Source: Sulfodiicoccus acidiphilus
Lineage (GTDB): Archaea > Thermoproteota > Thermoprotei_A > Sulfolobales > Sulfolobaceae
DNA length: 64,000 nucleotides
Direction of reading: 5' to 3'
Assembly (NCBI RefSeq): GCF_003967175.1
Contig: NZ_AP018553.1
Span: 434,001 to 498,000, forward strand
Below the pieces are notes generated by a model. The model saw only the letters and a program-made list of their open reading frames with translations. It did no database searches and was not told where the DNA came from. Every line of letters begins with the position of its first letter. Within the stretch, counting starts at the first letter, position 1. Positions 1 to 64,000 of the stretch are shown in pieces. Position numbers and translations under genes: made by a program.

Positions 1-1
1 G

Positions 2-823
2 ATGATAAGGACAGGCGCCTTCGACGTTGTGGTGGTGGAGGCTCACGGGAAGCCCTCGGAAGTGAAGTCCTACGGGGACGTGGAGCGTATGTCCCAGGAC
101 CCCATATATGTCAGGCCCCTTAACTTCCCAAACTATCACAGCGTCAAGGCCGTGGAGGCCAAGGCGTTCATGCGATCGGCCAAACTAACGAGGGAGGACT
201 TGGGGCTGTACGTCTCCCAGACTAAGAGGAACGGGCTCTTAAGCTCAAGGGCTCCTCACGCCTCTGACCTTTCCGTAGACGCTTACCTGCACGAAGAGCA
301 GGTGCTCGGTCCCTTATCAGAGAGCGATCTCGCTCCCAGGACAGATGCCTCGTTGGTGTTCGTGGTAGCCTCTGAGGCCAAGGCCAGGGAACTCTCTGGC
401 TCGCCGGTTTGGTTAATGGGCGTGGGGTGGGCGTCGGACTACCACACTCCATCGTACAGGAACCTAGAGATCGACATGTCAGCTAGGAACGCGGCGAGGA
501 TGGCCTTCAAGCTCGCTGGGATAGAGGACCCCAAGAGGAAGCTAGGGTTCGCGGAAGTCGACGAAAGGTATAGCTTCGTGGCCCTTCGGGATCTGGTCTC
601 AATGGGACTGGTAGACGACGTTAGGAGTGCGTTGAATGGAGGAGATCTGTCTAGAGAGGGCAGTCTCCCCGTGAACAGGAGGGGAGGTGCCCTCAGCGAG
701 GGCCTTCCTCTGGAGGCCCATGGGTTAGCGAGGCTCGCTGCGGCGTGCGACCTCTTAGATGGTGTAGGAGTGGTGGTTAGTGGCACGGGGAACACGACCG
801 CAGTAGTGGTGGTGACGCCTTGA
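2..823 (+). CDS. Thiolase-fold protein, C-terminal part (5' end outside window)
   Basis: Partial gene: the frame is open to the left edge, so the first in-window ATG is probably not the start. The 273 visible residues cover the C-terminal two thirds of a thiolase/SCP2-type protein, beginning just after the place where the nucleophilic cysteine would lie. The conserved end motifs are altered: the usual GHP is GLP (in GGALSEGLPLEAHG), and the terminal CxG region reads SGTGNTT without cysteine. It overlaps the next thiolase gene by 4 bases and heads an operon with two DUF35 genes. By family it should bind acyl-CoA. Whether it acts as a thiolase, an aldolase or a structural partner cannot be read from the sequence. 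Confidence 0.8.
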   Translation: MIRTGAFDVVVVEAHGKPSEVKSYGDVERMSQDPIYVRPLNFPNYHSVKAVEAKAFMRSAKLTREDLGLYVSQTKRNGLLSSRAPHASDLSVDAYLHEEQVLGPLSESDLAPRTDASLVFVVASEAKARELSGSPVWLMGVGWASDYHTPSYRNLEIDMSARNAARMAFKLAGIEDPKRKLGFAEVDERYSFVALRDLVSMGLVDDVRSALNGGDLSREGSLPVNRRGGALSEGLPLEAHGLARLAAACDLLDGVGVVVSGTGNTTAVVVVTP

Positions 824-1998
824 GGCCAAACGTAAATGTGAAGAATAGAGTTGCTGTCGTAGGGGCTGGGCTCACCCTATTCAGGAGGAGGCTCCTGGAA
901 ACTCCACAGGAACTAGCTTGGATCGCCGCCAAGCAGGCCCTGCAGGAGGCTGGTCTGGACTTCAAGGACGTGGACTGCGTTGTTAGCGGGAGCGCTCCAG
1001 ACGCCTTCGACGGCGTCCACATGAAAGGTGAATACTACGTCGAGGGTGTGGCCGACGGGAAGCCTCACGTCAGGGTCTACGTGGGCGGGGGGACTGGTGT
1101 GTTCGTTCCCGTTGCAGCCTGGTGGCACGTAGCGTCTGGACTGTGTAAGAGGGTGCTGGTCCTAGCGGAGGAGAAGATGAGCTCTGCCGCTCAGCCCCAC
1201 CCTCAAGCGGTGTTCAAACACATATGGGATCCTCTAATCGAGAAACCACTCAACCCGAACTTGATATGGATCTTCGCCATGGAGATGCACAGGTACATGT
1301 ATAGGTGTGGCGTCAAAAAAGAGGACATAGCGCTAGTGTCCGTGAAAAACAAAAGAAATGCCCTAGACCACCCCTCGGCTCAGGCTGCGGGCAGGATCAC
1401 TGTTGAGGACGTGCTTAACAGTGAAATGTTAGTGTACCCAGTTAACAGGCTCGACGTATCTCCTGTGTCAGATGGGGCGGCGGCCCTAGTCATGGTATCC
1501 GAAGAGTGGGCCAACAGGCTCACAGACAACCCGGTTTGGGTCGAGGGTATCGGGTTCAACTTGGATTCCACCAACTGGACCAATAGGGACCTCTCTTTCC
1601 CAGTTTACGTGAGAAGGGCCGCGGAGATGGCCTATAGGTTAGCCGGAGTAACTAACCCAGCGAAAGAGATAGACGTGGTTGAACCCTACGACCCCTTTGA
1701 CTACAAGGAGCTCCACCACATGGAGGGACTTGGGCTCTGTGCTCCTTGCGGGGCCGCCAAGTTGACGAGAGAAGGACTGACACAGAGGGACGGCGAGCTT
1801 CCCACCAGCCCTAGCGGCGGATTACTTGGAGTAGGGAATCCTATAGCGGCAGCGGGACTGATGAAGGTGGCCGAGATCTTCTGGCAACTGCGAGGTGAGG
1901 CCGGGGCAAGACAGGTAAAAAAGGACGCGGTGACTGGACTGGCCCAGGCCTGGGGGGACCTTATGCAAGTTGGGACAGTGGTGGTGATGAGGAGGTGA
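820..1998 (+). CDS. Thiolase-like protein lacking the canonical catalytic residues
   Basis: A 392-residue thiolase-superfamily protein, full length for the family, starting at a TTG that overlaps the upstream stop. The fold is recognisable (LVLAEEKMS near residue 118; NPIAAAG near 340), but the nucleophile position reads VGGGTGVF with no cysteine, GHP is GNP, and the C-terminal CxG is AWG. Claisen thiolase chemistry is therefore unlikely. Related SCP2-thiolase-like proteins without this cysteine act as retro-aldolases when paired with DUF35 proteins (Ltp2/ChsH2 in bacterial steroid side-chain breakdown), and the two DUF35 genes directly downstream fit such a complex. The aldolase role is inference. 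Confidence 0.85.
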   Translation: MRPNVNVKNRVAVVGAGLTLFRRRLLETPQELAWIAAKQALQEAGLDFKDVDCVVSGSAPDAFDGVHMKGEYYVEGVADGKPHVRVYVGGGTGVFVPVAAWWHVASGLCKRVLVLAEEKMSSAAQPHPQAVFKHIWDPLIEKPLNPNLIWIFAMEMHRYMYRCGVKKEDIALVSVKNKRNALDHPSAQAAGRITVEDVLNSEMLVYPVNRLDVSPVSDGAAALVMVSEEWANRLTDNPVWVEGIGFNLDSTNWTNRDLSFPVYVRRAAEMAYRLAGVTNPAKEIDVVEPYDPFDYKELHHMEGLGLCAPCGAAKLTREGLTQRDGELPTSPSGGLLGVGNPIAAAGLMKVAEIFWQLRGEAGARQVKKDAVTGLAQAWGDLMQVGTVVVMRR

Positions 1999-2504
1999 AT
2001 TCGACGAAGGGCACGCCCCTCAGCGAGGAGGACTTCAAGAGGGCCGTGAAAGAGATCACTAGGCCGAGAGCAGTCTACGACGTGGCCCCAGGAGAGGCAT
2101 ACTCTAGGTTCTTCCGTGGATTGAAGGAAGGGAAGATCTTGGGAACTAGGTGCCCCTCCTGTCGTCTGGTTCACGTTCCCCCTAAGGTATACTGTCAGTA
2201 CTGCTACGTCCCACTTACTGAGTGGGTGGAGGTAAAAGATGAGGGATACGTGGAGACCGCTGTCGTGGTTTACATAGCTGCGGAGAGGGAAAGGTTGGAG
2301 ACGCCAGAAGTGGTTGGGGTTGTGCGGCTTGAGGGATCTGGGGACGAGTACCGCTTTCCAGGGCTGATGCACAGGATCTGTGCCGACCCCGACGACGTTA
2401 AGTCGATGAAGCTCCTAGGATCTAAGGTGAGGGCTAGATGGGCAAAGGAGAAACAGGGAGGAATAAACGACATAGAGTGTTTCGAGGTGGTACAATGGAA
2501 GTGA
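1995..2504 (+). CDS. DUF35 zinc-ribbon/OB-fold acyl-CoA-binding protein
   Basis: 169 residues. After about 45 residues comes the short helix of the family (YSRFFRGLKEGKILGTRC), then a rubredoxin-like zinc ribbon CPSC...CQYC near residues 54-71, then an OB-fold domain. The GTG start overlaps the TGA of the thiolase gene by 4 bases, so the two are translationally coupled. DUF35 proteins form complexes with thiolase-superfamily enzymes and position the CoA substrate. This one probably partners one of the two thiolase-like proteins upstream. Which one is not evident. Confidence 0.88.
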   Translation: MNSTKGTPLSEEDFKRAVKEITRPRAVYDVAPGEAYSRFFRGLKEGKILGTRCPSCRLVHVPPKVYCQYCYVPLTEWVEVKDEGYVETAVVVYIAAERERLETPEVVGVVRLEGSGDEYRFPGLMHRICADPDDVKSMKLLGSKVRARWAKEKQGGINDIECFEVVQWK

Positions 2505-2902
2505 GAATGGAAATAGATGCCTACGAGTACACTCCAGGTCCAATGGGGGATAAGTGGCTTGAGGAGCTAAAGCAGGGAAGACTCACGGCCTCGAAGTGCT
2601 CTTCGTGTGGGACGGTCTTTCTACCTCCTAAGTTGTATTGTCCTGTGTGCAGAGGTGAGGCGAAGGAGCTCGTTCCCACTGGGAAGGGAAGGGCCGTAAA
2701 CGTGGTGCAGGTGAAAGTGGACGATGAGGGGAAGAAACTGACTAGACCCGTGAAGCTAGCCTTGATACGTTTTGACGGGATCTTCGGGGGACTGCTCCAT
2801 TACGTGTCAGACGAAGTCGAGGAGGGAGACCAGGTCAAACCGAAGTTCAAGGTAGAGAGGAGGGGATCCATAACTGACATTGAGTTCTTCGAGAGGGTTT
2901 GA
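2495..2902 (+). CDS. Second DUF35 zinc-ribbon/OB-fold protein
   Basis: 135 residues from the ATG at 2495, chosen over an upstream in-frame ATG because GAGGTGG lies 5 bases before it and it overlaps the previous stop by 10 bases. The family order is clear: an N-terminal helix (WLEELKQGRLTASKC), a zinc ribbon CSSC...CPVC, then an OB domain (VVQVKVDDEG, LLHYVSDEVEEGDQV). Two DUF35 genes behind two thiolase-like genes suggest two thiolase/DUF35 pairs or one mixed complex. This is the last gene of the operon; a T-rich stretch (3040-3120) follows and may serve for termination. Confidence 0.87.
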   Translation: MEVRMEIDAYEYTPGPMGDKWLEELKQGRLTASKCSSCGTVFLPPKLYCPVCRGEAKELVPTGKGRAVNVVQVKVDDEGKKLTRPVKLALIRFDGIFGGLLHYVSDEVEEGDQVKPKFKVERRGSITDIEFFERV

Positions 2903-3127
2903 ACGGCTACGCTGGTCGGATCTCCACTGATACGGGTGCTTCTAAATGTCCTCGATCAATCCTCGATGAGACAAGTTCTATTTCCCGGCACGCATAGATG
3001 ACAACGTAGAACTCCTTTCTCTCTATCAATACCTACTCTTTTTCTCCTTCATCTCTTTAATTTCCTCACTTTAGTTTTTCTCTCCATTTTTCTCCTAGTT
3101 CGTCATCACCTCTACTTAACTTTATTG

Positions 3128-3383
3128 ACGTTTGAGGGGGTTAAAGTCCCCTCCCCAGGGAAGGTCCACTCGTAGAAACGTTTCGCTCGCGAAACGAAAG
3201 CGATCGCACCTCTGCCGTAAAGGTGGATACCTAGTGACCGCGGGGAACTCGGTGAAGGACGAAACTCGTAACCTCCCTTCCACACCGTTCCTCCTTCGCG
3301 GTGAGGGGACCCGGTTGGCTCAGGGAATGGGAAACCCAGGTCGCAAGGACGCCACGTCCGTCAGGGTGGGGGTAGTTCGCACG
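3128..3383 (+). repeat. Repeat R1, copy 1 (short IS-like element with hairpin ends)
   Basis: About 255 bases. The left end has the pattern GGGGGTTAAAGTCCCC followed by a G/C-rich arm. The right end reads AAGGACGCCACGTCCGTCAG and then GTAGTTC. The same two ends, more intact, bound 47408-47700, and the right-end hairpin resembles that of the tnpB element at 20890-22155. I infer a small non-autonomous or decayed IS200/IS605-type element. No protein is visible. Confidence 0.5.
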
Positions 3384-3511
3384 TGATAAAACCATCCCGA
3401 CTCAACTTTCAACGTTTACCTCTCTACATCTCCCAGCCGACCTTTATCGTCCACGAGACCTAGTGAAATGTGCCCATCATAGGTTGGAAGATCCGTTTAT
3501 AGGAGGCACGT

Positions 3512-3739
3512 GATCTGACTTCCTCCCCTCCCCCCGGAAGGGTTCACTCCCAGAGGGCTCGTCGTTCCCACCATCAACTCGAAACTGCATTTCTCATTTG
3601 GTGGGCAGACGAGTGGATCAGAGAGCCACCCCCACTTAAAGAGGGACCTTTCCTCCTTGACGTCCAGCCCCTTAAGGGGGAAGGAAGGCGTTGCTTTCCC
3701 CTCCCGCAGTTTCTGAGTCCTCAATCGAGCTGGAAGAGG
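3512..3739 (-). repeat. Repeat R2, copy A
   Basis: Read on the minus strand it aligns along about 225 bases with 8098-8327. Shared blocks include GGTGGGAACGACGAGCCC, TCTCTGATCCACTCG and the end GGGAGGAAGTCAGAT. It is also related to 18251-18465 and 24451-24666. No gene is convincing inside it: the open frames of the copies match only because the DNA matches. The nature is unknown; a MITE or a structured RNA are the options. Confidence 0.65.
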
Positions 3740-3788
3740 GAAGTCGTGAGCGTCACTAAGAAAATTTAGATAAAGAAGTGTTTAAACT

Positions 3789-4388
3789 TTAAACTGTGAG
3801 CACTGGAATGGTAGAGTCGTTCGTACCGCTCTTCCAAAGGTAGATGGTGGCGTAAGTCCTCACCGGCTTCCACTTCTCGCCCAACTGGAGCACCTGCTTC
3901 CTGTCGGGGACGGATCCATTGAAGTAGAGTCTTCCTATCGCCTTCCTCACACCTAGGTCCCCGGCCGGGAGAACATCCTCCCTTCTTAGACAAAAAATGA
4001 GGTACATCTGAGCAGTCCACTCCCCTATTCCCCTCATGGTCGTTAATGTTGCTAAAACCTCGTCGTCTGACTTCCAAGTGAGGGCCTCCAAGTCTAAGGT
4101 TCCTTGCTCCACTGCCTTAGCTATGGAGATTATATACTCAACTTTTCTCCTCGAGAGACCCACCCCAGTCAGAATGGAGGAGTGAGCCACGATCGACTCG
4201 GGGGTAGTCCCAATAGACCGGAGCCTCGCCACCACGGCGGAAGCTGCCTTCCAGCTAAGTTGCTGCCACACCACCGCCTCTATTAGGCCGAAGAACTTGT
4301 CTTTAATCTCGGGTCTTAGCTTCCCGTACTTCTGGACTAGCATTCTCATGACATCGTCCTTCAGGGCCAATTGTTCATGAGGGCCCAT
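3789..4388 (-). CDS. alkA: DNA-3-methyladenine glycosylase II (AlkA-type, HhH-GPD)
   Basis: 199 residues. Base-excision repair glycosylase removing alkylated purines. The helix-hairpin-helix is MRGIGEWTAQMYL (residues 118-130), followed by the catalytic Asp144 in LPAGDLGVRKAIG. The N-terminal part VVWQQLSWKAAS (about 39-50) is the usual first conserved block. There is no C-terminal iron-sulfur cysteine cluster, which fits AlkA rather than endonuclease III. The gene stands alone with an ATG start at 4388; its 3' neighbour is repeat R2 copy A. Confidence 0.92.
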   Translation of the reverse strand: MGPHEQLALKDDVMRMLVQKYGKLRPEIKDKFFGLIEAVVWQQLSWKAASAVVARLRSIGTTPESIVAHSSILTGVGLSRRKVEYIISIAKAVEQGTLDLEALTWKSDDEVLATLTTMRGIGEWTAQMYLIFCLRREDVLPAGDLGVRKAIGRLYFNGSVPDRKQVLQLGEKWKPVRTYATIYLWKSGTNDSTIPVLTV

Positions 4389-4790
4389 GTTTCCTTCTTA
4401 CCTCGCCAAGGTTAATAGGATGTTAGGGCTGAAACCCTCTTCCACGTTGACGGAAATGTTTTTGGTTTATACGTTAATTTCGTTAATAGTAGACGACCTC
4501 TAACGCCGATTTGAGCTCCGCCTGGGGGGAGTGATCATGGAGATGCGAGCCCCCTCGTCGCTGGGCCCCCAAGGAGCCCAGTCCCCTAAACGTGATCTGG
4601 ACGACCGCGGGGTTGAGGGACGAGTCCCTACACTCGATCGCAAATCAACTTGAAACAACTGAAATGAAAGCGTGGAGACAAACGGGATCTAGTGCGACTG
4701 CCCCTTCAATTCACTCGCGAGGATGACTCAGAGAATCCTTGAAGTTCCAGGTACACCATGAGACCTGGAAAGGTGAGGTATCACATCACT
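4389..4790. other. Gene-free stretch
   Basis: About 400 bases between alkA and the thioesterase gene. A G/C-rich part (4500-4620) contains short inverted repeats such as GGGCCCCCAAGGAGCCC and could form a structured transcript. I could not match it to a known RNA family. Nothing else is recognised. Confidence 0.4.
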
Positions 4791-5228
4791 TCACATTCTT
4801 CTCAAGATGTACCACGTGCCAAGGGCCTTGGCTCCCAATGTCCCCGACGAGTCCCTGAACTCTAGGTCTACCACCACTGTGGTTCGTCCTTTCCTCACTA
4901 TTTTCCCTTCCGAGGTGAAGGGGCCTTTTCTCATTGGTTCGAGAAAGTTGACCTTGAGTTCCTGCGTTACCTGATCTTCTCCATCGTTCACAGTCATCAC
5001 TGTGAGACCACCCGTGTAATCCATCACCGTCATTACGGCTCCTCCATGTAGGATGTCCCCCGTTCTGGTGATCTCCTTGTGAAACGGAATCTCAAGCACA
5101 GCCCTCCCTTCCTCTAGTTTCACAATCCTTAACTTGAGGAACTTGAAGAACGGTTCGAGTTCCTCGAAGGTCTTGTTAACGGCCTCCAGGTCCTCCATCA
5201 TATTCCTGATGGCTTGCGCCCTGCCCAT
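4791..5228 (-). CDS. PaaI-type hotdog thioesterase
   Basis: 145 residues, the usual size for a single hotdog domain. The signature [15 protein letters not shown] (from residue 61) is that of PaaI/YdiI acyl-CoA thioesterases, and the strand [10 protein letters not shown] precedes it. It probably hydrolyses a CoA thioester in the cytoplasm; the substrate is unknown. It stands alone, and the other CoA genes in the window (0-3 kb and 44-46 kb) are too far away to call an operon. Confidence 0.85.
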
Positions 5229-5520
5229 GACATAGATAGGTTGCAGTTGACTAAGAAAGCTTTCCTCATCTACAAAAACGTACAGGGCCCCTCGCTTCTA
5301 GCCGACCTGAGCGCGGCTTATCGCGAACAAAAGGAGGACTCCGAGGATCTCGAAAGAGCTAAGTTTTCTGCTAGTTGACCCTGAAAGTCTGCGGTAATGG
5401 AAGGTCCTCTTCCTTAATGGAACTCCTCAGGACTATTTCTTAGACTGTTTTCCTTACCTAGAGATTAAAGGGCCAGTCAAAGTACATTCGACTTTAGTCC
5501 TCCACCAAGTCCCCTTGCAG

Positions 5521-5937
5521 TCACGGATGGTGAGAGTTTGTTCTCTCATTTTTCATTTCTTTCATTATCTTTGCTGTCAAGTAACCCCACATTATTAAGT
5601 AGGCCGCTGGGAACACGTAAAATCCTGCCACCATTAAGACGTCCAATACCGTTATTACTGGTGCTCTACCGAATTGTAGGAGTGCCCTAAAATGGGCCCT
5701 GGATAAAGACGAGGTGATCATGGCTACCGTGGCTAGGGAGGCTCCTAGATGTATGGCCCACTCTTTTCCTGCCCTTATCTCGAGCGCAGCGAAGAGGACC
5801 AAGAGCACCGCAAGAGCTGTGAATATGGTGAGAATTTCCGGTACCAGCTTGTAGAACCAGAGTAGACCTCCACCGGCCCCCACTGAAACTGCAGAGGCCA
5901 AGGACAACGCAGCTAACACTTTCCTTCTACGACACAA
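5521..5937 (-). CDS. Small membrane protein, four predicted membrane segments
   Basis: 138 residues from a TTG start. Hydrophobic segments lie near residues 8-28, 34-52, 64-80 and 97-122, with a positive N-terminus (MCRRRK) and a charged tail (IMKEMKNERTNSHHP). There is no recognised domain. The neighbours (thioesterase on one side, coiled-coil gene on the other, all on the minus strand) give no functional hint. Function unknown. Confidence 0.6.
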   Translation of the reverse strand: MCRRRKVLAALSLASAVSVGAGGGLLWFYKLVPEILTIFTALAVLLVLFAALEIRAGKEWAIHLGASLATVAMITSSLSRAHFRALLQFGRAPVITVLDVLMVAGFYVFPAAYLIMWGYLTAKIMKEMKNERTNSHHP

Positions 5938-5996
5938 GGATTTCTTCGCACCTCTCCTCTGACGGTACTGATCCCTCGTTTTCTAGTGTACCCTTT

Positions 5997-6785
5997 TCAA
6001 CCTTCTTTGTTCTCCATTTTGCGTAGAAGGGTGGCGAGCCGCTTCCTTAGCGATCCCACCTTCTTATCAATTTCGTTGACCTTACTGTCAAGAACTTCAA
6101 CTTTACTGTTCAGTCCATCCATCCTACCGTTCATCTCGTTCCTGAAGGAGTCCACCTTGCTGTCTACGGCCTCTATCCTCTTCTCTAGTCCATCCATCCT
6201 ACTGTTCAGTCCATCCATCCTACCGTTCATCTCGTTCCTGAAGGAGTCCACCTTGCTGTCTACGGCCTCTATCCTCTTCTCTAGTCCATCCATCCTACTG
6301 TTCAGTCCATCCATCCTACCGTTCATCTCGTTCCTGAAGGAGTCCACCTTGCTGTCTACGGCCTCTATCCTCTTCTCTAGTCCATCCATCCTACTGTTCA
6401 GTCCATCCATCCTACCGTTCATCTCGTTCCTGAAGGAGTCCACCTTGCTGTCTACGGCCTCTATCCTCTTCTCTAGTCCATCCATCCTACTGTTCAGTCC
6501 ATCCATCCTACCGTTCATCTCGTTCCTGAAGGAGTCCACCTTGCTGTCTACGGCCTCTATCCTCTTCTCTAGTCCATCCATCCTACTGTTCAGTCCATCC
6601 ATCCTACCGTTCATCTCTTGCCTCAGACCTGAAATCTCCGCTCTAACAGCTTGCATCGCCTGGGAGAAAATGAGCATCATCACTTCAGAGTCGGTCAATT
6701 TCTTGCCTTCTTGGACTTTCTTGACAATTTTCTCCGAGAACTGCTTCAGAACGGCGTCTATTATTGCCGCTGAAATCTCGGCCAT
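5997..6785 (-). CDS. Coiled-coil protein with 32-residue tandem repeats
   Basis: 262 residues. Residues 1-55 form a helical N-terminal region (AEISAAIIDAVLKQFSEKIV). The centre is five exact repeats of 32 residues, each made of MNGRMDG, LNSRMDG, LEKRIEA and an 11-residue VDSKVDSFRNE step, so three heptads plus one hendecad per unit. The C-terminus continues the coil (VEVLDSKVNEIDKKVGSL). It should form a long rod. Proteins of this build occur in Sulfolobales chromosomes and plasmids; the role is unknown. The minus-strand TATA-like TTTTTATAACTG sits about 30 bases before the ATG. The large frame on the opposite strand is only its mirror. Confidence 0.85.
   Translation of the reverse strand: MAEISAAIIDAVLKQFSEKIVKKVQEGKKLTDSEVMMLIFSQAMQAVRAEISGLRQEMNGRMDGLNSRMDGLEKRIEAVDSKVDSFRNEMNGRMDGLNSRMDGLEKRIEAVDSKVDSFRNEMNGRMDGLNSRMDGLEKRIEAVDSKVDSFRNEMNGRMDGLNSRMDGLEKRIEAVDSKVDSFRNEMNGRMDGLNSRMDGLEKRIEAVDSKVDSFRNEMNGRMDGLNSKVEVLDSKVNEIDKKVGSLRKRLATLLRKMENKEG
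6111..6590. repeat. Five perfect 96-bp tandem repeats
   Basis: The unit starts at 6111, 6207, 6303, 6399 and 6495, and a sixth partial unit at 6591 diverges after about 27 bases. The copies show no base differences that I can see, although their protein could tolerate synonymous change. This points to recent expansion or ongoing homogenisation. Confidence 0.9.
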
Positions 6786-7986
6786 GTTATAAACTATCCC
6801 TACTAACAGTTATAAAAATGGGGGTTTAGGAACCACATCCCCTAAACTCGACTAAAACGTTGTGAGGTATTCGATGTCATCCCCTCCGAAGGACTTTCTC
6901 CCGATGGTGGTGTGGAAAACTTCACCAGGAAGGACAGATAGGTTGACGAGAAGGTTCTTAGGTTTCAATAGATAAGGTTAAGGAATCTACAAACTAACTA
7001 GTCTAACGAGGGGAAGTAGTGTTGTTACTACATGTACTACGTGAGGATTCAAGTTCAGATTGTTAATGTGGACGTCAACTCCTCCTAAATGCAAGGAAAG
7101 GACCTTATGGAGAAGTTTCACTTCGAGCTTCGTTTCTATTTTTGGGTCTTCCTAGGAGACGTTCCTTCAACAGATGGGAATCCTCCTTAGATCTCCGCTA
7201 ACTTGTAGCTCTTGAAGCTTAGAGTCCATCTCTTAGCCACTAAGAAAGCCTAAATTCCCCAAAGACTGGCTCCTTAAACGTCCTATGATTAATTTGCCGA
7301 GTCCCGATGGATGAGGAAAAATAAATAAATGAGGACTTATGTGGGTGAACAACCCCTTACTAACGGGGCGTCATCGCCTCGAAGGTCTCCTGCTTCACAG
7401 AGCAATCTTGATTCCCCTTAACCATAGCGGAGGTTCAGAGGGACAGTTCCGTGAACAGTACGGAAGAGGAGTTACGGAAGATAGCTTTCCACAGGCGTAA
7501 GTTTCCCCCAGTCCCGAGAATGAGATCTAGCTTTTACAGCCGAGATCAGAGGATTCTTTGTTTTTATTATATAAAAACATTTCTATAAGGAGTCTGCCCG
7601 TCTCCTCATCCATAATGTTGTCTTGAAACGTGAGTGGAGGTAGACCACCCGCGAGGACGAATGGCCCCCTTCCACTCCAACACCAGTTCCCAGACTACGT
7701 GTCGAGACAGTTAAACGCAGCGACCTTCACCTAGACGCCCGAAAGGGGAGGGTCAGCTAAGTCACGCCTCCGTCCCAACCGTTGGCCAGAGGCGGGTGAA
7801 AGGGATCGCGCACACGTCCAAATACGCTGGACGACGCTCGGTGCCCGTGGGGCGCCCCACCCTCGTGGGGTCGCGAAGTAGGAAGCACCTCCGTAAGTGG
7901 TAGTGGTTCACAAGTGTGGTAAACAGAAAACTCAAGGTCACTCTATCAGAGCGGCTAAATGTGTGTAGAGAGATATCTTACAAAGT

Positions 7987-8045
7987 CGGGGGTTGAGGGG
8001 GCGGAAAGTCTCGCCTTTCACGGCGGGGACGGACAGCCCCCTCAT
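7987..8045 (+). repeat. Repeat R1 left-end hairpin, copy 2
   Basis: GGTTGAGGGGGCGGAAAGTC and the following GGGGACGGACAGCCCCCTCA match the left end of the element at 47408. The segment folds into a long hairpin. A matching right end in the same orientation was not found, so this is probably a solitary end. Confidence 0.5.
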
Positions 8046-8097
8046 ATTTATACTTCTTTGTGAAATTTCTCTTAGTGGTACTAACGACGCTCCTCCC

Positions 8098-8327
8098 CAG
8101 CTCGATCTAAGGTTTAATGGGACTGAGGGAGGAGCGAGCAGCGGCTTCAATTTCCTTTAAGGGACTAGACGTAATGGGTGAAAGTCCCCTCCTCTTCAAA
8201 TGGGAGTGGATCTCTGATCCACTCGACTGCCCACCAAACGAGACATGTAATCCCGAACCGATGGTGGGAACGACGAGCCCCCTGGGAGGGAACCCTCGTC
8301 CCTTCCAGGGCGGGGAGGAAGTCAGAT
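8098..8327 (+). repeat. Repeat R2, copy B
   Basis: Plus-oriented copy of the roughly 225-base R2 repeat, closest to copy A (3512-3739). Conserved features are TTTAATGGGACTGAGGGAGG, a potential hairpin from GGGACTAG to GAAAGTCCC, the block ATGGTGGGAACGACGAGCCC and the end GGGGAGGAAGTCAGAT. A 70-codon frame through it is shared with copy A but has no recognisable family or start signal. Confidence 0.65.
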
Positions 8328-8372
8328 AAGCTTAGGAAGGTATTTAATGTGAGATCACGTCTAAGTACTGCT

Positions 8373-9359
8373 TCACTCTGCCAAGGATGTGTAAAGTTCG
8401 GCTAGTTTACGTCCTACTTCCCCCGGTGAATGTCTACTCTCCACGACCCGCCTGCCTGCAGAACCTAACTTCCTGTTCAGCTCAGGGGAGTCAAGTAGCT
8501 CCTTAGAGGACTCCAAGAAACACCTTACGTCCCTCCTTTCGCATAACTCCCCCCCTCCTTGAAGCGTTTCCGGCAGCGAGCCGTAGTCAGAGGACACTAC
8601 TGGCACTCCCACGCTCATGGCCTCGAGCATTGTGAACCCGTAAGCCTCAACTTGGCTCGGGAAAAGGAGCACATCGGTCTCCATCAAAAGTTCTCTCAGT
8701 CTCTCCCGGGGCAAAGGATTCACATACTCTACGTCCTTCAGTCTTCTCCTCGGTTGGCCTATCCATATTTTCCTGTGTTCCTTACCAATAGAAAGGAAGA
8801 CGTGTTCAGCCACCTCCCCTCCCTTCCTGTCGTAGTCCAATCCTACGAACAGGATGGTCGATTTACTGTGAGGTCTCCTGAAGCCCGTTTCCATTGGAGG
8901 TGGTATGATCCTGACGTCCTCTAATCCATCTGCCTTAAGTCCGTCCGCACTCCACTCCGTCCACGTCACCACTACGGCTCTCCTATTCAAAGTTCTAAAC
9001 AACAGTTCCCCGACCCTCTTGGATAGTCCGCTGAGCTTAGCGTACTCTGTGAAAAATGTGGATATGGGTTGGTCCAGTTCTGTGACCCACTTTCCTCGAG
9101 GTATGTAGAGATTGTCTAGGAAGAACGAATGCACCACTTCTCCCCTCACAGGGATGAGCGGTTGTGTTGCGAATCTCAGCGTCCAGTTAATCGCTGTCCT
9201 CCAGCTTCTCTCGTAACCGTTAAAAGTCGGAGGAAGCCTGGGGTATCCCTCAAAGACTTCGTACTCAACATCTCCTGGTGGGTGTTGCAATCTCAACGAA
9301 ATAGCAGTCCTGAACTTGCCGTCGACTCTGTTGCGGGTGGCGATCAGTTTTACCCTCAT
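8373..9359 (-). CDS. Glycosyltransferase family 4-like protein
   Basis: 328 residues from the ATG at 9359, preferred over a TTG 30 bases upstream because it gives the usual N-terminus MRVKLIATRN. The C-terminal GT-B domain is clear: ILFVGLDYDRKGG, then FPSQVEAYGFTMLEAMSVG with the catalytic EAYGFTMLE (E-x7-E), then VVSSDYGSLPET. It should transfer a sugar from a nucleotide donor onto a glycan, lipid or protein at the cytoplasmic face. It is divergent from the BlaI-type gene and shares the 9391-9398 TATA region with it. Confidence 0.88.
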   Translation of the reverse strand: MRVKLIATRNRVDGKFRTAISLRLQHPPGDVEYEVFEGYPRLPPTFNGYERSWRTAINWTLRFATQPLIPVRGEVVHSFFLDNLYIPRGKWVTELDQPISTFFTEYAKLSGLSKRVGELLFRTLNRRAVVVTWTEWSADGLKADGLEDVRIIPPPMETGFRRPHSKSTILFVGLDYDRKGGEVAEHVFLSIGKEHRKIWIGQPRRRLKDVEYVNPLPRERLRELLMETDVLLFPSQVEAYGFTMLEAMSVGVPVVSSDYGSLPETLQGGGELCERRDVRCFLESSKELLDSPELNRKLGSAGRRVVESRHSPGEVGRKLAELYTSLAE

Positions 9360-9390
9360 GGAGGCAACTATTACTGTAGTTGGGCTCAAG

Positions 9391-9398
9391 CATATAAG
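9391..9398. promoter_or_regulatory. Nearly symmetric TATA box between divergent genes
   Basis: AAGCATATAAGCTT is close to a palindrome and lies between the glycosyltransferase (start 9359, minus) and the BlaI-type gene (plus). For the plus gene it sits about 25 bases before the GTG at 9420, the spacing of a leaderless archaeal transcript. On the minus strand it lies about 35 bases before the ATG. It may serve both directions. Confidence 0.5.
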
Positions 9399-9419
9399 CT
9401 TAGAGTTCCCTTGACAATT

Positions 9420-9797
9420 GTGGATGAGCTGGGAGAACTGGAGAGACTAGTCATGGAGGTGGTTTGGTCCAGAGGTAGAGCGTTCGTTAAGGACGTTCAC
9501 GAGGAGCTCAGTCGCACAAGATCGCTTGCCCCCACCACGGTTTCGACTGTGCTTGACAGGCTCTACAGGAAGGGCTTCCTGCGGAGGGAGTTAGTAAAGG
9601 AGGGTGGGCTCAGGTATATTTACTACCCAAAGGTCACTAGGGAAGAATTCCAGAGGTCCAAGATAAGGAGAATGGCAACCACTATCTTGGACTCCCTAGA
9701 GGATCCAGCCTTCGCCTCTATATTGGGAGACACGAACTTGAAGGAGCTCAAGGAGAGACTGAGGAGACTTGCTTCCTCCGAGTCCGATAGAGGTTAG
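9420..9797 (+). CDS. BlaI/MecI/CopY-family transcriptional repressor
   Basis: 125 residues from the GTG at 9420; a TTG at 9411 is the alternative. The longer open frame upstream is non-coding, antisense to the glycosyltransferase. The winged helix-turn-helix is typical: ELERLVMEVVWSRG, VKDVHEELSR, LAPTTVSTVLDRLYRKGFL, then the wing GGLRYIYYPKVTREEF. BlaI-type repressors bind DNA as dimers and are inactivated by a partner membrane protease; the next gene, overlapping by 29 bases, encodes such a protein. Targets may include this operon and the divergent glycosyltransferase gene (inference). Confidence 0.85.
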   Translation: MDELGELERLVMEVVWSRGRAFVKDVHEELSRTRSLAPTTVSTVLDRLYRKGFLRRELVKEGGLRYIYYPKVTREEFQRSKIRRMATTILDSLEDPAFASILGDTNLKELKERLRRLASSESDRG

Positions 9798-10479
9798 ACT
9801 CATCCGCCTCGGGGAGGCGGTTGCGCTCTCAGTGTTTCTTTCCCTACTGGGGATTTCGTTGAAAAGACTCTGGAAGGTGGGCCCTGTACTTGGAGCCGCC
9901 CCCATGGTGGCTTACGTTTCAGGATACGCACATTTCTTGCTAGACGTTTGGACTAGGTTCGGGAGGATACCTCTTCACCTATTAGCGGAGCCTGCGACGC
10001 TCTTCGTAAGCTCTCTGACCTTCCTAGTCGTGTTGAGGACATTTTATGTCGGATTGGCCTCAAGGAACTACCTAGAACCCCATCCAGAGTTGTTGAGGAC
10101 CTTCACCGAAGCAACTCGTAAGGTCGGGGTGAGGGCGAAGTTGTCGGTGCTTGACAGGGGAGATCCCGTTGTTTACACGACGATCTCGTTCACCCCCAGG
10201 GTGGTAATCTCCGTGGGGGCCTTGGAGGGCCTAGGAGAGGAAGAACTGGCAGCAGTGCTCTATCACGAGTTATCTCACGTAAAACTGGGTCACATGAGCC
10301 TAAAGGTGATCTATTATGCCACTCTAGTGGTTGCGTTCCTGAACCCGTTACAGGTGAGGCTGTATAGGATGGCCATAAACGAAATGGAGAAGGAGGCCGA
10401 CGCCATGGCCGCTAGTATGGTCGGTGGGAAGGCTCTCACCTCTGCGTTAGTCAAATTGAGCGAGCCCCTAAGGTATTGA
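9769..10479 (+). CDS. M56/M48-type membrane zinc metalloprotease
   Basis: 236 residues from a TTG. Hydrophobic segments near residues 15-32, 42-58 and 74-98 are followed by the zinc motif HELSH (166-170) with LGH after it, and the third ligand is probably Glu209 in EMEKEADAMA. A last hydrophobic segment spans about 180-192. With the overlapping BlaI-type gene upstream it forms a BlaR1-like repressor/protease pair, but it has no extracellular penicillin-binding sensor domain, so any signal must be sensed by the membrane part or another protein. It converges with the amidase gene, overlapping by 29 bases. Confidence 0.85.
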   Translation: MLPPSPIEVRLIRLGEAVALSVFLSLLGISLKRLWKVGPVLGAAPMVAYVSGYAHFLLDVWTRFGRIPLHLLAEPATLFVSSLTFLVVLRTFYVGLASRNYLEPHPELLRTFTEATRKVGVRAKLSVLDRGDPVVYTTISFTPRVVISVGALEGLGEEELAAVLYHELSHVKLGHMSLKVIYYATLVVAFLNPLQVRLYRMAINEMEKEADAMAASMVGGKALTSALVKLSEPLRY

Positions 10480-11626
10480 TGACGAACTCGAGCAGGGAGA
10501 GGTCCTCTCCCAAGTCTGCCACCATTTGGGCCCCCACCATCTCGTTGATCGGGACAGAGAGAGCTGGGTTACCGGTTAGGTTGAAGGGCGCCGTGTTGGA
10601 GACCAATCTCACTCTCCACTCTACTTCCTTTCCCAAGACCTCCTCGAGTAGAGGAGGCCTCACCTTCACCGTCGGACAAATGAGTAAATCGAACGACTTG
10701 AAAATCCTTGAAAGGTACGACACTGCCTCGCTCCTGATCCTTTGGGCGTTAACGTAGTCTACTCCTCTAAGTCCCATCCCCATCCTTAGGAAGGAAATTA
10801 CATCTGGAAAGTAAAGCGTCTCCCGTTCTGGCAGGAACTTTGAGTGGTAGGCAGCTGCCTCGACCGCAGCTATGACGAATCGAGCCTCGGACCAGCCCTT
10901 GTCTTGGAGCGAGACATACTCTACTTCTAAGGTCGAACTGAGCTTGTCCACGAATTTCATGAACTCCTTCTCTACCTCCGTGCCCTCAGTCATTTCCCTG
11001 ATCAAGCCGACCCTCCTATACTTCCTATCCTTCTCTGGTACCGATAGGTTGAGAGTGGTACTTGGGTCCTTACTGTCGTAACCCTTTGAGGCTTTGTAGG
11101 CCTCCACGATCAATTTCAGGTCCCTTCCTATGAATCCGACGTGGTCTAGGCTCCACGCCATCGGCACAACACCGTTCCTACTTACTCTCCCGAAGGTAGG
11201 TTTGAAGCCGTAGACTCCGCATAGTGCAGCCGGTATCCTAATCGAGCCTCCAGTGTCAGTTCCAAGAGCTAGCTCCACGTCCCCAGCCGCCACGGCAGCA
11301 GCCGAGCCACCGCTAGAACCGCCGGTGATCCTTGACGGATCTCGGGGATTTCTCGTGGGCCCGAACCTGCTGCTAGTGTTTGTAGCGCCTATGGCGAACT
11401 CGTGGGTATTTGCCTTGGCTATGGGAGTGAACCCGGCCCTCTTCAGTCTTCTCACCACTGAGGAGTCCTCCTCTGCCACGTATTCCATCACCCTCGAACC
11501 GGCAGTGGTCCTCGCTCCCTTGACGTCAATTACGTCCTTCACAGCTATGGGTAGTCCTCCTTCCCACTCCAATACCTGGACGTATTGGTTGAAGCGATTT
11601 TCCTCAAGCCTCTTCCTCAGCTCCAA
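10451..11626 (-). CDS. Amidase-signature family hydrolase
   Basis: 391 residues. The Ser-cisSer-Lys triad is visible: Lys30 in IAVKDVID, Ser104 in TGGSSGGSAAAVAAG and nucleophile Ser128 in GTDTGGSIRIP. It is shorter than GatA (about 470-480) and no gatB/gatC partners are nearby, so a stand-alone amidase acting on small amides is more likely than tRNA-dependent amidotransferase work. The substrate is unknown. A single-gene unit. Confidence 0.9.
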   Translation of the reverse strand: MELRKRLEENRFNQYVQVLEWEGGLPIAVKDVIDVKGARTTAGSRVMEYVAEEDSSVVRRLKRAGFTPIAKANTHEFAIGATNTSSRFGPTRNPRDPSRITGGSSGGSAAAVAAGDVELALGTDTGGSIRIPAALCGVYGFKPTFGRVSRNGVVPMAWSLDHVGFIGRDLKLIVEAYKASKGYDSKDPSTTLNLSVPEKDRKYRRVGLIREMTEGTEVEKEFMKFVDKLSSTLEVEYVSLQDKGWSEARFVIAAVEAAAYHSKFLPERETLYFPDVISFLRMGMGLRGVDYVNAQRIRSEAVSYLSRIFKSFDLLICPTVKVRPPLLEEVLGKEVEWRVRLVSNTAPFNLTGNPALSVPINEMVGAQMVADLGEDLSLLEFVINTLGARSI

Positions 11627-11767
11627 CTGCTAACACCACCAAGAGGGTCGTCTCGAAAGGGAACTGAGAGGACAATACCTTCGACATCTCCCTCACCGTG
11701 TTGACGGACGACTCCACGCTGGCCTTTCGACTTCAACGATTAAAAGCTTCTGAGGAGCATGTAAGGC

Positions 11768-12064
11768 ATGAGCGAGCTCAGGGAGAGGGCCGAGGAACTA
11801 ATGGTAGAGGCCGTCAAGCTTGCCCGCTCTGGAGAAGTCGAGCTCTCGAGAAAGTATGTGAGGCTGGCCCTAACCTACGTCGCGAAGGGGAGAGTTCGTT
11901 TACCTAGAGAAATGAGAAGGAGCTACTGTAGAAGGTGCTTCTCACCTCTCGTTCTTGGACTGACTGAGTCTAGGAGGGTAAAGAGGAAGACCTTAATACG
12001 TAGGTGTCTCCTCTGTGGGTGGGTGAGGAGGTATAGACTTCGAGGACAAACTGAAGAGAGTTAG
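11768..12064 (+). CDS. rnp4: RNase P protein component 4 (Rpp21/Rpr2 family)
   Basis: 98 residues. An N-terminal helical pair (ELMVEAVKLARSGEVELSRKYV) is followed by a zinc ribbon with CRRC and CLLC and the family phrase SYCRRCFSPL. Rnp4 binds the specificity domain of archaeal RNase P, which matures tRNA 5' ends. A TATA-like ATTAAAAG lies about 25 bases before the ATG. It is followed at once by the YhbY-domain and DUF371 genes, an operon arrangement common for small archaeal RNA-processing genes. Confidence 0.9.
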   Translation: MSELRERAEELMVEAVKLARSGEVELSRKYVRLALTYVAKGRVRLPREMRRSYCRRCFSPLVLGLTESRRVKRKTLIRRCLLCGWVRRYRLRGQTEES

Positions 12065-12311
12065 GAAAGAAGGAGCGAAGGTGAGCGTCGGAAAGAGGGG
12101 GCTGACGGAAGGAAGCCTCAACGAGATCTCCAAGAGGTTGAAGAGGGAAGGAATACTCAAGGTGAGGATGAGGGTGGCAGTGGAGGATAGAGAGCGGTTC
12201 GCAGTCGATGCGTCTAGGAGACTCGGGGCTAAGTTATTGGAGGTGAGGGGGAACACGTTCATAGTGGTGAGGGATGAAGCTTCAACTGGTAGAGGGAAGG
12301 GGTCATCCTAA
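12033..12311 (+). CDS. CRS1/YhbY-domain RNA-binding protein
   Basis: A single YhbY (CRM) domain of the kind that binds ribosomal or tRNA precursors: VGKRGLTEGSLNEISKRLKREGILKVRM, then RRLGAKLLEVRGNTFIVVRD. The first ordinary start is the GTG at 12081 (76 residues), but homologous-looking sequence (EDKLKRVRKEGAK) continues upstream in frame to an ATA at 12033, just behind GAGGAGGT. The usual first helix lies there, so the true start may be non-canonical; 12081 remains the conservative choice. It overlaps rnp4 at the upstream end and DUF371 at the downstream end. Confidence 0.8.
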   Translation: MDFEDKLKRVRKEGAKVSVGKRGLTEGSLNEISKRLKREGILKVRMRVAVEDRERFAVDASRRLGAKLLEVRGNTFIVVRDEASTGRGKGSS

Positions 12312-12759
12312 CGTCAGGGCAACTCACAGGACCACCTTCGAGCTCACGAGGGAATCTCACCTAACCCCCCGCGGGGACTGCATTATCGCGGTCTCGGCCG
12401 ACAAGGCCGCCGCCGACCTCGACAGGTCATTCGTTCAGGAGTTAAGGGGCGGTTGGATCTGGATCGGTTTGGTGGTGGGATCGAGGGTGGAAGTGGTGAA
12501 AGCCAGGGGGAGTATCGACATCACCTCCTCGAACAAGGTGAAGTTGATAGTGAGGAGGTCCACCTTCATTGAGCCCGCCACTGTGGGGGTCTCGGCCGAC
12601 AAGGCCGCCGCCGACCTCGACAGGTCATTCGTTCAGGAGTTAAGGGGCGGAAAGAGACTGGTGGCCCTCCTTGCTGCATCCCAGAGGGCCTTGGAATATC
12701 GAGAGTTCCTTGGAGTACTCGTTGATCACTTTCCACCCCTTGGGGGGACTCTCGGCTAA
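12274..12759 (+). CDS. DUF371 family protein with identical internal repeats
   Basis: 161 residues. The N-terminal half GHPNVRATHRTTFELT...LTPRGDCII is the hallmark of archaeal DUF371 proteins (function unknown). Both halves carry the same 21-residue block (VSADKAAADLDRSFVQELRG), encoded by an exact 62-base direct repeat. DUF371 proteins normally end soon after the second such block. Here the frame runs on about 35 residues (ASQRALEYREFLGVLVDH) into DNA antisense to the convergent methyltransferase gene, so the last part is suspect. It overlaps the YhbY gene by 38 bases, third in the rnp4 operon. Confidence 0.8.
   Translation: MKLQLVEGRGHPNVRATHRTTFELTRESHLTPRGDCIIAVSADKAAADLDRSFVQELRGGWIWIGLVVGSRVEVVKARGSIDITSSNKVKLIVRRSTFIEPATVGVSADKAAADLDRSFVQELRGGKRLVALLAASQRALEYREFLGVLVDHFPPLGGTLG
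12391..12452 (+). repeat. 62-bp exact direct repeat, copy 1
   Basis: Identical base for base to 12589-12650, 198 bases (66 codons) apart and in frame within the DUF371 gene. Confidence 0.95.
12589..12650 (+). repeat. 62-bp exact direct repeat, copy 2
   Basis: Second copy of the repeat at 12391-12452. Its last bases also contain the stop codon (12640-12642, minus strand) and the last residues of the convergent methyltransferase gene. Confidence 0.95.
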
Positions 12760-13536
12760 GGCCAAGCCAATCACAGACTTGCAGACCCTGCAAATCTCTT
12801 CCTCGAACTCCCATAGGGAGGTGGGATTGTCGGCTACACACTTCTCGAACGCCCCGTCTCTGAAGGGTAAACTGTGGCCGTCGTACCTGATCACGTCCAC
12901 CTTGTGTAATAGTTTGTTGAGTTTCGCGTTCCACAGGGCCCACTTCACCGCCTCTGGGTTGAGGTCGCCCGCTACGACCTGTGTTCCCTCTCTTGCAAGG
13001 TGGAGGGAGGTGGCTCCGTAACCGGCGAAGACGTCTAAAACCCTCCCTCCCTTCAGGTTCCTTCCCATCTCCGCTCGAACCTGAGCCATAGAGGGGTCCA
13101 CGAACACCTCCCTCAGATCGACTTGGAAGGTGAGACCGTTCTCCCTAAACTTGACCACGGAGTTGTCCTCACCCCACACCAGTCTCAATTTGTTCACCCT
13201 GTACTCACCCTCCACTTTCTCCTTGAGAAAGACGCTCTTCACCCTCCTGTTGGTAGCGGCTATGAACTTAGCCACATTCTCGAGGTCGATTCCCTCTCTG
13301 TGTTTTATCACTGCCGCGTGCCCTACTACGTAGTACCCCCTCACACCGGGGAACAGCGAACTGAGTCTCCTGTTCTCCCTTTGAGGCGGACTGCACTCCA
13401 CTACCTGTCCGAAAGGCTCACTCACCGGAACGTAAATGTAGTCCCCCTCAACGAATGGGAGGAACTTCGCCTCCCTTTTGAGCCTCCCCTTCACATTCTC
13501 GTAGTCTCTTCTGCTAACCTTGGCGCAGAGCGTCAC
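12640..13536 (-). CDS. Class I SAM-dependent tRNA methyltransferase, Trm5-like
   Basis: 298 residues. An N-terminal region (SRRDYENVKGRLKREAKFLP) is followed by the linker FVDPSMAQVRAEMGRNLKGG seen in Trm5-type enzymes, then SAM motif I VLDVFAGYGATSLHLA and VVAGDLNPEAVKWALWNAKLN. The catalytic motif IV region reads VADNPTSLWEF, not the usual NPP or NLP, so the modified base is uncertain: m1G37/wybutosine pathway is likely by family, but another tRNA target is possible. The final residues and stop lie inside the 62-base repeat of the convergent gene, so its C-terminus may have been altered by that repeat. Confidence 0.8.
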   Translation of the reverse strand: MTLCAKVSRRDYENVKGRLKREAKFLPFVEGDYIYVPVSEPFGQVVECSPPQRENRRLSSLFPGVRGYYVVGHAAVIKHREGIDLENVAKFIAATNRRVKSVFLKEKVEGEYRVNKLRLVWGEDNSVVKFRENGLTFQVDLREVFVDPSMAQVRAEMGRNLKGGRVLDVFAGYGATSLHLAREGTQVVAGDLNPEAVKWALWNAKLNKLLHKVDVIRYDGHSLPFRDGAFEKCVADNPTSLWEFEEEICRVCKSVIGLALAESPPKGWKVINEYSKELSIFQGPLGCSKEGHQSLSAP

Positions 13537-13550
13537 CTATCCGGCACCGC

Positions 13551-14582
13551 TCACTTCTTGAACTTATCCATCTCGGAGCTGTGTCCGCCGAAAGTAGATG
13601 CGCTGGGATCTATGTATTTTTTAGCTACGCTAGTCGCTATTACCGCCTGTCCAAAGCCTACCGCTATTATGGCTAATTTCGGAGTGTCTGGCTGTGATAC
13701 GATGTCCCCTACGGCGTATACTCCAGGCAAGTTAGTTTCCATCCTGGAGTTGACCAGTACCTCCCTACCCCTCATTGCTATCCCCCACTTCGGCATGTTT
13801 CCCAGATCTCCCTTGTATCCTATGCTTATGACCACCGCGTCTAAGTCCAACACCTCCTCTTCCTTAGTCCTGTTGTCGAAGATGATCGCTTGAGTTACCT
13901 TATTTCCATCTCCCCGAACCTCCTTGAGCTCGTGCCAAGTCTTCACCTGGGCCACCCTGTAGAGCTGTTTGACGTTGCTCTCCAAGGCCCTGAACTGGTC
14001 CCTCCTATGTATCAAGGTGACCGACTTCGCCACTGGAGCCAACATAAGCGCCCAATCCACGGCCGCGTCACCTCCGCCCACCACCATCACACGCTTACCA
14101 GTGAAGTCGCTCTTTCGCCTCACAGCGTAATACACACCCCTATTCTCGTACTGTTCTTCTCCCTTAGCTCCAAGTCTACTGGGAGCCAGCCTACCCAGTC
14201 CCACCGCTATCGCCACTGTCTTCGTCTTAGCCTTATACCCCGTGTTGGTCTCCACCGACCACGTCTTATCTTCGTTCTGTCTTATCCAGTCCACGTATTC
14301 CTTCATCCTGACGTCTGGACCGAAGGTTTTCATCTGTTCAGCTAACTTTTGAGCGAGCTCGTACGCTGATATGGCGGGGTAGCCTCCTACGTCGTAGATT
14401 ATCTTTTCAGGGTAAAGAGACACTAACTGTCCTCCGAGTTCGTCTTGGGCGTCCACCGTAAGGACCCTCATGTCCCTCAGCCCCGCGTAGAAGGTAGTGA
14501 ACATACCAACTGGTCCTCCGCCTATGACTACCATGTCGTACTCTGACATGAGCTCAACCGGGCTCAGCTTGTTTAAAGACAT
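13551..14582 (-). CDS. Thioredoxin reductase-like ferredoxin/flavin oxidoreductase
   Basis: 343 residues. FAD motif [17 protein letters not shown] (17-33), NAD(P) motif [17 protein letters not shown] (about 166) and the C-terminal FAD motif VYAVGDIV. The CxxC redox pair of true thioredoxin reductases is absent, and the C-terminal tail ([19 protein letters not shown]) resembles ferredoxin-NADP+ reductases of the YumC/FNR2 type. Likely role: electron transfer between NADPH and ferredoxin in the cytoplasm. A TATA-like AATAAAAG lies about 25 bases upstream. Single gene. Confidence 0.85.
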
Positions 14583-14633
14583 TTAAATCTTTGCTCTTCA
14601 ATAATCTTTTATTCGCTTAGAGCTAGGAAGCCC

Positions 14634-14996
14634 GTGGGCTCCCTGTTGTTCCTCTTGGCTCTCCTGCCCCTACCGATCCTGAGCTACGCTTGGGGTGCCA
14701 CTTACAGGAAGCTTACACGCGGCGCGATGGAGTACGTGGGAGAAAACTTCAACGAGGTCCTCCTCACTATAGCCCCGAGGAAGTCAGTCAAAGTGGGAGT
14801 GGAGGGTAGGTGTGCCATAGTGGTGGAGGGTGCAAACAGCTGGGTCACCATAAGGCTAAACGGAGGTCCGAGGGAGAAGGTTTTCAAGCTCAGGTTACTC
14901 AATTTCACTGGGGAGCTCGAATTGATCAACGAAAGTTTCGCCCTGCCGTGTTCCTTGAGACTAAGGAGTACAGGGCCAATAAGGAGAGGGGAATGA
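14634..14996 (+). CDS. Possible secreted or membrane-anchored small protein
   Basis: 120 residues from a GTG. Residues 2-21 form a signal peptide or anchor (LLFLLALLPLPILSYAWG), and the rest alternates short beta-type stretches (VKVGVEGRCAIVVEG, WVTIRLNGG, FKLRLLNFTGELELI) with two cysteines. No family recognised. It fills the gap between two minus-strand genes and overlaps the 3' end of the MFS gene by 71 bases. The protein-like composition and signal segment favour a real gene. Confidence 0.5.
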   Translation: MGSLLFLLALLPLPILSYAWGATYRKLTRGAMEYVGENFNEVLLTIAPRKSVKVGVEGRCAIVVEGANSWVTIRLNGGPREKVFKLRLLNFTGELELINESFALPCSLRLRSTGPIRRGE

Positions 14997-16020
14997 GTCC
15001 TAGTAAGGCCATCGCTATCCACATTTCGAACCCGAAGAGCGGTGCCACGGCGGACAAGTAAATGCCGCATAACATGTTGAGAGAGTTGACCTCGGCGAGG
15101 CTAATGGAGGCGTTAGTGTAGCCTACCACAGTGGCTGCCCTAGCGTACATTACAGTTATGGCAAGCTCGTTGAACATGCCAACTAAAAAGAGTCCTACGG
15201 CCAGGTTGAGGTAAAGCAAGGCCAGGGAGGCCAGGGAGAGCACCGACGGTACTATCAAAGCTAAGAGTCCTCTGACCCTGTCCCCTACGAAAGCTATAGC
15301 TCCGCCCAAGGCCGCCGACACCAGCAGTAGACTGGACAGGGAGGAGGCGTACTCCAGGGACACGTCGTCGAAGTGGAACGCGAAGGTGGGAAAGAGGTTT
15401 CCTACTGCGAAGTAGGCTCCCCAAACTCCCGAGGTTGCCAGTCCCAGCAGTAACACTCTCGCGTCCCTGATCGTACTCCACTTTCCCATTGGGTTTGGGA
15501 GAGAAGAGGTGAGGGTGACCAAACCCAGGGCCAATGTCACCAAACCAAGTACAGCGACGGGAAACCTCCAACCCAGTCGGAGCTCAACTTCGCCGTAAGC
15601 GAACGCTAATATACCTCCCACGGAGAAGAGGGCGTTGTACACCCCCAGAACTGTGGAGGCCCTCGAGTTAAGGAAGGCTAGCATTCCTCCTCCAGAGGAA
15701 AAGAACATGGAGGCCCCTATTCCCACTATAGCGTATGCCACCAGGAGCTGAGGGAAGTTCCCTGCTCTAGAGACCACTACGTTGCCCAGCCCCATAATCA
15801 CCAAGCCCAACCCCATGGTCCTCTTCATGCCCAATTTGGTTGAGAGGAAAGCCGATGGGAGCTGCATGCTTCCTGCTCCTAGGAAGAAAGATGTGGGTAC
15901 CAGTCCGGAGAGGGAGAGTGGAAACCCTAGCTCTTGGGAGAGGAGTGGAAGTACTGGGGAGAGGTAAAACCAGGACATGGCGTAGAACACACGAGATAGC
16001 AGTACCAGCCAACCTTTCAC
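14926..16020 (-). CDS. MFS transporter
   Basis: 364 residues from a GTG, shorter than the usual 400, with about 11-12 hydrophobic segments. The loop 2-3 motif is weak (STKLGMKRTMGLGLVIMGLG). The substrate is not inferable. It is divergent from nadK; the two starts share a 54-base spacer with the TATA-like GCTTAAATC. Confidence 0.85.
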   Translation of the reverse strand: MKGWLVLLSRVFYAMSWFYLSPVLPLLSQELGFPLSLSGLVPTSFFLGAGSMQLPSAFLSTKLGMKRTMGLGLVIMGLGNVVVSRAGNFPQLLVAYAIVGIGASMFFSSGGGMLAFLNSRASTVLGVYNALFSVGGILAFAYGEVELRLGWRFPVAVLGLVTLALGLVTLTSSLPNPMGKWSTIRDARVLLLGLATSGVWGAYFAVGNLFPTFAFHFDDVSLEYASSLSSLLLVSAALGGAIAFVGDRVRGLLALIVPSVLSLASLALLYLNLAVGLFLVGMFNELAITVMYARAATVVGYTNASISLAEVNSLNMLCGIYLSAVAPLFGFEMWIAMALLGLIPLSLLALYSLVSRNTAGRNFR

Positions 16021-16074
16021 GATGTCGGGAAAGGGAGTTGAAGCTTAAATCTTTCGGGAGGAAGGTGGGACTGA

Positions 16075-16812
16075 ATGAGGGTCAGGGTAGTATCTAAGCC
16101 ATCAACTGAGTTGAAGCCTCTGTTGGCCAAAGTCGAGGCCTCGTTAAGGGCACACGGGGTAGATGTGGAGGAAAGGGACTTCGACGCGGTGGTGGCCGTG
16201 GGGGGAGACGGGACGCTGTTGAGGGCAGTTGCCCTGGGGAGGCCAATCATAGCCGTGAGGGCTGGAAAGAGGGGGCTACTCATGGACGTCCCCCCTGAGA
16301 GATTCGAAGAGGTGGTGGAGAGGTTGAAGAAGGGGGACTTCAGGGAGGAAAACTATAGAACCCTCGAGCTCGACCTGTTTGGGAAAACTTACAGGGCCTT
16401 CAACGACGTTGCTCTACTGACCGACGGAGTTGGAACAGCTACCTTCAAGGTTAGCTGTGGGACCGAGTTCTCGTTCGATGGAGACGGACTCATTGTAGCT
16501 ACCCCACAGGGAAGTACAGGGTGGTCGCTATCGGCTGCAGGACCGTATGTGGATAGGTCGGTCATGGGAACCGTAGTGACCCTCATAAACCCAGTTCTCA
16601 CACCAATGAGGTCCCTAGTAGTGAATTACCCCACAGTGAGAGTCTCGGTACTTCCCTCCGGAGAGGAGCCTCACATTAACGTTGTAATAGACGGCAACAA
16701 GGTAGGGAAGCTCGAGGGAGAGATCGAGGTAAAGACTAACGGTCGACCTGTCACAATATACCGTTTCTTCGATTTCGATCCAGTTAAGCTAATACTGAGG
16801 AAGGATCCTTGA
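16075..16812 (+). CDS. nadK: NAD kinase (ATP/polyphosphate-NAD kinase)
   Basis: 245 residues. It makes NADP+ from NAD+. The GGDGT motif is at residues 42-46 (AVGGDGTLLRAVAL). The family block around FNDVALLTDG stands where other NAD kinases have NE, and TPQGSTGWSLSAAGP is the glycine-rich motif. A TATA-like element CTTAAATC is 25-30 bases before the ATG. The stop overlaps the TTG of nob1, so the two genes are co-transcribed. Confidence 0.93.
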   Translation: MRVRVVSKPSTELKPLLAKVEASLRAHGVDVEERDFDAVVAVGGDGTLLRAVALGRPIIAVRAGKRGLLMDVPPERFEEVVERLKKGDFREENYRTLELDLFGKTYRAFNDVALLTDGVGTATFKVSCGTEFSFDGDGLIVATPQGSTGWSLSAAGPYVDRSVMGTVVTLINPVLTPMRSLVVNYPTVRVSVLPSGEEPHINVVIDGNKVGKLEGEIEVKTNGRPVTIYRFFDFDPVKLILRKDP

Positions 16813-17282
16813 CAGAAAGAGTGGTTTTCGACACTTCACCTTTCATCGCGGGGTTAGCTAACCTCTTTCCTCGGGTGTACACTACTCCCCTCGTGTTGAG
16901 GGAAGTGAGGGACGCCACATCTGTTCACTTGTTGGAGCTCGCGGTAGCGTCAGGAAAGGTGGTGATCACTTCACCCTCAGAACGCAGCCTCTCCACCGTG
17001 AGGGTGAAGTCGAAGTCGCTCGGCGAGTTCACTCTTTCCGAGACCGACGTATCTGTAGCTGCCTTGGCTGTCGAGTTGAAACCGACGGTGACCTTCACCG
17101 ACGACTACTCTCTCCAGAATTTACTCAAGGCGATGGGACTGCCGTTCAGGTCGATTAGAACCACTGGGATAACAGAGACTAGAAAGTTCGTGTATGTGTG
17201 CGAGGACTGTGGAGCACCTCACAGGAGTTGGAGGGCCAACTGTGAAAGGTGCGGAGGAAAAGTGCGGAAGGTTAAGATCTGA
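16809..17282 (+). CDS. nob1: Ribosome-maturation endonuclease Nob1 (PIN domain plus zinc ribbon)
   Basis: 157 residues from a TTG overlapping the nadK stop. The N-terminal PIN domain has acidic residues at VFDTSPFI, LREVRD, LSETDVSVAALA and FTDDYSLQNL. The C-terminal zinc ribbon is CEDC...CERC. Nob1 trims the 3' end of 16S rRNA during small-subunit maturation. Full length for archaea. Confidence 0.93.
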   Translation: MTERVVFDTSPFIAGLANLFPRVYTTPLVLREVRDATSVHLLELAVASGKVVITSPSERSLSTVRVKSKSLGEFTLSETDVSVAALAVELKPTVTFTDDYSLQNLLKAMGLPFRSIRTTGITETRKFVYVCEDCGAPHRSWRANCERCGGKVRKVKI

Positions 17283-17321
17283 TCTGGAAAAATTATTTAG
17301 TGTAGACGAATAGGTTCGCTC

Positions 17322-18062
17322 ATGGCCAGGAAGAAGAGGGACTCTCCCTCAAAGGCGATCTACGTTCCGTTCGGGGTTCTCGCCGCAGTGATAGTGGCCT
17401 TCGTCGTGCTGGGCTCCGTTCCTCACGCTCCACTTCAAGCTGTAACTGGACAGTTCTTCAAGGTGGGCAAGGGCCACTCTTCTAAGGTAGAGGTTTACTT
17501 TGTTTCTTGGATAGGGTGCCCAATAGGAGCCTCGTTAAGTTGGCCATTAGACGAGGCATTAGGAGGACATTTGTTCGTCTCGTTGCACTACTCCGATCCA
17601 TCTGATATACAAATACCTGGGCTGATCTTCCTATCGGGTAACAATTCTAACGTCACCTTCTACCCGATCTACGTCTACAACGAGTACCTTAACGCTTCGC
17701 CCTCAGGTCAGCCAGTAACAGGGAACAGGATCGACTTCGGGCTTAACGTTTTGAGGCAACAAGTCCCTCCGTGGGTTTACGACCTTGTAGTCAAGTACGA
17801 CGTCAATACGACCTTCAACTTGAGCGGGAAGGTGGAGTCCTTGGCAGACTACGGTGACCACCTCACCACTGTAGTAATAATCACCGGACCCAATGGAACG
17901 TGGATGCTTTTAGGAGGGCTCACTTCTGTCAATGCCTACTTCCCTCAGCTCTCCAAGATGACCCCACAGGAACTGTATCAGGACCTCCAGCAAGGGGAAC
18001 TCCCTCCAGTCTTACAGCAGGCAGAGCAACAGATCTTGCAGGTGATAGCTGAGGCAAGTTGA
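17322..18062 (+). CDS. DUF929 family membrane-anchored protein
   Basis: 246 residues. A positive start (MARKKRDSPSK) and one membrane segment (about 14-33) are followed by an extracytoplasmic domain with thioredoxin-like pattern VEVYFVSWIGCPIGASLSWP. The single C-P-I-G site stands where DsbA-type proteins have CxxC. Several N-x-S/T sites fit an archaeal surface glycoprotein. DUF929 is a Sulfolobales-centred family of unknown function. A TATA-like AAAATTATTTAG lies about 28 bases before the ATG. Single gene. Confidence 0.8.
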   Translation: MARKKRDSPSKAIYVPFGVLAAVIVAFVVLGSVPHAPLQAVTGQFFKVGKGHSSKVEVYFVSWIGCPIGASLSWPLDEALGGHLFVSLHYSDPSDIQIPGLIFLSGNNSNVTFYPIYVYNEYLNASPSGQPVTGNRIDFGLNVLRQQVPPWVYDLVVKYDVNTTFNLSGKVESLADYGDHLTTVVIITGPNGTWMLLGGLTSVNAYFPQLSKMTPQELYQDLQQGELPPVLQQAEQQILQVIAEAS

Positions 18063-18644
18063 GCGTTTACAAAAGACCGTGAGCTTCGCTTTTAGGGAGA
18101 GCATAACTAGTGAACTTTCACCCCGGACACTAAAGGTCCCTCTTCGGGGTGAGGCAATTCACAGCCTACAAGTTTTATCAGATTCGTGATTTCCATGCAA
18201 GAGCTCACGTCCTCTCAGCAAGGGAGACTTGTACTGGCCTTCACGTGACCGACGCCTCCTTGTCCTGAAAGGGTTCCTCCTAAGGGATGTTTGTTCCACA
18301 GTCGGTTCTGGGTCATATTTATCGAGGGGGCAGTCGGGTGGCTCAGAAGGTCACCCTCGTCTGAATAGAGGGGACTTTCCTCCCTGAGTTTTAGTCCCTT
18401 TGAGGAGAGGAAAGAGATTGATGCTAGTTTCTCCCTCGATCCCGTTGAGCCCACAGTAGAGCTCTGAAGGAGCGTAGTTAGCTTAAGTGATAGACGTTAT
18501 GAAAAGAAAGACTCAAACTTCGTCCGTGAGGGTGTATTCATATAGCCTACGAGGCTTTCCGTCCCCATTTTTTGTAATTCCCAAGGGAACTTTAAATCGA
18601 CTAGGGGGGTTCGCCGTCCGAGTTGAGATTGAAATGTTCTCCCC
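18063..18644. other. Gene-free stretch with repeat R2 copy C
   Basis: No gene recognised. It holds R2 copy C (18251-18465, minus) and about 180 bases of ordinary-looking AT/GC-mixed spacer on each side. Confidence 0.5.
18251..18465 (-). repeat. Repeat R2, copy C
   Basis: On the minus strand it matches copies A and B in the same order: an initial AGAGCTC-like part, GGGACTAAA...GGAAAGTCCC, CTGAGCCACCCGACTGCC and AACCCTTT. It is more diverged than A is from B. The open frame inside it is not a recognised protein. Confidence 0.55.
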
Positions 18645-19718
18645 TCAGGGACTTAGGACCTTAAATGAGTCCCTCTCTAGTTCAACCTTCATCTCTGCTA
18701 GTATCTTTGGGCACTCTCCTGAGGCACACTTGTCCAACGGAGGAGCCTTCCTGTCGGTCACTGCCACAAACTTGCTACCTCCGTACCTGGACACCAACTC
18801 CGCTAGCGTCGAGTTCAGAGTCTGGTAATTGAGCAGTACGTACACAGAGTTGAGCTCGTAGAACCTGCCATCTTCCTTAAGTTTCCTGAAACCTTCCACA
18901 TTGTTCCACGCTTCCTTTACTTTAGTTTCTGCCTCGACCCTGAATTGAGGAGCTATAACGAAGTAAGGGAAAATGATCACGTCTGCTCTTTCTGGAAGAG
19001 AGTCGGTCGCATTTATCGCGGACCTGACCTGGTCAGTGACCCTCAGCATCGTCCTCATGTGCCTTACGGAGCTCTCCCTGTCGAAGAGTTTGTCGTTGTC
19101 CACCTTCCTGTGGAACTCCTCGTACTCGTCAGCGAAGGCCTGTACCACCTCCTCCGTTCTACTCCACATTTTGTCGTAAACCGTTACCTTACTGGGCTCG
19201 GCGCCCCAGAGGGCACTGTTTCTGTTGTATACTTGTCCAGTGAGGGCCGGCGTGGCTATCAGGACGCTCTTTCCTTTGATGAGTTGAGAGAGTTCCTGCA
19301 GTCTTTCAGACAACCTGAATCTGTCTCCAGCGGTGGCGGCCATGGGGTGTGCGGCGATACCGGGCAGGATCCCCTCTTCGGGGTCGACGTATGAGTAGTA
19401 GGTTATCCAGTAGTGCTTGAGGATTAGGTCCTTAGGGAACCACTGAGAGTAAATTGGCTCACCGTGCTGGGCAGCTTCGCTTATCCTGTCCAGCAACAGT
19501 TGGTAGGCCTTCTCGGGGTCCTTGAACTTACCGGTTAGTCTCCCAAAGTGAACAAAAATGGGTTCTCCCACTTTAGGACTGAGGTAGGAGAGTCCATACC
19601 CTGTGGCCAGGTCTGAGAGCGTCCCGTCCATGACTGACCTCAGGACCGCTCTCATTTCCTCTGGGAGGGAATTAACGTGATATATCTTTTGTTCCCCCCT
19701 ACGGAAGAAAAGTGCCAT
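18645..19718 (-). CDS. Conserved-looking cytoplasmic protein of unknown function
   Basis: 357 residues from the ATG at 19718, chosen over an upstream start because a strong TATA (GAATATATAA, 19741-19750) lies about 27 bases before it. The protein is soluble, without a signal peptide. Features include YSQWFPKDLILKHYWITYYSY, an ALTGQVYNRNSALWG segment, a helical part (AFADEYEEFHRKVDNDKLFD) and a C-terminal KCASGECPK with two cysteines. I do not recognise a family. It is flanked by gene-free, repeat-bearing DNA. Confidence 0.8.
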   Translation of the reverse strand: MALFFRRGEQKIYHVNSLPEEMRAVLRSVMDGTLSDLATGYGLSYLSPKVGEPIFVHFGRLTGKFKDPEKAYQLLLDRISEAAQHGEPIYSQWFPKDLILKHYWITYYSYVDPEEGILPGIAAHPMAATAGDRFRLSERLQELSQLIKGKSVLIATPALTGQVYNRNSALWGAEPSKVTVYDKMWSRTEEVVQAFADEYEEFHRKVDNDKLFDRESSVRHMRTMLRVTDQVRSAINATDSLPERADVIIFPYFVIAPQFRVEAETKVKEAWNNVEGFRKLKEDGRFYELNSVYVLLNYQTLNSTLAELVSRYGGSKFVAVTDRKAPPLDKCASGECPKILAEMKVELERDSFKVLSP

Positions 19719-19740
19719 GGACGAGACTAGGTGAACTACA

Positions 19741-19750
19741 TTATATATTC
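19741..19750 (-). promoter_or_regulatory. TATA box of the unknown gene at 18645-19718
   Basis: GAATATATAA on the minus strand, repeated nearby as a second TATATTCTAGG unit on the plus strand. The distance to the ATG at 19718 fits a leaderless transcript and decides the start. Confidence 0.55.
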
Positions 19751-20620
19751 TAGGATATATTCTAGGTCGAGGGTTCACGGAGCTGTCCTTCCTCCCGAAA
19801 GGGATCTTCTACCCCTTAGTCCATATTAAAATAAAAGTTGAGGACTAACGAACTTATTACTAATAGTATATTGAAAATAAATTTTTGATTTAATTCTCTC
19901 GCTCTGAATAAGAAAACAAAATCTCTCTATCAGTCGTTCTCCAAGTCGGTTTCAGGACAGTAGGAACTGATTAGGGGCTGAGAGGGTGTAGAATACCCTT
20001 CATAGACGATGAACTTCCACAGCGATATGGGTTGTGCCGGAAAGGGTGAGAGAAGGGGAGATGCTAGCCCAAGCCGTTGAACTCTAAGGGGCCCCATGAC
20101 CCAGCTACCATTAAGTTCGGTAAGTGGTTGAGGGCTAAGTCCCCCACCTTCTTCGCGATCGAACGTGAAACGAGCGAAAGGAGAGTGTAGGGGCAAATGT
20201 ACGAATTTTCCGCCAGCATTCGAGGTGATCCCCTTGTCCGAAGGGGAGTTCCTCAGGATCACGGAGAAGAACAACCCAATCGTCTGGGACGTTGAGGGGA
20301 GGGCGGTGGTATTGAGAGACGACCTCGGGCCGTGTAGGAAACGTCCAGAGTTGAAGTGTGTGGAGGATAATGGAGTCGAGGGTCTCGAATCTTGTCAGTA
20401 CTAGGTTCCCCCTCCTTGGAGTTAAGGCTTCAGATACTCCCGTACTGGGGTATAGGTTCAGTTCCCCCTCGAGACTGTGATGTAGCGGTTTAAGGAAATC
20501 CGTATATTTCCTTCTGCCTCAACCGTTAAACTTCCTTACGTTGAAATGGAATAGCCGTATGTTGGTGATTCCGTAAAGTCCATGTCAGTAGAGGTAGAGG
20601 AGGAAGGTAGGATACCATAC
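19751..20620. other. Gene-free stretch
   Basis: No convincing gene. Two overlapping frames on opposite strands (19930-20274 minus, 20165-20404 plus) show no family and no promoter. The minus one has a proline- and serine-rich, repeat-like composition and may be an element remnant. Confidence 0.4.
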
Positions 20621-20833
20621 CTAAACCGTTCTGGACACTCCTATCACCTCACCTTCGAAGTGGGCCCAGTGCCCGCCCACACGTTCAGCCAACTCTACTG
20701 CGATTACGCCGTGCTCCGCCTTGACCCTCGCCTTAGCCCTTATCCTCGAAGCTTCCTCTAACAACTCCTCAGGGGTTAAAGGGATGTCAATCACTGGCCT
20801 GTTCTTCATCAGGAAGTGAGCGTATTCTTCCAA
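20621..20833 (-). CDS. Small hypothetical protein, possibly truncated
   Basis: 70 residues from a TTG. The composition is protein-like: IPLTPEELLEEASRIRAKARV, then GVIAVELAERVGGHWAHFEGEV. No family recognised. It sits between gene-free DNA and the tnpB element, and may be the remains of a longer gene. Confidence 0.35.
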   Translation of the reverse strand: MEEYAHFLMKNRPVIDIPLTPEELLEEASRIRAKARVKAEHGVIAVELAERVGGHWAHFEGEVIGVSRTV

Positions 20834-20889
20834 AAGAATCTAATTGTACTCTTCCAGTGATTGTTCCACAAGACACTTCATCTTTCTCG

Positions 20890-22155
20890 CCAGAGACCCC
20901 GTCCGTGAGGGCGGGGAGTGTAAATATAAATACCAAAACAGACATAAAAAGATTTGGGATGTTCCTTGAAATCCGAAGTTAAGATATCTATAAAAGGAAA
21001 AATTTTGAATCCTAATAAAGAGAAGAGGCGTAAGCTAAACGTAGCCCTAGAGAGATACTTGAAGGCTGTTAAATTCTTCGTCTCCTTTAAGATAAGGGAT
21101 AAGGAACTCCTTCAACAGAAAGCATACAAAGAGGCTAGAAGGAGGTTTGGTCTATCTTCCACACTTACACTAACAGCGAGAGATAAGGCAGTAGAAAATG
21201 TTAAGGCTAGCAAAGGAAGAGAGTTTCACATAAACCGTACATCCATACGGGTGAACTACCGTGCGTTCAAGCTCGTGAAGAGGGACACTAAATTAACACC
21301 TTACTGGTTGTACCTACAATTGGACGGTGAAGGGGTTTGGTACCCAATACAGTTAGGAGAGAGACAAGGCAAGTTAATGAACGACGCACTCAACGATAAC
21401 AGCGAGTGGTCTACACAACAAGTTGAACTCGTAAAGGGAGATGGAGAATGGTACGCTTATTCTAGAAAAACCGTTCGTTAAATATGAGCCAGTAACGCCT
21501 ATAGGTATTGACCTAGGTGAAAGAAACTTAGCTACAGTAGTTGCGTTAGTTAATGAAAAACCTACAAAAGGCACTTTCTTCGAAGGGTCAAGGATTAAGG
21601 AAATTAGGCACGAGTACTTCAACATAAGGAAGAAGCTCCAGGAAAAGAAGAGGCTTGACGTAGTGAAGAGGCTAAGAGGGAAGGAAAGAAGAATGGTAAA
21701 TCATGAGCTTCACGTTATCTCCAAGAAGGTCGTCGATTACGCTAAAAAGTTCCCTTCCCCAGTGATAGTCGTGGAGAAGCTCACAGGAATTAGGGAGAAA
21801 TTCAAGGAGAGCAAGAAACTCGATAGGAGATTTCACTCGTTGCCGTTTAGAAGGCTACAGAGCATGATAGAGTACAAAGCGAAGATCAACGGTATAAAAG
21901 TGGTATACATTAACCCTAGAAATACTTCAAGAACTTGTCACAGATGTGGGCACGTTGCCCGCACGGACGGAAGGGAATACAGACGTAAGTGCGGTGTGGT
22001 ACGTAACCGCGACTTGAACGCGTCGATCAACGTAGCCCGTGCCTCAACGAGAGGTACGGGTCGGGGGTAGGTAAACAACCCGAAGGGGGATGAAGGTGAA
22101 CCGCGAAGGGTACCGGAAACCCCGAAGCCCCGTCCGTGAGGGCGGGGTAGTTTAC
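20890..22155 (+). mobile_element. IS605-family (IS1341-type) element carrying only tnpB
   Basis: 1266 bases, with no tnpA and no terminal inverted repeats. Left end CCAGAGACCCC and right end GGTAGTTTAC, each next to the hairpin CCCCGTCCGTGAGGGCGGGG, as used by Y1-type transposases. Ends were set by comparison with the deleted copy at 32163-32557. TnpB-associated guide (omega) RNA is normally made from the 3' end, so the region 21930-22155 may be transcribed as such (family knowledge, not seen directly). Confidence 0.85.
20954..22070 (+). pseudogene. tnpB: TnpB (IS605 OrfB) RNA-guided nuclease, frameshifted
   Basis: Two frames: 20954-21481 (N-terminal part) and 21441-22070 (RuvC part). The break is near TTCTAGAAAAACC (about 21463-21475), where the reading must move one base forward. 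The RuvC residues are kept: Asp in GIDLGERNLA, Glu in VIVVEKLTG and Asp in NRDLNASINVA. The zinc finger has CHRC, but the second pair reads YRRKCG, one cysteine codon short. The protein is probably inactive, unless made by frameshifting. Confidence 0.85.
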
Positions 22156-22833
22156 CTAACAGGTTATTTAACATTGTCGAGGTCGCGAGCCCCAAAAGGG
22201 CGGAGTTTCCTGCTTCCCAGCTCTGTCCTGTTGTCATGGTGGAGCGCTGAACTCCACACCGATAATTGCTCCCACCTCCCGATCTCCTCAGGACGTTACG
22301 ACAAATGTCCTTAATTCCCGTCCTAGAGCCAACTTCGAGCCAGACTGGAGAGCGAATCCAAGAAGTTTTCGCCCTAGCACCGACCTCATCTCCCTCTACT
22401 GACAAGGACTTTACGGAATCGCCTATCTCTTTGGCTAAGTCTAAGACGTTCCCCTCCACGTTTCTCACCGAGAAGAGCCCGGGGAACTTGGAAAGAGAAC
22501 CTCCCTCTTGACAAGACTAACAGCTAGCCTCACCCCTAAAGGGTGAGAAGGAGGTCAGCTCCACTAAGCCACTCGAATTCAATTCACTAGGCTTTACTCC
22601 AGGCACCATTTGTCGGTTTCCGTGGAAAAGCGTCGAGAAATGGACACGTATAGGCTATACGAATAAGGACGATAGATCTAAAATGTACTCAGCTCGGCTA
22701 TCGGAGCCGAAGGTTAGGAAGAACTGGAGCGCTTTCGGAGTCGCGAAACCCTCACGCAGGAGGGGGGCGACGTCCTCTTCCATCTAGCGCCACTTGAGGA
22801 GTCCCATCAACATCTCCACGAACCTCTCGTAAT
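22156..22833. other. Gene-free stretch downstream of the tnpB element
   Basis: Open frames on both strands (for example 21938-22468 minus) have no recognisable family. Part of the minus frame is simply antisense to the element end. Nothing else is supported. Confidence 0.4.
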
Positions 22834-23745
22834 CTACACTGTAAACCACTTCCACCTCTCCCCGATTTGCTTTACTTCACCCATGAAGTACCCTCTCACG
22901 TGGCCCGGACTGGAGTAGTCGATAACTGTGGCTCCCCGCGTAAGGCAGTCACAGTTCTCCACATCTACTCTCTCTCTCCTGACGTCAGTTGCAACTGACC
23001 TATCTATCGCAACTGCTGTAGTTAGGACGTCCGGATGAGGGTGTCCTCTCATTCCTTGCCTCTTGGTGGCGAATTCCCTGTAGTGCTTGTAGGACTCCAC
23101 GTAGTACCTGGCCATCCTGGTGTTCATGGACTGGATCCTGGCCCAAGTGGACTCGTCGATAGCGTTACTAACTGCGACCTCCCACGGTAACATGATCAAC
23201 TTCGCCCCGCTGTTGAGCACCACCTTCGCCGCATCTGGGTCAACCCAGAAGTTGTACTCGGCCACAGGAGTTATGTTCCCTCTACCGTAGATTGTCCCTC
23301 CCATAATGTAAATCGCCTTGAGTCTCTCAACTAACCTCTTGTCCTTGAGGATCGCCATGGCCAGGTTGGTGAGGGGGGAAATGGCCATGACCTCGAGTTC
23401 CCCCGCATATCTCTCCGAAAGTTCGATCATGGCGTCTACAGCGTGCTTGGGACTAGGCTTGGCCTTGCTCGGTGCCAATCTCTCCTGGCCTATCCCGCCC
23501 TTCCCGTGGACGTCCTCCACAGTCACGAAGGACTTAATCAGCGGCCGCTCCGTCCCCACGAAGACTGGAGTATCGACTCCAGCGAACTCCACGGCCCAGA
23601 GGGCATTGTTGATCTCTTGATGGAAAGATATGTTACCCTCCACCACTGTTAGCCCAACTACTTCCGCCCCGTACCTGAGCAGTAGGAGAAAGCTTGTGAT
23701 GTCGTCCTCCGCGGTATCGCAATCAATAATGAACTTACGCGCCAC
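22834..23745 (-). CDS. Inosine/uridine-preferring nucleoside hydrolase
   Basis: 303 residues. Calcium-binding N-terminal motif [10 protein letters not shown] (5-14; family DTDxGxDD), middle block [13 protein letters not shown], and [13 protein letters not shown]. It cleaves the N-glycosidic bond of ribonucleosides for salvage. The two small residues of the DxDxGxDD motif differ (T, A, E), but the ligand aspartates are present. Single gene; nothing nearby belongs to nucleoside salvage. Confidence 0.9.
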
Positions 23746-25057
23746 GATAGAGAGTCAGTTTCTGACTCTTAAAAGGAGTGTGGGTGGTTGGGGACTTCCT
23801 GAAGGAGTTAGGCACCTAATTTGGCTGGACGTTAAGGAATACTCAACGATCTCGAGAACCAGCTCAATCGAATTACCCCCGCCCTCACTGGAGGGAATCT
23901 CGAGGTCCGTCTCTCGGAGAGAAACTGATCCCTCTTAACCTTTGGAGGAGGTTCCGTCGAACCGTCCTGTGATGCCTCTATAGGAAGTTCCAGGGCTAGC
24001 CCTCCAGTGGCGCTAACTCTAGTCCAGAGAGTACGGCCATACACTGTCTGTGGAGGGTTAGGTTGCTCTCGTCTTCGGCTATGAAGGACTTTTCGCGAGT
24101 GATGTACCCCTCGCTGAAGGGAACTTTCGCCCCTCGACACCCCGTTAAGATAAAAGTCACATAAAATACTACAACCTCCCTTTAGCTATCTACCTAATGG
24201 GCCTCTCAAATGTTAGACGGTAACAAGGTCTACATGTTATTCTCATGACTCAGTTTCACGTGTCCCACGAGGATCCTTGAAGTGGAGAGTTACCGGAACT
24301 GATATCAGTCGTTGAGAGTGTGTCTTTTATCAAGACTCTCCAAATTCCCCTCCTAGTCAACGGCAGGATAAGGTGAATTTGGAGAAACGGCCCTAGTAAA
24401 GGGAAGCTCTCCTGCTAAAGGTGTAGGAGGTCTTCTCGCTGAAGACCTTCTATCTACCTTCCTTCCCGCCATAGAGGGTTCCCTTTCAAGGGATCGTCTT
24501 TCTTTCCTCGTTTGGGTTTACGTCTATTGGTGAGTGGTAGTGTGGCTCAGGAAATCACCTCCATTCGAATAGAGCGGGACGTTAGTCGTTGAGCTCTAGT
24601 CCCGGCAGAGAGGGAGAAGCTAGTTACTCCCCCCTCAGTCCCATTAACCCCTCAGTAGAGCTGGGGAGAGGGGTTCGGGCTTCATTGAATTTTCATGAAA
24701 TTGTATCCAATTCTCAGCCCTTGGGCTTCACCGGAGTCGCGGGGCATTGCCCCGTTCATCCCTCTCCGTCCCTTTAGCGGGGTAACCCCAACCCACACCC
24801 GTTCATGGATGTGGGGAAACCCGCACATCTCGTGTAACATCTTGCTACCTTTCGGGAAAATTCATCCACATGTGGTAGCAAGCTTTCAAAATACTTTGGG
24901 CATAAGGTATATAAATTTCACGATTTATTGGTAACTGTTAGCGACGGCGTAGTCGGCGTCGCTGATAGATGTAAATCTAGTACAAGATAACCATCCGTCC
25001 TCACTCTCGACTCCCATCTTTCCTCTGTAACCCTCAAAGACCGATCTCGCCACTACA
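23746..25057. other. 1.3-kb gene-free region with element fragments
   Basis: It contains R2 copy D (24451-24666) and, at about 24715-24800, hairpins such as CGGGGCATTGCCCCG and GGGGTAACCCC of the sort seen at IS200/IS605 ends. A TATA-like GGTATATAAATTTC is at about 24905-24920 with no recognised gene behind it. No coding frame is convincing. Confidence 0.45.
24451..24666 (-). repeat. Repeat R2, copy D
   Basis: On the minus strand it shares TTAATGGGACTGAGGGGGGA, the GGGACTAG block, CTGAGCCAC and the end GGGAAGGAAGGTAGAT with copies A-C. The most diverged of the four in its middle part. Confidence 0.5.
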
Positions 25058-26109
25058 TTAGCTCTCCAACTCGCCGTAGAGAGCCCTGACCCTTTTAGCG
25101 ACGGCCTCCCACTTCCACTCCAACGCCTTCTTAGCGTTGTTCTCACCCATCTCAGCTACCAGCCTCTCGTTGTGAAGGAGTTTGCTAGCGGCTTCGGCAA
25201 GTTCAGTCGGGTCCGAGACCACGAAACCGTTCTCAGGGCCTACTAAGTAAGGCAGGGCGGCCTTGTTGCTAACTATGACTGGTTTTCCTCTGGCCATGGC
25301 CTCTTTTATCGCAAGGCCGTCTGCCTCCACCTCCGAGGTTAGGACAACCGCTAACGACGAATCTATTAGGGTGTACTTTGTTCTCTGATCCACGTCTATA
25401 ACGAACTTCACCCTCTCCGCAAGACCTAGCTCACTGGCCCTCCTCTTCAAGGACTGCAGGTACTCCCGATCTTGCACCTGCCCCGCCACTACGAGCTCGA
25501 CCTCTGGTAAGTGCTGGAGCGCCTCGATCGCCACGTCCTGTCTCTTGGCTCTGTATATTCTCGCCAAGAAGAGAAGGTACGGCCTAGAAGTGGATGTTCT
25601 CTCCCTGGGGAAGGTGAAGGCCTCGTCCTCTACGCCGTTGGGGATCACTCTTATCTTGTAGGAAGGGACACCTCGTCTCACCATTTCTTCCTTTTCCCAA
25701 TCGCTCACAGCTATCACAACCTTAACGCCCCTCATCATGAGTCGAGCGGCCAGTGTAGCTCCCCTTCCGCGATCTATTGTCAGTGAATGGTGAGGTGTAA
25801 AGACCACCTTCCTCAGCCCGAGAGTAAGGACGAACGTAGTGTAGAGGTTCCAAGTACTTCTCAACTTCCCGAGGTTGTGAAGGTGAACTATTGGGTCGGA
25901 GGTCCGCCAGATCCTGTTCCTCCTTATCACCTTTATTCCCTCGATCTCGTCAACTCGAGGGAGGCTCCTCCTACTCTCGTAGGTGTCTCTCGTAGTGTGA
26001 ACTGTGACTTGATCCCCCATCCTCACCAGCCATTTAGAGAGGTTGTAGACGTGAACCTCAGTTCCCCCCTCACGGGTATAAAGAGGGGAGTGACCATGCT
26101 CACTCTCAT
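25058..26109 (-). pseudogene. Glycosyltransferase family 4, frameshifted near its N-terminus
   Basis: The intact frame 25058-26026 covers most of a GT4 enzyme (VIPNGVEDEAF; LLFLARIYRAKRQD; LTSEVEADGLAIKEAMARG with the E-x7-E pair). The N-terminus MRVSMVTPLFIPVRG is found upstream from an ATG at 26109 in another frame. Adding one G to the six-G run (26064-26069, C on the plus strand) joins it to GTEVHVYNLSKWLVRMGDQ, the normal start of GT4 proteins, giving about 350 residues. Either a recent one-base deletion or a sequencing error. It would otherwise be a cytoplasmic sugar transferase. Confidence 0.85.
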
Positions 26110-26155
26110 TGTATTCAGAGTAAGTGGTTGCCAGTTAAAGGGTTCAGCCGTTCGG

Positions 26156-27033
26156 CTAAACGAGGCTCCTCCTGAAGTCGAGGAATGCCTTTAACAGCCT
26201 CCATGCAGCTGGCAGTTCACCTTTCCCTAGCACACTCCCGAACTTGGAGAGCTCCTCCCTATTGGAGGAGTACACCTTGGCCACGTGAGTCCCGAGGACG
26301 GTGTAAGCGTATGTGGGTTTGAGTTCAACGGCGAGCCTATAGAACATCGGCTCGATGAATTTAGACTCCACCAGGTAGGAGTCGGAGTCGTTCTCCCTAA
26401 CTACGTCCAGACCTTCCTCGGCTCGAGGACTCACCTTCCTATCGTACGAAGCGTGCACTGTTACTACTCCATCGTACACTACTAGAACTGAGAGTGGACC
26501 GTTGGAGGAGAGTTTCTTGAGAGTCTCCAAGTACTGTGCCTCCCCGTCAACTTCCACTGTGAGTGAGTAGACGTGAGAAGGCCTTCGGTAAAGCTTGAGT
26601 CTAGCTCTGGATATGGCACCGATCAGGCCCTTGGATCCAGCAAGTCCTCTCCACTTCACCAGCCCAATCCCCGTCACTCCTCTCACCCATATCAAGGACT
26701 GAGAAGGCCTACCGTACTTGGTGGAGAGCGGACCGGGTTCGTTAGAGGCCAACAGTCCCCCAAGGAGCCGTCATAAACTGAGGGAAAGAGCAAATCCTCC
26801 TGCGCCGCCACTTCTCTAATGTCGGGGACCAGGACCCCCGCCTCGGCCTCCACCTCGTCCCCCCTCACCTCGAAGGACTTCATAGCCCTTGTGGTTATGG
26901 CCACTTCCGCCTCCTTCAACTTGGAGTGGGCCCCTGTTCCGTAAACAGCAATCTTCCTACCGTAGCTAGACCTGAAGACTCGAACCAGCTCTTCTTCGTC
27001 GGTGGGGGACAGCACCTTCACGTTTTGGAACAT
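26156..27033 (-). pseudogene. FAD-linked oxidase (GlcD/GlcE-like), frameshifted
   Basis: Two frames, 26692-27033 and 26156-26752, join if one G is added to the five-G run at 26757-26761. The joined phrase is VYDGSLG plus GLLASNEPGPLSTKYG, typical of the FAD_binding_4 domain (after [13 protein letters not shown] and [17 protein letters not shown]). About 292 residues when repaired, short for the family and close to glycolate-oxidase subunit GlcE. It would oxidise a 2-hydroxy acid or similar substrate. The next gene upstream, divergent, is the radical SAM gene. Confidence 0.82.
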
Positions 27034-27173
27034 TGTGCTGAAGAACTTATAAGGGAGGGGGCTCTGCGGCTCGACGACGAAGGAGTATCTAAGGTATGCA
27101 CTTCACTTTCTCGATCGGGGGATCTCGACGAGCGACGACCTCCCATAGCACCACACTCTTTGTCCAGCCGTCC

Positions 27174-27180
27174 TTTTAAA
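27174..27180 (+). promoter_or_regulatory. TATA box of the radical SAM gene
   Basis: TTTTAAA about 25 bases before the ATG at 27202. It supports the internal start and argues against the longer open frame that begins at 26926. Confidence 0.5.
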
Positions 27181-27201
27181 GGAAAGCGCTGGAGACATCT
27201 T

Positions 27202-28251
27202 ATGCTCTGGCTGGTCTTCACAACTGGGAAGTGCAACCTCACCTGCAATTACTGCGGCGGTTCCTTCGAGAAGGAGGTGGTTCCGTGGGAGGTCAAATAC
27301 AACGTAGAGGCCCTAAGGTCGATCATAGAGAGGGACGAGAACGCCACCGTGGTGTTCTATGGGGGAGAGCCGCTTTCCAACCCCTCCTTCATAATGAGGA
27401 CCATGGATGGTGTGAGAGCTAAGAGGTGGGGAGTGCAAACTAACGGCACGCTGGTTAGACTCCTGCCGGAGAGGTATTGGAGGAGAATGAACGTCGCCCT
27501 CCTCTCCATAGACGGTAGGAGGGAGTTGACGGACAAACACAGAGGAAAGAACGTCTACGACGTCGTGGTCAGGAATTTCAGATACCTAAAGTCCTTGGGC
27601 GTTCCCACCGTGGCTAGGATGACTGTGACTCAGGACACGGAAATATTCGAGGACGTGAAACACCTACTGGACCTCGGGTTCGACAAAGTTCACTGGCAGT
27701 TAAACGTAGTGTGGACAGATAGGTGGGATGTAAAGGAATGGGCCGAACGCTCCTACCTGCCTGGGGTGAGGGCCTTGGTGGACCTCTTCGTAGAGAGGCT
27801 GAGGGAAGGGAAAGTGCTCGGGATAGTTCCCATCTTGGGTGTGGTGAGTGCGCACTTCAATGGAGGGTACGTGGGATCACCGTGTGGAGCTGGGTACCGT
27901 TCGTTCTCCATCACCACCGACGGTAGGGTTCTCTCCTGTCCCATAGCTGTGAGGGAAAAGTGGGCAGAGCTGGGTACCGTAGGAGGGTTCAAGGTCCTTG
28001 AGGACCCCCTTCCTGCTGTCTGCAAGGAGTGTGAGTATAGGAGGTACTGTGGGGGTAGATGCCTTTACGCCTCTCAGGAGCGGTACTGGGGGGAGGAGGG
28101 CTTCAAGGTAGTAGACGAGGTGACCAAGGAGTATCTCAGGATCGTGCTCTCCAGAATGTGGGAGATCGAGGAGCTGATCAGGCGTGGGATAGTGTCGAGG
28201 GAGCAACTGAAGTACGACCCGACTGAGGACTCGACTGAAGTGATTCCCTAG
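27202..28251 (+). CDS. Radical SAM/SPASM enzyme, possibly peptide-modifying (AF1577-like)
   Basis: 349 residues from the ATG at 27202; the 92 codons before it are antisense to the FAD oxidase. The radical SAM cluster is CNLTCNYC (about residues 11-18), with FYGGEPL following. The C-terminal SPASM region has [20 protein letters not shown] and [14 protein letters not shown], giving ligands for auxiliary clusters. Overall it resembles the archaeal group of putative peptide-modifying SPASM enzymes. No precursor peptide gene was found within about 300 bases on either side. It converges with the sulfite reductase gene, overlapping by 74 bases. Confidence 0.85.
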
Positions 28252-30126
28252 CCCTCCTCAGTTCAGCGTAGCCAAGCAACTTCGATTGGACTTTCTTAGG
28301 TGCCATCAGGTGCCTAGTTTTTGGGTGGGACTTGAGCCACTCGATCACCTTTCTCGTCCCTACCCTCCTGAAGAAGTATCCCATGGAACCATCCACTTCC
28401 TCCGGCCCCCTGTACTTCACGTAGAACTCTATCAATGCGTCGCACACTTTCCACACCTCCCCCGCGGGGACTTGGTAGAGGTAGACCTCCCCCGTTTCGT
28501 AGTCGATGAGGGGCTCACCCTGGTGCCTTCCGTCCGTCGTTCCACCTAGCTTGAGCATGTAGAGCTCGTACCCAGAGCCTACCCAGCCAATGGCCCGGGT
28601 GGCTGGCCTGGAACATTGGGCCACACAACCCGACACTCCGATCGACTCTGCCAAGTCCCCCCACTTCTCCTCTAGGACGTCGATGAGTTTAGGCTCGAAG
28701 CGCTCGGAGTCTGTGAAGGACAGCTTGCAAGTTGGGAATCCCACACATGCTATGGAGTTAACCCTGAGCCTACTATACGGCCTCCCGCATCTGTATCCGT
28801 AGCCGAAGGTCCTCAGGTCCCCTCGAACTCAGCCATCCTATCCTTGGGTATGTTGCAGATTAGTAGGTGTTGTTGGGAAGTTATTAGCGCCTCAATGCCA
28901 TCCTCCTCGTACTTGTCCATGATGTACCTTATCATGGTCTTGATCCTACCGTTTGGACCGTCTATAACCCTGCCGTTCTCTACGAATATACCGAAGCAAA
29001 ACCTCCCGTTGCTCTCCTGCTTGGCCCAGCCCAGGTGGTTGACTCTCTCGCCCAACTCGATCTCTACGGGGCTAGTTAGCTCATGACCCATAACCTCGCC
29101 AACCCTCTGCCTCAACCATCGAATCCCCATTAAGTAGACCAAGTACTTGAGCCTAGCCCAGTGTCTGTTCTTCCTGTCCCCCCATTCGGACTGCACAGTC
29201 ACCACAGCATCCAATACAGAGAAGAGCTCATCTCTAGAGCCTGCGTAAGCTAAGGGAACCGCCATGGCTGAGAACGTGGGAAATGCGTTGCTCTCTCCTT
29301 GCGATCCTCCCACGTAAACGTTGAAGCCCTTCACTTTCCCATCCTCAGTGACAGGCACCACTCCCACATCGTTGGTGAGCACTTCTACACAGTCGTCGCC
29401 TACCAATCTCTCCCCATCGTTTAGAAGGGCGCTCACTCCTATCTTGAACTTCCTAGGTAAGAGGTTGTCGGGGTAGGAGAAGCTCCCCTCAGGGGGCCTC
29501 TCCTCCAATCGAGAAGTCTGGGGGAGCTCGAATATCTGAACGAAGGCTGTGGTAGGTAGCTTGAAGTAGTTAGCTATGTCCCTGGCTAGGGAGTTAGCGT
29601 CGAACACCTTGGAATACCTAGAGAACGGGCATGCGGAGGTGTTCCTAACGTTGTCACCGCAACCGTTGAGAGGGAAAACCCCGGCTGAGGCCAGTTCCCT
29701 GACAAGCGGAACTAGATCCGTCTTCCTAACGTGGTGGAACTGAACGTCCTGCCTCGTGGTGAGTTTTATCGACGGCCTGGGTTCTCCCGTGTAGGCGTCA
29801 CTAACGGTGTACCTGTCCGCCAGGGAATCTATAACTCTCCACTGGGTGGGCGTTATGGGACCTCCTCCAGGTATAGCGACCCTCACCATGTAGATGTAGT
29901 CCCTGTCTGCACCCCTCTTCACCTTGTCCCTGTTGAACTCCAGGTAGATCCCGCAGGACTTAAGCACGTCCACCGCCTCCGACTCTACGTCGTCCCTGCC
30001 TTGGTCTCTTAACTTTGAGTAGGCGTCAACCCCGTCGATCCTCATCCCACGGGTGGAGATCTTTACCCTCTCCACCTCGCTGTACTCCGAAGGATCTGTC
30101 TTGAATTTAGGATTTACACCTTCCAT
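28178..30126 (-). pseudogene. Ferredoxin-type sulfite reductase, frameshifted
   Basis: Frames 28813-30126 and 28178-28744 are two parts of one siroheme sulfite/nitrite reductase. Adding one G to the four-G run at 28819-28822 restores a 650-codon frame through TFGYGYRCGRPYSRLRVNSI to the cluster cysteines CVGFPTC and GCVAQC. N-terminal half: RVKISTRGMRIDG, TRQDVQFHHV and CGDNVRNTSACP. It reduces sulfite to sulfide for cysteine synthesis. It is divergent from the APS/PAPS reductase and ATP sulfurylase genes, completing assimilatory sulfate reduction. Because the pathway is otherwise intact, a sequencing error or a very recent loss is likely. Confidence 0.88.
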
Positions 30127-30355
30127 TACGTAAGTCTCGATAAATACAGAATATAAACTAGTGATCTTTCTGTTTCCATCGCCACTAGTATGAAGGTATC
30201 ATGCGTAATAATCTTCCGTAATTTCCCGTTTGCTATGCCCACTAGTAAGAGGAGAGGGAAAAATAACTATAGCTAGTCCCACAAAGAATGTCTTCATTAA
30301 AAAGAACGCACTTTGTGGAAGAAACGCTTAAAACATTGATGCTGTTGAACAGGTC
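30127..30355. promoter_or_regulatory. Divergent promoter region of the sulfate-assimilation genes
   Basis: On the minus strand AGTTTATATT (about 30149-30158) and GTATTTATC (about 30137-30145) lie before the sulfite reductase ATG. On the plus strand GCTTAAAACATT (about 30327) lies about 28 bases before the GTG of the reductase gene. The region is AT-rich and is a natural place for sulfur-dependent control. No operator was identified. Confidence 0.45.
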
Positions 30356-31027
30356 GTGGACTTCGAATCCATGAGCGCTGAACAACTAGTTAGATGGACG
30401 TTCCAGGAGTTCGGGGAGGAGGCGGCCATCGCCTCGAGCTTCGGTGCCGAAGACGTCGTGATAATTGACATGGCCTATAGACTGGGCGTTAAGTTCAGGG
30501 TGTTCACAATCGACACAGGAAGACTACCCCAGGAGACTTACGACGTTATGGAAGAGGTGAGGAACAAGTACGGGATCAACGTGGAGGTCTACTTCCCCGA
30601 CAGAGAGAGGGTAGAGGAAATGGTGAGGAGATTCGGCCCTAACCTGTTTTACAGGGGAGTCGAGCTTAGGAGGTTCTGCTGCAGGGTAAGGAAGGTCGAG
30701 CCCCTTGGGAGGGCCCTCAAGGGACTTAAGGCGTGGATTACGGGATTAAGGAGGGATCAGTCGGAGACCAGGGAGTCCATAGGGAAGGTGGAAGTAGACA
30801 ACACCCACGGTGGAATAACGAAGGTCAACCCCCTGGCAGACTGGACGTGGGACATGGTGTGGAGCTACATAAGGGCAAAGAGCGTTCCCTACAACAGACT
30901 CCACGACATAGGGTATCCTAGCATAGGCTGCGCTCCATGCACCCGCGCAGTGAAACCGGGAGAACCTCTGAGGGCAGGCAGGTGGTGGTGGGAGCAAGAG
31001 AAGAAGGAGTGCGGAATGCACTTCTAG
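30356..31027 (+). CDS. cysH: Phosphoadenylyl/adenylyl-sulfate reductase
   Basis: 223 residues from a GTG. PP-loop-like SSFGAEDVVIIDM, then TIDTGRLPQETYD, and the catalytic C-terminal ECGMHF (residues 219-223 region). The cysteine pairs FCC and CAPC mark the [4Fe-4S] cluster of the APS-reductase subgroup, so the substrate is more likely APS than PAPS; no APS kinase gene is present here, which agrees. It is followed without a gap by ATP sulfurylase and is divergent from sulfite reductase. Confidence 0.92.
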   Translation: MDFESMSAEQLVRWTFQEFGEEAAIASSFGAEDVVIIDMAYRLGVKFRVFTIDTGRLPQETYDVMEEVRNKYGINVEVYFPDRERVEEMVRRFGPNLFYRGVELRRFCCRVRKVEPLGRALKGLKAWITGLRRDQSETRESIGKVEVDNTHGGITKVNPLADWTWDMVWSYIRAKSVPYNRLHDIGYPSIGCAPCTRAVKPGEPLRAGRWWWEQEKKECGMHF

Positions 31028-32158
31028 GTGACGAAGTTGATCCCTCTACCTCACGGCGGGAAGTTAGTTAACAGGATACCGTTGGAGAAACGAAGGGAGA
31101 GACTCCTAGAGGAGGCAAAGGAGATGCCAAAAGTGGAGGTGGACGTTGGCAGAGCCCTAGATCTGGAGGCAATTGCGGACGGCGCCTTCAGTCCTTTGGA
31201 GGGGTTCATGACAAGGGAGGAGTTAGAGAGTGTCGTCAAAGAGAGGAGGACTCCCGACGGACTCCCCTGGACTATCCCAATTTTACTACCTGGGAAGTCC
31301 GAGGAAGGAGAGGAGGTGGCCTTGACCTATAGAGGAAGGATCTTAGGGCTTATTGAGGTCGAGGACACGTTCTCTTTCGATCTGCACGAGCTTAACAAAA
31401 GGGTCTTCGGTACTGACGATCCCTCCCACCCAGGCGTGGCCAGGGTCAGGGTTCTAGGGGACAAGTTCCTTGGGGGGAAAGTGGAACTATTGGACAGAAC
31501 TAGGGACAAGTTCCTAGATCACTACCTCCCTCCCTTTCAAGTAAGGAAGGTTATAAGAGAGAGGGGATGGAAAACTATGGTCGGATTCCAGACTAGGAAC
31601 GCCCCACACACTGGGCACGAGTACGTCCAGAAAGTGGCCCTTACCCTCTACGACGGGCTCTTCGTGAACCCGTTGGTAGGTTGGAAGAAAAAGGGAGATT
31701 TCAAGGACGAAGTGGTGGTGTCGGCCTACAGGGTGCTGATAGACAACTACTTCCCCCAGGGAAAGGTGTTGTTCGGAGTCCTCAGGACGGAAATGAGGTA
31801 CGCTGGACCCCTGGAGGCAGTACACCACGCCATAGTGAGAAAGAACTTCGGGTGTTCCCACATAATCGTGGGCAGGGACCACGCCGGAGTAGGGAACTTC
31901 TACCATCCCTACGCTGCCCACGAAGTGTTCTCCCAGTTCCCAGATCTTGGGATAACTCCCATCCTCCTCCCAGAGGCTTGGTATTGTGTGAAGTGCGGTG
32001 GTGTGACAAACTCCAAAGTGTGTCCCCACGATGACGTAGTTAGGTTCAGCGGTACGAAAGTCAGGGAACTCCTGTCCAGCGGAAAAGCGCCACCTAGGGA
32101 GCTAGTGAGACCAGAGGTCGCGGAGGCTATAATGAGCCACGGAGATCCATTCATTTAA
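31028..32158 (+). CDS. sat: Sulfate adenylyltransferase (ATP sulfurylase)
   Basis: 376 residues from a GTG directly after cysH. Substrate motifs GFQTRNAPHTGHEY (about 181) and GRDHAGVGNFY, plus the zinc site CVKCGG...VCPH of archaeal and thermophilic enzymes. It makes APS from ATP and sulfate. No APS kinase domain is fused. In an organism that may oxidise sulfur the same enzyme could work in reverse, but the operon with cysH favours assimilation. A deleted tnpB element starts 5 bases after its stop. Confidence 0.95.
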   Translation: MTKLIPLPHGGKLVNRIPLEKRRERLLEEAKEMPKVEVDVGRALDLEAIADGAFSPLEGFMTREELESVVKERRTPDGLPWTIPILLPGKSEEGEEVALTYRGRILGLIEVEDTFSFDLHELNKRVFGTDDPSHPGVARVRVLGDKFLGGKVELLDRTRDKFLDHYLPPFQVRKVIRERGWKTMVGFQTRNAPHTGHEYVQKVALTLYDGLFVNPLVGWKKKGDFKDEVVVSAYRVLIDNYFPQGKVLFGVLRTEMRYAGPLEAVHHAIVRKNFGCSHIIVGRDHAGVGNFYHPYAAHEVFSQFPDLGITPILLPEAWYCVKCGGVTNSKVCPHDDVVRFSGTKVRELLSSGKAPPRELVRPEVAEAIMSHGDPFI

Positions 32159-32162
32159 CTCA

Positions 32163-32557
32163 CCAGAGACCCCGCCCTTACGGGCGGGGAGTATAAGTGT
32201 AAATATCAAAACAGACATGAAAAGATCTGGGACGTTCCCTGAAAGCTGAAGTAAAGATAGCAATACGAGGAAAAATCCTGAACCCTAATGAAGAGAAGAG
32301 GCACGAACTAAACGTAGTCCTAGAACATCAAGAACTTGTCACAGACGCGGGCACGTTGCCCGCACGGACGGAAGGGAATACAGACGTAAGTGCGGTGTGG
32401 TACGTAACCGCGACTTGAACGCGTCGATCAACGTAGCCCGTGCCTCAACGAGAGGTACAGGTCGGGGGTAGGTAAACACCCCGAAGGGGGGATGAAGGTG
32501 CACCGCGAAGGGTACTGGAAACCCCGAAGCCCCGCCCGTGAGGACGGGGTGGTTTAC
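32163..32557 (+). mobile_element. Non-autonomous, internally deleted derivative of the tnpB element
   Basis: 395 bases with the same ends as 20890-22155 (CCAGAGACCCC on the left, GGTTTAC on the right, each with a hairpin). The first about 150 and last about 240 bases match that element, and the centre is missing. The breakpoint matches a CCCTAGA repeat present at 21045-21051 and 21914-21920 in the long copy; removing one repeat unit plus the segment between them (869 bp) predicts 397 bases. The shared absence of one zinc-finger cysteine codon shows descent from the same lineage. No protein; the 3' guide-RNA-like region is kept. Confidence 0.85.
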
Positions 32558-32695
32558 TTAACTCCCCCGATCTTGTTCACCGCGAACTTCAACGCGCGAG
32601 AGTCGACACTCGACTTTTAATTTGATTGATAATAACATAAATTATGGAGTCTCACCTGTCGAACGGTTTTTAGTCGGAAATGTTGAGATGCCCCC
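32558..32695. promoter_or_regulatory. Spacer with likely promoter of the phosphatase gene
   Basis: AT-rich stretch (TTTTAATTTGATTGATAATA near 32612-32634) before the ATG at 32696. A good TATA candidate, not closely defined. Confidence 0.35.
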
Positions 32696-33319
32696 ATGAT
32701 CCTGATCCTCGTGAGACACGGAAAAAGCGTGGCCAACGTGAATAAGGTTCTCTCTAACGACCCAGATAAGTACCCTCTCACAGAGGAGGGTCTTCAGCAG
32801 GCTAGCTTCACCGCAAGGGAGTTGAGAAAGTTGATGGTAAGCAAGCTCTACACAAGCCCCATATTGAGGGCGTACCAGACCGCTACTGTGATAGGGGAGG
32901 CGTTGGGGTTGATCCCGGTGGTTGATGGTAGACTGAGGGAGAGGGACTTAGGCGAACTTAACAACACTTACATGGAGGCAGATCACTGGAAGTTGAGGTT
33001 GATGAGGAAGGAGATAGAGGCGAGAGGTCTGGAGAACTGGGACTCCCTGAAGAGAAGGATAGCGAACTTCGTCGAAGCCGTAGCCGGGGAAGAAGTGGTG
33101 GTGGCGGTGAGCCACTACGACCCCATCAGGGCCTTCGTGTCCATCGCAACTGGCGTGGAGGAGGACGTGTCACTCTGGGGAGTGTCTATTCCAAACGCCA
33201 GTATGACCATCGCCCTATATGGAGAAGGAAGGGTGAAGCTCCTGACGATAGGAGCTCCCGTCCTACTTCCAAGCGTGCTGTCTCAGCTTAACCCTCAACC
33301 CGAGCTCAGAGGCGAGTGA
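32696..33319 (+). CDS. Histidine phosphatase (phosphoglycerate mutase-like)
   Basis: 207 residues. The RHG motif is VRHGKSVAN (His8), the acidic and second basic block is LYTSPILRAYQTA, and the second histidine is in SHYDPIRAF. A phosphomonoesterase; the substrate is unknown (cobalamin-pathway CobC-like or sugar phosphate are options). It converges with dtdA, overlapping by 57 bases. Confidence 0.88.
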   Translation: MILILVRHGKSVANVNKVLSNDPDKYPLTEEGLQQASFTARELRKLMVSKLYTSPILRAYQTATVIGEALGLIPVVDGRLRERDLGELNNTYMEADHWKLRLMRKEIEARGLENWDSLKRRIANFVEAVAGEEVVVAVSHYDPIRAFVSIATGVEEDVSLWGVSIPNASMTIALYGEGRVKLLTIGAPVLLPSVLSQLNPQPELRGE

Positions 33320-33979
33320 ACTCACCCTTCTCTTAGTCGCGAAGTTCAAGTCGTCTAGTACGACCTCATCGAGCGGTTCAGCGCTCTTAGTCATGGCCTC
33401 CCTCAATATGACGTCTGAAACCTCGGGAAGTTGGTGCCTAGATATTATGTGACCGAAGCAGTGGGTCTCCATCCTCGTGAATGAGGGGGCGTAGTGGCCA
33501 CCCCCTATTCCAGCAGCCTTCGTGCACTGGATCTCGGTGTACGAGTCCACCGCACTCTCTACGGCGTCCACCAAGAACTTGACGTATTTAGCGTTCCGCC
33601 AAACCTCCTCCCTACTCCCTAGCTCGACGAACACCAGTGGAGAGTCTAGGGTGGGCCCGTGATGGGTTGCCTCGTAACTCGCGGGCAGATCTGCTCCCCT
33701 CAGGTTTGCGAGGACGGTGAAGGCCAGTCTCGGATAAGCTACTCCCAGCTTGAGCGGCTCACCCCCGCTACTAACGGCAGTGGGGTTGCCTGGATGATGG
33801 ACTGTAAAAGTCGGTATACCGGATTTACTGTAGTGTCTACAGATCATTACTGCCGGGTCAGTGCCTCGATAAGTGAAGTCCACTACTTCCGTTTCGACGT
33901 CCTCGAACCCATACCCTAGTTGCTTAATCGTCTGTCCGACCGGATCCTTGGACGAGTAGAGTATTCTGACTACCACCAT
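33263..33979 (-). CDS. dtdA: D-aminoacyl-tRNA deacylase (archaeal/plant type, DTD2)
   Basis: 238 residues. Signature blocks: HHPGNPT, ATHHGPT, FVELGS and GGGHYAPSFT. It removes D-amino acids wrongly attached to tRNA. Full length. It converges with the phosphatase gene and shares no operon. Confidence 0.93.
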   Translation of the reverse strand: MVVVRILYSSKDPVGQTIKQLGYGFEDVETEVVDFTYRGTDPAVMICRHYSKSGIPTFTVHHPGNPTAVSSGGEPLKLGVAYPRLAFTVLANLRGADLPASYEATHHGPTLDSPLVFVELGSREEVWRNAKYVKFLVDAVESAVDSYTEIQCTKAAGIGGGHYAPSFTRMETHCFGHIISRHQLPEVSDVILREAMTKSAEPLDEVVLDDLNFATKRRVSSLASELGLRVKLRQHAWK

Positions 33980-34109
33980 AGTGGGGCAGGTGAAGGAGAG
34001 ATAAATGAGTTACCCCTCTGACCACATTAACTGCGGGGCATCTAGAGTGGGGCTAGTCCCACATTCAGGGTTCGGATCCCTCCTCACAGCTCAGTACTGT
34101 TCGTTCTCA

Positions 34110-34745
34110 TCACCTGGGACAGGCCCTTATGCAGACGAACGAGCCTGCATCTCCCTCCACGGCAGGCTCCACCTCCTCAGTCAGCTCTCCCTTTGTGAGG
34201 GTCGAGTATGTCAGCTCCACGCGAAAGTCCCGAAGAAGCGAGTACACCTCCGCCCTAGTTAGAAACCTGGCTCTAGAATAGTACTTGTGTCCCCCTTTAC
34301 CCATTCTAAAGTATCGCTCTCCCAAGGGCGAGTCCAAGGGAATGAAGCAAAGTCCTATGGCCTCGCGGCTCACTCTCCTCATCTCCCGCAGTAGGCCCTC
34401 AACGTCCTCCACGAAACACAAGGTCGAGGCCACGAAGGAAGTCCTGAAGGATCTGTCACGAAATGGGAGGGCGAGTGCGTCCCCCAACACCCTCTCTCCC
34501 TTGGCTTCCTGAAGCATGTAGGGTGAGATGTCTAGGGAAACTACCAAGCCCTCTATGACCTCGTGGAAGGCACCAGTTCCAGCTCCTACGTCCAGACAGT
34601 CTCTGAGCCTCAACTTCGCCACCGCAGAGGCCTCGCTCCTGTAGACTGCCTCATGCTTCCTGTACCAGGAAGCGTACGCTGCCCCCTCTGTGAAGGGATC
34701 TTCTATTTCTAGAGACGGCTCCTCTCCCGAATTCTCCTTCGTCAT
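34110..34745 (-). CDS. Class I SAM-dependent methyltransferase
   Basis: 211 residues. Motif I CLDVGAGTGAFHEV, then VVSLDISPYMLQEAKG, motif IV-like DALALPFRDRSF and STLCFVEDVEGLLREMRRV, the layout of UbiE/Methyltransf_11 proteins. The substrate cannot be read. Single gene. Confidence 0.87.
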   Translation of the reverse strand: MTKENSGEEPSLEIEDPFTEGAAYASWYRKHEAVYRSEASAVAKLRLRDCLDVGAGTGAFHEVIEGLVVSLDISPYMLQEAKGERVLGDALALPFRDRSFRTSFVASTLCFVEDVEGLLREMRRVSREAIGLCFIPLDSPLGERYFRMGKGGHKYYSRARFLTRAEVYSLLRDFRVELTYSTLTKGELTEEVEPAVEGDAGSFVCIRACPR

Positions 34746-35057
34746 GAAGAGTTCCCTTCTGGGTAGTTAATCCGTACAAACTTCGGTTCGGAGATACTTG
34801 ATTCGCTCCGCGGGGGAGGGCGTTGGGGACAACCCCAACTTAAAAGTAGATCCGTCGTCGAACGGTTTCGTACCTTATAGAGAAGGGAGCGATGTTCATG
34901 CCCTCCCTTAGGTATCGCAGAACCTTCAATTGAGCTAGTAAGGAAAATCTTCCACTTCACTAGAGGAACTTCGACGAGTAGGTATTTAAACTCTGTAAGG
35001 GGTGTGGATAGTTTTCCTTCAGGCGGAGATCTTGTTTCCTGTAGCAAATCTGGTTAT
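34746..35057. other. Gene-free stretch
   Basis: A 101-codon minus frame here has no family and a poor composition, and I do not accept it. A short hairpin GTTGGGGACAACCCCAAC (34832-34849) followed by TTAAAAG is the only notable structure; it could end transcription of the ABC transporter operon. Confidence 0.4.
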
Positions 35058-35795
35058 TCACCTCCTTCCCACGAAGGAGGAGGCCACGGCGAATATGAGT
35101 CCCGTTAAGAACACGCCAACGTCCCAAGGAAGTGCCAACAATGAACCGTGAAGGGAGTAGTAGAGGGACTGGGAGACATAGGTCGTTGGTTCGAGGTAAG
35201 TGAGGTACCTGAAGGGAATGGGCACGATCGAGGGAGGGAAGTAGACTGGCGCAAAGAAGGAGAGCACAAAGGCTATCACATTGGAGTATTGGTTAACGGC
35301 CCTCTGACTCCTTATTCCGAGTCCCAGAAGCATCCCGAGCATCGAGCTTGAGAACAAGGAAAGTACTGCCGACACCGTCAAAAGGGGAACGGCCTCCAGT
35401 GGGACTACGACTCCCAGTAAGAGCTCCCCTAACACTATAACGACGGGAAGGACCACTAGAGTCGATATGCCGTTAGAGACTGCTATGGTGAAGGAGTAAA
35501 GTTCCCTCGGCACCCCCGCCGCCAGCATGAGGGAGAACCTTCCCCTGTTCCTCTCCCCTGCCAATATCTGTGCCACGCCACTCACCACGCTGACGAAGAC
35601 GTAGAAGGTGGCGGTGCCCGATATGACGTAGAAGGACGCGGAAGCGGCGGAGACGAACTTGAAGAGCAAGAGGAGTCCCAGAGGGAAGAAGAGGGAAAAG
35701 AACACCACCGAGGGGAGGTAGCTCTTAACCATCTTCAGCTGCATCTTGAGGAGCTGTCCGAACTGCTCTATATGGGACTCAACTTCCCTCCTCAC
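35058..35795 (-). CDS. ABC-2 type transporter permease
   Basis: 245 residues with six hydrophobic segments (for example YLPSVVFFSLFFPLGLLLLF and SFYVISGTATFYVFVSVVSG) and the ABC-2 feature GERNRGRFSLMLAAGV in the first cytoplasmic loop. It overlaps the repaired 3' end of the ATPase gene by 17 bases, so the two form an exporter. The cargo is unknown; drug, lipid or polysaccharide exporters share this form. Confidence 0.88.
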   Translation of the reverse strand: MRREVESHIEQFGQLLKMQLKMVKSYLPSVVFFSLFFPLGLLLLFKFVSAASASFYVISGTATFYVFVSVVSGVAQILAGERNRGRFSLMLAAGVPRELYSFTIAVSNGISTLVVLPVVIVLGELLLGVVVPLEAVPLLTVSAVLSLFSSSMLGMLLGLGIRSQRAVNQYSNVIAFVLSFFAPVYFPPSIVPIPFRYLTYLEPTTYVSQSLYYSLHGSLLALPWDVGVFLTGLIFAVASSFVGRR

Positions 35796-36611
35796 TGGCC
35801 ACCACCTCCATATATATCTCCTCTAGAGATGGGAGTCTCACTTCGAACTTGCCGTCCAGTGCAGCTATGACCTCCTTCACCTTGTCCCCCTTACCCTAAT
35901 ACTCTTACCAGTCGAGTAGTCCACTACCTCGTACCAGTCGGAGAACTTCTCCTTTATTTCGGCGGGAGTGCCGGCGTATATCACCTTCCTGTTGAGAAAG
36001 TAGATCCTGTCGGAGAGTTTCTCGGCCTCATCCAAGTAGTGGGTGGTGAGAAGTATACCCTTCCCCTCCTTCCGGAGCTCCTGAAGTAGGTCCCACACCT
36101 CCCTCCTAGAGGAGGGGTCGAGGCCGACCGTGGGTTCGTCAAGCACTACGAAGTCGGGCTGATTGATCAGTGCCATGCCTATGAGGAGCTTCCTCCTCAT
36201 GCCGCCAGAAAGCTCGTCTGCGAGCGAGTTCCGCTTCTCCCAGAGACCGAGCCTCTGCAGGAGCGTCTCAGCAGTGGTCCTCAGGACGTGCCCCTTCACA
36301 CCCTTGAGCCTCCCAGCGTAGTAGACGTTGTCCCACACCGAGAGGTCACTGTACGGGGAACATTCCTGTGGTATCACCCCCATCCTCCGTTTGACCAGCG
36401 AATCGGTGGGCGACTTTCCTAGGAGACTTATCTTCCCCTTGTCTGGCTTGAGTTCACCGTATATTTGCATGACCAACGTAGTCTTCCCAGCGCCGTTGGG
36501 ACCTAGGAGGGAAACTATCTCTCCACTTCTCACTTCCATACTCACCCCCTCATTGGCCACCACGTTTCCGAAGGACTTCCACACGTCGCTGATCTTTAAC
36601 AGGAGTCCCAT
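35779..36611 (-). pseudogene. ABC transporter ATPase, frameshifted close to its C-terminus
   Basis: Start taken at the ATG 36611 (MGLLLKISDVWKSFG). Walker A GPNGAGKTT, signature LSGGMRRKLLIG, Walker B VVLDEPTVGLD and switch His in TTHYLDEA. As given, the frame ends at 35877 after IRVRGTR. Adding one G to the five-G run at 35886-35890 continues through DKVKEVIAALDGKFEVRLPS to a stop at 35779, the normal C-terminal domain of this family (about 277 residues). The ATPase core is intact, so the product may still work even if the deletion is real. Co-transcribed with the permease gene. Confidence 0.85.
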
Positions 36612-36710
36612 CACGGAACTTACGAAATATGGGTAAAAAATTCCCCTGAGAGTCAAGTTTTCGGCCTCCTATCCTTAAAGTTATATCCGTCGACTCCTAC
36701 TACAATACGA

Positions 36711-38039
36711 ATGTTACTAACATATTACAGAGGACTGGTGTGCTCAGACGTCAACGCCCCCGGACTGAGATGGGATGAGAGGCTGAGGAAGTTCGTGGCC
36801 CTGGCCTACAAATACAGGGACGTCAAGGAGTACTTCAAAGGCTCTAGGCTTGAGGTGAGTGACTCAGTGATGGATCCGCTTCCCTTCCCTCGAGTGGTCG
36901 ACACCATCGAACTCAGGGAATACCAGAGGAAGGCCCTGGAAGTTTGGAACAAGGAGAGGAGAGGTGTAGTGGTCCTTCCTACTGGGGCAGGGAAGACGGT
37001 GCTGGCACTTAAGGCCGTGGCGACTCTTCGAGTCTCTACCGTAGTTCTAGTTCCCACCATAGACCTAATGAACCAGTGGCACGGGGAGATAAGGACGAGG
37101 TTAGGCGTGGAGGCCGGTAGACTAGGTGGAGGATACGACGACATCAAGGGAATAACGGTGAGTACGTATGACTCGGCCTACATAAGGGCAGAGGAGATAG
37201 GGAACAGGTTCCTATTCGTGGTCTTCGACGAGGTTCACCACCTTCCGTCCGAGGGCTACATGAACGTTGCCCAGATGTCGGCCGCCCCTTACAGGCTGGG
37301 GCTGACCGCCACGCCTGAGAGGCAGGACGGTAGGCACGTCCTCTTGGACGAGCTAGTAGGTCCTGTGGTCTTCAGGGCCTCTCCTTCACAGCTCTCCGGG
37401 AAGTACCTTTCGGAGTTCGAGGTCGAGAAGATCTACGTGAACCTCACACAGGAGGAGGATAAGAGGTATGGGGCTCTGAGGGAGAAGTTCAGGAAGTTCC
37501 TAGCATCTAGGGGAATCAGGCTCACCTCGCCTCAGGACTTCAGTAAGCTGGTGAGAATGGCCTCAAGGTCCAGGGAGGCCAGGGAGGCCCTCTTGGCGTG
37601 GCACGAGTCGATGGAGGTGGCGGTAAACTCGAGGGCCAAGCTGGACAAGCTAAGGGAGATCTTGGCCACCCACGACGGGGAGAAGGCCATAGTCTTCACA
37701 AGGAACGTTGAGTTGGCCTACGAGATATCTAGACTCTTCCTTATACCCGTCATAACCTATCGTACTCCTAAGGACGAAAGGGAGGAAATACTAAGGTTCT
37801 TTAAAGAGGGAAGGTACAAGGTAGTGGTTACCTCTAACGTACTCGATGAGGGAATAGACGTCCCTGACGCCTCGCTGGCGGTTGTGCTCGGAGGGTACGG
37901 GAGCAGGAGGCAGCTGGTGCAAAGACTAGGTAGGATCCTCAGGAAGAAGGACGGGAAGAGGGCCAAGTTGATAGAGATCGTCGCTAGGGGTACGGTGGAC
38001 TACAGCCTGAGCAGGAGGAGGGGAAGTGCTTCCATCTGA
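36711..38039 (+). CDS. xpb: XPB-type DNA helicase
   Basis: 442 residues. Helicase superfamily 2: Walker A VVLPTGAGKTVLA, DEVHH box, GLTATPERQDGR, and motif VI QLVQRLGRILRKK. The thumb-like insert lies between the two RecA domains. Archaeal XPB works with Bax1 nuclease in DNA opening and incision, probably excision repair; the bax1 gene overlaps its end by 14 bases. Full length for the archaeal protein. Confidence 0.93.
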   Translation: MLLTYYRGLVCSDVNAPGLRWDERLRKFVALAYKYRDVKEYFKGSRLEVSDSVMDPLPFPRVVDTIELREYQRKALEVWNKERRGVVVLPTGAGKTVLALKAVATLRVSTVVLVPTIDLMNQWHGEIRTRLGVEAGRLGGGYDDIKGITVSTYDSAYIRAEEIGNRFLFVVFDEVHHLPSEGYMNVAQMSAAPYRLGLTATPERQDGRHVLLDELVGPVVFRASPSQLSGKYLSEFEVEKIYVNLTQEEDKRYGALREKFRKFLASRGIRLTSPQDFSKLVRMASRSREAREALLAWHESMEVAVNSRAKLDKLREILATHDGEKAIVFTRNVELAYEISRLFLIPVITYRTPKDEREEILRFFKEGRYKVVVTSNVLDEGIDVPDASLAVVLGGYGSRRQLVQRLGRILRKKDGKRAKLIEIVARGTVDYSLSRRRGSASI

Positions 38040-39480
38040 ACTGATGAGGTATAGGACCTTTGGAGAGAAGGTGGTGCCGAAGTTCCTCGCAGAGGAGAGC
38101 GTGGAGTTGGTGGACGAGGTACTGTCGTACTTCACTCCAGGGAGGAAGTTAGGTGAGGTGATCGAGGAGGTCTCTCACCTAGAGAAGGTGTACGATTACA
38201 AGCTGGTCAGGGGACTAGTGAAGCTAATGGTCAGGGCCTGTGAACTTCAGAGGGAGTCCCAAGTGAACCCGAGGCAAGTGAGGAGGGAACTGTTCATGAG
38301 GGGGCCACAGCTGACACAAGAGGGTAGAGCGAGGGCAGTGGCCCAAGTGAGGGAGGCACTGGGGGTGGATCCCGAGAGCGCCATGTTCAGCGACTTAGAC
38401 GAAGAGAAGGTCATAGTGAGGACACCGAAGATCACTCCCTCGCAGCTTATGAGGTGGTACAACCTCTCATTGCTACAGTCCATGCTGTTGAGAAGCGTTA
38501 GGATGAGCGTGTGGGTCGAGAGCGGTTGGAAGACCCTGATATGGAGGGCGAAGAGGGTGGGCTTGATGTATACGGCATACAACGATCCCCTAAGGGTGGA
38601 ATTCGAGGGTCCCATGAGTTTGCTCAAGTTCACCGACAGGTATGGGAGGGGAATGGCCTTGGTAGTACCTTACGTAATCTCCAGCCCCAAGTGGAAGATA
38701 GAGGCTGACGTGTCGTTGGGGAGGGTAAACAGGAGGGTGTACAGGCTAGAGCTGGCGAACTACCCCAACCTGCTCACTTACGGAGTAGACGAGGAGAAGT
38801 TCGATTCGAGCGTGGAGGAGAGGTTCTTCAAGGAGTTTTCCTCGGCAGTGAAGGATTGGAAGATAACTAGGGAACCAGAACCTCTAAGCGTGAGTGGGAG
38901 ATTGTACGTTCCAGACTTCTTGCTAACGAAGGGGGAGCTTAAAGTTTACGTGGAGATAGTAGGGTTTTGGACTAGGGAGTACCTCAGGAGGAAACTGGAG
39001 AAGTTGAGGGGAGTAAAAGAGAAGTTCCTGGTCCTGGTGGACAGGGAGCTCTCCTACGAGGACTTCTCCGACATAAACGTGATTCAGTTCAAGAAGAAAG
39101 TAGACGTAGGGATCGTCTACAAGTGGTTGAGGGAGGTGGAAGCGTCCTCTCCTGTGAGGGAGGTGGAGTTCACCTTGACTGGAGACGTCGTGCCGCTTGA
39201 GGACATAGCCAAGAGGGTCGGATCGACTGTTGAGGCGTTGAGGAGGTCATCTAGGCAAGTCGAAGGCTACTTCAAGGCCGGGGACTACTACGTTAGTGAG
39301 AGGGTCCTCGACAGGTTAAAGGGGAGTGAACTGGAAGGAAGAAAGCTGAGCGAGCTTAGTAAGCTTTATGAAGAGATAGCTCCGATCCTTCCGTTCCTCC
39401 TCGAGAGACTGGGCTACAGACTAAGATGGTTAAACGTCACAGACGCTGTAGTTCTGAGGGAAGGATCTAAGGGGAGCTAA
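38026..39480 (+). CDS. bax1: XPB-associated nuclease Bax1
   Basis: 484 residues from a TTG-type start overlapping xpb. A long N-terminal region, then an archaeal nuclease core with YVPDFLLTKGELKVYVEIVGF (about residues 290-310), matching the acidic catalytic residues of the family (DUF790). Bax1 binds XPB and cuts DNA 3' of the unwound region. The 14-base overlap and conserved pairing make the assignment firm. Confidence 0.9.
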   Translation: MLPSELMRYRTFGEKVVPKFLAEESVELVDEVLSYFTPGRKLGEVIEEVSHLEKVYDYKLVRGLVKLMVRACELQRESQVNPRQVRRELFMRGPQLTQEGRARAVAQVREALGVDPESAMFSDLDEEKVIVRTPKITPSQLMRWYNLSLLQSMLLRSVRMSVWVESGWKTLIWRAKRVGLMYTAYNDPLRVEFEGPMSLLKFTDRYGRGMALVVPYVISSPKWKIEADVSLGRVNRRVYRLELANYPNLLTYGVDEEKFDSSVEERFFKEFSSAVKDWKITREPEPLSVSGRLYVPDFLLTKGELKVYVEIVGFWTREYLRRKLEKLRGVKEKFLVLVDRELSYEDFSDINVIQFKKKVDVGIVYKWLREVEASSPVREVEFTLTGDVVPLEDIAKRVGSTVEALRRSSRQVEGYFKAGDYYVSERVLDRLKGSELEGRKLSELSKLYEEIAPILPFLLERLGYRLRWLNVTDAVVLREGSKGS

Positions 39481-39648
39481 GCCCAGTTTCACTTGAGCCA
39501 CCCCGCTCGTCCAGCCATAGGCGCGCCCTAACCCGTTACCCCTCACGGGGAGTAGCCCTCCTCTCCCCTCAGCAAGTTCTTGTAGCTACTTCGCTAATTC
39601 ACGTAATTCTCATCTCTCGATCAACCTATTTAACTAGCGATGAGGTGA
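39481..39648. other. Spacer upstream of the PaREP1 remnant
   Basis: Contains the TATA-like CCTATTTAACTAG (about 39625-39637) and otherwise nothing recognisable. Confidence 0.35.
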
Positions 39649-40015
39649 CATTTCACAATCCAACTCCTGAGGTGTTCAGCCGACATATATTTGGAGGAAG
39701 CTGAGGCCCTACTCTCTAGAGGGGACGTACTGCAGGCGAGCGAGAAGTACTACAAAGCGGCCGAGGAGGCCATCAAGATCCTCTCTTTCGGAAACTCCGT
39801 GAAGGCGATTTCCACGGTGGACTATATCGTGGACTGGAAACTCTAAACTCTATTTCGACGCCATAGAGGAATTGGAGGACATCTATCCAGGCGTTAGGGC
39901 AAAGTGGATGTCCGCTTGGGTATTACACATGGAGGGCTTTCACGAGATCAGACTTACCCCGGAGGAGGTCGGAGTTCTGAAAAAGGATGTGGAGAACTTA
40001 GTCAAGACGCTGTAA
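39649..40015 (+). pseudogene. PaREP1-family protein, frameshifted
   Basis: Two frames: the first reads YLEEAEALLSRGDVLQASEK, then YYKAAEEAIKILSFGNS, and stops at 39844-39846; the second continues LYFDAIEELEDIYPGVRAKW and MSAWVLHMEGFHEIRL and stops at 40013-40015. Together they give a complete PaREP1 domain of about 120 residues. The change to the next frame (one base forward) must occur around 39800-39845 and is not in an obvious homopolymer. No ordinary start codon precedes the first part except the TTG at 39691. PaREP1 proteins are multicopy in crenarchaea and have been linked to toxin-antitoxin-like (HEPN/MNT) pairs; no partner gene is visible here. Confidence 0.7.
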
Positions 40016-40505
40016 AGGATCGAAGACTACAGATAGTATTTGAAGTCGTTTCGTTAGGAATTCGATGAACTACCGGTGTTCTAGCCGGAACAGGGACACG
40101 ACTGGAGTTAGGAACGAACCAGCGTCTTCCGCGTGGCCAGTGCGTCCACTACTACGGTTCATCCTACATTGAGGAGCTTGCTCTCCCTACTTCCTGTTGT
40201 GGAGTCCGAAACCGAAGTGGGGACCCTTCACGAGTTTAACGTGTTGTGTGTATAGGGAACCTTAAACTGGAGACTATTGAGGCTATCCGCAGGCAACTCA
40301 AAGGGTAGGTCGTCGTTTTGAGTACGTTTCGCCACGTCTTCTTGATACCAACCAGTCCTCTAAGAGAGTTCCATAAGTGTTTCCACCCGAACTTGATCTA
40401 AGGGAGTTCGGATTAGTGGAGATGAGGGTCGATACGAGGAGCCATCCCATCGAGAACTACGACATCTAGGACGAGAGCTTCATCGGGGCCAGGGAGGAGA
40501 CAATC
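40016..40505. other. Gene-free stretch
   Basis: No convincing frame on either strand. Nothing recognised. Confidence 0.4.
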
Positions 40506-41588
40506 TCAGGGAACTATCAACGTCCTAAGTACTCTACCCTCTAGTAGGGCTGAAACAGCCTCGTTTATCTCCTCCAGTCTATACTCTCCCGTGATTAATG
40601 CCTCTGGACTGTACTTTCCCGTCCTACTCATCTCTATGAGTCTTGGGAGGTCCGTTCTGGGCCTCCCCCCGTGGTTTGTCAAGATCGTCACACCTCGTCG
40701 GACTAACGACGCTGGTCTGACGCTTACGGAGGAGTTGGCGGGTGGTATCCCAACTAGGACAACTCTTCCTCCCACCCTTACCAACTCCAGCGCCAATTCC
40801 ACCGTCTCAGGCCTCCCCGCACACTCCACTACGACGTCGACCCCTCCCTTACTAGCCACGTAATCCTTAACATTGATCTTTAAACTATTTAGTATAACCG
40901 TAGCTCCCATTTCCTTACCTTTTTCCAGTTTCCAATCTATAACGTCGACTAGAATTACCTCTCCTGCTCCTATAGATCTAAGTAATTGAATAATTGATAA
41001 ACCGACTCCACCTGCCCCTATCACTACCACGTTCTCTCCGGGTTCCACGTGTCCACTCAGCACCACCGCCCCGTAAGCGGTGAGGCCAGCGCAACCCAGT
41101 ACAGCCGCCTTCTTCAAATCGAGGTTATCTGGAACCTTGGCCAGTGAGGTCTCAGGTAGAATTGCGTACTCCGCGAATCCTCCCCCCATGTAGGCCCTGA
41201 GCGGTGTTCCGTCTTTCGACCTCAACCTGTACGAGCCGTCTAAGGCTGTTCCCTTGAGCCTGTTGGCTATAAAAGTCTCACAGAGGTTCTCCCTTCCTGC
41301 GACACAGTTCCTGCACTTTCCACAGGGTTGTATAAAGGACGCCACTACCTTGTCCCCCACTTGGAAGTTGCTCACCCCTTCCCCTACCTGCTCCACTACC
41401 CCAGCGATCTCGTGTCCAGCAACTACTGGGAGTTCTGCTGGGGTGTGACCCTGAAATACGTTAACGTCTGAGTGGCAGAGTCCAGTGGCAGAAACTCTAA
41501 TCAACACCTCTCCCCGCTTAGGCTCTTCAATGTCCACTTCCTGTATATCCAATGGTGTACCGTAGTTTCTTAACAATGCGGCACGCAT
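40506..41588 (-). CDS. Zinc-dependent alcohol dehydrogenase (MDR family)
   Basis: 360 residues. Catalytic-zinc region GHEIAGVVEQVGEGV, structural-zinc cysteines CGKCRNCVAGRENLC, and nucleotide-binding VVIGAGGVGLSIIQL with Asp in ILVDVIDW, which favours NAD. It oxidises an alcohol or diol to aldehyde or ketone. Placed just downstream of the ring-hydroxylating oxygenase genes on the same strand, it could act on the products of that pathway (inference). Confidence 0.92.
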   Translation of the reverse strand: MRAALLRNYGTPLDIQEVDIEEPKRGEVLIRVSATGLCHSDVNVFQGHTPAELPVVAGHEIAGVVEQVGEGVSNFQVGDKVVASFIQPCGKCRNCVAGRENLCETFIANRLKGTALDGSYRLRSKDGTPLRAYMGGGFAEYAILPETSLAKVPDNLDLKKAAVLGCAGLTAYGAVVLSGHVEPGENVVVIGAGGVGLSIIQLLRSIGAGEVILVDVIDWKLEKGKEMGATVILNSLKINVKDYVASKGGVDVVVECAGRPETVELALELVRVGGRVVLVGIPPANSSVSVRPASLVRRGVTILTNHGGRPRTDLPRLIEMSRTGKYSPEALITGEYRLEEINEAVSALLEGRVLRTLIVP

Positions 41589-41727
41589 GACTATGTTAAC
41601 TCTTTTGAGGAAAAAATCTTTGCTACTCAGTTTCCTAAGGCAAAGGGACCTCCTCCTTCACAGAAACGGTTTCGGGATTTAAAGTGAAGTTTCTACTACT
41701 TCGTATCTCGTTATACAATCCCATCAA
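41589..41727. other. Short spacer between dehydrogenase and oxygenase small subunit
   Basis: AT-rich on the minus strand with GAGTTAACATAGT just before the dehydrogenase ATG; probably a separate promoter rather than an operon junction. Confidence 0.35.
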
Positions 41728-42219
41728 TTAGAGCGGAAAATAGAGATTGTACATAGGAAGATTCTCATGATCGAGTAATACTGTCCTCTTCTTTAACTTC
41801 AACTTACCATCCACCTCCTTCAGGACGTCTCTCCTAGTTGCGGAGACGATGTAAGTCTGTGCCTCATCCTTCTCTGTCCTGACTAGGAGGAGGTTGCTCG
41901 ACACTTCCATCTCTTTCCCCGACTTGAGTATCACGACGTTAGTGACGAACCTCCTCGTCTTGCTCCTCTGCTTCGATGCCCAACCATATTCGTCCCTGAG
42001 CCTGCTTACCGTGGCCTTAAAGTAAGCCTTGTCTGCGTTGACTAGGAACGCCTGTCCAGAGAACTGCTCTCCCGAAGCGTGGCCCACCCTAACAGGGATC
42101 ACATACTCTAAGTCTTCACTCAACAGGTCGAGCCACTCCTCCAGCCTTCCCTCGTCTAGGAGAGAGGCCTCGGCGTAGAGGAAGTTTGACGCCTTGAAGT
42201 GGGCTTCTACTTCACTCAT
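41728..42219 (-). CDS. Ring-hydroxylating oxygenase, small (beta) subunit
   Basis: 163 residues, the usual size of the structural beta subunit (SnoaL/NTF2 fold): FLYAEASLLDEGRLEEWLDLL near the N-terminus, then LEYVIPVRVGHASG and TRRFVTNVVIL. It overlaps the alpha-subunit gene by 8 bases and is co-translated. It gives a two-subunit oxygenase component; no ferredoxin or reductase gene for it is present in the window. Confidence 0.9.
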   Translation of the reverse strand: MSEVEAHFKASNFLYAEASLLDEGRLEEWLDLLSEDLEYVIPVRVGHASGEQFSGQAFLVNADKAYFKATVSRLRDEYGWASKQRSKTRRFVTNVVILKSGKEMEVSSNLLLVRTEKDEAQTYIVSATRRDVLKEVDGKLKLKKRTVLLDHENLPMYNLYFPL

Positions 42220-43579
42220 CCTTGGTCATCTCCAGGGCCCACCTCGTCCAGAATGTCCTCTGGCTCTCTTCCTGGAACTGGGTCGGCCTGCAAAGGCCTG
42301 GACCCTCCCACTCTTGACAAGTACCCAAGTCCTTTACTCCCCTCAATCCTCCCTTAAGCGCGGTATTTGCCCTTTCAGCGAACACTCCCTTCGCCGCCCT
42401 AGTTACCCTCCTCCATATTGGGAGATCATCCATTTCAGCGTTCCCTGCGGCTCCAAAGGTGGCCCTAGTTACCTCTGCTACCCTTTTCTTGAACTCTGGG
42501 GAAGAGTCACTAGGTACCAGAGTCCACATCCAGACCTCAGTCACCCCAGGGCCTACAGGGTTCCAGACCCTGAATGTGTGGAACGGGACTCTAGGCTTCT
42601 CGGAGAACGGTGAGTCTGTGGAGTCGGCCGAGACTAGTCCGGAGAAGTTGGGAAAGAGAGTGAACACCGCATTTATGGCCCTCCTGAGTACCTCCCACTG
42701 TCCCCTCGAGACAGAGCCCTCCTTGAAGGACTTCCACTCCTCCCTCGGATAACCCAAGAATGACGAGGTCTCCCTCTCGCTCCTCCTTATACCAATGCAC
42801 CCCACTGGGAGGCCGTCCTTACCCCTCACGTAATTCACAGTGACGTCGTCGGGGGTCTCTATACCACTGCCGAACCTGGACTTCCCCACGAATCCGTAAC
42901 TCTGAAGCGTCCTGTGTACCACAGCTATGTGGAGCCTGTCCTCCGCGAAGTTCTCTGCTCCTAACTTCCAGTCGAAGTCCGCTGTCCACCTTTGAGGTGG
43001 ACCCACGGGCTCCATCTGGCCAGGGGCCCTGAATAGCAGGTCCAAGTACCACTTGAAATCTCCCAGATAGTCCTGCAGGTCTGGTGCGTTCTCATCCATG
43101 TTCCCGAATACGAGGCCATCGTAGGAGTCTACCCTTATTTGGAGAAGTCCCCATTCCCTCACGTCCAGTCTTTCGAAGACCTTCTCCTTGAACGGTACTC
43201 CAACCAACTCCCCCTTGTTGTTATAAGTCCAACCATGATATGGGCACATGAAGGTTGAAGCGTTTCCCCTATCGTTTATGCATAGCATAGTTCCTCTGTG
43301 TCTGCAGCTATTGAAAAGGGCTCTAAGCTTCCCATCCGATCCCCTGATCACTATGAACGGGTCGTTTCCTATGTACCTTACAACGTAATCTCCAGGCTCT
43401 GGGATCTCGCTCTCCAGCCCTAGAAACACCCAATTCTTAGAGAATATTTTTCTTAATTCCATCTCATATATCTCCTCGCTGTTGAATACCTTCAACGGGA
43501 TCTCTCCGTTCTCCTCCTCCAGGAATTTCTTTCTCATTCTTGTGAGAATTTGACGAGCACCATATCGTCCCTCGCCCAC
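42212..43579 (-). CDS. Rieske ring-hydroxylating oxygenase, large (alpha) subunit
   Basis: 455 residues. Rieske [2Fe-2S] motif CRHRG...CPYHGW (about residues 92-115) and mononuclear iron site NFAEDRLHIAVVH (D, H, H). The domain order and length match alpha subunits that hydroxylate aromatic rings or carboxylates (benzoate, phenylpropionate, anthranilate types). The substrate is not resolvable. A palindromic operator candidate lies just upstream. The CoA ligase and MFS genes further upstream are on the same strand. Confidence 0.93.
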   Translation of the reverse strand: MGEGRYGARQILTRMRKKFLEEENGEIPLKVFNSEEIYEMELRKIFSKNWVFLGLESEIPEPGDYVVRYIGNDPFIVIRGSDGKLRALFNSCRHRGTMLCINDRGNASTFMCPYHGWTYNNKGELVGVPFKEKVFERLDVREWGLLQIRVDSYDGLVFGNMDENAPDLQDYLGDFKWYLDLLFRAPGQMEPVGPPQRWTADFDWKLGAENFAEDRLHIAVVHRTLQSYGFVGKSRFGSGIETPDDVTVNYVRGKDGLPVGCIGIRRSERETSSFLGYPREEWKSFKEGSVSRGQWEVLRRAINAVFTLFPNFSGLVSADSTDSPFSEKPRVPFHTFRVWNPVGPGVTEVWMWTLVPSDSSPEFKKRVAEVTRATFGAAGNAEMDDLPIWRRVTRAAKGVFAERANTALKGGLRGVKDLGTCQEWEGPGLCRPTQFQEESQRTFWTRWALEMTKDE

Positions 43580-43591
43580 TTTATCACCTGC

Positions 43592-43615
43592 AACTATTAA
43601 TACTAACTAATAGTT
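43592..43615. promoter_or_regulatory. Candidate operator of the Rieske oxygenase operon
   Basis: A perfect inverted repeat AACTATTA - 8 bases - TAATAGTT, partly overlapping the minus-strand TATA (TTTATAAC, 43613-43620) and lying between it and the start codon (43579). This is where archaeal repressors usually block transcription. The regulator is unknown. Confidence 0.5.
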
Positions 43616-43620
43616 ATAAA

Positions 43621-44316
43621 CTTTGACATCGAAGCTACGAGGTTCCCTTGAAGATAGTCCCCTTATCTCGCGGTCTATAGTGAATAATGGGTTTCTACCT
43701 TATTTGCGTAATTTACGTAAATCTGTCCGTCTACCTAAGATCCGTCAACCTGCAGTCTTCCCTCGTCAGTCCTGGTTCCTTTCAATAACGTTTTGATCTT
43801 TCACACAAGGAGATATCAAGGCTTTTTCTGAGGGACAATTTCCATCCATGCGATTAGGGACTCGCTCGAGACAATAGAGTCACTATGGTTGTGAACTGCT
43901 ACATCCTCACGGACGAAGTTTTCTGTCTCCTAGCCTTGCCCTATCGGCAGAGGGCTGAGATTAAATGGGGAAAAGGGTTATTCCCGTCTCGACTGTGGGT
44001 CTCCATTATCATTTGCTAAGGCCGTCGATCCACAGAGAGGCGTACTTCACAGACTCTCCCTTCAACGGATGTCTCTTGACGGTGCTTGTTTCGTCCACAA
44101 ACATAAATTAGGTCCTAGTCAAGTTAGTATTTGAACTATGAGAAGAGGTTGTTCATCCCCCAAAGAAGGACTTTCTCCCATTCCCGTCGTAAAGTTAACG
44201 GACTTCGCGGCCAGCTTATGCGACGATATAGAAGGCTTGAGACATGTCGGCTAACGATAAACATTGATCTGGGGGACATGCTGAGGCAATAAGTCTCCAC
44301 TTCATTAATTTCACTC
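43621..44316. other. Gene-free stretch of about 700 bases
   Basis: No gene recognised on either strand, and no repeat of R1, R2 or the tnpB element. The sequence is ordinary in composition, with AT-rich patches. Confidence 0.45.
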
Positions 44317-45879
44317 TTACAGACGTTCGCCTAGTTGTTCTCTCAGTCTTCGCCGATCCAGCTTCATGAGGGGCGTCCTCGGGATCTCCTCCACCTGCCT
44401 GAACAGTTTAGGTACCTTGTATTCTCCCAACTCCCTCCTGACCATCTCCCTTAGTTCAGACTCTAGCTCGGCGTTCATGGTGTATCCTGGCCTGAGTGCC
44501 AAGAACGCCGCCGGCACTGTGAGCCCGTCCGCGTCCTTCGCCTGGACCACTGCAGCCTCTAACACGGCCGGATGCCTTAAGAGCACCTCTTCGATTTCCA
44601 ATGGAGAAACCCACATCCCCTTCACCTTGAAGAGGTCATCATTTCTTCCCACGTGAACGTAATAACCGTCGTCATCAAAATACATCACGTCCCCTGTTCT
44701 AATCCACTCACCTACCATCGTCCTTCTAGTTTTTTCTAAGTCCCTAAGGTAATAGTAAGCGTTCGTGTCGCTCTTCACCCACACTTCTCCCAGTTTGTTG
44801 GGTTCTCTTATTTCCGTGCCCGTGACTAAGTCCACCAACTTCACCTCGACGCCGAAAATGGGCCTTCCACAAGTCCCAGGCTTATTATCTCCAGGTCTGT
44901 TAGATATCCACTCGTAAGTGACTTCGGAGCTTCCTATGGAGTCCAGCACTTCGATCCCGTAGAGCTCTCTAAACTTCTCAAGCAAAGGGATTGGAAGCTT
45001 CTCCGAGGCCGATACCACCATTCTTACGCTGCTCAAATCCGGCCTTTCTTCTAGGTTAACCAGCCACTTCAATACGGTGGGAACAGTGATGAAAACAGTG
45101 GGTTTGTGGTTACGTAAGATATCCGCGACGACTTGAGGAGTGAGTTTCTTAGTTGTGAGGATGGCAGAGGCCCCGTTGGCTATTGGTATAAGGACTCCGG
45201 GCCACATGCCGTGGGTGAAGTACTTCTGTGATGTGGCGTAATGCACGTCGCTTTCCCTCCAGCCCATGAACTTCGAGTGCCTGTGAGGGACGTGAACGAA
45301 GTCCCTCGCAGTGTGCACAACTGCTTTAGGTCTACCCGTAGTTCCACCCGAGAAGAGTAAGTAAGTTGGATCGTCCCTATGAACCTTTATAGGTTCAAAT
45401 TGGTCTGGGACTTCAGCAGATAACGAAGCGTAATCCTGAAGTCCTTCGACACGTCCGCCAAGCGTCACCACCCTCTGTCCGTTGAGGCCGAGCCTATCTA
45501 GTAACGAGACGTCGGAGAAGATCACTTTAGGCTCAAGGAGCTCCAAGAAATAAGATATCGTTTCCTTATTGTAAAGCGGCGATACCCAGGCGGGAATGGC
45601 ACCAGCCCTTAACGTTCCCAACCACACGCTTAGGGCTTGCATGGAGTCAAAGGAAAGAATCATAACTATGTTCCTTTTCTCGACTCCCAGCTTAGATACG
45701 ACGTTAGCCGCCCTAGAAACTTCCTTAAGAACTTCTTCATATGTGAAGCTCTTCTCGTCGAACACCAGGGCGATCTTTTCCCGATGACTTTGAACCGACT
45801 GGTCGAGGATGAAAGTGGGGTTGAACTTCAAGGGCACTTCCGGTGCCTTGTAGTCGTGCCAGTCACGAGAGTAAGGCAT
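44317..45879 (-). CDS. Acyl/aryl-CoA ligase (AMP-binding, benzoate-CoA ligase-like)
   Basis: 520 residues. ATP motif YLLFSGGTTGRPKAVVH (about 169-185), SSEVTYEW, the hinge motif TGDVMYFDDDGYYVHVGRND, and the catalytic lysine near the end in PRTPLMKLDRR. The enzyme activates a carboxylic acid to its CoA ester; the layout resembles benzoate- or medium-chain-CoA ligases. A TATA-like TTTTAATATTCG is about 30-35 bases upstream. It lies between an MFS carrier and the Rieske oxygenase on one strand, suggesting uptake, activation and oxidation of an organic acid. Confidence 0.9.
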   Translation of the reverse strand: MPYSRDWHDYKAPEVPLKFNPTFILDQSVQSHREKIALVFDEKSFTYEEVLKEVSRAANVVSKLGVEKRNIVMILSFDSMQALSVWLGTLRAGAIPAWVSPLYNKETISYFLELLEPKVIFSDVSLLDRLGLNGQRVVTLGGRVEGLQDYASLSAEVPDQFEPIKVHRDDPTYLLFSGGTTGRPKAVVHTARDFVHVPHRHSKFMGWRESDVHYATSQKYFTHGMWPGVLIPIANGASAILTTKKLTPQVVADILRNHKPTVFITVPTVLKWLVNLEERPDLSSVRMVVSASEKLPIPLLEKFRELYGIEVLDSIGSSEVTYEWISNRPGDNKPGTCGRPIFGVEVKLVDLVTGTEIREPNKLGEVWVKSDTNAYYYLRDLEKTRRTMVGEWIRTGDVMYFDDDGYYVHVGRNDDLFKVKGMWVSPLEIEEVLLRHPAVLEAAVVQAKDADGLTVPAAFLALRPGYTMNAELESELREMVRRELGEYKVPKLFRQVEEIPRTPLMKLDRRRLREQLGERL

Positions 45880-45939
45880 CTCGATTCTAGGATAGTGATA
45901 ACTAACGAATATTAAAATCTAGGGGCTGTATGCACATTC

Positions 45940-47225
45940 CTAGACTGAAGTGACTACTGTTCCTTTGGTCTCCCTTAGCCCCAGAATCCCAATCAGTTGA
46001 AGCACTGTTCCTATAAGCATAGCCACGGACATGGCCAATCCGTAGGCAGGGATCCCTCCAAGGGCCCCCGCAACAGCGGGAACGAAGAGCACGGCCGTGG
46101 CCCCTGCAACTCCCCTACCAACCATGTAACCGAAGTTCGTGGCCGTCGATCTCATCCTTGTTGGGAAGTGTTCCCCGTACCACACTCCGTACTCCCCAGA
46201 GACGCCCTGCATCATCGATACGAAGGTGTAGGAGTAGAAGACGGGAAAAAGGTAGGGAGCGATGAATTTTGGGGCTTCGAGGAGGGTCCCTAAGAAGACT
46301 AGGGCTGCTAAAAAGTATCCTACGCCGTATCCTACTGCCGTGATCTTCCTTCCGTACCTGTCAGCTAGTAGTCCGTCTATCCAATAGAATGGAATTGCTA
46401 CGGCCTGTCCCACTATCAAGATGGTGGTATAGTCTGGTATGGGGATCTTGAACGTGGCCCCAAGGAGTGTGGGCATATAGGTAGCATACGAGAAGTAAAT
46501 GAATAGGTTAGCGGATCCGATAAGGAGAGAGAAAAGGGTCCACCTCCTTACCTCTTTGGAGAATATTTGAACTAACGGAGTCCTCACGTACTCTCGTTGA
46601 AGCTCCCCGCCCCTCCTTAAATCATTGTACTGTATCCAGTACTTGGACTCTGGCATGAACACCCTTATTAAACCTCCGACAATAGCCGCCGTTCCAGCTA
46701 TGTAGAAGGCGTACCTCCAGCCTACGAGGATACCGTAAGTTGGGAGGACGAACCCTGCGGTGATCGCGCCGACTAACGAGCCCGCTATGAATACGCTCTG
46801 GAGTACACCTCCGCCCGTGGCCCTCCACTTGGGAGACCATATTTCTGTAAGTAACGAGAAGCCTATTCCCCACTCGCCCCCACCCCCAGTCCTACGAGAG
46901 CCCTGAGAACGTAGAGCTGCCACAGGGCAGTGACCGCCCCGGAGAGCAACGTGAACACTCCAAAGATCACAACGGACAGAACTAGGGCGTTTCTCCTTCC
47001 GTACCTGTCGGCTAACCAACCCAACATAACCCCACCAAGTGCTGAAAAAATTAGGGAGAGGGTTGCAGCCAAGGAAATGTTGCCTATTCCAGTGTGAAAG
47101 TATCTAGCCATGGGGACCAGTAGATAACTGATCAACACTAGGTTGTATCCGTCCAGGAAGTGACCTATCATTATTCCTCCGAAGGCTCCCACTTTTTCCC
47201 CCAGAGAGTACTCGACGTCACCCAA
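45940..47225 (-). pseudogene. MFS organic-acid/sugar-type transporter, frameshifted
   Basis: Frames 46863-47225 and 45940-47019 join if one G is added to the five-G run at 46877-46881, giving LRALVGLGVGGEWGIGF, a standard TM4 region. The repaired protein has about 428 residues and 12 membrane segments, with GWLADRYGRRNAL in loop 2-3 and DGLLADRYGRKITA in the second half. Start TTG at 47225. It probably imports the substrate of the adjacent CoA ligase. Direct repeats CAATAGTG flank TTGCAA just upstream (47234-47255). Confidence 0.85.
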
Positions 47226-47233
47226 AGAACTGT

Positions 47234-47255
47234 CAATAGTGTTGCAACAATAGTG
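47234..47255. promoter_or_regulatory. Paired CAATAGTG direct repeats upstream of the MFS gene
   Basis: Two CAATAGTG units separated by TTGCAA. The core AATAGT also makes the arms of the palindrome at 43592-43615, so the same regulator may bind both (inference). Confidence 0.35.
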
Positions 47256-48175
47256 CCTAATAAGTACAGCGGCTTATGTTCCCTTCTAAGCTTGTGGGGG
47301 AGTCTCTGTCTTTCGAGGACACCTTGCTGTATTAGCCCTAACTTACTGCGGCGGTGGTATGGGCTTCGAGAGCAGATGGGATTGTTCCCTATATAGTTTA
47401 ACCTTACGGAGGTTAAGGGGGCGAAAGTCCCCTTCCGTGGGGACGGACAGCCCCCTTATGTAAACCTCTTTACGGTCATCAAAATACTATTTCTACGACC
47501 TCTACTGTGAGAGCTGGGTCGCACCCTCGGGACTGGGGGAACTCACGCCCGTGGAGAGGAAACCCTCCGTGATCCCCCTTCCGTACTATTCACAGAAAGG
47601 TTCCACGGAACCTCCGCTACGTAAGGAGATCGAGGTCCCTCCGAGGTGCGGGACTCACCGCTAGGACGCCCCGTCCGTGAGGGCAGGGTAGTTCACTGAA
47701 CCTTTGAGGTACGTTTCATCTCAAACAAGTCTGGTAACGGCTATCTCTCCTTCGCAGAATAACGTTGTCCTGCTATTGAGGATTGCGTACGCAGTACCTC
47801 ACCCCTTAACGTGTCGCACTGAGTCTGGGATCAATCCTAGACGCCAATCTTGGTGTCAGTAGAGTTTATCTGTTTTGAAAAGTTCAATTATATATTTTGA
47901 ACTAAACTATTGTGAGCTGTTTAGGGCATCGTAGGGAGAATATAATTAACGTGCTCTGTGGTTGAACGAAGTCGTTAGCGATCCCATAGCACATTGTGGT
48001 TAAGAGGACAACAGCTATGCAATCGATGTAACTAACTTAAGTGACCTCTTCAGTTAATCAGAAAATGTAGAAGTTGTTAGAAAACAACGCAGGTTAGAAC
48101 CGCATCCTTCTCTGGCGGTTCTATCCACCACAGCACGTTAGGTCCCTTCTTCCCTCCTAGACCTTAACACTATTG
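47256..48175. other. 900-bp gene-free region containing repeat R1 copy 3
   Basis: R1 copy 3 occupies 47408-47700. The remaining 475 bases before the UbiD gene hold AT-rich DNA (TTATATATTTTGAACTAAAC near 47888) but no recognised gene. Confidence 0.45.
47408..47700 (+). repeat. Repeat R1, copy 3 (short IS-like element)
   Basis: The best preserved copy. Left end GGTTAAGGGGGCGAAAGTCC and GGGGACGGACAGCCCCCTTA form a hairpin; the right end GGACGCCCCGTCCGTGAGGG then GTAGTTCACTGAACC. About 290 bases, no coding capacity. The right end resembles the IS605-type element end (GCCCCGTCCGTGAGGGCGGG), so it may be mobilised by a Y1 transposase encoded elsewhere. Confidence 0.55.
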
Positions 48176-49765
48176 TCAGATCCTCAATCTGGTCCTCTTC
48201 CTTTCGAGTTCCTTCCCCACATCGTAATGTCTTCCCTCTACGATCATCTTAGCTATCCTCTCAAGATCCTCGTTCCAGTAGCCTAGATTATAGCCGTACC
48301 AAGGTGACTTCAACTTCAATTCAGGTAGGCCCAGGGATTTCCACAGTTCTAGGGCTCTTTCCATGTACTCCCTCTTCGGGAGGGCCACGGGAGGATAGTC
48401 CCACTTCCTAGTCGCGTCTATAAGCATGGCGGAAGATTCCCTGAAACCAGTCTCCACCCCCTCCTCTCCAGGTGGTACTACGGACGGATCAAGATGAGCG
48501 GCCTTGCCCCTGATCACTGTCACGTCCCTAGCCGGCTGCATTCTGAAGCTCATTGCCCATATTACCGACTCTGGGTCATCTGGGTCTATGTCCTCGTCCA
48601 CTGCGACGAAGATCTTGCCCACGTCCGCTGCGTAACTGGCAGCGGCCATGAGGGCCTGCTGTGCGTCAGTTGGCTTCACCTTCCGCAGTTGGATGATGCA
48701 GAACTGCCAACTGCCACTAGTCTCGTAAAAGGTCACCCTTAACACGTTAGGTAGGTTGCAGTTGTCCCTGAGGTGCCTAGTGAAGGCGCTCTCGAAGGCC
48801 ACTTGTCTGAGCTTACTGCTCTCGCTGGGAGGCATTTGGCTTATTATCGTTTGGAAAACAGGCTTGTTCCTGTGTGTGATCGCCGTGACCTCCATTATTG
48901 GGCAGTACTGACTTTCTATCCCTACGGCCATATACCCAGTGTACTCTCCAAATGGAGGTTGGGGCTCCGCCTCCTCGAACGAGATCTTTCCTTCTATTAC
49001 ATACTCTGCCGTGGCTGGGACGAGTAGGTCTACAGTCTTTCCCTTCACCACCTCTATGGGCTCCCCATTTATTGCACCAGCCACCGCTAACTCATCGAGG
49101 CCGTAGGGGACTTTGGCTGCAGCGGCGTACTGGACGGCGGGGGGACCTCCCACCACTATTGCTGCGTCGAGTTTGACTCCCTTTCTCGCCGCGTTCCTGA
49201 GGTGAGTGTAGCCATCGCTCCCTCTGTGTATCTCCCATAGAATCTTTCTAGGTCCAAAAATCTGTCCCGAGTATGTTCCCGCGTTCTGGACACCCGTGTC
49301 AGGATCCTTAGTCAAGAACGCTGTAGTCGTCCTCACCTGTCCGCTGTAGCCTGGGAGTTCTACTGGGATCGGTATATCCGAGAGGCCTCGTCTCTCCAGT
49401 TCATCTCCAGTTATGACGTTCTCCTGAACTGGGCCGTAGGAGACTTGTTTCGGAGGAATCGGATTCCTTATCGCATGGATGAACTTCTCAGAGATCTCGT
49501 TTGGCTTGCACTCCATCCCCGTGGCGTATATATCCCTGGATGCAGCTAACGAGCCCACTGTAACCGACCCTTCGTAGCTCCTTCCATTCACATTAACGAC
49601 ATGAGTGAAGAGGAACGCCTTTCTCTGACTTTCTGGAAGGCCCCTGAACTGGAGTCTCACGAGAGGGAACAACTCAGTCTCCTTTACCACAGGTTTATCT
49701 ATCTCCCAGAGGAGTCCCCTCTGCTTAAGTACACTAAGGTATTCCCTCAAATCCTTATAAGCCAT
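48176..49765 (-). CDS. UbiD-family decarboxylase/carboxylase
   Basis: 529 residues. A UbiD-type enzyme using prenylated FMN. Recognised by DLREYLSVLKQRGLLWEIDK at the start, NAGTYSGQIFG, the Glu motif PPFGEYTGYMAVG and the late block SSAMLIDATRKW. The arginine of the usual Y-R motif is serine (TYSGQ), and the glutamate five residues before the conserved FGE glutamate is glutamine (QPPFGE). Decarboxylation or carboxylation of an aromatic or heteroaromatic acid is expected by family, but these changes leave chemistry and substrate open. No UbiX (prenyl-FMN synthase) gene is in the window. TATA-like GCTTAAAG is about 30 bases upstream. Confidence 0.9.
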   Translation of the reverse strand: MAYKDLREYLSVLKQRGLLWEIDKPVVKETELFPLVRLQFRGLPESQRKAFLFTHVVNVNGRSYEGSVTVGSLAASRDIYATGMECKPNEISEKFIHAIRNPIPPKQVSYGPVQENVITGDELERRGLSDIPIPVELPGYSGQVRTTTAFLTKDPDTGVQNAGTYSGQIFGPRKILWEIHRGSDGYTHLRNAARKGVKLDAAIVVGGPPAVQYAAAAKVPYGLDELAVAGAINGEPIEVVKGKTVDLLVPATAEYVIEGKISFEEAEPQPPFGEYTGYMAVGIESQYCPIMEVTAITHRNKPVFQTIISQMPPSESSKLRQVAFESAFTRHLRDNCNLPNVLRVTFYETSGSWQFCIIQLRKVKPTDAQQALMAAASYAADVGKIFVAVDEDIDPDDPESVIWAMSFRMQPARDVTVIRGKAAHLDPSVVPPGEEGVETGFRESSAMLIDATRKWDYPPVALPKREYMERALELWKSLGLPELKLKSPWYGYNLGYWNEDLERIAKMIVEGRHYDVGKELERKRTRLRI

Positions 49766-50576
49766 GTGAAAAGCTGGGGAACGTAGACTTTAAGCTTACA
49801 TTATCCTAGGAAAACCGAATCGGTAATGTTATAGACTTGCTTAATTTTCATTCACTCCCACCTTAGGGGCTATCTAGTACTCGTGTTAGGTGATAGAGAA
49901 ACTTCAAACATATGATAAAAATTCCATTAATACACTACTTCTGGACGACATCAACGTCTTCTAAGTAAAGCTCGTCTGAAGTGTGTTTATGAGTGCGACG
50001 GGGCAGATGAATTCGTTTAGGATGTAATGTATCTTTCCCTTGTAAGCTTTTTAGTACGTGGATTTTAGTACGTGGAACCGGAACCCGTCGATTTCTCTCA
50101 CAGTTTTTCACTCTCCGTCAATTCGTTCTATAAGTTCTATAGTGAGGGAGAAGCTGAACTTCCCCAGAGCTGACGACCCCGAAAGGCGCTCCTTCGATTG
50201 GCCTTATACAAGGCAGACTGACACTCACTACCATGCTGCAGGATTAGAGTACTGGAGCGTTTTCTCCATAATTTTATCGAAGGGAGACGTCCCTCGAGGC
50301 AAGAATCGCAGTAACCTCAATTGGTTCGGTCCTTCAAGAGGAGTAAAGCAGACTCTCACAAATTTGGTAACGATAGTAACACCTAATGACGATATTCTCG
50401 GTAGTAGATTAATTTTAACGTTAACTCAAATCATTACTAGGGTTCTCAGTTCAAAGGTAGCGAAGACAGTGAGAGTCCTTCGCTTGTTGCGTGGTAGACA
50501 TTCTCCAATTCTACAGATTGGAGGTTCTTATTTATATGGAAAAATTTATATAGTCATAACAAGAGATTAACATAAT
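49766..50576. other. 800-bp gene-free region
   Basis: A 170-codon plus frame (50058-50570) has no recognised family and sits just before the MFS promoter; I reject it as coding. The last 60 bases contain two TTTATAT elements (about 50530 and 50549), the second about 28 bases from the MFS ATG. Confidence 0.45.
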
Positions 50577-51872
50577 ATGAAGGATTTACCGTCTGGAAGC
50601 TCTTCCAAGGATCTAGTGAGATACGCTGTAGCTTCCATAAGTGGAAGCACAATAGAGTACTACGATTTCATTCTAGCGGGTTTGGCCGCAGCCCTCATAT
50701 GGCCCTCTGTTTACTACCCTGAAGTCAGTCCTGCCTTAGGTCTACTCTTCTCTATCCTGACTTTCGCCCTAGGGATAGCAGTTAGGCCGATAGGAGGGTA
50801 CGTGTTCGGGGCCATTGGGGACAGGCTGGGCAGGAAGACCGCTACTGTCTGGTCCTTAATAATTATGGGCCTTGGTTCCATCGCTGTTGCACTCACTCCA
50901 GGCTATTCCTCAGTAGGTCTAGTGGGTGGAGGACTTCTGTTCGTGTGGAGGATAGCCCAAGGAGTCGCGATAGGTGGAACCTGGGGAGGATTCGCGGTCT
51001 GGGTCATAGAACACGCCAAGGATTCCAGGTGGAGGGCATTCTGGACCAACTTTACTAGTCTGGGCGTCGGGGTAGGCCTCTTGGGCTCCGCCGGCTCCTT
51101 CCTTTTAGCCATTACACTCCTCTCGCACGCAGAGCTCCTCAGCTGGGGATGGAGACTCCTCTTCGGCATAGGTGCGTTGGTTGCACTAGTGGGTATCCTA
51201 GTTCGTCTGACGCTAGCGGAGAGTCCCGTGTTCAACGAGCTTTTAACTAAGGGCCAAGTGGCAAAACAGCCAGGAGTAACTGTGCTGAAAGAGCAGTGGC
51301 CTAGGGTCCTGAGGTTAGCACTTCTCTTCAATTACCAGATATCACTCTTCTACATAGCAGCTGCCTTTAACATTGGATACATGTTAAGTGTAGGAATATC
51401 ACCTTATCTCGCTTTTCTATCCACTACACTAGCTGCCCTCGCCATAATAGTGTTCCAAACTCTGGGGGCGATATTAGGTGACCGTATAGGAAGGAAAAAA
51501 GTCCTACTCATAGGTGCGGTCTTGAGCGCCGTTATGGCGTTCCCTTACTACCTCTTGATCAACTATGCCGCGGCGTGGAGCGTCATTCTAGCCCAGAGCG
51601 TCTTTTTAGCTGTTGTCATGTTCGGTTTCGGTGTGATCGGGGCCCTCATGCCTGAGAACTTCCCTCCTAAGTACAGGAACTCTGGAGCCAGCCTAAGTTA
51701 CCAGCTCGCTACTCCTATGTCTGCGGTAGCCAGCGTAGTCCCTCCAGTGTTTCTCACCTTATATGGAAAGGAAGCTTGGCTCTACATCTCCGCCCTAATA
51801 GTCGGCATCTGTGTAGCATCGTTGATAGCACTAGCCTTCACCGAGGAGACGATAAAAGTGAGAGTGGGGTAA
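50577..51872 (+). CDS. MFS metabolite:proton symporter (MHS-like)
   Basis: 431 residues, 12 membrane segments. STIEYYDFILAG at TM1, the RPIGGYVFGAIGDRLGRK loop 2-3 motif, and GGTWGGFAVWVIEHA in TM4 are typical of the metabolite:H+ symporter group that carries mono- and dicarboxylates. It is clearly paralogous to the carrier at 59157-60503. Placed between two UbiD genes, it probably imports their substrate (inference). Confidence 0.9.
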   Translation: MKDLPSGSSSKDLVRYAVASISGSTIEYYDFILAGLAAALIWPSVYYPEVSPALGLLFSILTFALGIAVRPIGGYVFGAIGDRLGRKTATVWSLIIMGLGSIAVALTPGYSSVGLVGGGLLFVWRIAQGVAIGGTWGGFAVWVIEHAKDSRWRAFWTNFTSLGVGVGLLGSAGSFLLAITLLSHAELLSWGWRLLFGIGALVALVGILVRLTLAESPVFNELLTKGQVAKQPGVTVLKEQWPRVLRLALLFNYQISLFYIAAAFNIGYMLSVGISPYLAFLSTTLAALAIIVFQTLGAILGDRIGRKKVLLIGAVLSAVMAFPYYLLINYAAAWSVILAQSVFLAVVMFGFGVIGALMPENFPPKYRNSGASLSYQLATPMSAVASVVPPVFLTLYGKEAWLYISALIVGICVASLIALAFTEETIKVRVG

Positions 51873-52393
51873 CCCTCTAAGTAGACCTTATAATAGAGGC
51901 GTTTTCTTTCGTGGTTAGTAAGGTATGAGGCCTATAGGGACTAGGATTCCTTGAACTAACGTTAATATGGTATTTATTTATAAGATAACGAAAATTTATC
52001 TCTTTGATACATTAACTCCTCACGGATTAAAATGTGCTGAAAGGGTTCCTCGTTCTCACCGTTGGTTCAAATTCACATCTCTCAGTCAGTAAGTGGTGGG
52101 GCCCTGGAACTCCTCCGTCCGACAGTGACGTACCCTCAATTGATTATCTGGTTCCTCAAAGGGAAACGAGAAAGTGGATCTTCCTAAATACTCACTTATA
52201 TTATATTCTCGATCGAGCTAGGAAAGGGCTTCGTTAGTGTCACCAACAGTAAGTTACGGAAGTAGTGTAAATTTGAAGACGTTTATGCCAAAGAGTCTTC
52301 CTACACCTTAACCCCCTTCCTTGCAACTAAGATACGTTACGAACTCTGGAGTTATAAATATATAGGAGTAAAAGAAGGCCATAATGACCTAGA
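51873..52393. other. Gene-free stretch before the cupin gene
   Basis: A 67-codon frame (52034-52237) is not supported. A strong TATA (GTTATAAATATATAGG, about 52350-52365) lies 30-40 bases before the cupin ATG. Confidence 0.45.
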
Positions 52394-52732
52394 ATGAGGG
52401 AGAATAAGGAGTTCTTCGATACAAGTACGCTTGAATGGAGGAAGGTCACAGAAAAGGTATATGAGAAGATATTAAGTAAGGACGAAGAAACCGGCTCTTA
52501 CACGAGACTCCTTAGAATAGAACCTGGAGGGAAAATAGAACAGGCACAAGAGCATCCTTTCTATGAGGAAGTATACATAATTAAGGGTTCGCTCACTGAT
52601 CTCTCGTTGAACAAGACTTTCATGGAGGGAATGTACGCCTTCAGAAATCCAGGGATGAGGCACGGCCCCTACGTTAGCGAGTCGGGGTGTCTCACAATAG
52701 AGTTCAGATACTACCCACAGAGGAAGTCTTGA
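52394..52732 (+). CDS. Small cupin-domain protein
   Basis: 112 residues. A single cupin barrel: LLRIEPGGKIEQAQEHPFYEEVYIIKG (H, E ligands) and PGMRHGPY (second His). Such proteins bind a metal and act as dioxygenases, isomerases or sensors. Its place between UbiD and MFS genes suggests a role in the same catabolic set, for example on a diketone or aromatic intermediate, but no motif fixes the activity. Confidence 0.85.
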   Translation: MRENKEFFDTSTLEWRKVTEKVYEKILSKDEETGSYTRLLRIEPGGKIEQAQEHPFYEEVYIIKGSLTDLSLNKTFMEGMYAFRNPGMRHGPYVSESGCLTIEFRYYPQRKS

Positions 52733-53166
52733 GATTCACACTTTCCACTATCCTGCCATATGTTTTAATGTTTCCAATTAGATGAAAGATGAAATCGGAT
52801 AGATATCTGTTCGTTCGCTGAGATTCGTCGTATGCCTTATTTTCCGATTACAGTGTTTTGTGGATCTCTTGAATTTCTGTAGATCCTGAGAAATTATAAG
52901 TAGAGATTGTTCCAACAATTTGTTGAGAATTCTCGTTAATTTCGACACTTGATTCCTTATCGTCGCGCATACGTCCCTCCTAGATACCTTTCCTCCGGTA
53001 GATGATCCAGCCACGCACTTAGACCTTTAACTTAGCCTCGATTACTTGTTCAGCGTAGTTTGTCCCCTCCTCCAAGGTCTTCTTCGTTCGACGAGAGCAC
53101 AGACTCCACCGCCACAACCCCCCAAACCTTTAAAAAACACTAAATGTTGCACCTCAAGGAGAACAC
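52733..53166. other. Gene-free stretch
   Basis: AT-rich, no convincing gene. At the end TTTAAAAAAC (about 53130-53140) and the ribosome-binding site AAGGAGA serve the UbiD gene at 53167. Confidence 0.45.
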
Positions 53167-54777
53167 ATGTCCTACTACAAGGACGTGAGGGAATATCTCA
53201 AGAAATTAGAGGAAGTGGGCAAGCTAACTGTGGTGGACTTTCCAGTTGACAAGAACACCGAGCTCACACCGCTAGTGAGGCTCCAATACCGTGGTCTTTC
53301 AGAAGAGGCAAGGAGGGGTTTCCTCTTCACTAGTGTCACGAACAACGGCGAGGAAATGAAGGAGATCTCCAAGGTCGCCACCGGCATATACGCCTCCTCA
53401 ACGCAGATCTATGCCCTAGGTCTAGCCACGGAACCCACTAACGAGTCCATACGTAAGAAGTGGGAGGAAGCGCTCCTCCACCCCCTCAAGACTAAGACAG
53501 TGTCGAGCGCACCGGTGCAGGAGGTAGTGATCACAAAGGAGGAGATGGAGAAAGGGAGGGGACTTAACATACTCCCAGTGCCTCTAGAGGTCCCAGGGTT
53601 CAGTGGTCAGTTGAGGACGACCACCCACATAATCACGAAGGACCCTAAAAGCGACTGGGTTAACATGGGCAACTACTCCATGCACCTGATGGGGAAGACT
53701 TGGGCGCTCTGGGAGATAAATAGGGGTAACCACGGGTGGGTTCACCTCCTGAACGCGAGGGAGATGGGGATGGATTACTTGGAGTTCGCCGTAGTTATCG
53801 GTGGTCCCCCCGTTCTCTTCTATGTTGCCTCGGCCAAAGTGCCCCACGGAGTCAACGAGCTGGAGGTCGCGGGCGGTCTCGCTGGTGAGCCTCTGGAGGT
53901 GGTTAAGGCAAAGACTGTGAACCTTGAGGTTCCCGCCCACGCCGAGATAATAGTAGAGGGAAGGGTCTCCACCAAGGAGTTCCTAGTGGGAAACGCGTTC
54001 GGGGAGTACACCGGCTACATGGCCACCGACGTCTTCATGAGGCCCAGGATGGAGATCACCGCGATAACGATGAGGAGAGATCCCATCTTCGTTCACATAA
54101 TGAGTCAGATGCCCCCCAGCGAGAGTTCCAAGGTTAGGCAGATCTCCTCGGAGAACATTTACTACAAGTTCCTCAAGTACGACTGCAAGGTTCCAGGCAT
54201 AATAGACGTGGCGTGGCACGAGTTAAGTCAGGCTCAACTCTGTGTCATAAGGATGAAGAAGATCAACAATTCTCACCCGTGGCAGGTGCTTCACCTGGCA
54301 GCTGGATACGAGCCTAGGTGGGGCAAGATCTTCATCACCGTCGACGACGACATAGACGCGCGTGACTTGGACTCTGTGATGTGGGCTCTGGGATGGAGGA
54401 TGCAACCAGACAGGGACGTGGAGATAATAAAGGGAAGGTTTGCGGGACTAGACGTATCGGCGTACAGGCCAGATGCACCGCACAGCGAGAAGGAGTCCCC
54501 CAACGTCATAGGTTCCTCAGCGATATTAATAGATGCCACAAGGAAATGGCCATACCCTCCTGTTTCCCTACCCAAGAGGGAATACATGGAGAGGGCCCTA
54601 CAGTTATGGAAGAAACTCAACTTGCCCGAACTGAAGCTAAAGGAACCTTGGTACGGTTACGAATTAGGTTACTGGCCCAAGGAGTACAGGGAAGACGCCG
54701 AGTTCGTGTTGAGGGGCGACTTCGAGTCCATAGGGAGGAGACTGATTGAGAGGACCAAGAACACCAAAGGAATCTAA
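53167..54777 (+). CDS. UbiD-family decarboxylase/carboxylase, second copy
   Basis: 536 residues, paralogous to the UbiD protein at 48176-49765 over its full length (for example SQMPPSESSK, ILIDATRKWPYPPVSLPKRE). NMGNYSMHLMG again has serine where UbiD enzymes usually have arginine, and GNAFGEYTGYM has glycine five residues before the conserved glutamate. It should bind prenyl-FMN. A clear AAGGAGA lies 5 bases before the ATG. With the cupin and MFS genes it forms the middle of the island. The substrate is unknown; an aromatic, furan, pyrrole or acrylate-type acid is possible. Confidence 0.9.
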   Translation: MSYYKDVREYLKKLEEVGKLTVVDFPVDKNTELTPLVRLQYRGLSEEARRGFLFTSVTNNGEEMKEISKVATGIYASSTQIYALGLATEPTNESIRKKWEEALLHPLKTKTVSSAPVQEVVITKEEMEKGRGLNILPVPLEVPGFSGQLRTTTHIITKDPKSDWVNMGNYSMHLMGKTWALWEINRGNHGWVHLLNAREMGMDYLEFAVVIGGPPVLFYVASAKVPHGVNELEVAGGLAGEPLEVVKAKTVNLEVPAHAEIIVEGRVSTKEFLVGNAFGEYTGYMATDVFMRPRMEITAITMRRDPIFVHIMSQMPPSESSKVRQISSENIYYKFLKYDCKVPGIIDVAWHELSQAQLCVIRMKKINNSHPWQVLHLAAGYEPRWGKIFITVDDDIDARDLDSVMWALGWRMQPDRDVEIIKGRFAGLDVSAYRPDAPHSEKESPNVIGSSAILIDATRKWPYPPVSLPKREYMERALQLWKKLNLPELKLKEPWYGYELGYWPKEYREDAEFVLRGDFESIGRRLIERTKNTKGI

Positions 54778-55458
54778 ACGTATCAACTAAGGAGTTTTTC
54801 CATCTACCATATAGAACCTGTAGAGGCTGAATACTCCCTTGGTGCCTTCTTCAAAGTTGTGGTCGCTAATCTATGCTGTGAGCTTGACTCCCCTCGACCC
54901 TGGCCACGGATAGAGTTGGCCAGCAAGATTAGGTAACTATCTTCGACATGTTTGTCGAGGAGAACTTCCCACCATCGGCCCTCCACGATCTCAGTTAGGC
55001 GTCTAAGGGTTTGGGAGTCATCGGATGTTAGGTTCCCTTTCTTAGCCGTTGTTAGCGTATACACGTGATTGAACTTAAGTGACGGGGTAGAGGATCGTCA
55101 ACTTCATTGCTAGCTGTTCTTACAAGTGCATGAGGACATTACCCTTACGGAACAAGGCAACAACACTATTCCTCCTTCCATTTTGAGACGTCTATGGAAG
55201 TGAGGAGCTAGCGGACACACGTTCTCTTCTAACCCCACTACGTCGTTCTATAGAGGATTCGGAGAAAGTTGTGAAGGTGAAACGTACGAGGGGTAGGCCA
55301 TAGATAGGATCTCCGAAAATCCTTGAATTACCTCATTGAAAAAGGGCAAAAGCCCGTCCTTAGTTCTTCCCTAACCTCAGTCTGAGTAAACAGCTGTCTC
55401 TCACCTACTAGTGAAAAAGGTTATTAACATAAGGATCCATTAGTCTACGAGATTAAGT
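54778..55458. other. 680-bp gene-free region
   Basis: A minus frame (54804-55064, 86 codons) has no recognised family. The end carries AGGTTATTAACATAAGG (about 55417-55433), a possible promoter of the MFS gene. Confidence 0.4.
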
Positions 55459-56802
55459 ATGAGCAAACCCCCAGAAGGTGAGAAGTTCACAAGTTCTCAC
55501 GGGAAGATGCTCTACATTTCTTTCCTCACCTACACGTTCGACATCCTCTTCTTCATTGCTCCAAGCTTCGTTATACCGTACCTCTCTAGGGAGATATACC
55601 CATCAGTGAACGTTGGTATCTCACTTCTGGTCACGTGGGGCGGATTCGCTGCAGGTGCCCTCTTCAGGCCCGTGGGAGCAGCCATCATTGGACCTAGGGT
55701 AGATACCATTGGAAGGAAGAGAACCCTCTACATTGCTCTAACGGGAGCCGCGATCGCGACAGCCCTATTAGCTGCCACGCCCACGTACAAACAGGTAGGC
55801 GTCCTAGCCCCAGTTGTCTACACCGTCCTCGTCATGATATCTGGGTTCTTCATAGGTGCGGTTGTGTCAGTGGGGTTAGTCTACGGCCCTGAAAACTTCC
55901 CAGAGAGACTCAGGGGTTTCCTCACAGGAGTATCTGAGTCTGGTGGTAGTCTAGCCCACACCATAGGTTCGCTCTGGCTGTTGTTGACAGCTGTATTAGT
56001 CGCGGGCAGCGCGTACTTCCTCTTCGGCTGGAGACTCATGTTCTTGGTGAGTATCATCCCTTTGGTGATGGTCCTCCCGGTGCTCTACTTCACGCCGGAG
56101 TCGGAGATATTCGCCCTCTCTAAGAAGTCCTCTAAGAAGTCGTCCAGTTCTCCCATAAGAGACATATTCAGGCAGCCATCGACCAGGACAGCGTTCCTCC
56201 TTCTCACGTTCATGGCCATAGGAATGCTAGGTGCAGACAACTTGCTCATAAACCAGTTGCCCACCTTCCTAAGGGTCGTCAACAAGTTCCCTCCGTCTCT
56301 CATAGCCCAGGTGGCCCTCGTGGCCTCGATAGGAGGCGTGCTAGGCTCTTGGGTAGGGGGAGCCGTCTCCCAGGGAACCGGAAGGAAACCAGTCGCGTTA
56401 GTAGCCACGGCAATTATGGCTGTAATGAGCTACCTCTTCATAATCATGGGAAGGCAGACGGCGGCCCTAGCACCGATTGTCATGGCCATAGTGTTCCCCA
56501 TGTACTTCGTGGACTCTAACGCTAAGGCTTCGCTCAGTCTATACCTCAACGAGACCTTCCCCACAGTCATGAGGGGAACGGCTCTAGGGCTCATATGGAA
56601 CATAGGGTACGGTATAGCATCGGTCTGGCCAGTCCTGATCAGCGCGTTCATCGCGACGTCTGGGGTGAGGGTGTATCCGTTGGTGGAGACGGTGATGGTG
56701 GCGTCCCTAAGCGTATTGGGACTTCTATGCGCAATATTCACCAGGGAACCGCGGGGAAACATATACAGGGAAAGACAGACCCTAACCGCTGGCACAGCGT
56801 AG
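55459..56802 (+). CDS. MFS transporter
   Basis: 447 residues with 12 membrane segments. The loop 2-3 motif is degenerate (GPRVDTIGRKRTL). TM4-5 carry YGPENFPERLRGFLTGV, and the second half FPTVMRGTALGLIWNIGYG. It differs from the two MHS-type carriers of the island and is closer to aromatic-acid or sugar-type facilitators. A central charged loop (SKKSSKKSSSS) is notable. Probably uptake or export of an organic acid handled by the neighbouring decarboxylases. Confidence 0.88.
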   Translation: MSKPPEGEKFTSSHGKMLYISFLTYTFDILFFIAPSFVIPYLSREIYPSVNVGISLLVTWGGFAAGALFRPVGAAIIGPRVDTIGRKRTLYIALTGAAIATALLAATPTYKQVGVLAPVVYTVLVMISGFFIGAVVSVGLVYGPENFPERLRGFLTGVSESGGSLAHTIGSLWLLLTAVLVAGSAYFLFGWRLMFLVSIIPLVMVLPVLYFTPESEIFALSKKSSKKSSSSPIRDIFRQPSTRTAFLLLTFMAIGMLGADNLLINQLPTFLRVVNKFPPSLIAQVALVASIGGVLGSWVGGAVSQGTGRKPVALVATAIMAVMSYLFIIMGRQTAALAPIVMAIVFPMYFVDSNAKASLSLYLNETFPTVMRGTALGLIWNIGYGIASVWPVLISAFIATSGVRVYPLVETVMVASLSVLGLLCAIFTREPRGNIYRERQTLTAGTA

Positions 56803-56968
56803 CTTAGGAGTAGACTTTTTAACTGTTTTATAACGACTGTTTTTATGATATTGGCTTATCTCTTTATTGATAGTTTTTATCTAATAGACCTCTAACAATC
56901 AAATTCACAAGTATTAGCTCGGATTAGTGCGGAGAAGATCAAAGTAAGCGGTCCACATTATAACCTCG
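56803..56968. terminator. AT-rich convergent gap
   Basis: Contains TTTTTAACTGTTTTATAACG and the T-rich TGTTTTTATGATATTGG after the MFS stop; U-rich transcripts of this sort end archaeal transcription. It also lies at the 3' end of the converging TPP-enzyme gene. Confidence 0.35.
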
Positions 56969-58660
56969 CTACCTGTAGCTCGTAACTACGTCAACTAGGG
57001 CTGGAGAATTGTGTTTTTTGACGTATTCGAGCGCCTCCTCTATTGAGGATCTCAACTGGCCTGGAGACTCAACTGGTCCAACACCGTGAACCCCCATGGA
57101 TTTTGCCATCGTTGAGAAGTCCACCACGGGATCTGATATGGAACCCCCCACTCTGAAGGCCCTCTCTGGGTCCCTTCCTCTCTGTTTGGCGATCAAGTAG
57201 TTGTGGTCGGCGTCGTTGAAGTACGCCCTATTGTTCATCATTATGATCAACAACTTCACGCTCCTGTTCCTCGCTGTCCATAGTGCACTAGGAGTGAAGA
57301 GGAGGTCGCCGTCCGGCTGGAAGTCCAGCACGAGCTTATCCCTAAGTGCGAGGGCAGCACCTATCGAGATTGGTAGTCCGTACCCCAATCCCCCCGCTCT
57401 AACCTTCCCCAGGTAACACCTCTCCCTCTCTAAAACCCAAGTCTTTCTCAGCCACCCACCTAGGTCTCCGTTGGCGATTACCCAGTCTTCGTTTTTCAGG
57501 ACTTCCCACGCCTCCTGGGCCAGTCTAGGTACTGAGACAGGAACGTCGTTGAACCTTCTCTCCAATTCTTCTCTCCACCTCCTCCTCTCCTCATCCCTCA
57601 ACTTCGCTACCCTATGGGCCCACTCCTCCTTTGGTCTTACGTCCTCCGTGAGTGAGAGTAATCTCCTCACCGCAGCACTTCCCTCCCCCACGATGTAGAC
57701 GTCCTCTAATGCGATGGACTCCTCGTTGACCCAAGAGCTCAAACTAGGTACCCCGATCCTCACTACCTTAGCCTTAGTGAGTACCTGCGACTTCCTTTCC
57801 AGTTTATCCGTCCTGGACAATACGTTGTGGAGGTTACTCACATCTAAGGCTAGGACTAGATCGGCTTCCCTCAATACCTGTTCTACGCCTGTGGCATCAA
57901 GAGGATGGGAGTTTGGGAAACTGAAATACTCCCCTGCATCTATCACCCCGGCCCCTATCCTCTCGGCCAGTCTGACCAGATCTGCCACTCCTCCCTGTCT
58001 CCTACCAGTGTTTCCAGCTACGATCACGGGCCTCTCCGCCCTCCTTAGCTCATCTCTCACTTCTCGGAGTTTATCGTCATCGATTCCCACATTCATGGGC
58101 GGTTTGACCTTTGGCATCTCGACGTTGGTGGCGTCTCTCTCTAAGTAGCCGGCGTCTAAGCAGACGTAGACCGGACCCTGGGGAGGAGTTAGTGAGAGTC
58201 TATATCCTTGGATAAGCGAGCGAAGGGCACTCTCCAGCGATGCGGGGAAGTCGTCCCACTTTACGTATCCCCTAACTACCTCGTTCGGGATGGTGGCGGT
58301 GTGTAAGTAGTCTATCCAGGCCCTCCTCCTCTCGTAATCCATCGGTCCCTCTGCACCTATTAACAATATCGGAACGTGATCGAAGAAGGCGTTATATATG
58401 GCCATAGACCCGTGAAGTAGGCCTACCACGTCATGGAGCAAGACGACCATGGGTTTCCCCGAGGCCTTGGCGTAACCGTGGGCTATACCGACCGCGATCT
58501 CCTCGTGTGGCACTGGAACTAGCTCGACATCTCCATAGTTAACTAACGACTCCCAAAGAGCCCTAAACGTCGAGCCTATGTTCGCGGAAACGTATTCTAT
58601 CCCCATTCCCTTTAATGCGTCAACAAGGAGGTCTGAGGAGTACTTAGAGTTATTAACCAT
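56969..58660 (-). CDS. Thiamine diphosphate-dependent decarboxylase-like enzyme (benzoylformate decarboxylase/AHAS fold)
   Basis: 563 residues with the three-domain TPP-enzyme layout. The activating glutamate is in VPVPHEEIAVGIAHGYA (about residue 51), the middle domain has PVIVAGNTGRRQGG, and the TPP-binding block is FQPDGDLLF...MMNNRAYFND. The first glycine of GDG is proline here. The ALWTARNRSVK...NNRAYFND phrase matches benzoylformate-decarboxylase-like and benzaldehyde-lyase-like proteins. Expected reaction: decarboxylation or carboligation of a 2-oxo acid. Single gene in the island. Confidence 0.9.
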   Translation of the reverse strand: MVNNSKYSSDLLVDALKGMGIEYVSANIGSTFRALWESLVNYGDVELVPVPHEEIAVGIAHGYAKASGKPMVVLLHDVVGLLHGSMAIYNAFFDHVPILLIGAEGPMDYERRRAWIDYLHTATIPNEVVRGYVKWDDFPASLESALRSLIQGYRLSLTPPQGPVYVCLDAGYLERDATNVEMPKVKPPMNVGIDDDKLREVRDELRRAERPVIVAGNTGRRQGGVADLVRLAERIGAGVIDAGEYFSFPNSHPLDATGVEQVLREADLVLALDVSNLHNVLSRTDKLERKSQVLTKAKVVRIGVPSLSSWVNEESIALEDVYIVGEGSAAVRRLLSLTEDVRPKEEWAHRVAKLRDEERRRWREELERRFNDVPVSVPRLAQEAWEVLKNEDWVIANGDLGGWLRKTWVLERERCYLGKVRAGGLGYGLPISIGAALALRDKLVLDFQPDGDLLFTPSALWTARNRSVKLLIIMMNNRAYFNDADHNYLIAKQRGRDPERAFRVGGSISDPVVDFSTMAKSMGVHGVGPVESPGQLRSSIEEALEYVKKHNSPALVDVVTSYR

Positions 58661-59156
58661 GGATCGACCTCATGTGTGCAATTAGTTAAGTCTTTCGTCA
58701 GTATCCCCAGGAATCGTCCTCAGATATCGGAGAGACTCTTCAAAAGAGTTAAGCTATAGATTAAGCGATCCCACGAGGTGCCATAAGGCGCTAAGTTAAT
58801 GGTGCTCTTAATAGAGACTAGCAAAGTCCTAACCTGTGGCTAAAACTGCAATTAGGTTTCTGGCTGTAACTTGCGCGTAAATTTAGAAGCCTCTTCCTCT
58901 ATGAGTCACCTTGTACCGGAGGCGGACTTCGGATAGGCAGAAGTGGTAATTTAGTAGCTAGTGAACGTTACCTTGAAATTTTTATTCCTTGGAAAGTCTG
59001 TTCGATAAACAAGAAGCTCGCCTATAACGACCAATGCTTTTTCAAATCCACATCTCGAGACATTTTATCGCAACGAACTCTGTTAAAGCGTTCCCCAGAA
59101 CCCCTTTTCATAGAAAACTATATTAGAGAAAAGATATAATTTTTAATTGGTTAGAT
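58661..59156. other. 500-bp gene-free region between divergent genes
   Basis: No gene recognised. The last part carries ACTATATTAGAGAAAAGATA and TATAATTTTTAATTGG, with the TATA about 28 bases before the MFS ATG. Confidence 0.4.
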
Positions 59157-60503
59157 ATGGCAGGAGGGAGGGAGAAGACTGGCCCAGTCTCAAGAAAGGT
59201 AGTTCTTCCAGTTGCTGTAGCGGCCTCCTTAGGGTCCCTCGTAGACTACTACGACTTCTTTCTGGCTGGATTTGTAGCTGGGGCGATATGGCCTACTCTG
59301 TTCTTTCCCTCCAAAGTGGCCGCCGTGGCCGTTGCGTCTTCCATAGCCGCCTATGGGGTGTCGTATTTGACTAGACCGATCGGGGCGTTCCTGTTCGGTA
59401 ACTATGGGGACAGGAGCGGTAGGAAATCCACGCTCATTTGGACCCTCCTGACTGCTGGAGTTGCAATGGTGGGGATTGCCTTAGTTCCCCCTTACGCATC
59501 CATAGGACTCTTGGCACCAACGTTAGTGGTGTTATTCAGGTTGCTGTTCGGCCTGGGGATCGGGGGGGAGTGGGGAGGGGCCTCTTCTTGGGTAATAGAA
59601 CACGCGTACGACTCGAAATGGAGGGCGTTCTGGGCGAGCTGGGTACAGGGAGGAGCACCTGCTGGGAGGTTAGTTGCCGGACTGGCCTTCGCTTACACGT
59701 CAACGCTTCTCCCCCGGCCAGAGCTTGAGTCCATTGGATGGAGAGTCCTGTTCGTTGTAGGAGCAATAGTTCTTGTGGTGGCGATTGTGATGAGGTACCT
59801 CCTGTCCGAGAGTCCACTCTTTAATGAACTAAGGAAGGAGAGGGGAGTAGAAAGGTTCCCGGCCTCTAAGGTACTTAAGGACAGTTGGGGAAAGGTCCTC
59901 AAACTGGCCCTTGCCGTAAACTATAACGTCAGTATAAGTACCATAGCTGTACTTCCATTCACGATCACCCTTGTAGAAGCTCTAGGCAGACAGCACCACC
60001 TCACGACCCTAGAGCTCTACAGACTTTCCACTTTTACGAGTCTAGCCATAAGCTTAGGTGCTCTTTCAGATTTGATATTCCAGGCCGTGGGGGGCGTAGT
60101 CAGCAGTGTGATAGGAAGGAAAAGTACTCTCCTCGTTTCCATAGCGCTGAGCGTTGTAGCGATCTACCCATATTTCCTCATGGTGATCACCCTGAATCCT
60201 GCCCTTATTTTGGTGGCGTCCGTATTGTTGCAGAGTGCCTTCGGGTTGGGGTACGGAGGAGTCCCTGCCTTCCTCACCGAGTCCTTTCAAACAAAGTACA
60301 GGTACTCCGGTTCAGGACTGAGTTACCAGCTGGGATCGCTCATAAGTGGAGTGGCTGGGGGATTCGTTGTACCTGCAATAGTACTCCTCAGTCCCACAGT
60401 TACCACTAGGTGGGTATACGTCGGAGCCTTAGCTATGATCTTAACGGTGTTCTCGCTTGTGGCCGTGCTTATGACAACTGAGACTAAGGATGTAAAACTT
60501 TAG
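59157..60503 (+). CDS. MFS metabolite:proton symporter (MHS-like), paralogue
   Basis: 448 residues, 12 membrane segments. SLVDYYDFFLAG at TM1, TRPIGAFLFGNYGDRSGRKS in loop 2-3 and GGEWGGASSWVIEHA in TM4 closely parallel the carrier at 50577-51872. The two carriers probably arose by duplication and diverged in substrate. It lies between two TPP-enzyme genes. An intact seven-G run is inside this gene (near 59569), unlike the shortened runs of the minus-strand genes. Confidence 0.9.
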   Translation: MAGGREKTGPVSRKVVLPVAVAASLGSLVDYYDFFLAGFVAGAIWPTLFFPSKVAAVAVASSIAAYGVSYLTRPIGAFLFGNYGDRSGRKSTLIWTLLTAGVAMVGIALVPPYASIGLLAPTLVVLFRLLFGLGIGGEWGGASSWVIEHAYDSKWRAFWASWVQGGAPAGRLVAGLAFAYTSTLLPRPELESIGWRVLFVVGAIVLVVAIVMRYLLSESPLFNELRKERGVERFPASKVLKDSWGKVLKLALAVNYNVSISTIAVLPFTITLVEALGRQHHLTTLELYRLSTFTSLAISLGALSDLIFQAVGGVVSSVIGRKSTLLVSIALSVVAIYPYFLMVITLNPALILVASVLLQSAFGLGYGGVPAFLTESFQTKYRYSGSGLSYQLGSLISGVAGGFVVPAIVLLSPTVTTRWVYVGALAMILTVFSLVAVLMTTETKDVKL

Positions 60504-61612
60504 GTGATGGTTCTACGCTTATCGTACTGTCTCAAAGAGGAACTCAACTCTCACCACTGAAACAAAACGGCCATCGAGCTGTCCATTGTAAGACGCATAA
60601 AGTCCGTAGTGAGAATTATAAAATAAAAATCTCTTAAATCTTTTTTATTAAAAATACTAGTTTGGCGAGCGCTATCAATGACAAGAAGTCCATAACGTAA
60701 AGGTGGGAGTTCCCGACTACGGTTATAGTATGAATTTGGGAGTTCCGCAAGCAGTAGAAACGTTTGCCAGAACAGAGAAGGCCCCTGGGACGTCATTCAC
60801 TGCACTTGACAGGTCGTGGAGTCAACTTCGAACATGCGCAGCAATCGGATGGCCCGATTGTCAGTGTGCACTTAACGCCCTAGTTCTGGGCTATTCACCG
60901 ACGGGGAGACACGATAGGCCACCTTGAACTCAGGAGCGTGTTGAAAACGGCGAGGTGGCCTCAACGTCACAAAGTAAACGGGCTTATCAAGAAGGACGAT
61001 CGGACGCACCGCTTAATCGTAGACGCGATACGTCTTATCAATCGACATCGGTCCTCCACGTCAGAGGGGAAGCTCTAGGAAATGGCGTGCGTGGCCCAGA
61101 TGGCTTCCTCTTTAGGGACCCCACCTCTCTCGCTGGTCTCTGCTTGTTCCCCGCTCGCGGCTTAGGGAGTGGGGAGCTCAAGTCACCACGGAAGTGACTC
61201 GGAGCTTAAAAGTGCCTACTCCTTAAAACTTGTAAAGTTGTAGCGAAGAACAGTAACGAAATCCCTCCCAGGTGTGACAGGACCTAACGCAAATTCGGGA
61301 GGCGAAGACGCCATCTATACATCGATAGTGCCCTCTGAGCGAAGAGCAATTTAATTGTTCTTCACCTTCGTTGGTAACTCTGACGACTCCTTTCCCTTAG
61401 CTCCGTCGAGGAACTCAACCGAACTGAAGGAAGGACAACCCTAAATACTTTCCTGAAGGGAACTCTAGCAGAACGGGGAGGAAGTCTGTTCATAATGGAG
61501 CAAGAAAAGGATGTTAGATCACCAATTGACCGTCTGGGTTTATTCGTTTGACACGAGTTTCATGGAATTCGCTTCGATAACCCTTTTAAACAAAAGAATA
61601 AATAAAGTTATC
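60504..61612. other. 1.1-kb gene-free region
   Basis: Short frames only (for example 60703-60927 and 60955-61197), none recognised. An AT-rich block (60600-60665) follows the MFS gene. Near the end CCCTTTTAAACAAAAG (61581-61596) is the TATA of the next gene, so the 34 codons preceding 61613 are probably untranslated. Confidence 0.45.
61584..61590 (+). promoter_or_regulatory. TATA box of the second TPP-enzyme gene
   Basis: TTTTAAA about 25 bases before the ATG at 61613, which selects that start over the upstream ATG at 61511. Confidence 0.5.
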
Positions 61613-63364
61613 ATGGATCAGGCGAAGGAGAGAGAAGGTTTATTTCCATCATCGGCGGCAGACCTATTGATTTACTCTCTTCTGGACTATGGAATCGAGC
61701 ACGTATTGATGAATACTGGCACGGACTACCCCTCCATAATAGAAGCGATAGCCAAGGTGGAACACACTAACCCCGGAAAGTTGAAGGCCCTAGTTGTACC
61801 CCACGAGATGACTGCTGTTTCCATGGCTTATGGTTACTATCTCTCGTCCTCACGAGTCTCTCCGGTTATGGTCCATACGATCCCCGGTACCGCTAACTCG
61901 ATATGTGGACTCCTCAATGCGCAGTCCATGAGGATCCCAATTCTACTCATAGCTGGAAGGACACCGGTGACCGAGAGCGGCCTGAGAGGAAGCAGGGATC
62001 AACAGATACATTGGTACCAGGAACTCAGAGACCAAGGGGAACTGGTAAGACAATTCACGAAGTGGGACTTCGAGTGCCGTCTACCGAGCCAAGTTCCACA
62101 CGTGTTGGAGAGAGCGTTTGAGTTAGCACTCAGTGATCCTAAGGGACCAGTTTACATTACCTTCCCTAGGGAAGTCCTAATGCAGGAGGTGCCGTCGCGA
62201 GAGGTGAGATCCGTGAGGCCGGTTCCCGCGGCCCCCACCATCCCGCCCATTTCAGAACTCGAGAAACTAGTGGACCAGCTGATAGGAGCGGAGAACCCCC
62301 TTATAGTCACCAGCTATCTGGGAAGGGACGCAGGAGCAGTTGGTGAGCTGGTCAAATTTGCCGAGGCATTGTCCATTCCAGTAGTGCAGGACTTCTACTT
62401 CCTCAATTTCCCCACTAATAATCCCCTCTACGTCGGATCCTTGGAGTCCCAGTATGGGAAGGAGTATATGAGGAGATCTGACGTAATTCTCTTACTGGAT
62501 ACCGACGTGCCGTACATTCCGAGTGAGGTGAAAGTCAGGGAAGACGCAAAGGTTCTCCAACTGGACGTAGATCCTCTCAAGGAATCCATACCTATGTGGG
62601 GATTCAAGGTCGACGTTGCCCTCAGGGGCAACTGCTCGGTAGCTCTACCACCGCTCCACAGTTTAGCGCTGAGACGCATCGATGAAGGACGCGTCAGTAA
62701 GGATGTGTTAAGGGATAGATACGCTAGGGCCAAGGAGGCCCACGTAAGGATGAAGGAGAAGTTCAAGGAAGAGGCCTTAAGTCACCGCAGCGACAGGCCG
62801 ATAGACCCCAGGTGGCTCTCCTACTCTTTCGGAAAGGTGAAGGACGATTCCACGATAGTCTTCGGCGAAGCCGTCACCTCCCCAGTTGTCGAATACATGG
62901 AGTTCTCCAAGCCAGGTACAGTATTCAACAAGACCGGCTTCGGCTGCTTGGGTTGGGCAATGGGTGCTGCCTTGGGTGCTAAACTCGCCTCTCCAGATAA
63001 GACGGTAGTGGCTCTAGTGGGGGACGGTACTTACATTTACTCGGCTCCAACAGCATGTCACTTCGTTTCTAGGAAATATAGCTTACCCTTCCTTACCATA
63101 GTTTACAACAACCAGTCGTGGTACGCCTCCAAGAGGCCGGTTCAGAAGTTCTACCCTGAGGGCTACGCCGTGAGGACTTCTAACTTCCCTGGGGTGGATT
63201 TATCTCCCCCTCCGAAGTTCGAGCTCACAGCAATGGCTAGCGACGCCTTCGCGGAGGCCGTCGAGGATCCTGAGCTCTTACCAGAGGCTCTGGAGAAGGC
63301 GTTCGGAATCGTGAAGAGAGGCGAGAATCAGGCTCTGCTTAACGTCATACTCAAGAAGCCGTAA
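61613..63364 (+). CDS. Thiamine diphosphate-dependent enzyme (acetolactate synthase-like)
   Basis: 583 residues from the ATG at 61613, judged by the TATA spacing. The activating glutamate is in VPHEMTAVSMAYGYY, the middle domain has NPLIVTSYLGRDAGAV, and the TPP block VALVGDGTYIYSAPTACHF...IVYNNQSWYA is complete. The C-terminus is about 20-30 residues longer than in typical decarboxylases. It belongs to the acetolactate synthase-like group of unknown substrate; no small regulatory subunit is nearby, so branched-chain amino acid synthesis is unlikely. It probably decarboxylates a 2-oxo acid in the island's pathway. Confidence 0.88.
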   Translation: MDQAKEREGLFPSSAADLLIYSLLDYGIEHVLMNTGTDYPSIIEAIAKVEHTNPGKLKALVVPHEMTAVSMAYGYYLSSSRVSPVMVHTIPGTANSICGLLNAQSMRIPILLIAGRTPVTESGLRGSRDQQIHWYQELRDQGELVRQFTKWDFECRLPSQVPHVLERAFELALSDPKGPVYITFPREVLMQEVPSREVRSVRPVPAAPTIPPISELEKLVDQLIGAENPLIVTSYLGRDAGAVGELVKFAEALSIPVVQDFYFLNFPTNNPLYVGSLESQYGKEYMRRSDVILLLDTDVPYIPSEVKVREDAKVLQLDVDPLKESIPMWGFKVDVALRGNCSVALPPLHSLALRRIDEGRVSKDVLRDRYARAKEAHVRMKEKFKEEALSHRSDRPIDPRWLSYSFGKVKDDSTIVFGEAVTSPVVEYMEFSKPGTVFNKTGFGCLGWAMGAALGAKLASPDKTVVALVGDGTYIYSAPTACHFVSRKYSLPFLTIVYNNQSWYASKRPVQKFYPEGYAVRTSNFPGVDLSPPPKFELTAMASDAFAEAVEDPELLPEALEKAFGIVKRGENQALLNVILKKP

Positions 63365-63635
63365 CGGTTTAGAGTCCACGACTGCACTCACATTCGATTC
63401 ACTCACCCTTCCGATCCTCACGGCTAATTTTACTCTGATGAGTTCCTAGCATTCCAAACTTAGAAGTACTCAGATCTACGAAGTTGGGGGCTCCAGCTCA
63501 ACCCTACGTTAACTTAGCTAACGACACCGCACAATTTGATTGGTGCGTAAAAGACTGACTTGAGCTCCCACTATTGACGCTAGACGTCCTGTTACTGACC
63601 GTCGTCTTTAAAGGGATCCGCCGTAACCAATTTAC
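63365..63635. other. Spacer with promoter of the partial UbiD gene
   Basis: No gene. CTTTAAAG (about 63606-63613) lies about 25 bases before the ATG at 63636. Confidence 0.4.
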
Positions 63636-64000
63636 ATGGCGTTGAGCTTCGACCTAAGAACTTGGGTAGATAACGTAAGGGAGAGAGGACTCCTCCGCGA
63701 AGTAAGGGGGGCTGACTGGAACCTGGAGGTAGGCTGCCTAACTGACATGAACGCGAAGGCCAAGAGGTACACGCTCCTGTTCGACGAGATAAGGGGGTAT
63801 CCTCCTGGTTACAGGATACTTACAGGAGCTCTCCTGGATGCCTCCAGGGTGGGCCTTTCCCTAGGCTTTAAGCAGGTGGGGAGGGACATGGAACTCGTCA
63901 AGGTTCTCAAGGAGAGAATCGAGTTCGCCTCTAGACACGCTGATCAATACTCCCCACTGGTAAAGGAAAGCGGCCCCCTGTTCGAGAACGTGAGAAGGGG
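63636..64000 (+). CDS. Third UbiD-family protein, N-terminal part (runs off the window)
   Basis: 121 residues to the edge, frame still open. The start FDLRTWVDNVRERGLLREV, ADWNLEVGCLTDMNA, LLFDEIRGYPPGYRILTG and the Leu/Gly-rich SRVGLSLGFKQ reproduce the N-terminal UbiD domain, closer to classical UbiD proteins than to the two other copies. A TATA CTTTAAAG precedes the ATG. The catalytic region lies outside, so its completeness is unknown. Confidence 0.85.
   Translation, partial: MALSFDLRTWVDNVRERGLLREVRGADWNLEVGCLTDMNAKAKRYTLLFDEIRGYPPGYRILTGALLDASRVGLSLGFKQVGRDMELVKVLKERIEFASRHADQYSPLVKESGPLFENVRR

Follow-up and report, generated by a model that had tools for sequence, protein, structure and literature searches.

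Two UbiD-like genes on a stretch of Sulfodiicoccus acidiphilus DNA (the window, 64,000 nucleotides in full) raise the question of whether proteins lacking two of the three catalytic residues of their family are dead or have a rebuilt active site. The excerpts consulted of PMC8988006 and PMC8379154 describe an E(D)-R-E ionic triad as conserved across the UbiD family. Fdc1 of Aspergillus niger (4za4), a homologue (E 4.7e-26) and the source of the residue roles, uses Arg173-Glu277-Glu282, two of which are absent in the window proteins. According to excerpts of PMC5818171, Glu282 is the acid-base residue and Glu277 is thought to tune Arg173, the loss of which impairs cofactor maturation and leaves low activity.

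Active-site residues and family assignment

48176..49765, minus strand: UbiD-like protein 1, Ser-type, 529 aa (ORF; Pfam UbiD, E 1e-54)
49331..49333, minus strand: protein 1 Arg145, codon AGG, proposed relocated arginine, where Arg-type UbiDs have Tyr/Phe (alignment)
49268..49270, minus strand: protein 1 Ser166, codon TCG, at the catalytic Arg site, Fdc1 Arg173 (alignment)
48959..48961, minus strand: protein 1 Gln269, codon CAA, at the Fdc1 Glu277 site (alignment)
48944..48946, minus strand: protein 1 Glu274, codon GAG, acid kept, Fdc1 Glu282 (alignment)
53167..54777, plus strand: UbiD-like protein 2, Ser-type, 536 aa (ORF; Pfam UbiD, E 1.1e-47)
53614..53616, plus strand: protein 2 Arg150, codon AGG, proposed relocated arginine (alignment)
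53677..53679, plus strand: protein 2 Ser171, codon TCC, at the catalytic Arg site (alignment)
53989..53991, plus strand: protein 2 Gly275, codon GGA, at the Fdc1 Glu277 site (alignment)
54004..54006, plus strand: protein 2 Glu280, codon GAG, acid kept, Fdc1 Glu282 (alignment)

Read from an alignment with 24 other UbiDs, these columns bear out the earlier note, which had reported Tyr-Ser at the arginine site (S166 and S171), glutamine or glycine at the first-glutamate site (Q269 and G275) and the glutamate of the FGE motif in both proteins (E274 and E280). It had also correctly counted two complete copies; a third UbiD begins at 63636, continues past the window and carries the normal Arg-Glu-Glu. 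The closest solved relative by sequence is PDB 6h6v/6h6x, which we take to be HmfF, the 2,5-furandicarboxylate decarboxylase (residues 6-429, E 9.4e-53). The name agrees with that in the excerpt of PMC8988006. HmfF has the same domains and the same acid, but it possesses the arginine and both glutamates, whereas the window proteins have Ser, Gln or Gly, and a new Arg at a Tyr position. In the HMMER alignment of protein 1 with HmfF (6h6x/6h6v), Y-S lies opposite H-R and QPPFGE opposite EGPFGE.

Both proteins fall within the UbiD superfamily. The scores of proteins 1 and 2 are 185.3 and 162.4 bits for PF01977 (UbiD core; cut-off 23.3) and 82.3 and 65.3 for PF20696 (UbiD_C; cut-off 24.2), with UbiD_N (21.5/21.4) below its cut-off of 24.3. 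For NCBIfam TIGR00148 (UbiD family decarboxylase), with a cut-off of 244.85, protein 1 scores 263.7 and protein 2 scores 215.4. As the arginine and first glutamate of the E(D)-R-E triad are absent and only the second glutamate is kept, the two are a variant branch and not canonical UbiD decarboxylases. Identity with phenylphosphate carboxylase alpha or beta (TIGR02723/TIGR02724) was rejected, with scores far under the curated equivalog cut-offs (beta: 138/120 bits, cut-off 469; alpha: 82/100 bits, cut-off 565). The UbiD paralogues PpcA and PpcB of this enzyme from Azoarcus sp. KH32C (27-30% identical) both retain Arg-Glu-Glu, unlike the window proteins. Phthaloyl-CoA decarboxylase is a distant match only.

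A sequencing slip or gene decay is ruled out as the source of the serine, because it is kept in the orthologues of proteins 1 and 2 in another archaeon, G176 (67% and 64% identical, respectively), in a copy from a MAG of the same genus (L005; 89% identical to protein 2) and in the bacterial relatives, and because the protein 2 gene and its L005 counterpart differ with a pN of 0.082 against a saturated pS of 0.770 over 375 codons. This pair is under purifying selection.

The arginine exchange

The earlier note's proposal of a UbiD subgroup whose active site differs is supported, and the subgroup extends to bacteria: the window proteins fall in a clade of UbiDs about 530 aa long that includes Ser-types from bacteria. 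The same clade contains long Arg-types, found on rhizobial plasmids (L049/L052/L055), in Paraburkholderia (L050), in a Deltaproteobacteria MAG (L006) and in G176 (L041). These are 35-46% identical to the window proteins and differ from them in all having Arg-Glu-Glu, with Tyr/Phe at the Arg145 position. Several of their loci have UbiX and a thiamine-pyrophosphate (TPP) enzyme or molybdenum hydroxylase nearby.

A total of 178 UbiD rows was found, and 173 were compared after five of <330 aa were dropped. The bacterial rows are a sample, from 345 genomes of one phylum and 148 of one class and from loci picked for matching a long-clade query; 60 of the rows were drawn from many further matches. 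The arginine column holds Arg in 139 rows, Ser in 30, Asn in two and Thr in two, counted as rows with near-copies included and not as independent events.

The arginine described earlier as missing is indeed absent from its usual place, but an arginine stands at another fixed site in all 31 Ser/Asn rows that bear the segment. Counted without gaps, Arg lies 21 (26 rows) or 22 (five rows) residues upstream of the Ser/Asn in 31/32 rows, the window proteins included, and the remaining row is missing sequence at this segment. The gap-free recount covers three rows of the protein 2 type whose Arg was off by one column in the column alignment. None of the 139 Arg rows has an arginine 21-22 residues upstream, and 18 have one at 23; the relocated-Arg column is instead occupied by Tyr (91), Phe (47) or Ala (1). 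Within the clade, comparison of 32 Ser/Asn with 89 Arg rows leaves 2/517 columns without overlap, namely the old and new arginine sites, and a second alignment of 519 columns gives the same separation. Neither Arg145 nor Ser166 varies among 17 Ser-types. The exchange is also seen in both Asn rows, where Arg occupies the Tyr position itself (PRLT). Two Thr-type UbiD-like rows (L113 and L122) have neither the usual Arg nor one at the new place. No relatives were found among the viral contigs scanned.

Glutamates and cofactor-metal positions

Glutamate occupies the first-Glu (Glu277) site in 139/139 Arg rows versus 7/32 Ser/Asn rows. The second site (Glu282) is acidic throughout the Ser/Asn rows (Asp in 20, Glu in 12). 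The presumed cofactor-metal positions are likewise kept in 32/32, with Asn161 and Glu225 in every row and His (24) or Asp (8) at position 184. We assume that these three correspond to the Mn/K-phosphate positions Asn168, His191 and Glu233 of Fdc1. No substitute for the lost first glutamate was found in the comparison of UbiD rows. The earlier note had held that another arginine and glutamate in the active site would overturn its reading; an arginine was found, at the level of sequence, and a replacement glutamate was not.

Proposed mechanism

Because the new arginine is always at one other constant place, on a predicted neighbouring strand, the active site seems to have been rebuilt rather than inactivated. 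The explanation given somewhat better than an even chance is that the Ser-types are prFMN-dependent decarboxylases (or reversible carboxylases) with the arginine re-sited to the preceding strand and the old Arg-Glu pair decayed. They would still bind prenylated FMN and would decarboxylate, or reversibly carboxylate, a substrate within a catabolic cluster, probably an aromatic or heteroaromatic acid. The arginine, serving in substrate carboxylate binding and cofactor maturation, would have shifted within the same beta-hairpin to Arg145/Arg150, from where it may reach the same pocket. With the usual Arg gone, its tuning glutamate would no longer be held, and the freed Glu277 site would for this reason have drifted to Gly, Gln, Ser, Asn, His, Tyr or Asp, with the proton-donating acid (Fdc1 Glu282) retained. 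Such enzymes are most likely active.

An AlphaFold model of four sequences (the two window proteins, L005 and L006) has a pLDDT of 40.2, and its low-confidence strand calls tentatively place residues 144-153 and 160-170 in strands. Ser-types mostly have 21 residues from the new Arg to Ser, and Arg-types mostly 22 from Tyr/Phe to Arg. This spacing, shorter by one residue, would flip the side-chain direction unless a bulge is present.

The length change between the sites, together with an Arg145 geometry read from sequence, leaves some room for a true, unreplaced loss, in which Arg145 would serve packing or the cofactor phosphate and the substrate would need no arginine. The archaeal rows also offer another candidate, Arg181 in W-E-I-x-R, which presumably lies near the cofactor-phosphate region, as judged by E. 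coli UbiD. Arg181 was rejected as a general substitute since it varies in the bacterial Ser-types, whereas Arg145 is invariant. The absence of arginine from the new place in all Arg rows argues that the two sites are linked, and an unreplaced loss is considered unlikely.

Ser rows as one clade are compatible with the tree test (p-AU 0.525). The test marginally rejects a clade uniting these with the single tested Asn row (p-AU 0.047), and the exchange may therefore have two origins. As the Ser rows may descend from one event, perhaps only one to three events underlie the correlation. Two independent pairs lie on supported branches, too few for significance.

Gene neighbourhood and function

52394..52732, plus strand: small cupin (Cupin_7), 112 aa, upstream of protein 2, possible pathway partner (Pfam)
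56969..58660, minus strand: TPP enzyme, probable pathway partner (profile matches)
61511..63364, plus strand: second TPP enzyme, NF006203 (profile match)
63636..64000, plus strand: 5' part of the third UbiD, normal Arg-Glu-Glu, L037:137-1591 (alignment)

A gene 42% identical to the first TPP enzyme adjoins the G176 orthologue of protein 1, and one 36% identical is present in the rhizobial UbiD locus L049. A UbiX homologue adjoins the third UbiD in the same cluster, outside the window. Larger cupins, of another kind than the 112 aa protein of the window, adjoin the Ser-type gene on the same strand, no more than about 205 bases away, in 12/13 bacterial loci (L112-L124). A link specific to Ser-types was rejected, because Arg-type UbiDs of the same genomes adjoin such cupins too (L122, L123, L124).

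Gene order also bears on a reading of the Ser-types as pseudoenzymes, without catalysis of their own, that pair with an Arg-type UbiD as a hetero-oligomer. In the bacterial genome G770, a Ser-type gene abuts or overlaps an Arg-type gene at L112 (3898-5499, 5499-7079) and at L129 (3589-5181, 5216-6670). One gene separates such a pair in G176 (L039; 9977-11605, 6992-8530), and each archaeon also has an Arg-type UbiD, the two being 64% identical and from one subclade. The low activity left in Fdc1 R173A and E277Q, as given in the excerpt of PMC5818171, is in keeping with this role. Set against it are the acid and metal positions retained in 32/32 rows, the invariant Arg145, the cupin neighbour of the Ser-type gene in 12 of the 13 bacterial loci and the location of the G176 Ser-types on two separate contigs. 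PpcA/PpcB, the known UbiD hetero-oligomer, has all three residues. With adjacency seen at just two places of G770, and in looser form in G176, a hetero-oligomer was rejected as a general rule; the pseudoenzyme role is quite improbable, and the subunit role suggested earlier finds little support.

Reversibility is general in the UbiD family and the triad is remodelled in the Ser/Asn rows, but another prFMN reaction as the reason (in vivo carboxylation or non-decarboxylating chemistry) is very improbable beside catabolic-looking neighbours (CoA ligase, Rieske oxygenase, molybdenum hydroxylase, TPP enzyme, uptake transporters), none of which indicates carboxylation. The carboxylation role raised in the earlier note has little in its favour, given the kept acid and metal positions and the full residue set of PpcA/PpcB.

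Implications

Beyond the favoured reading of a re-sited arginine, it is conceivable, with the chances against it, that an archaeal and bacterial branch carries out prFMN catalysis with the moved Arg and one acid, that this arose more than once, and that, owing to the shifted charge, cofactor maturation or substrates are unlike those of any characterised UbiD. An arginine exchange of this kind is not described in the excerpts of open-licence PubMed Central texts consulted (including PMC5818171, PMC13040415, PMC8379154, PMC7976604 and PMC8988006). The Glu-Arg-Glu triad is treated as the common UbiD machinery and lends itself to use as a marker in annotation and design. The branch described here is conserved and has no Arg at the usual site, yet it retains the acid and the residues presumed to serve the cofactor and bears an arginine at another constant site. 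It thereby offers a natural experiment on what the triad cannot do without, and the old and new arginine sites are a pair ready for swap mutants. One absent motif is poor ground for calling such proteins inactive.

UbiD genes of the genome

The genome of Sulfodiicoccus acidiphilus is a single contig of 2,353,189 bases and contains four UbiD genes. Two of these, encoding proteins 1 and 2 (50% identity), carry exchanged residues at the sites of Arg173 and Glu277 of Fdc1, the Aspergillus niger enzyme of the family, and keep Glu at the site of Glu282.

UbiD genes and the UbiX homologue, with residues aligned to Fdc1 Arg173, Glu277 and Glu282
48176-49765 (-): protein 1, UbiD-like; Ser166, Gln269, Glu274
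53167-54777 (+): protein 2, UbiD-like; Ser171, Gly275, Glu280
From 63636 (L037:137-1591): third UbiD; normal kind at the triad sites
Outside the window (L038:4776-6221): fourth UbiD; normal kind, with Asp at the Glu282 site
Just outside the window, about 0.7 kb beyond the third UbiD: UbiX homologue

The changes at the first two sites that the earlier note described in both complete copies are real, as is the retention of the acids Glu274 and Glu280. Its interpretation, a subgroup with altered proton handling, substrate binding or direction, holds in part and has to be extended substantially, by a second fixed arginine. The third UbiD is directly followed by a gene for a 152 aa protein (L037:1634-2092) that matches PNPOx_N weakly, at 26.4 bits against a cut-off of 28.1. 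Loosely compared with PhdC, a maturase resembling flavin reductases, this protein is possibly a partner handling prenylated FMN.

Exchange of the active-site arginine

The UbiD alignment held 110 rows at first and 173 later. Its Arg173 column contains 139 Arg, 30 Ser, 2 Asn and 2 Thr. An Arg lies 21 or 22 residues upstream of the Ser or Asn in 31 of the 32 Ser/Asn rows, which are all the rows whose sequence covers the region, within the motif PGxSGxxR-T or its variants. This relocated place (Arg145 in protein 1, Arg150 in protein 2) is occupied in the Arg rows by Tyr (91), Phe (47) or Ala (1), and none of the 139 has an Arg at 21-22 upstream. Among the long clade, the UbiDs of about 530 aa that include the window proteins and bacterial relatives, only these two of 517 columns separate the Ser/Asn from the Arg rows completely. 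The same two alone were recovered in a second MAFFT alignment (519 columns) and in an earlier, smaller row set. Both the relocated Arg and the Ser are invariant in 17 representative Ser-types. The proteins are a variant of the known UbiD family.

The Glu277 site is Glu in 139/139 Arg rows; in the 32 Ser/Asn rows it is Gly (14), Glu (7), Ser (3), Asn, Gln or Asp (2 each), His (1) or Tyr (1). The Glu282 site of these 32 is Asp (20) or Glu (12). All 32 keep the Asn, His/Asp and Glu at the presumed cofactor positions, which we take to be metal and phosphate ligands. A study on Fdc1 proposes that Glu277 tunes Arg173 and that Glu282 is the acid-base residue, and gives low activity for R173A and very low activity for E277Q (PMC5818171). 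Taken with these roles, the site counts therefore form the pattern expected if Arg173 had left, its tuning partner Glu277 had been freed and the acid at Glu282 were still necessary.

A DPxTG turn lies between the new and the old arginine position. A poor predicted model has strands at 144-153 and 160-170, and strand pairing would set the two sites nearly diagonally next to each other in a hairpin. The spacing between them is 21 in 26 Ser-type rows and 22 in 5 Ser/Asn rows, as also in most Arg rows. With this one-residue difference the side chain of the proposed relocated Arg may point either way, which is the main gap.

The two Thr rows of the 173-row alignment (L113:6740-8248 in genome G515; L122:16749-18212 in G784) share 26.7% and 24.6% identity with the window proteins and are without Arg at either site. 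These Thr-type UbiDs are a third kind, with Thr, His and Asp at the Arg173, Glu277 and Glu282 sites. They are close in sequence to HmfF, the 2,5-furandicarboxylate decarboxylase (E 1.5e-63 for L113), and their genes adjoin cupin genes. Asn-type UbiDs (L129:8947-10599 and L189:115-1740) carry Asn in place of Arg173 and Asp in place of Glu277, with Arg exactly at the Tyr position (PRLT); they are possibly an independent arginine exchange.

Distribution and origin

Proteins 1 and 2 belong to a conserved UbiD branch. Among 300 genomes searched across the phylum, relatives at least 45% identical over the whole length were found only in the genome itself and in another archaeon, G176 (64%, 51% and 45%). 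At E 1e-60, matches occur in 2 of 31 genomes of the own family, both of the own genus, and in 1 of 12 of the family of G176. The latter archaeon holds one Ser-type orthologue of each window paralogue (67% and 64% identical) and additionally a long Arg-type copy (L041). By alignment, the bacterial relatives encoded on plasmids of rhizobia and Paraburkholderia and in one Deltaproteobacteria MAG retain Arg-Glu-Glu. The long UbiD of Phyllobacterium zundukense (NZ_CP017944.1; L051:9917-11602) is broken, unannotated and in pieces in different frames, and adjoins a GntR regulator gene.

Through this MAG a UbiD-rich bacterial class was reached, of uncertain phylum (Deltaproteobacteria by the MAG title, Myxococcota by database label), in which long-clade UbiDs occur, at E 1e-90, in 36 of the 148 genomes. 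In 17 of the 36, the first copy to be read belongs to the Ser-type (MYSGH in 16, VYSGY in 1); the G771 copy, a fragment without the Arg173-site segment, is separate from these. Some genomes of this class, that of G515, have UbiD candidates by the dozen, with as many as 129 at first look in G782, and many periplasmic binding-protein genes lie beside UbiD genes at the loci read.

A 75-row tree places 15 Ser rows, archaeal and bacterial, in one supported clade (99/95), with L099 (Ser) unresolved and the Asn row elsewhere. When the columns of the trait were masked, a clade of 11 Ser rows was recovered (100/98). A single clade of all Ser rows was not rejected (p-AU 0.525), and one of Ser plus Asn was marginally rejected (p-AU 0.047). 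The exchange so arose in perhaps one to three events, which limits its statistical weight.

Gene neighbourhood

Near the window UbiDs are three MFS-type transporter genes and one broken MFS gene, a benzoate-CoA-ligase-like enzyme, a Rieske oxygenase subunit, two TPP enzymes and a cupin. The same surroundings outside the window hold a molybdenum hydroxylase, an amidohydrolase and another CoA ligase in two pieces. The broken MFS gene, at 45940-47225, is split over two overlapping frames (start 46863-47225, remainder 45940-47019) and therefore looks frameshifted. The split CoA-ligase gene beside the cluster (L037:8148-9760; 371 and 146 aa) has a single-frame relative at 53-1645 of L005, the locus of an 89% identical copy of protein 2.

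A TPP enzyme, UbiX or molybdenum hydroxylase recurs beside long UbiDs in rhizobia and G176, and ABC-transporter binding proteins and cupins are abundant at the Ser-type loci of bacteria. With the substrate itself a guess, the neighbourhood fits a pathway that imports and breaks down an aromatic or heteroaromatic acid.
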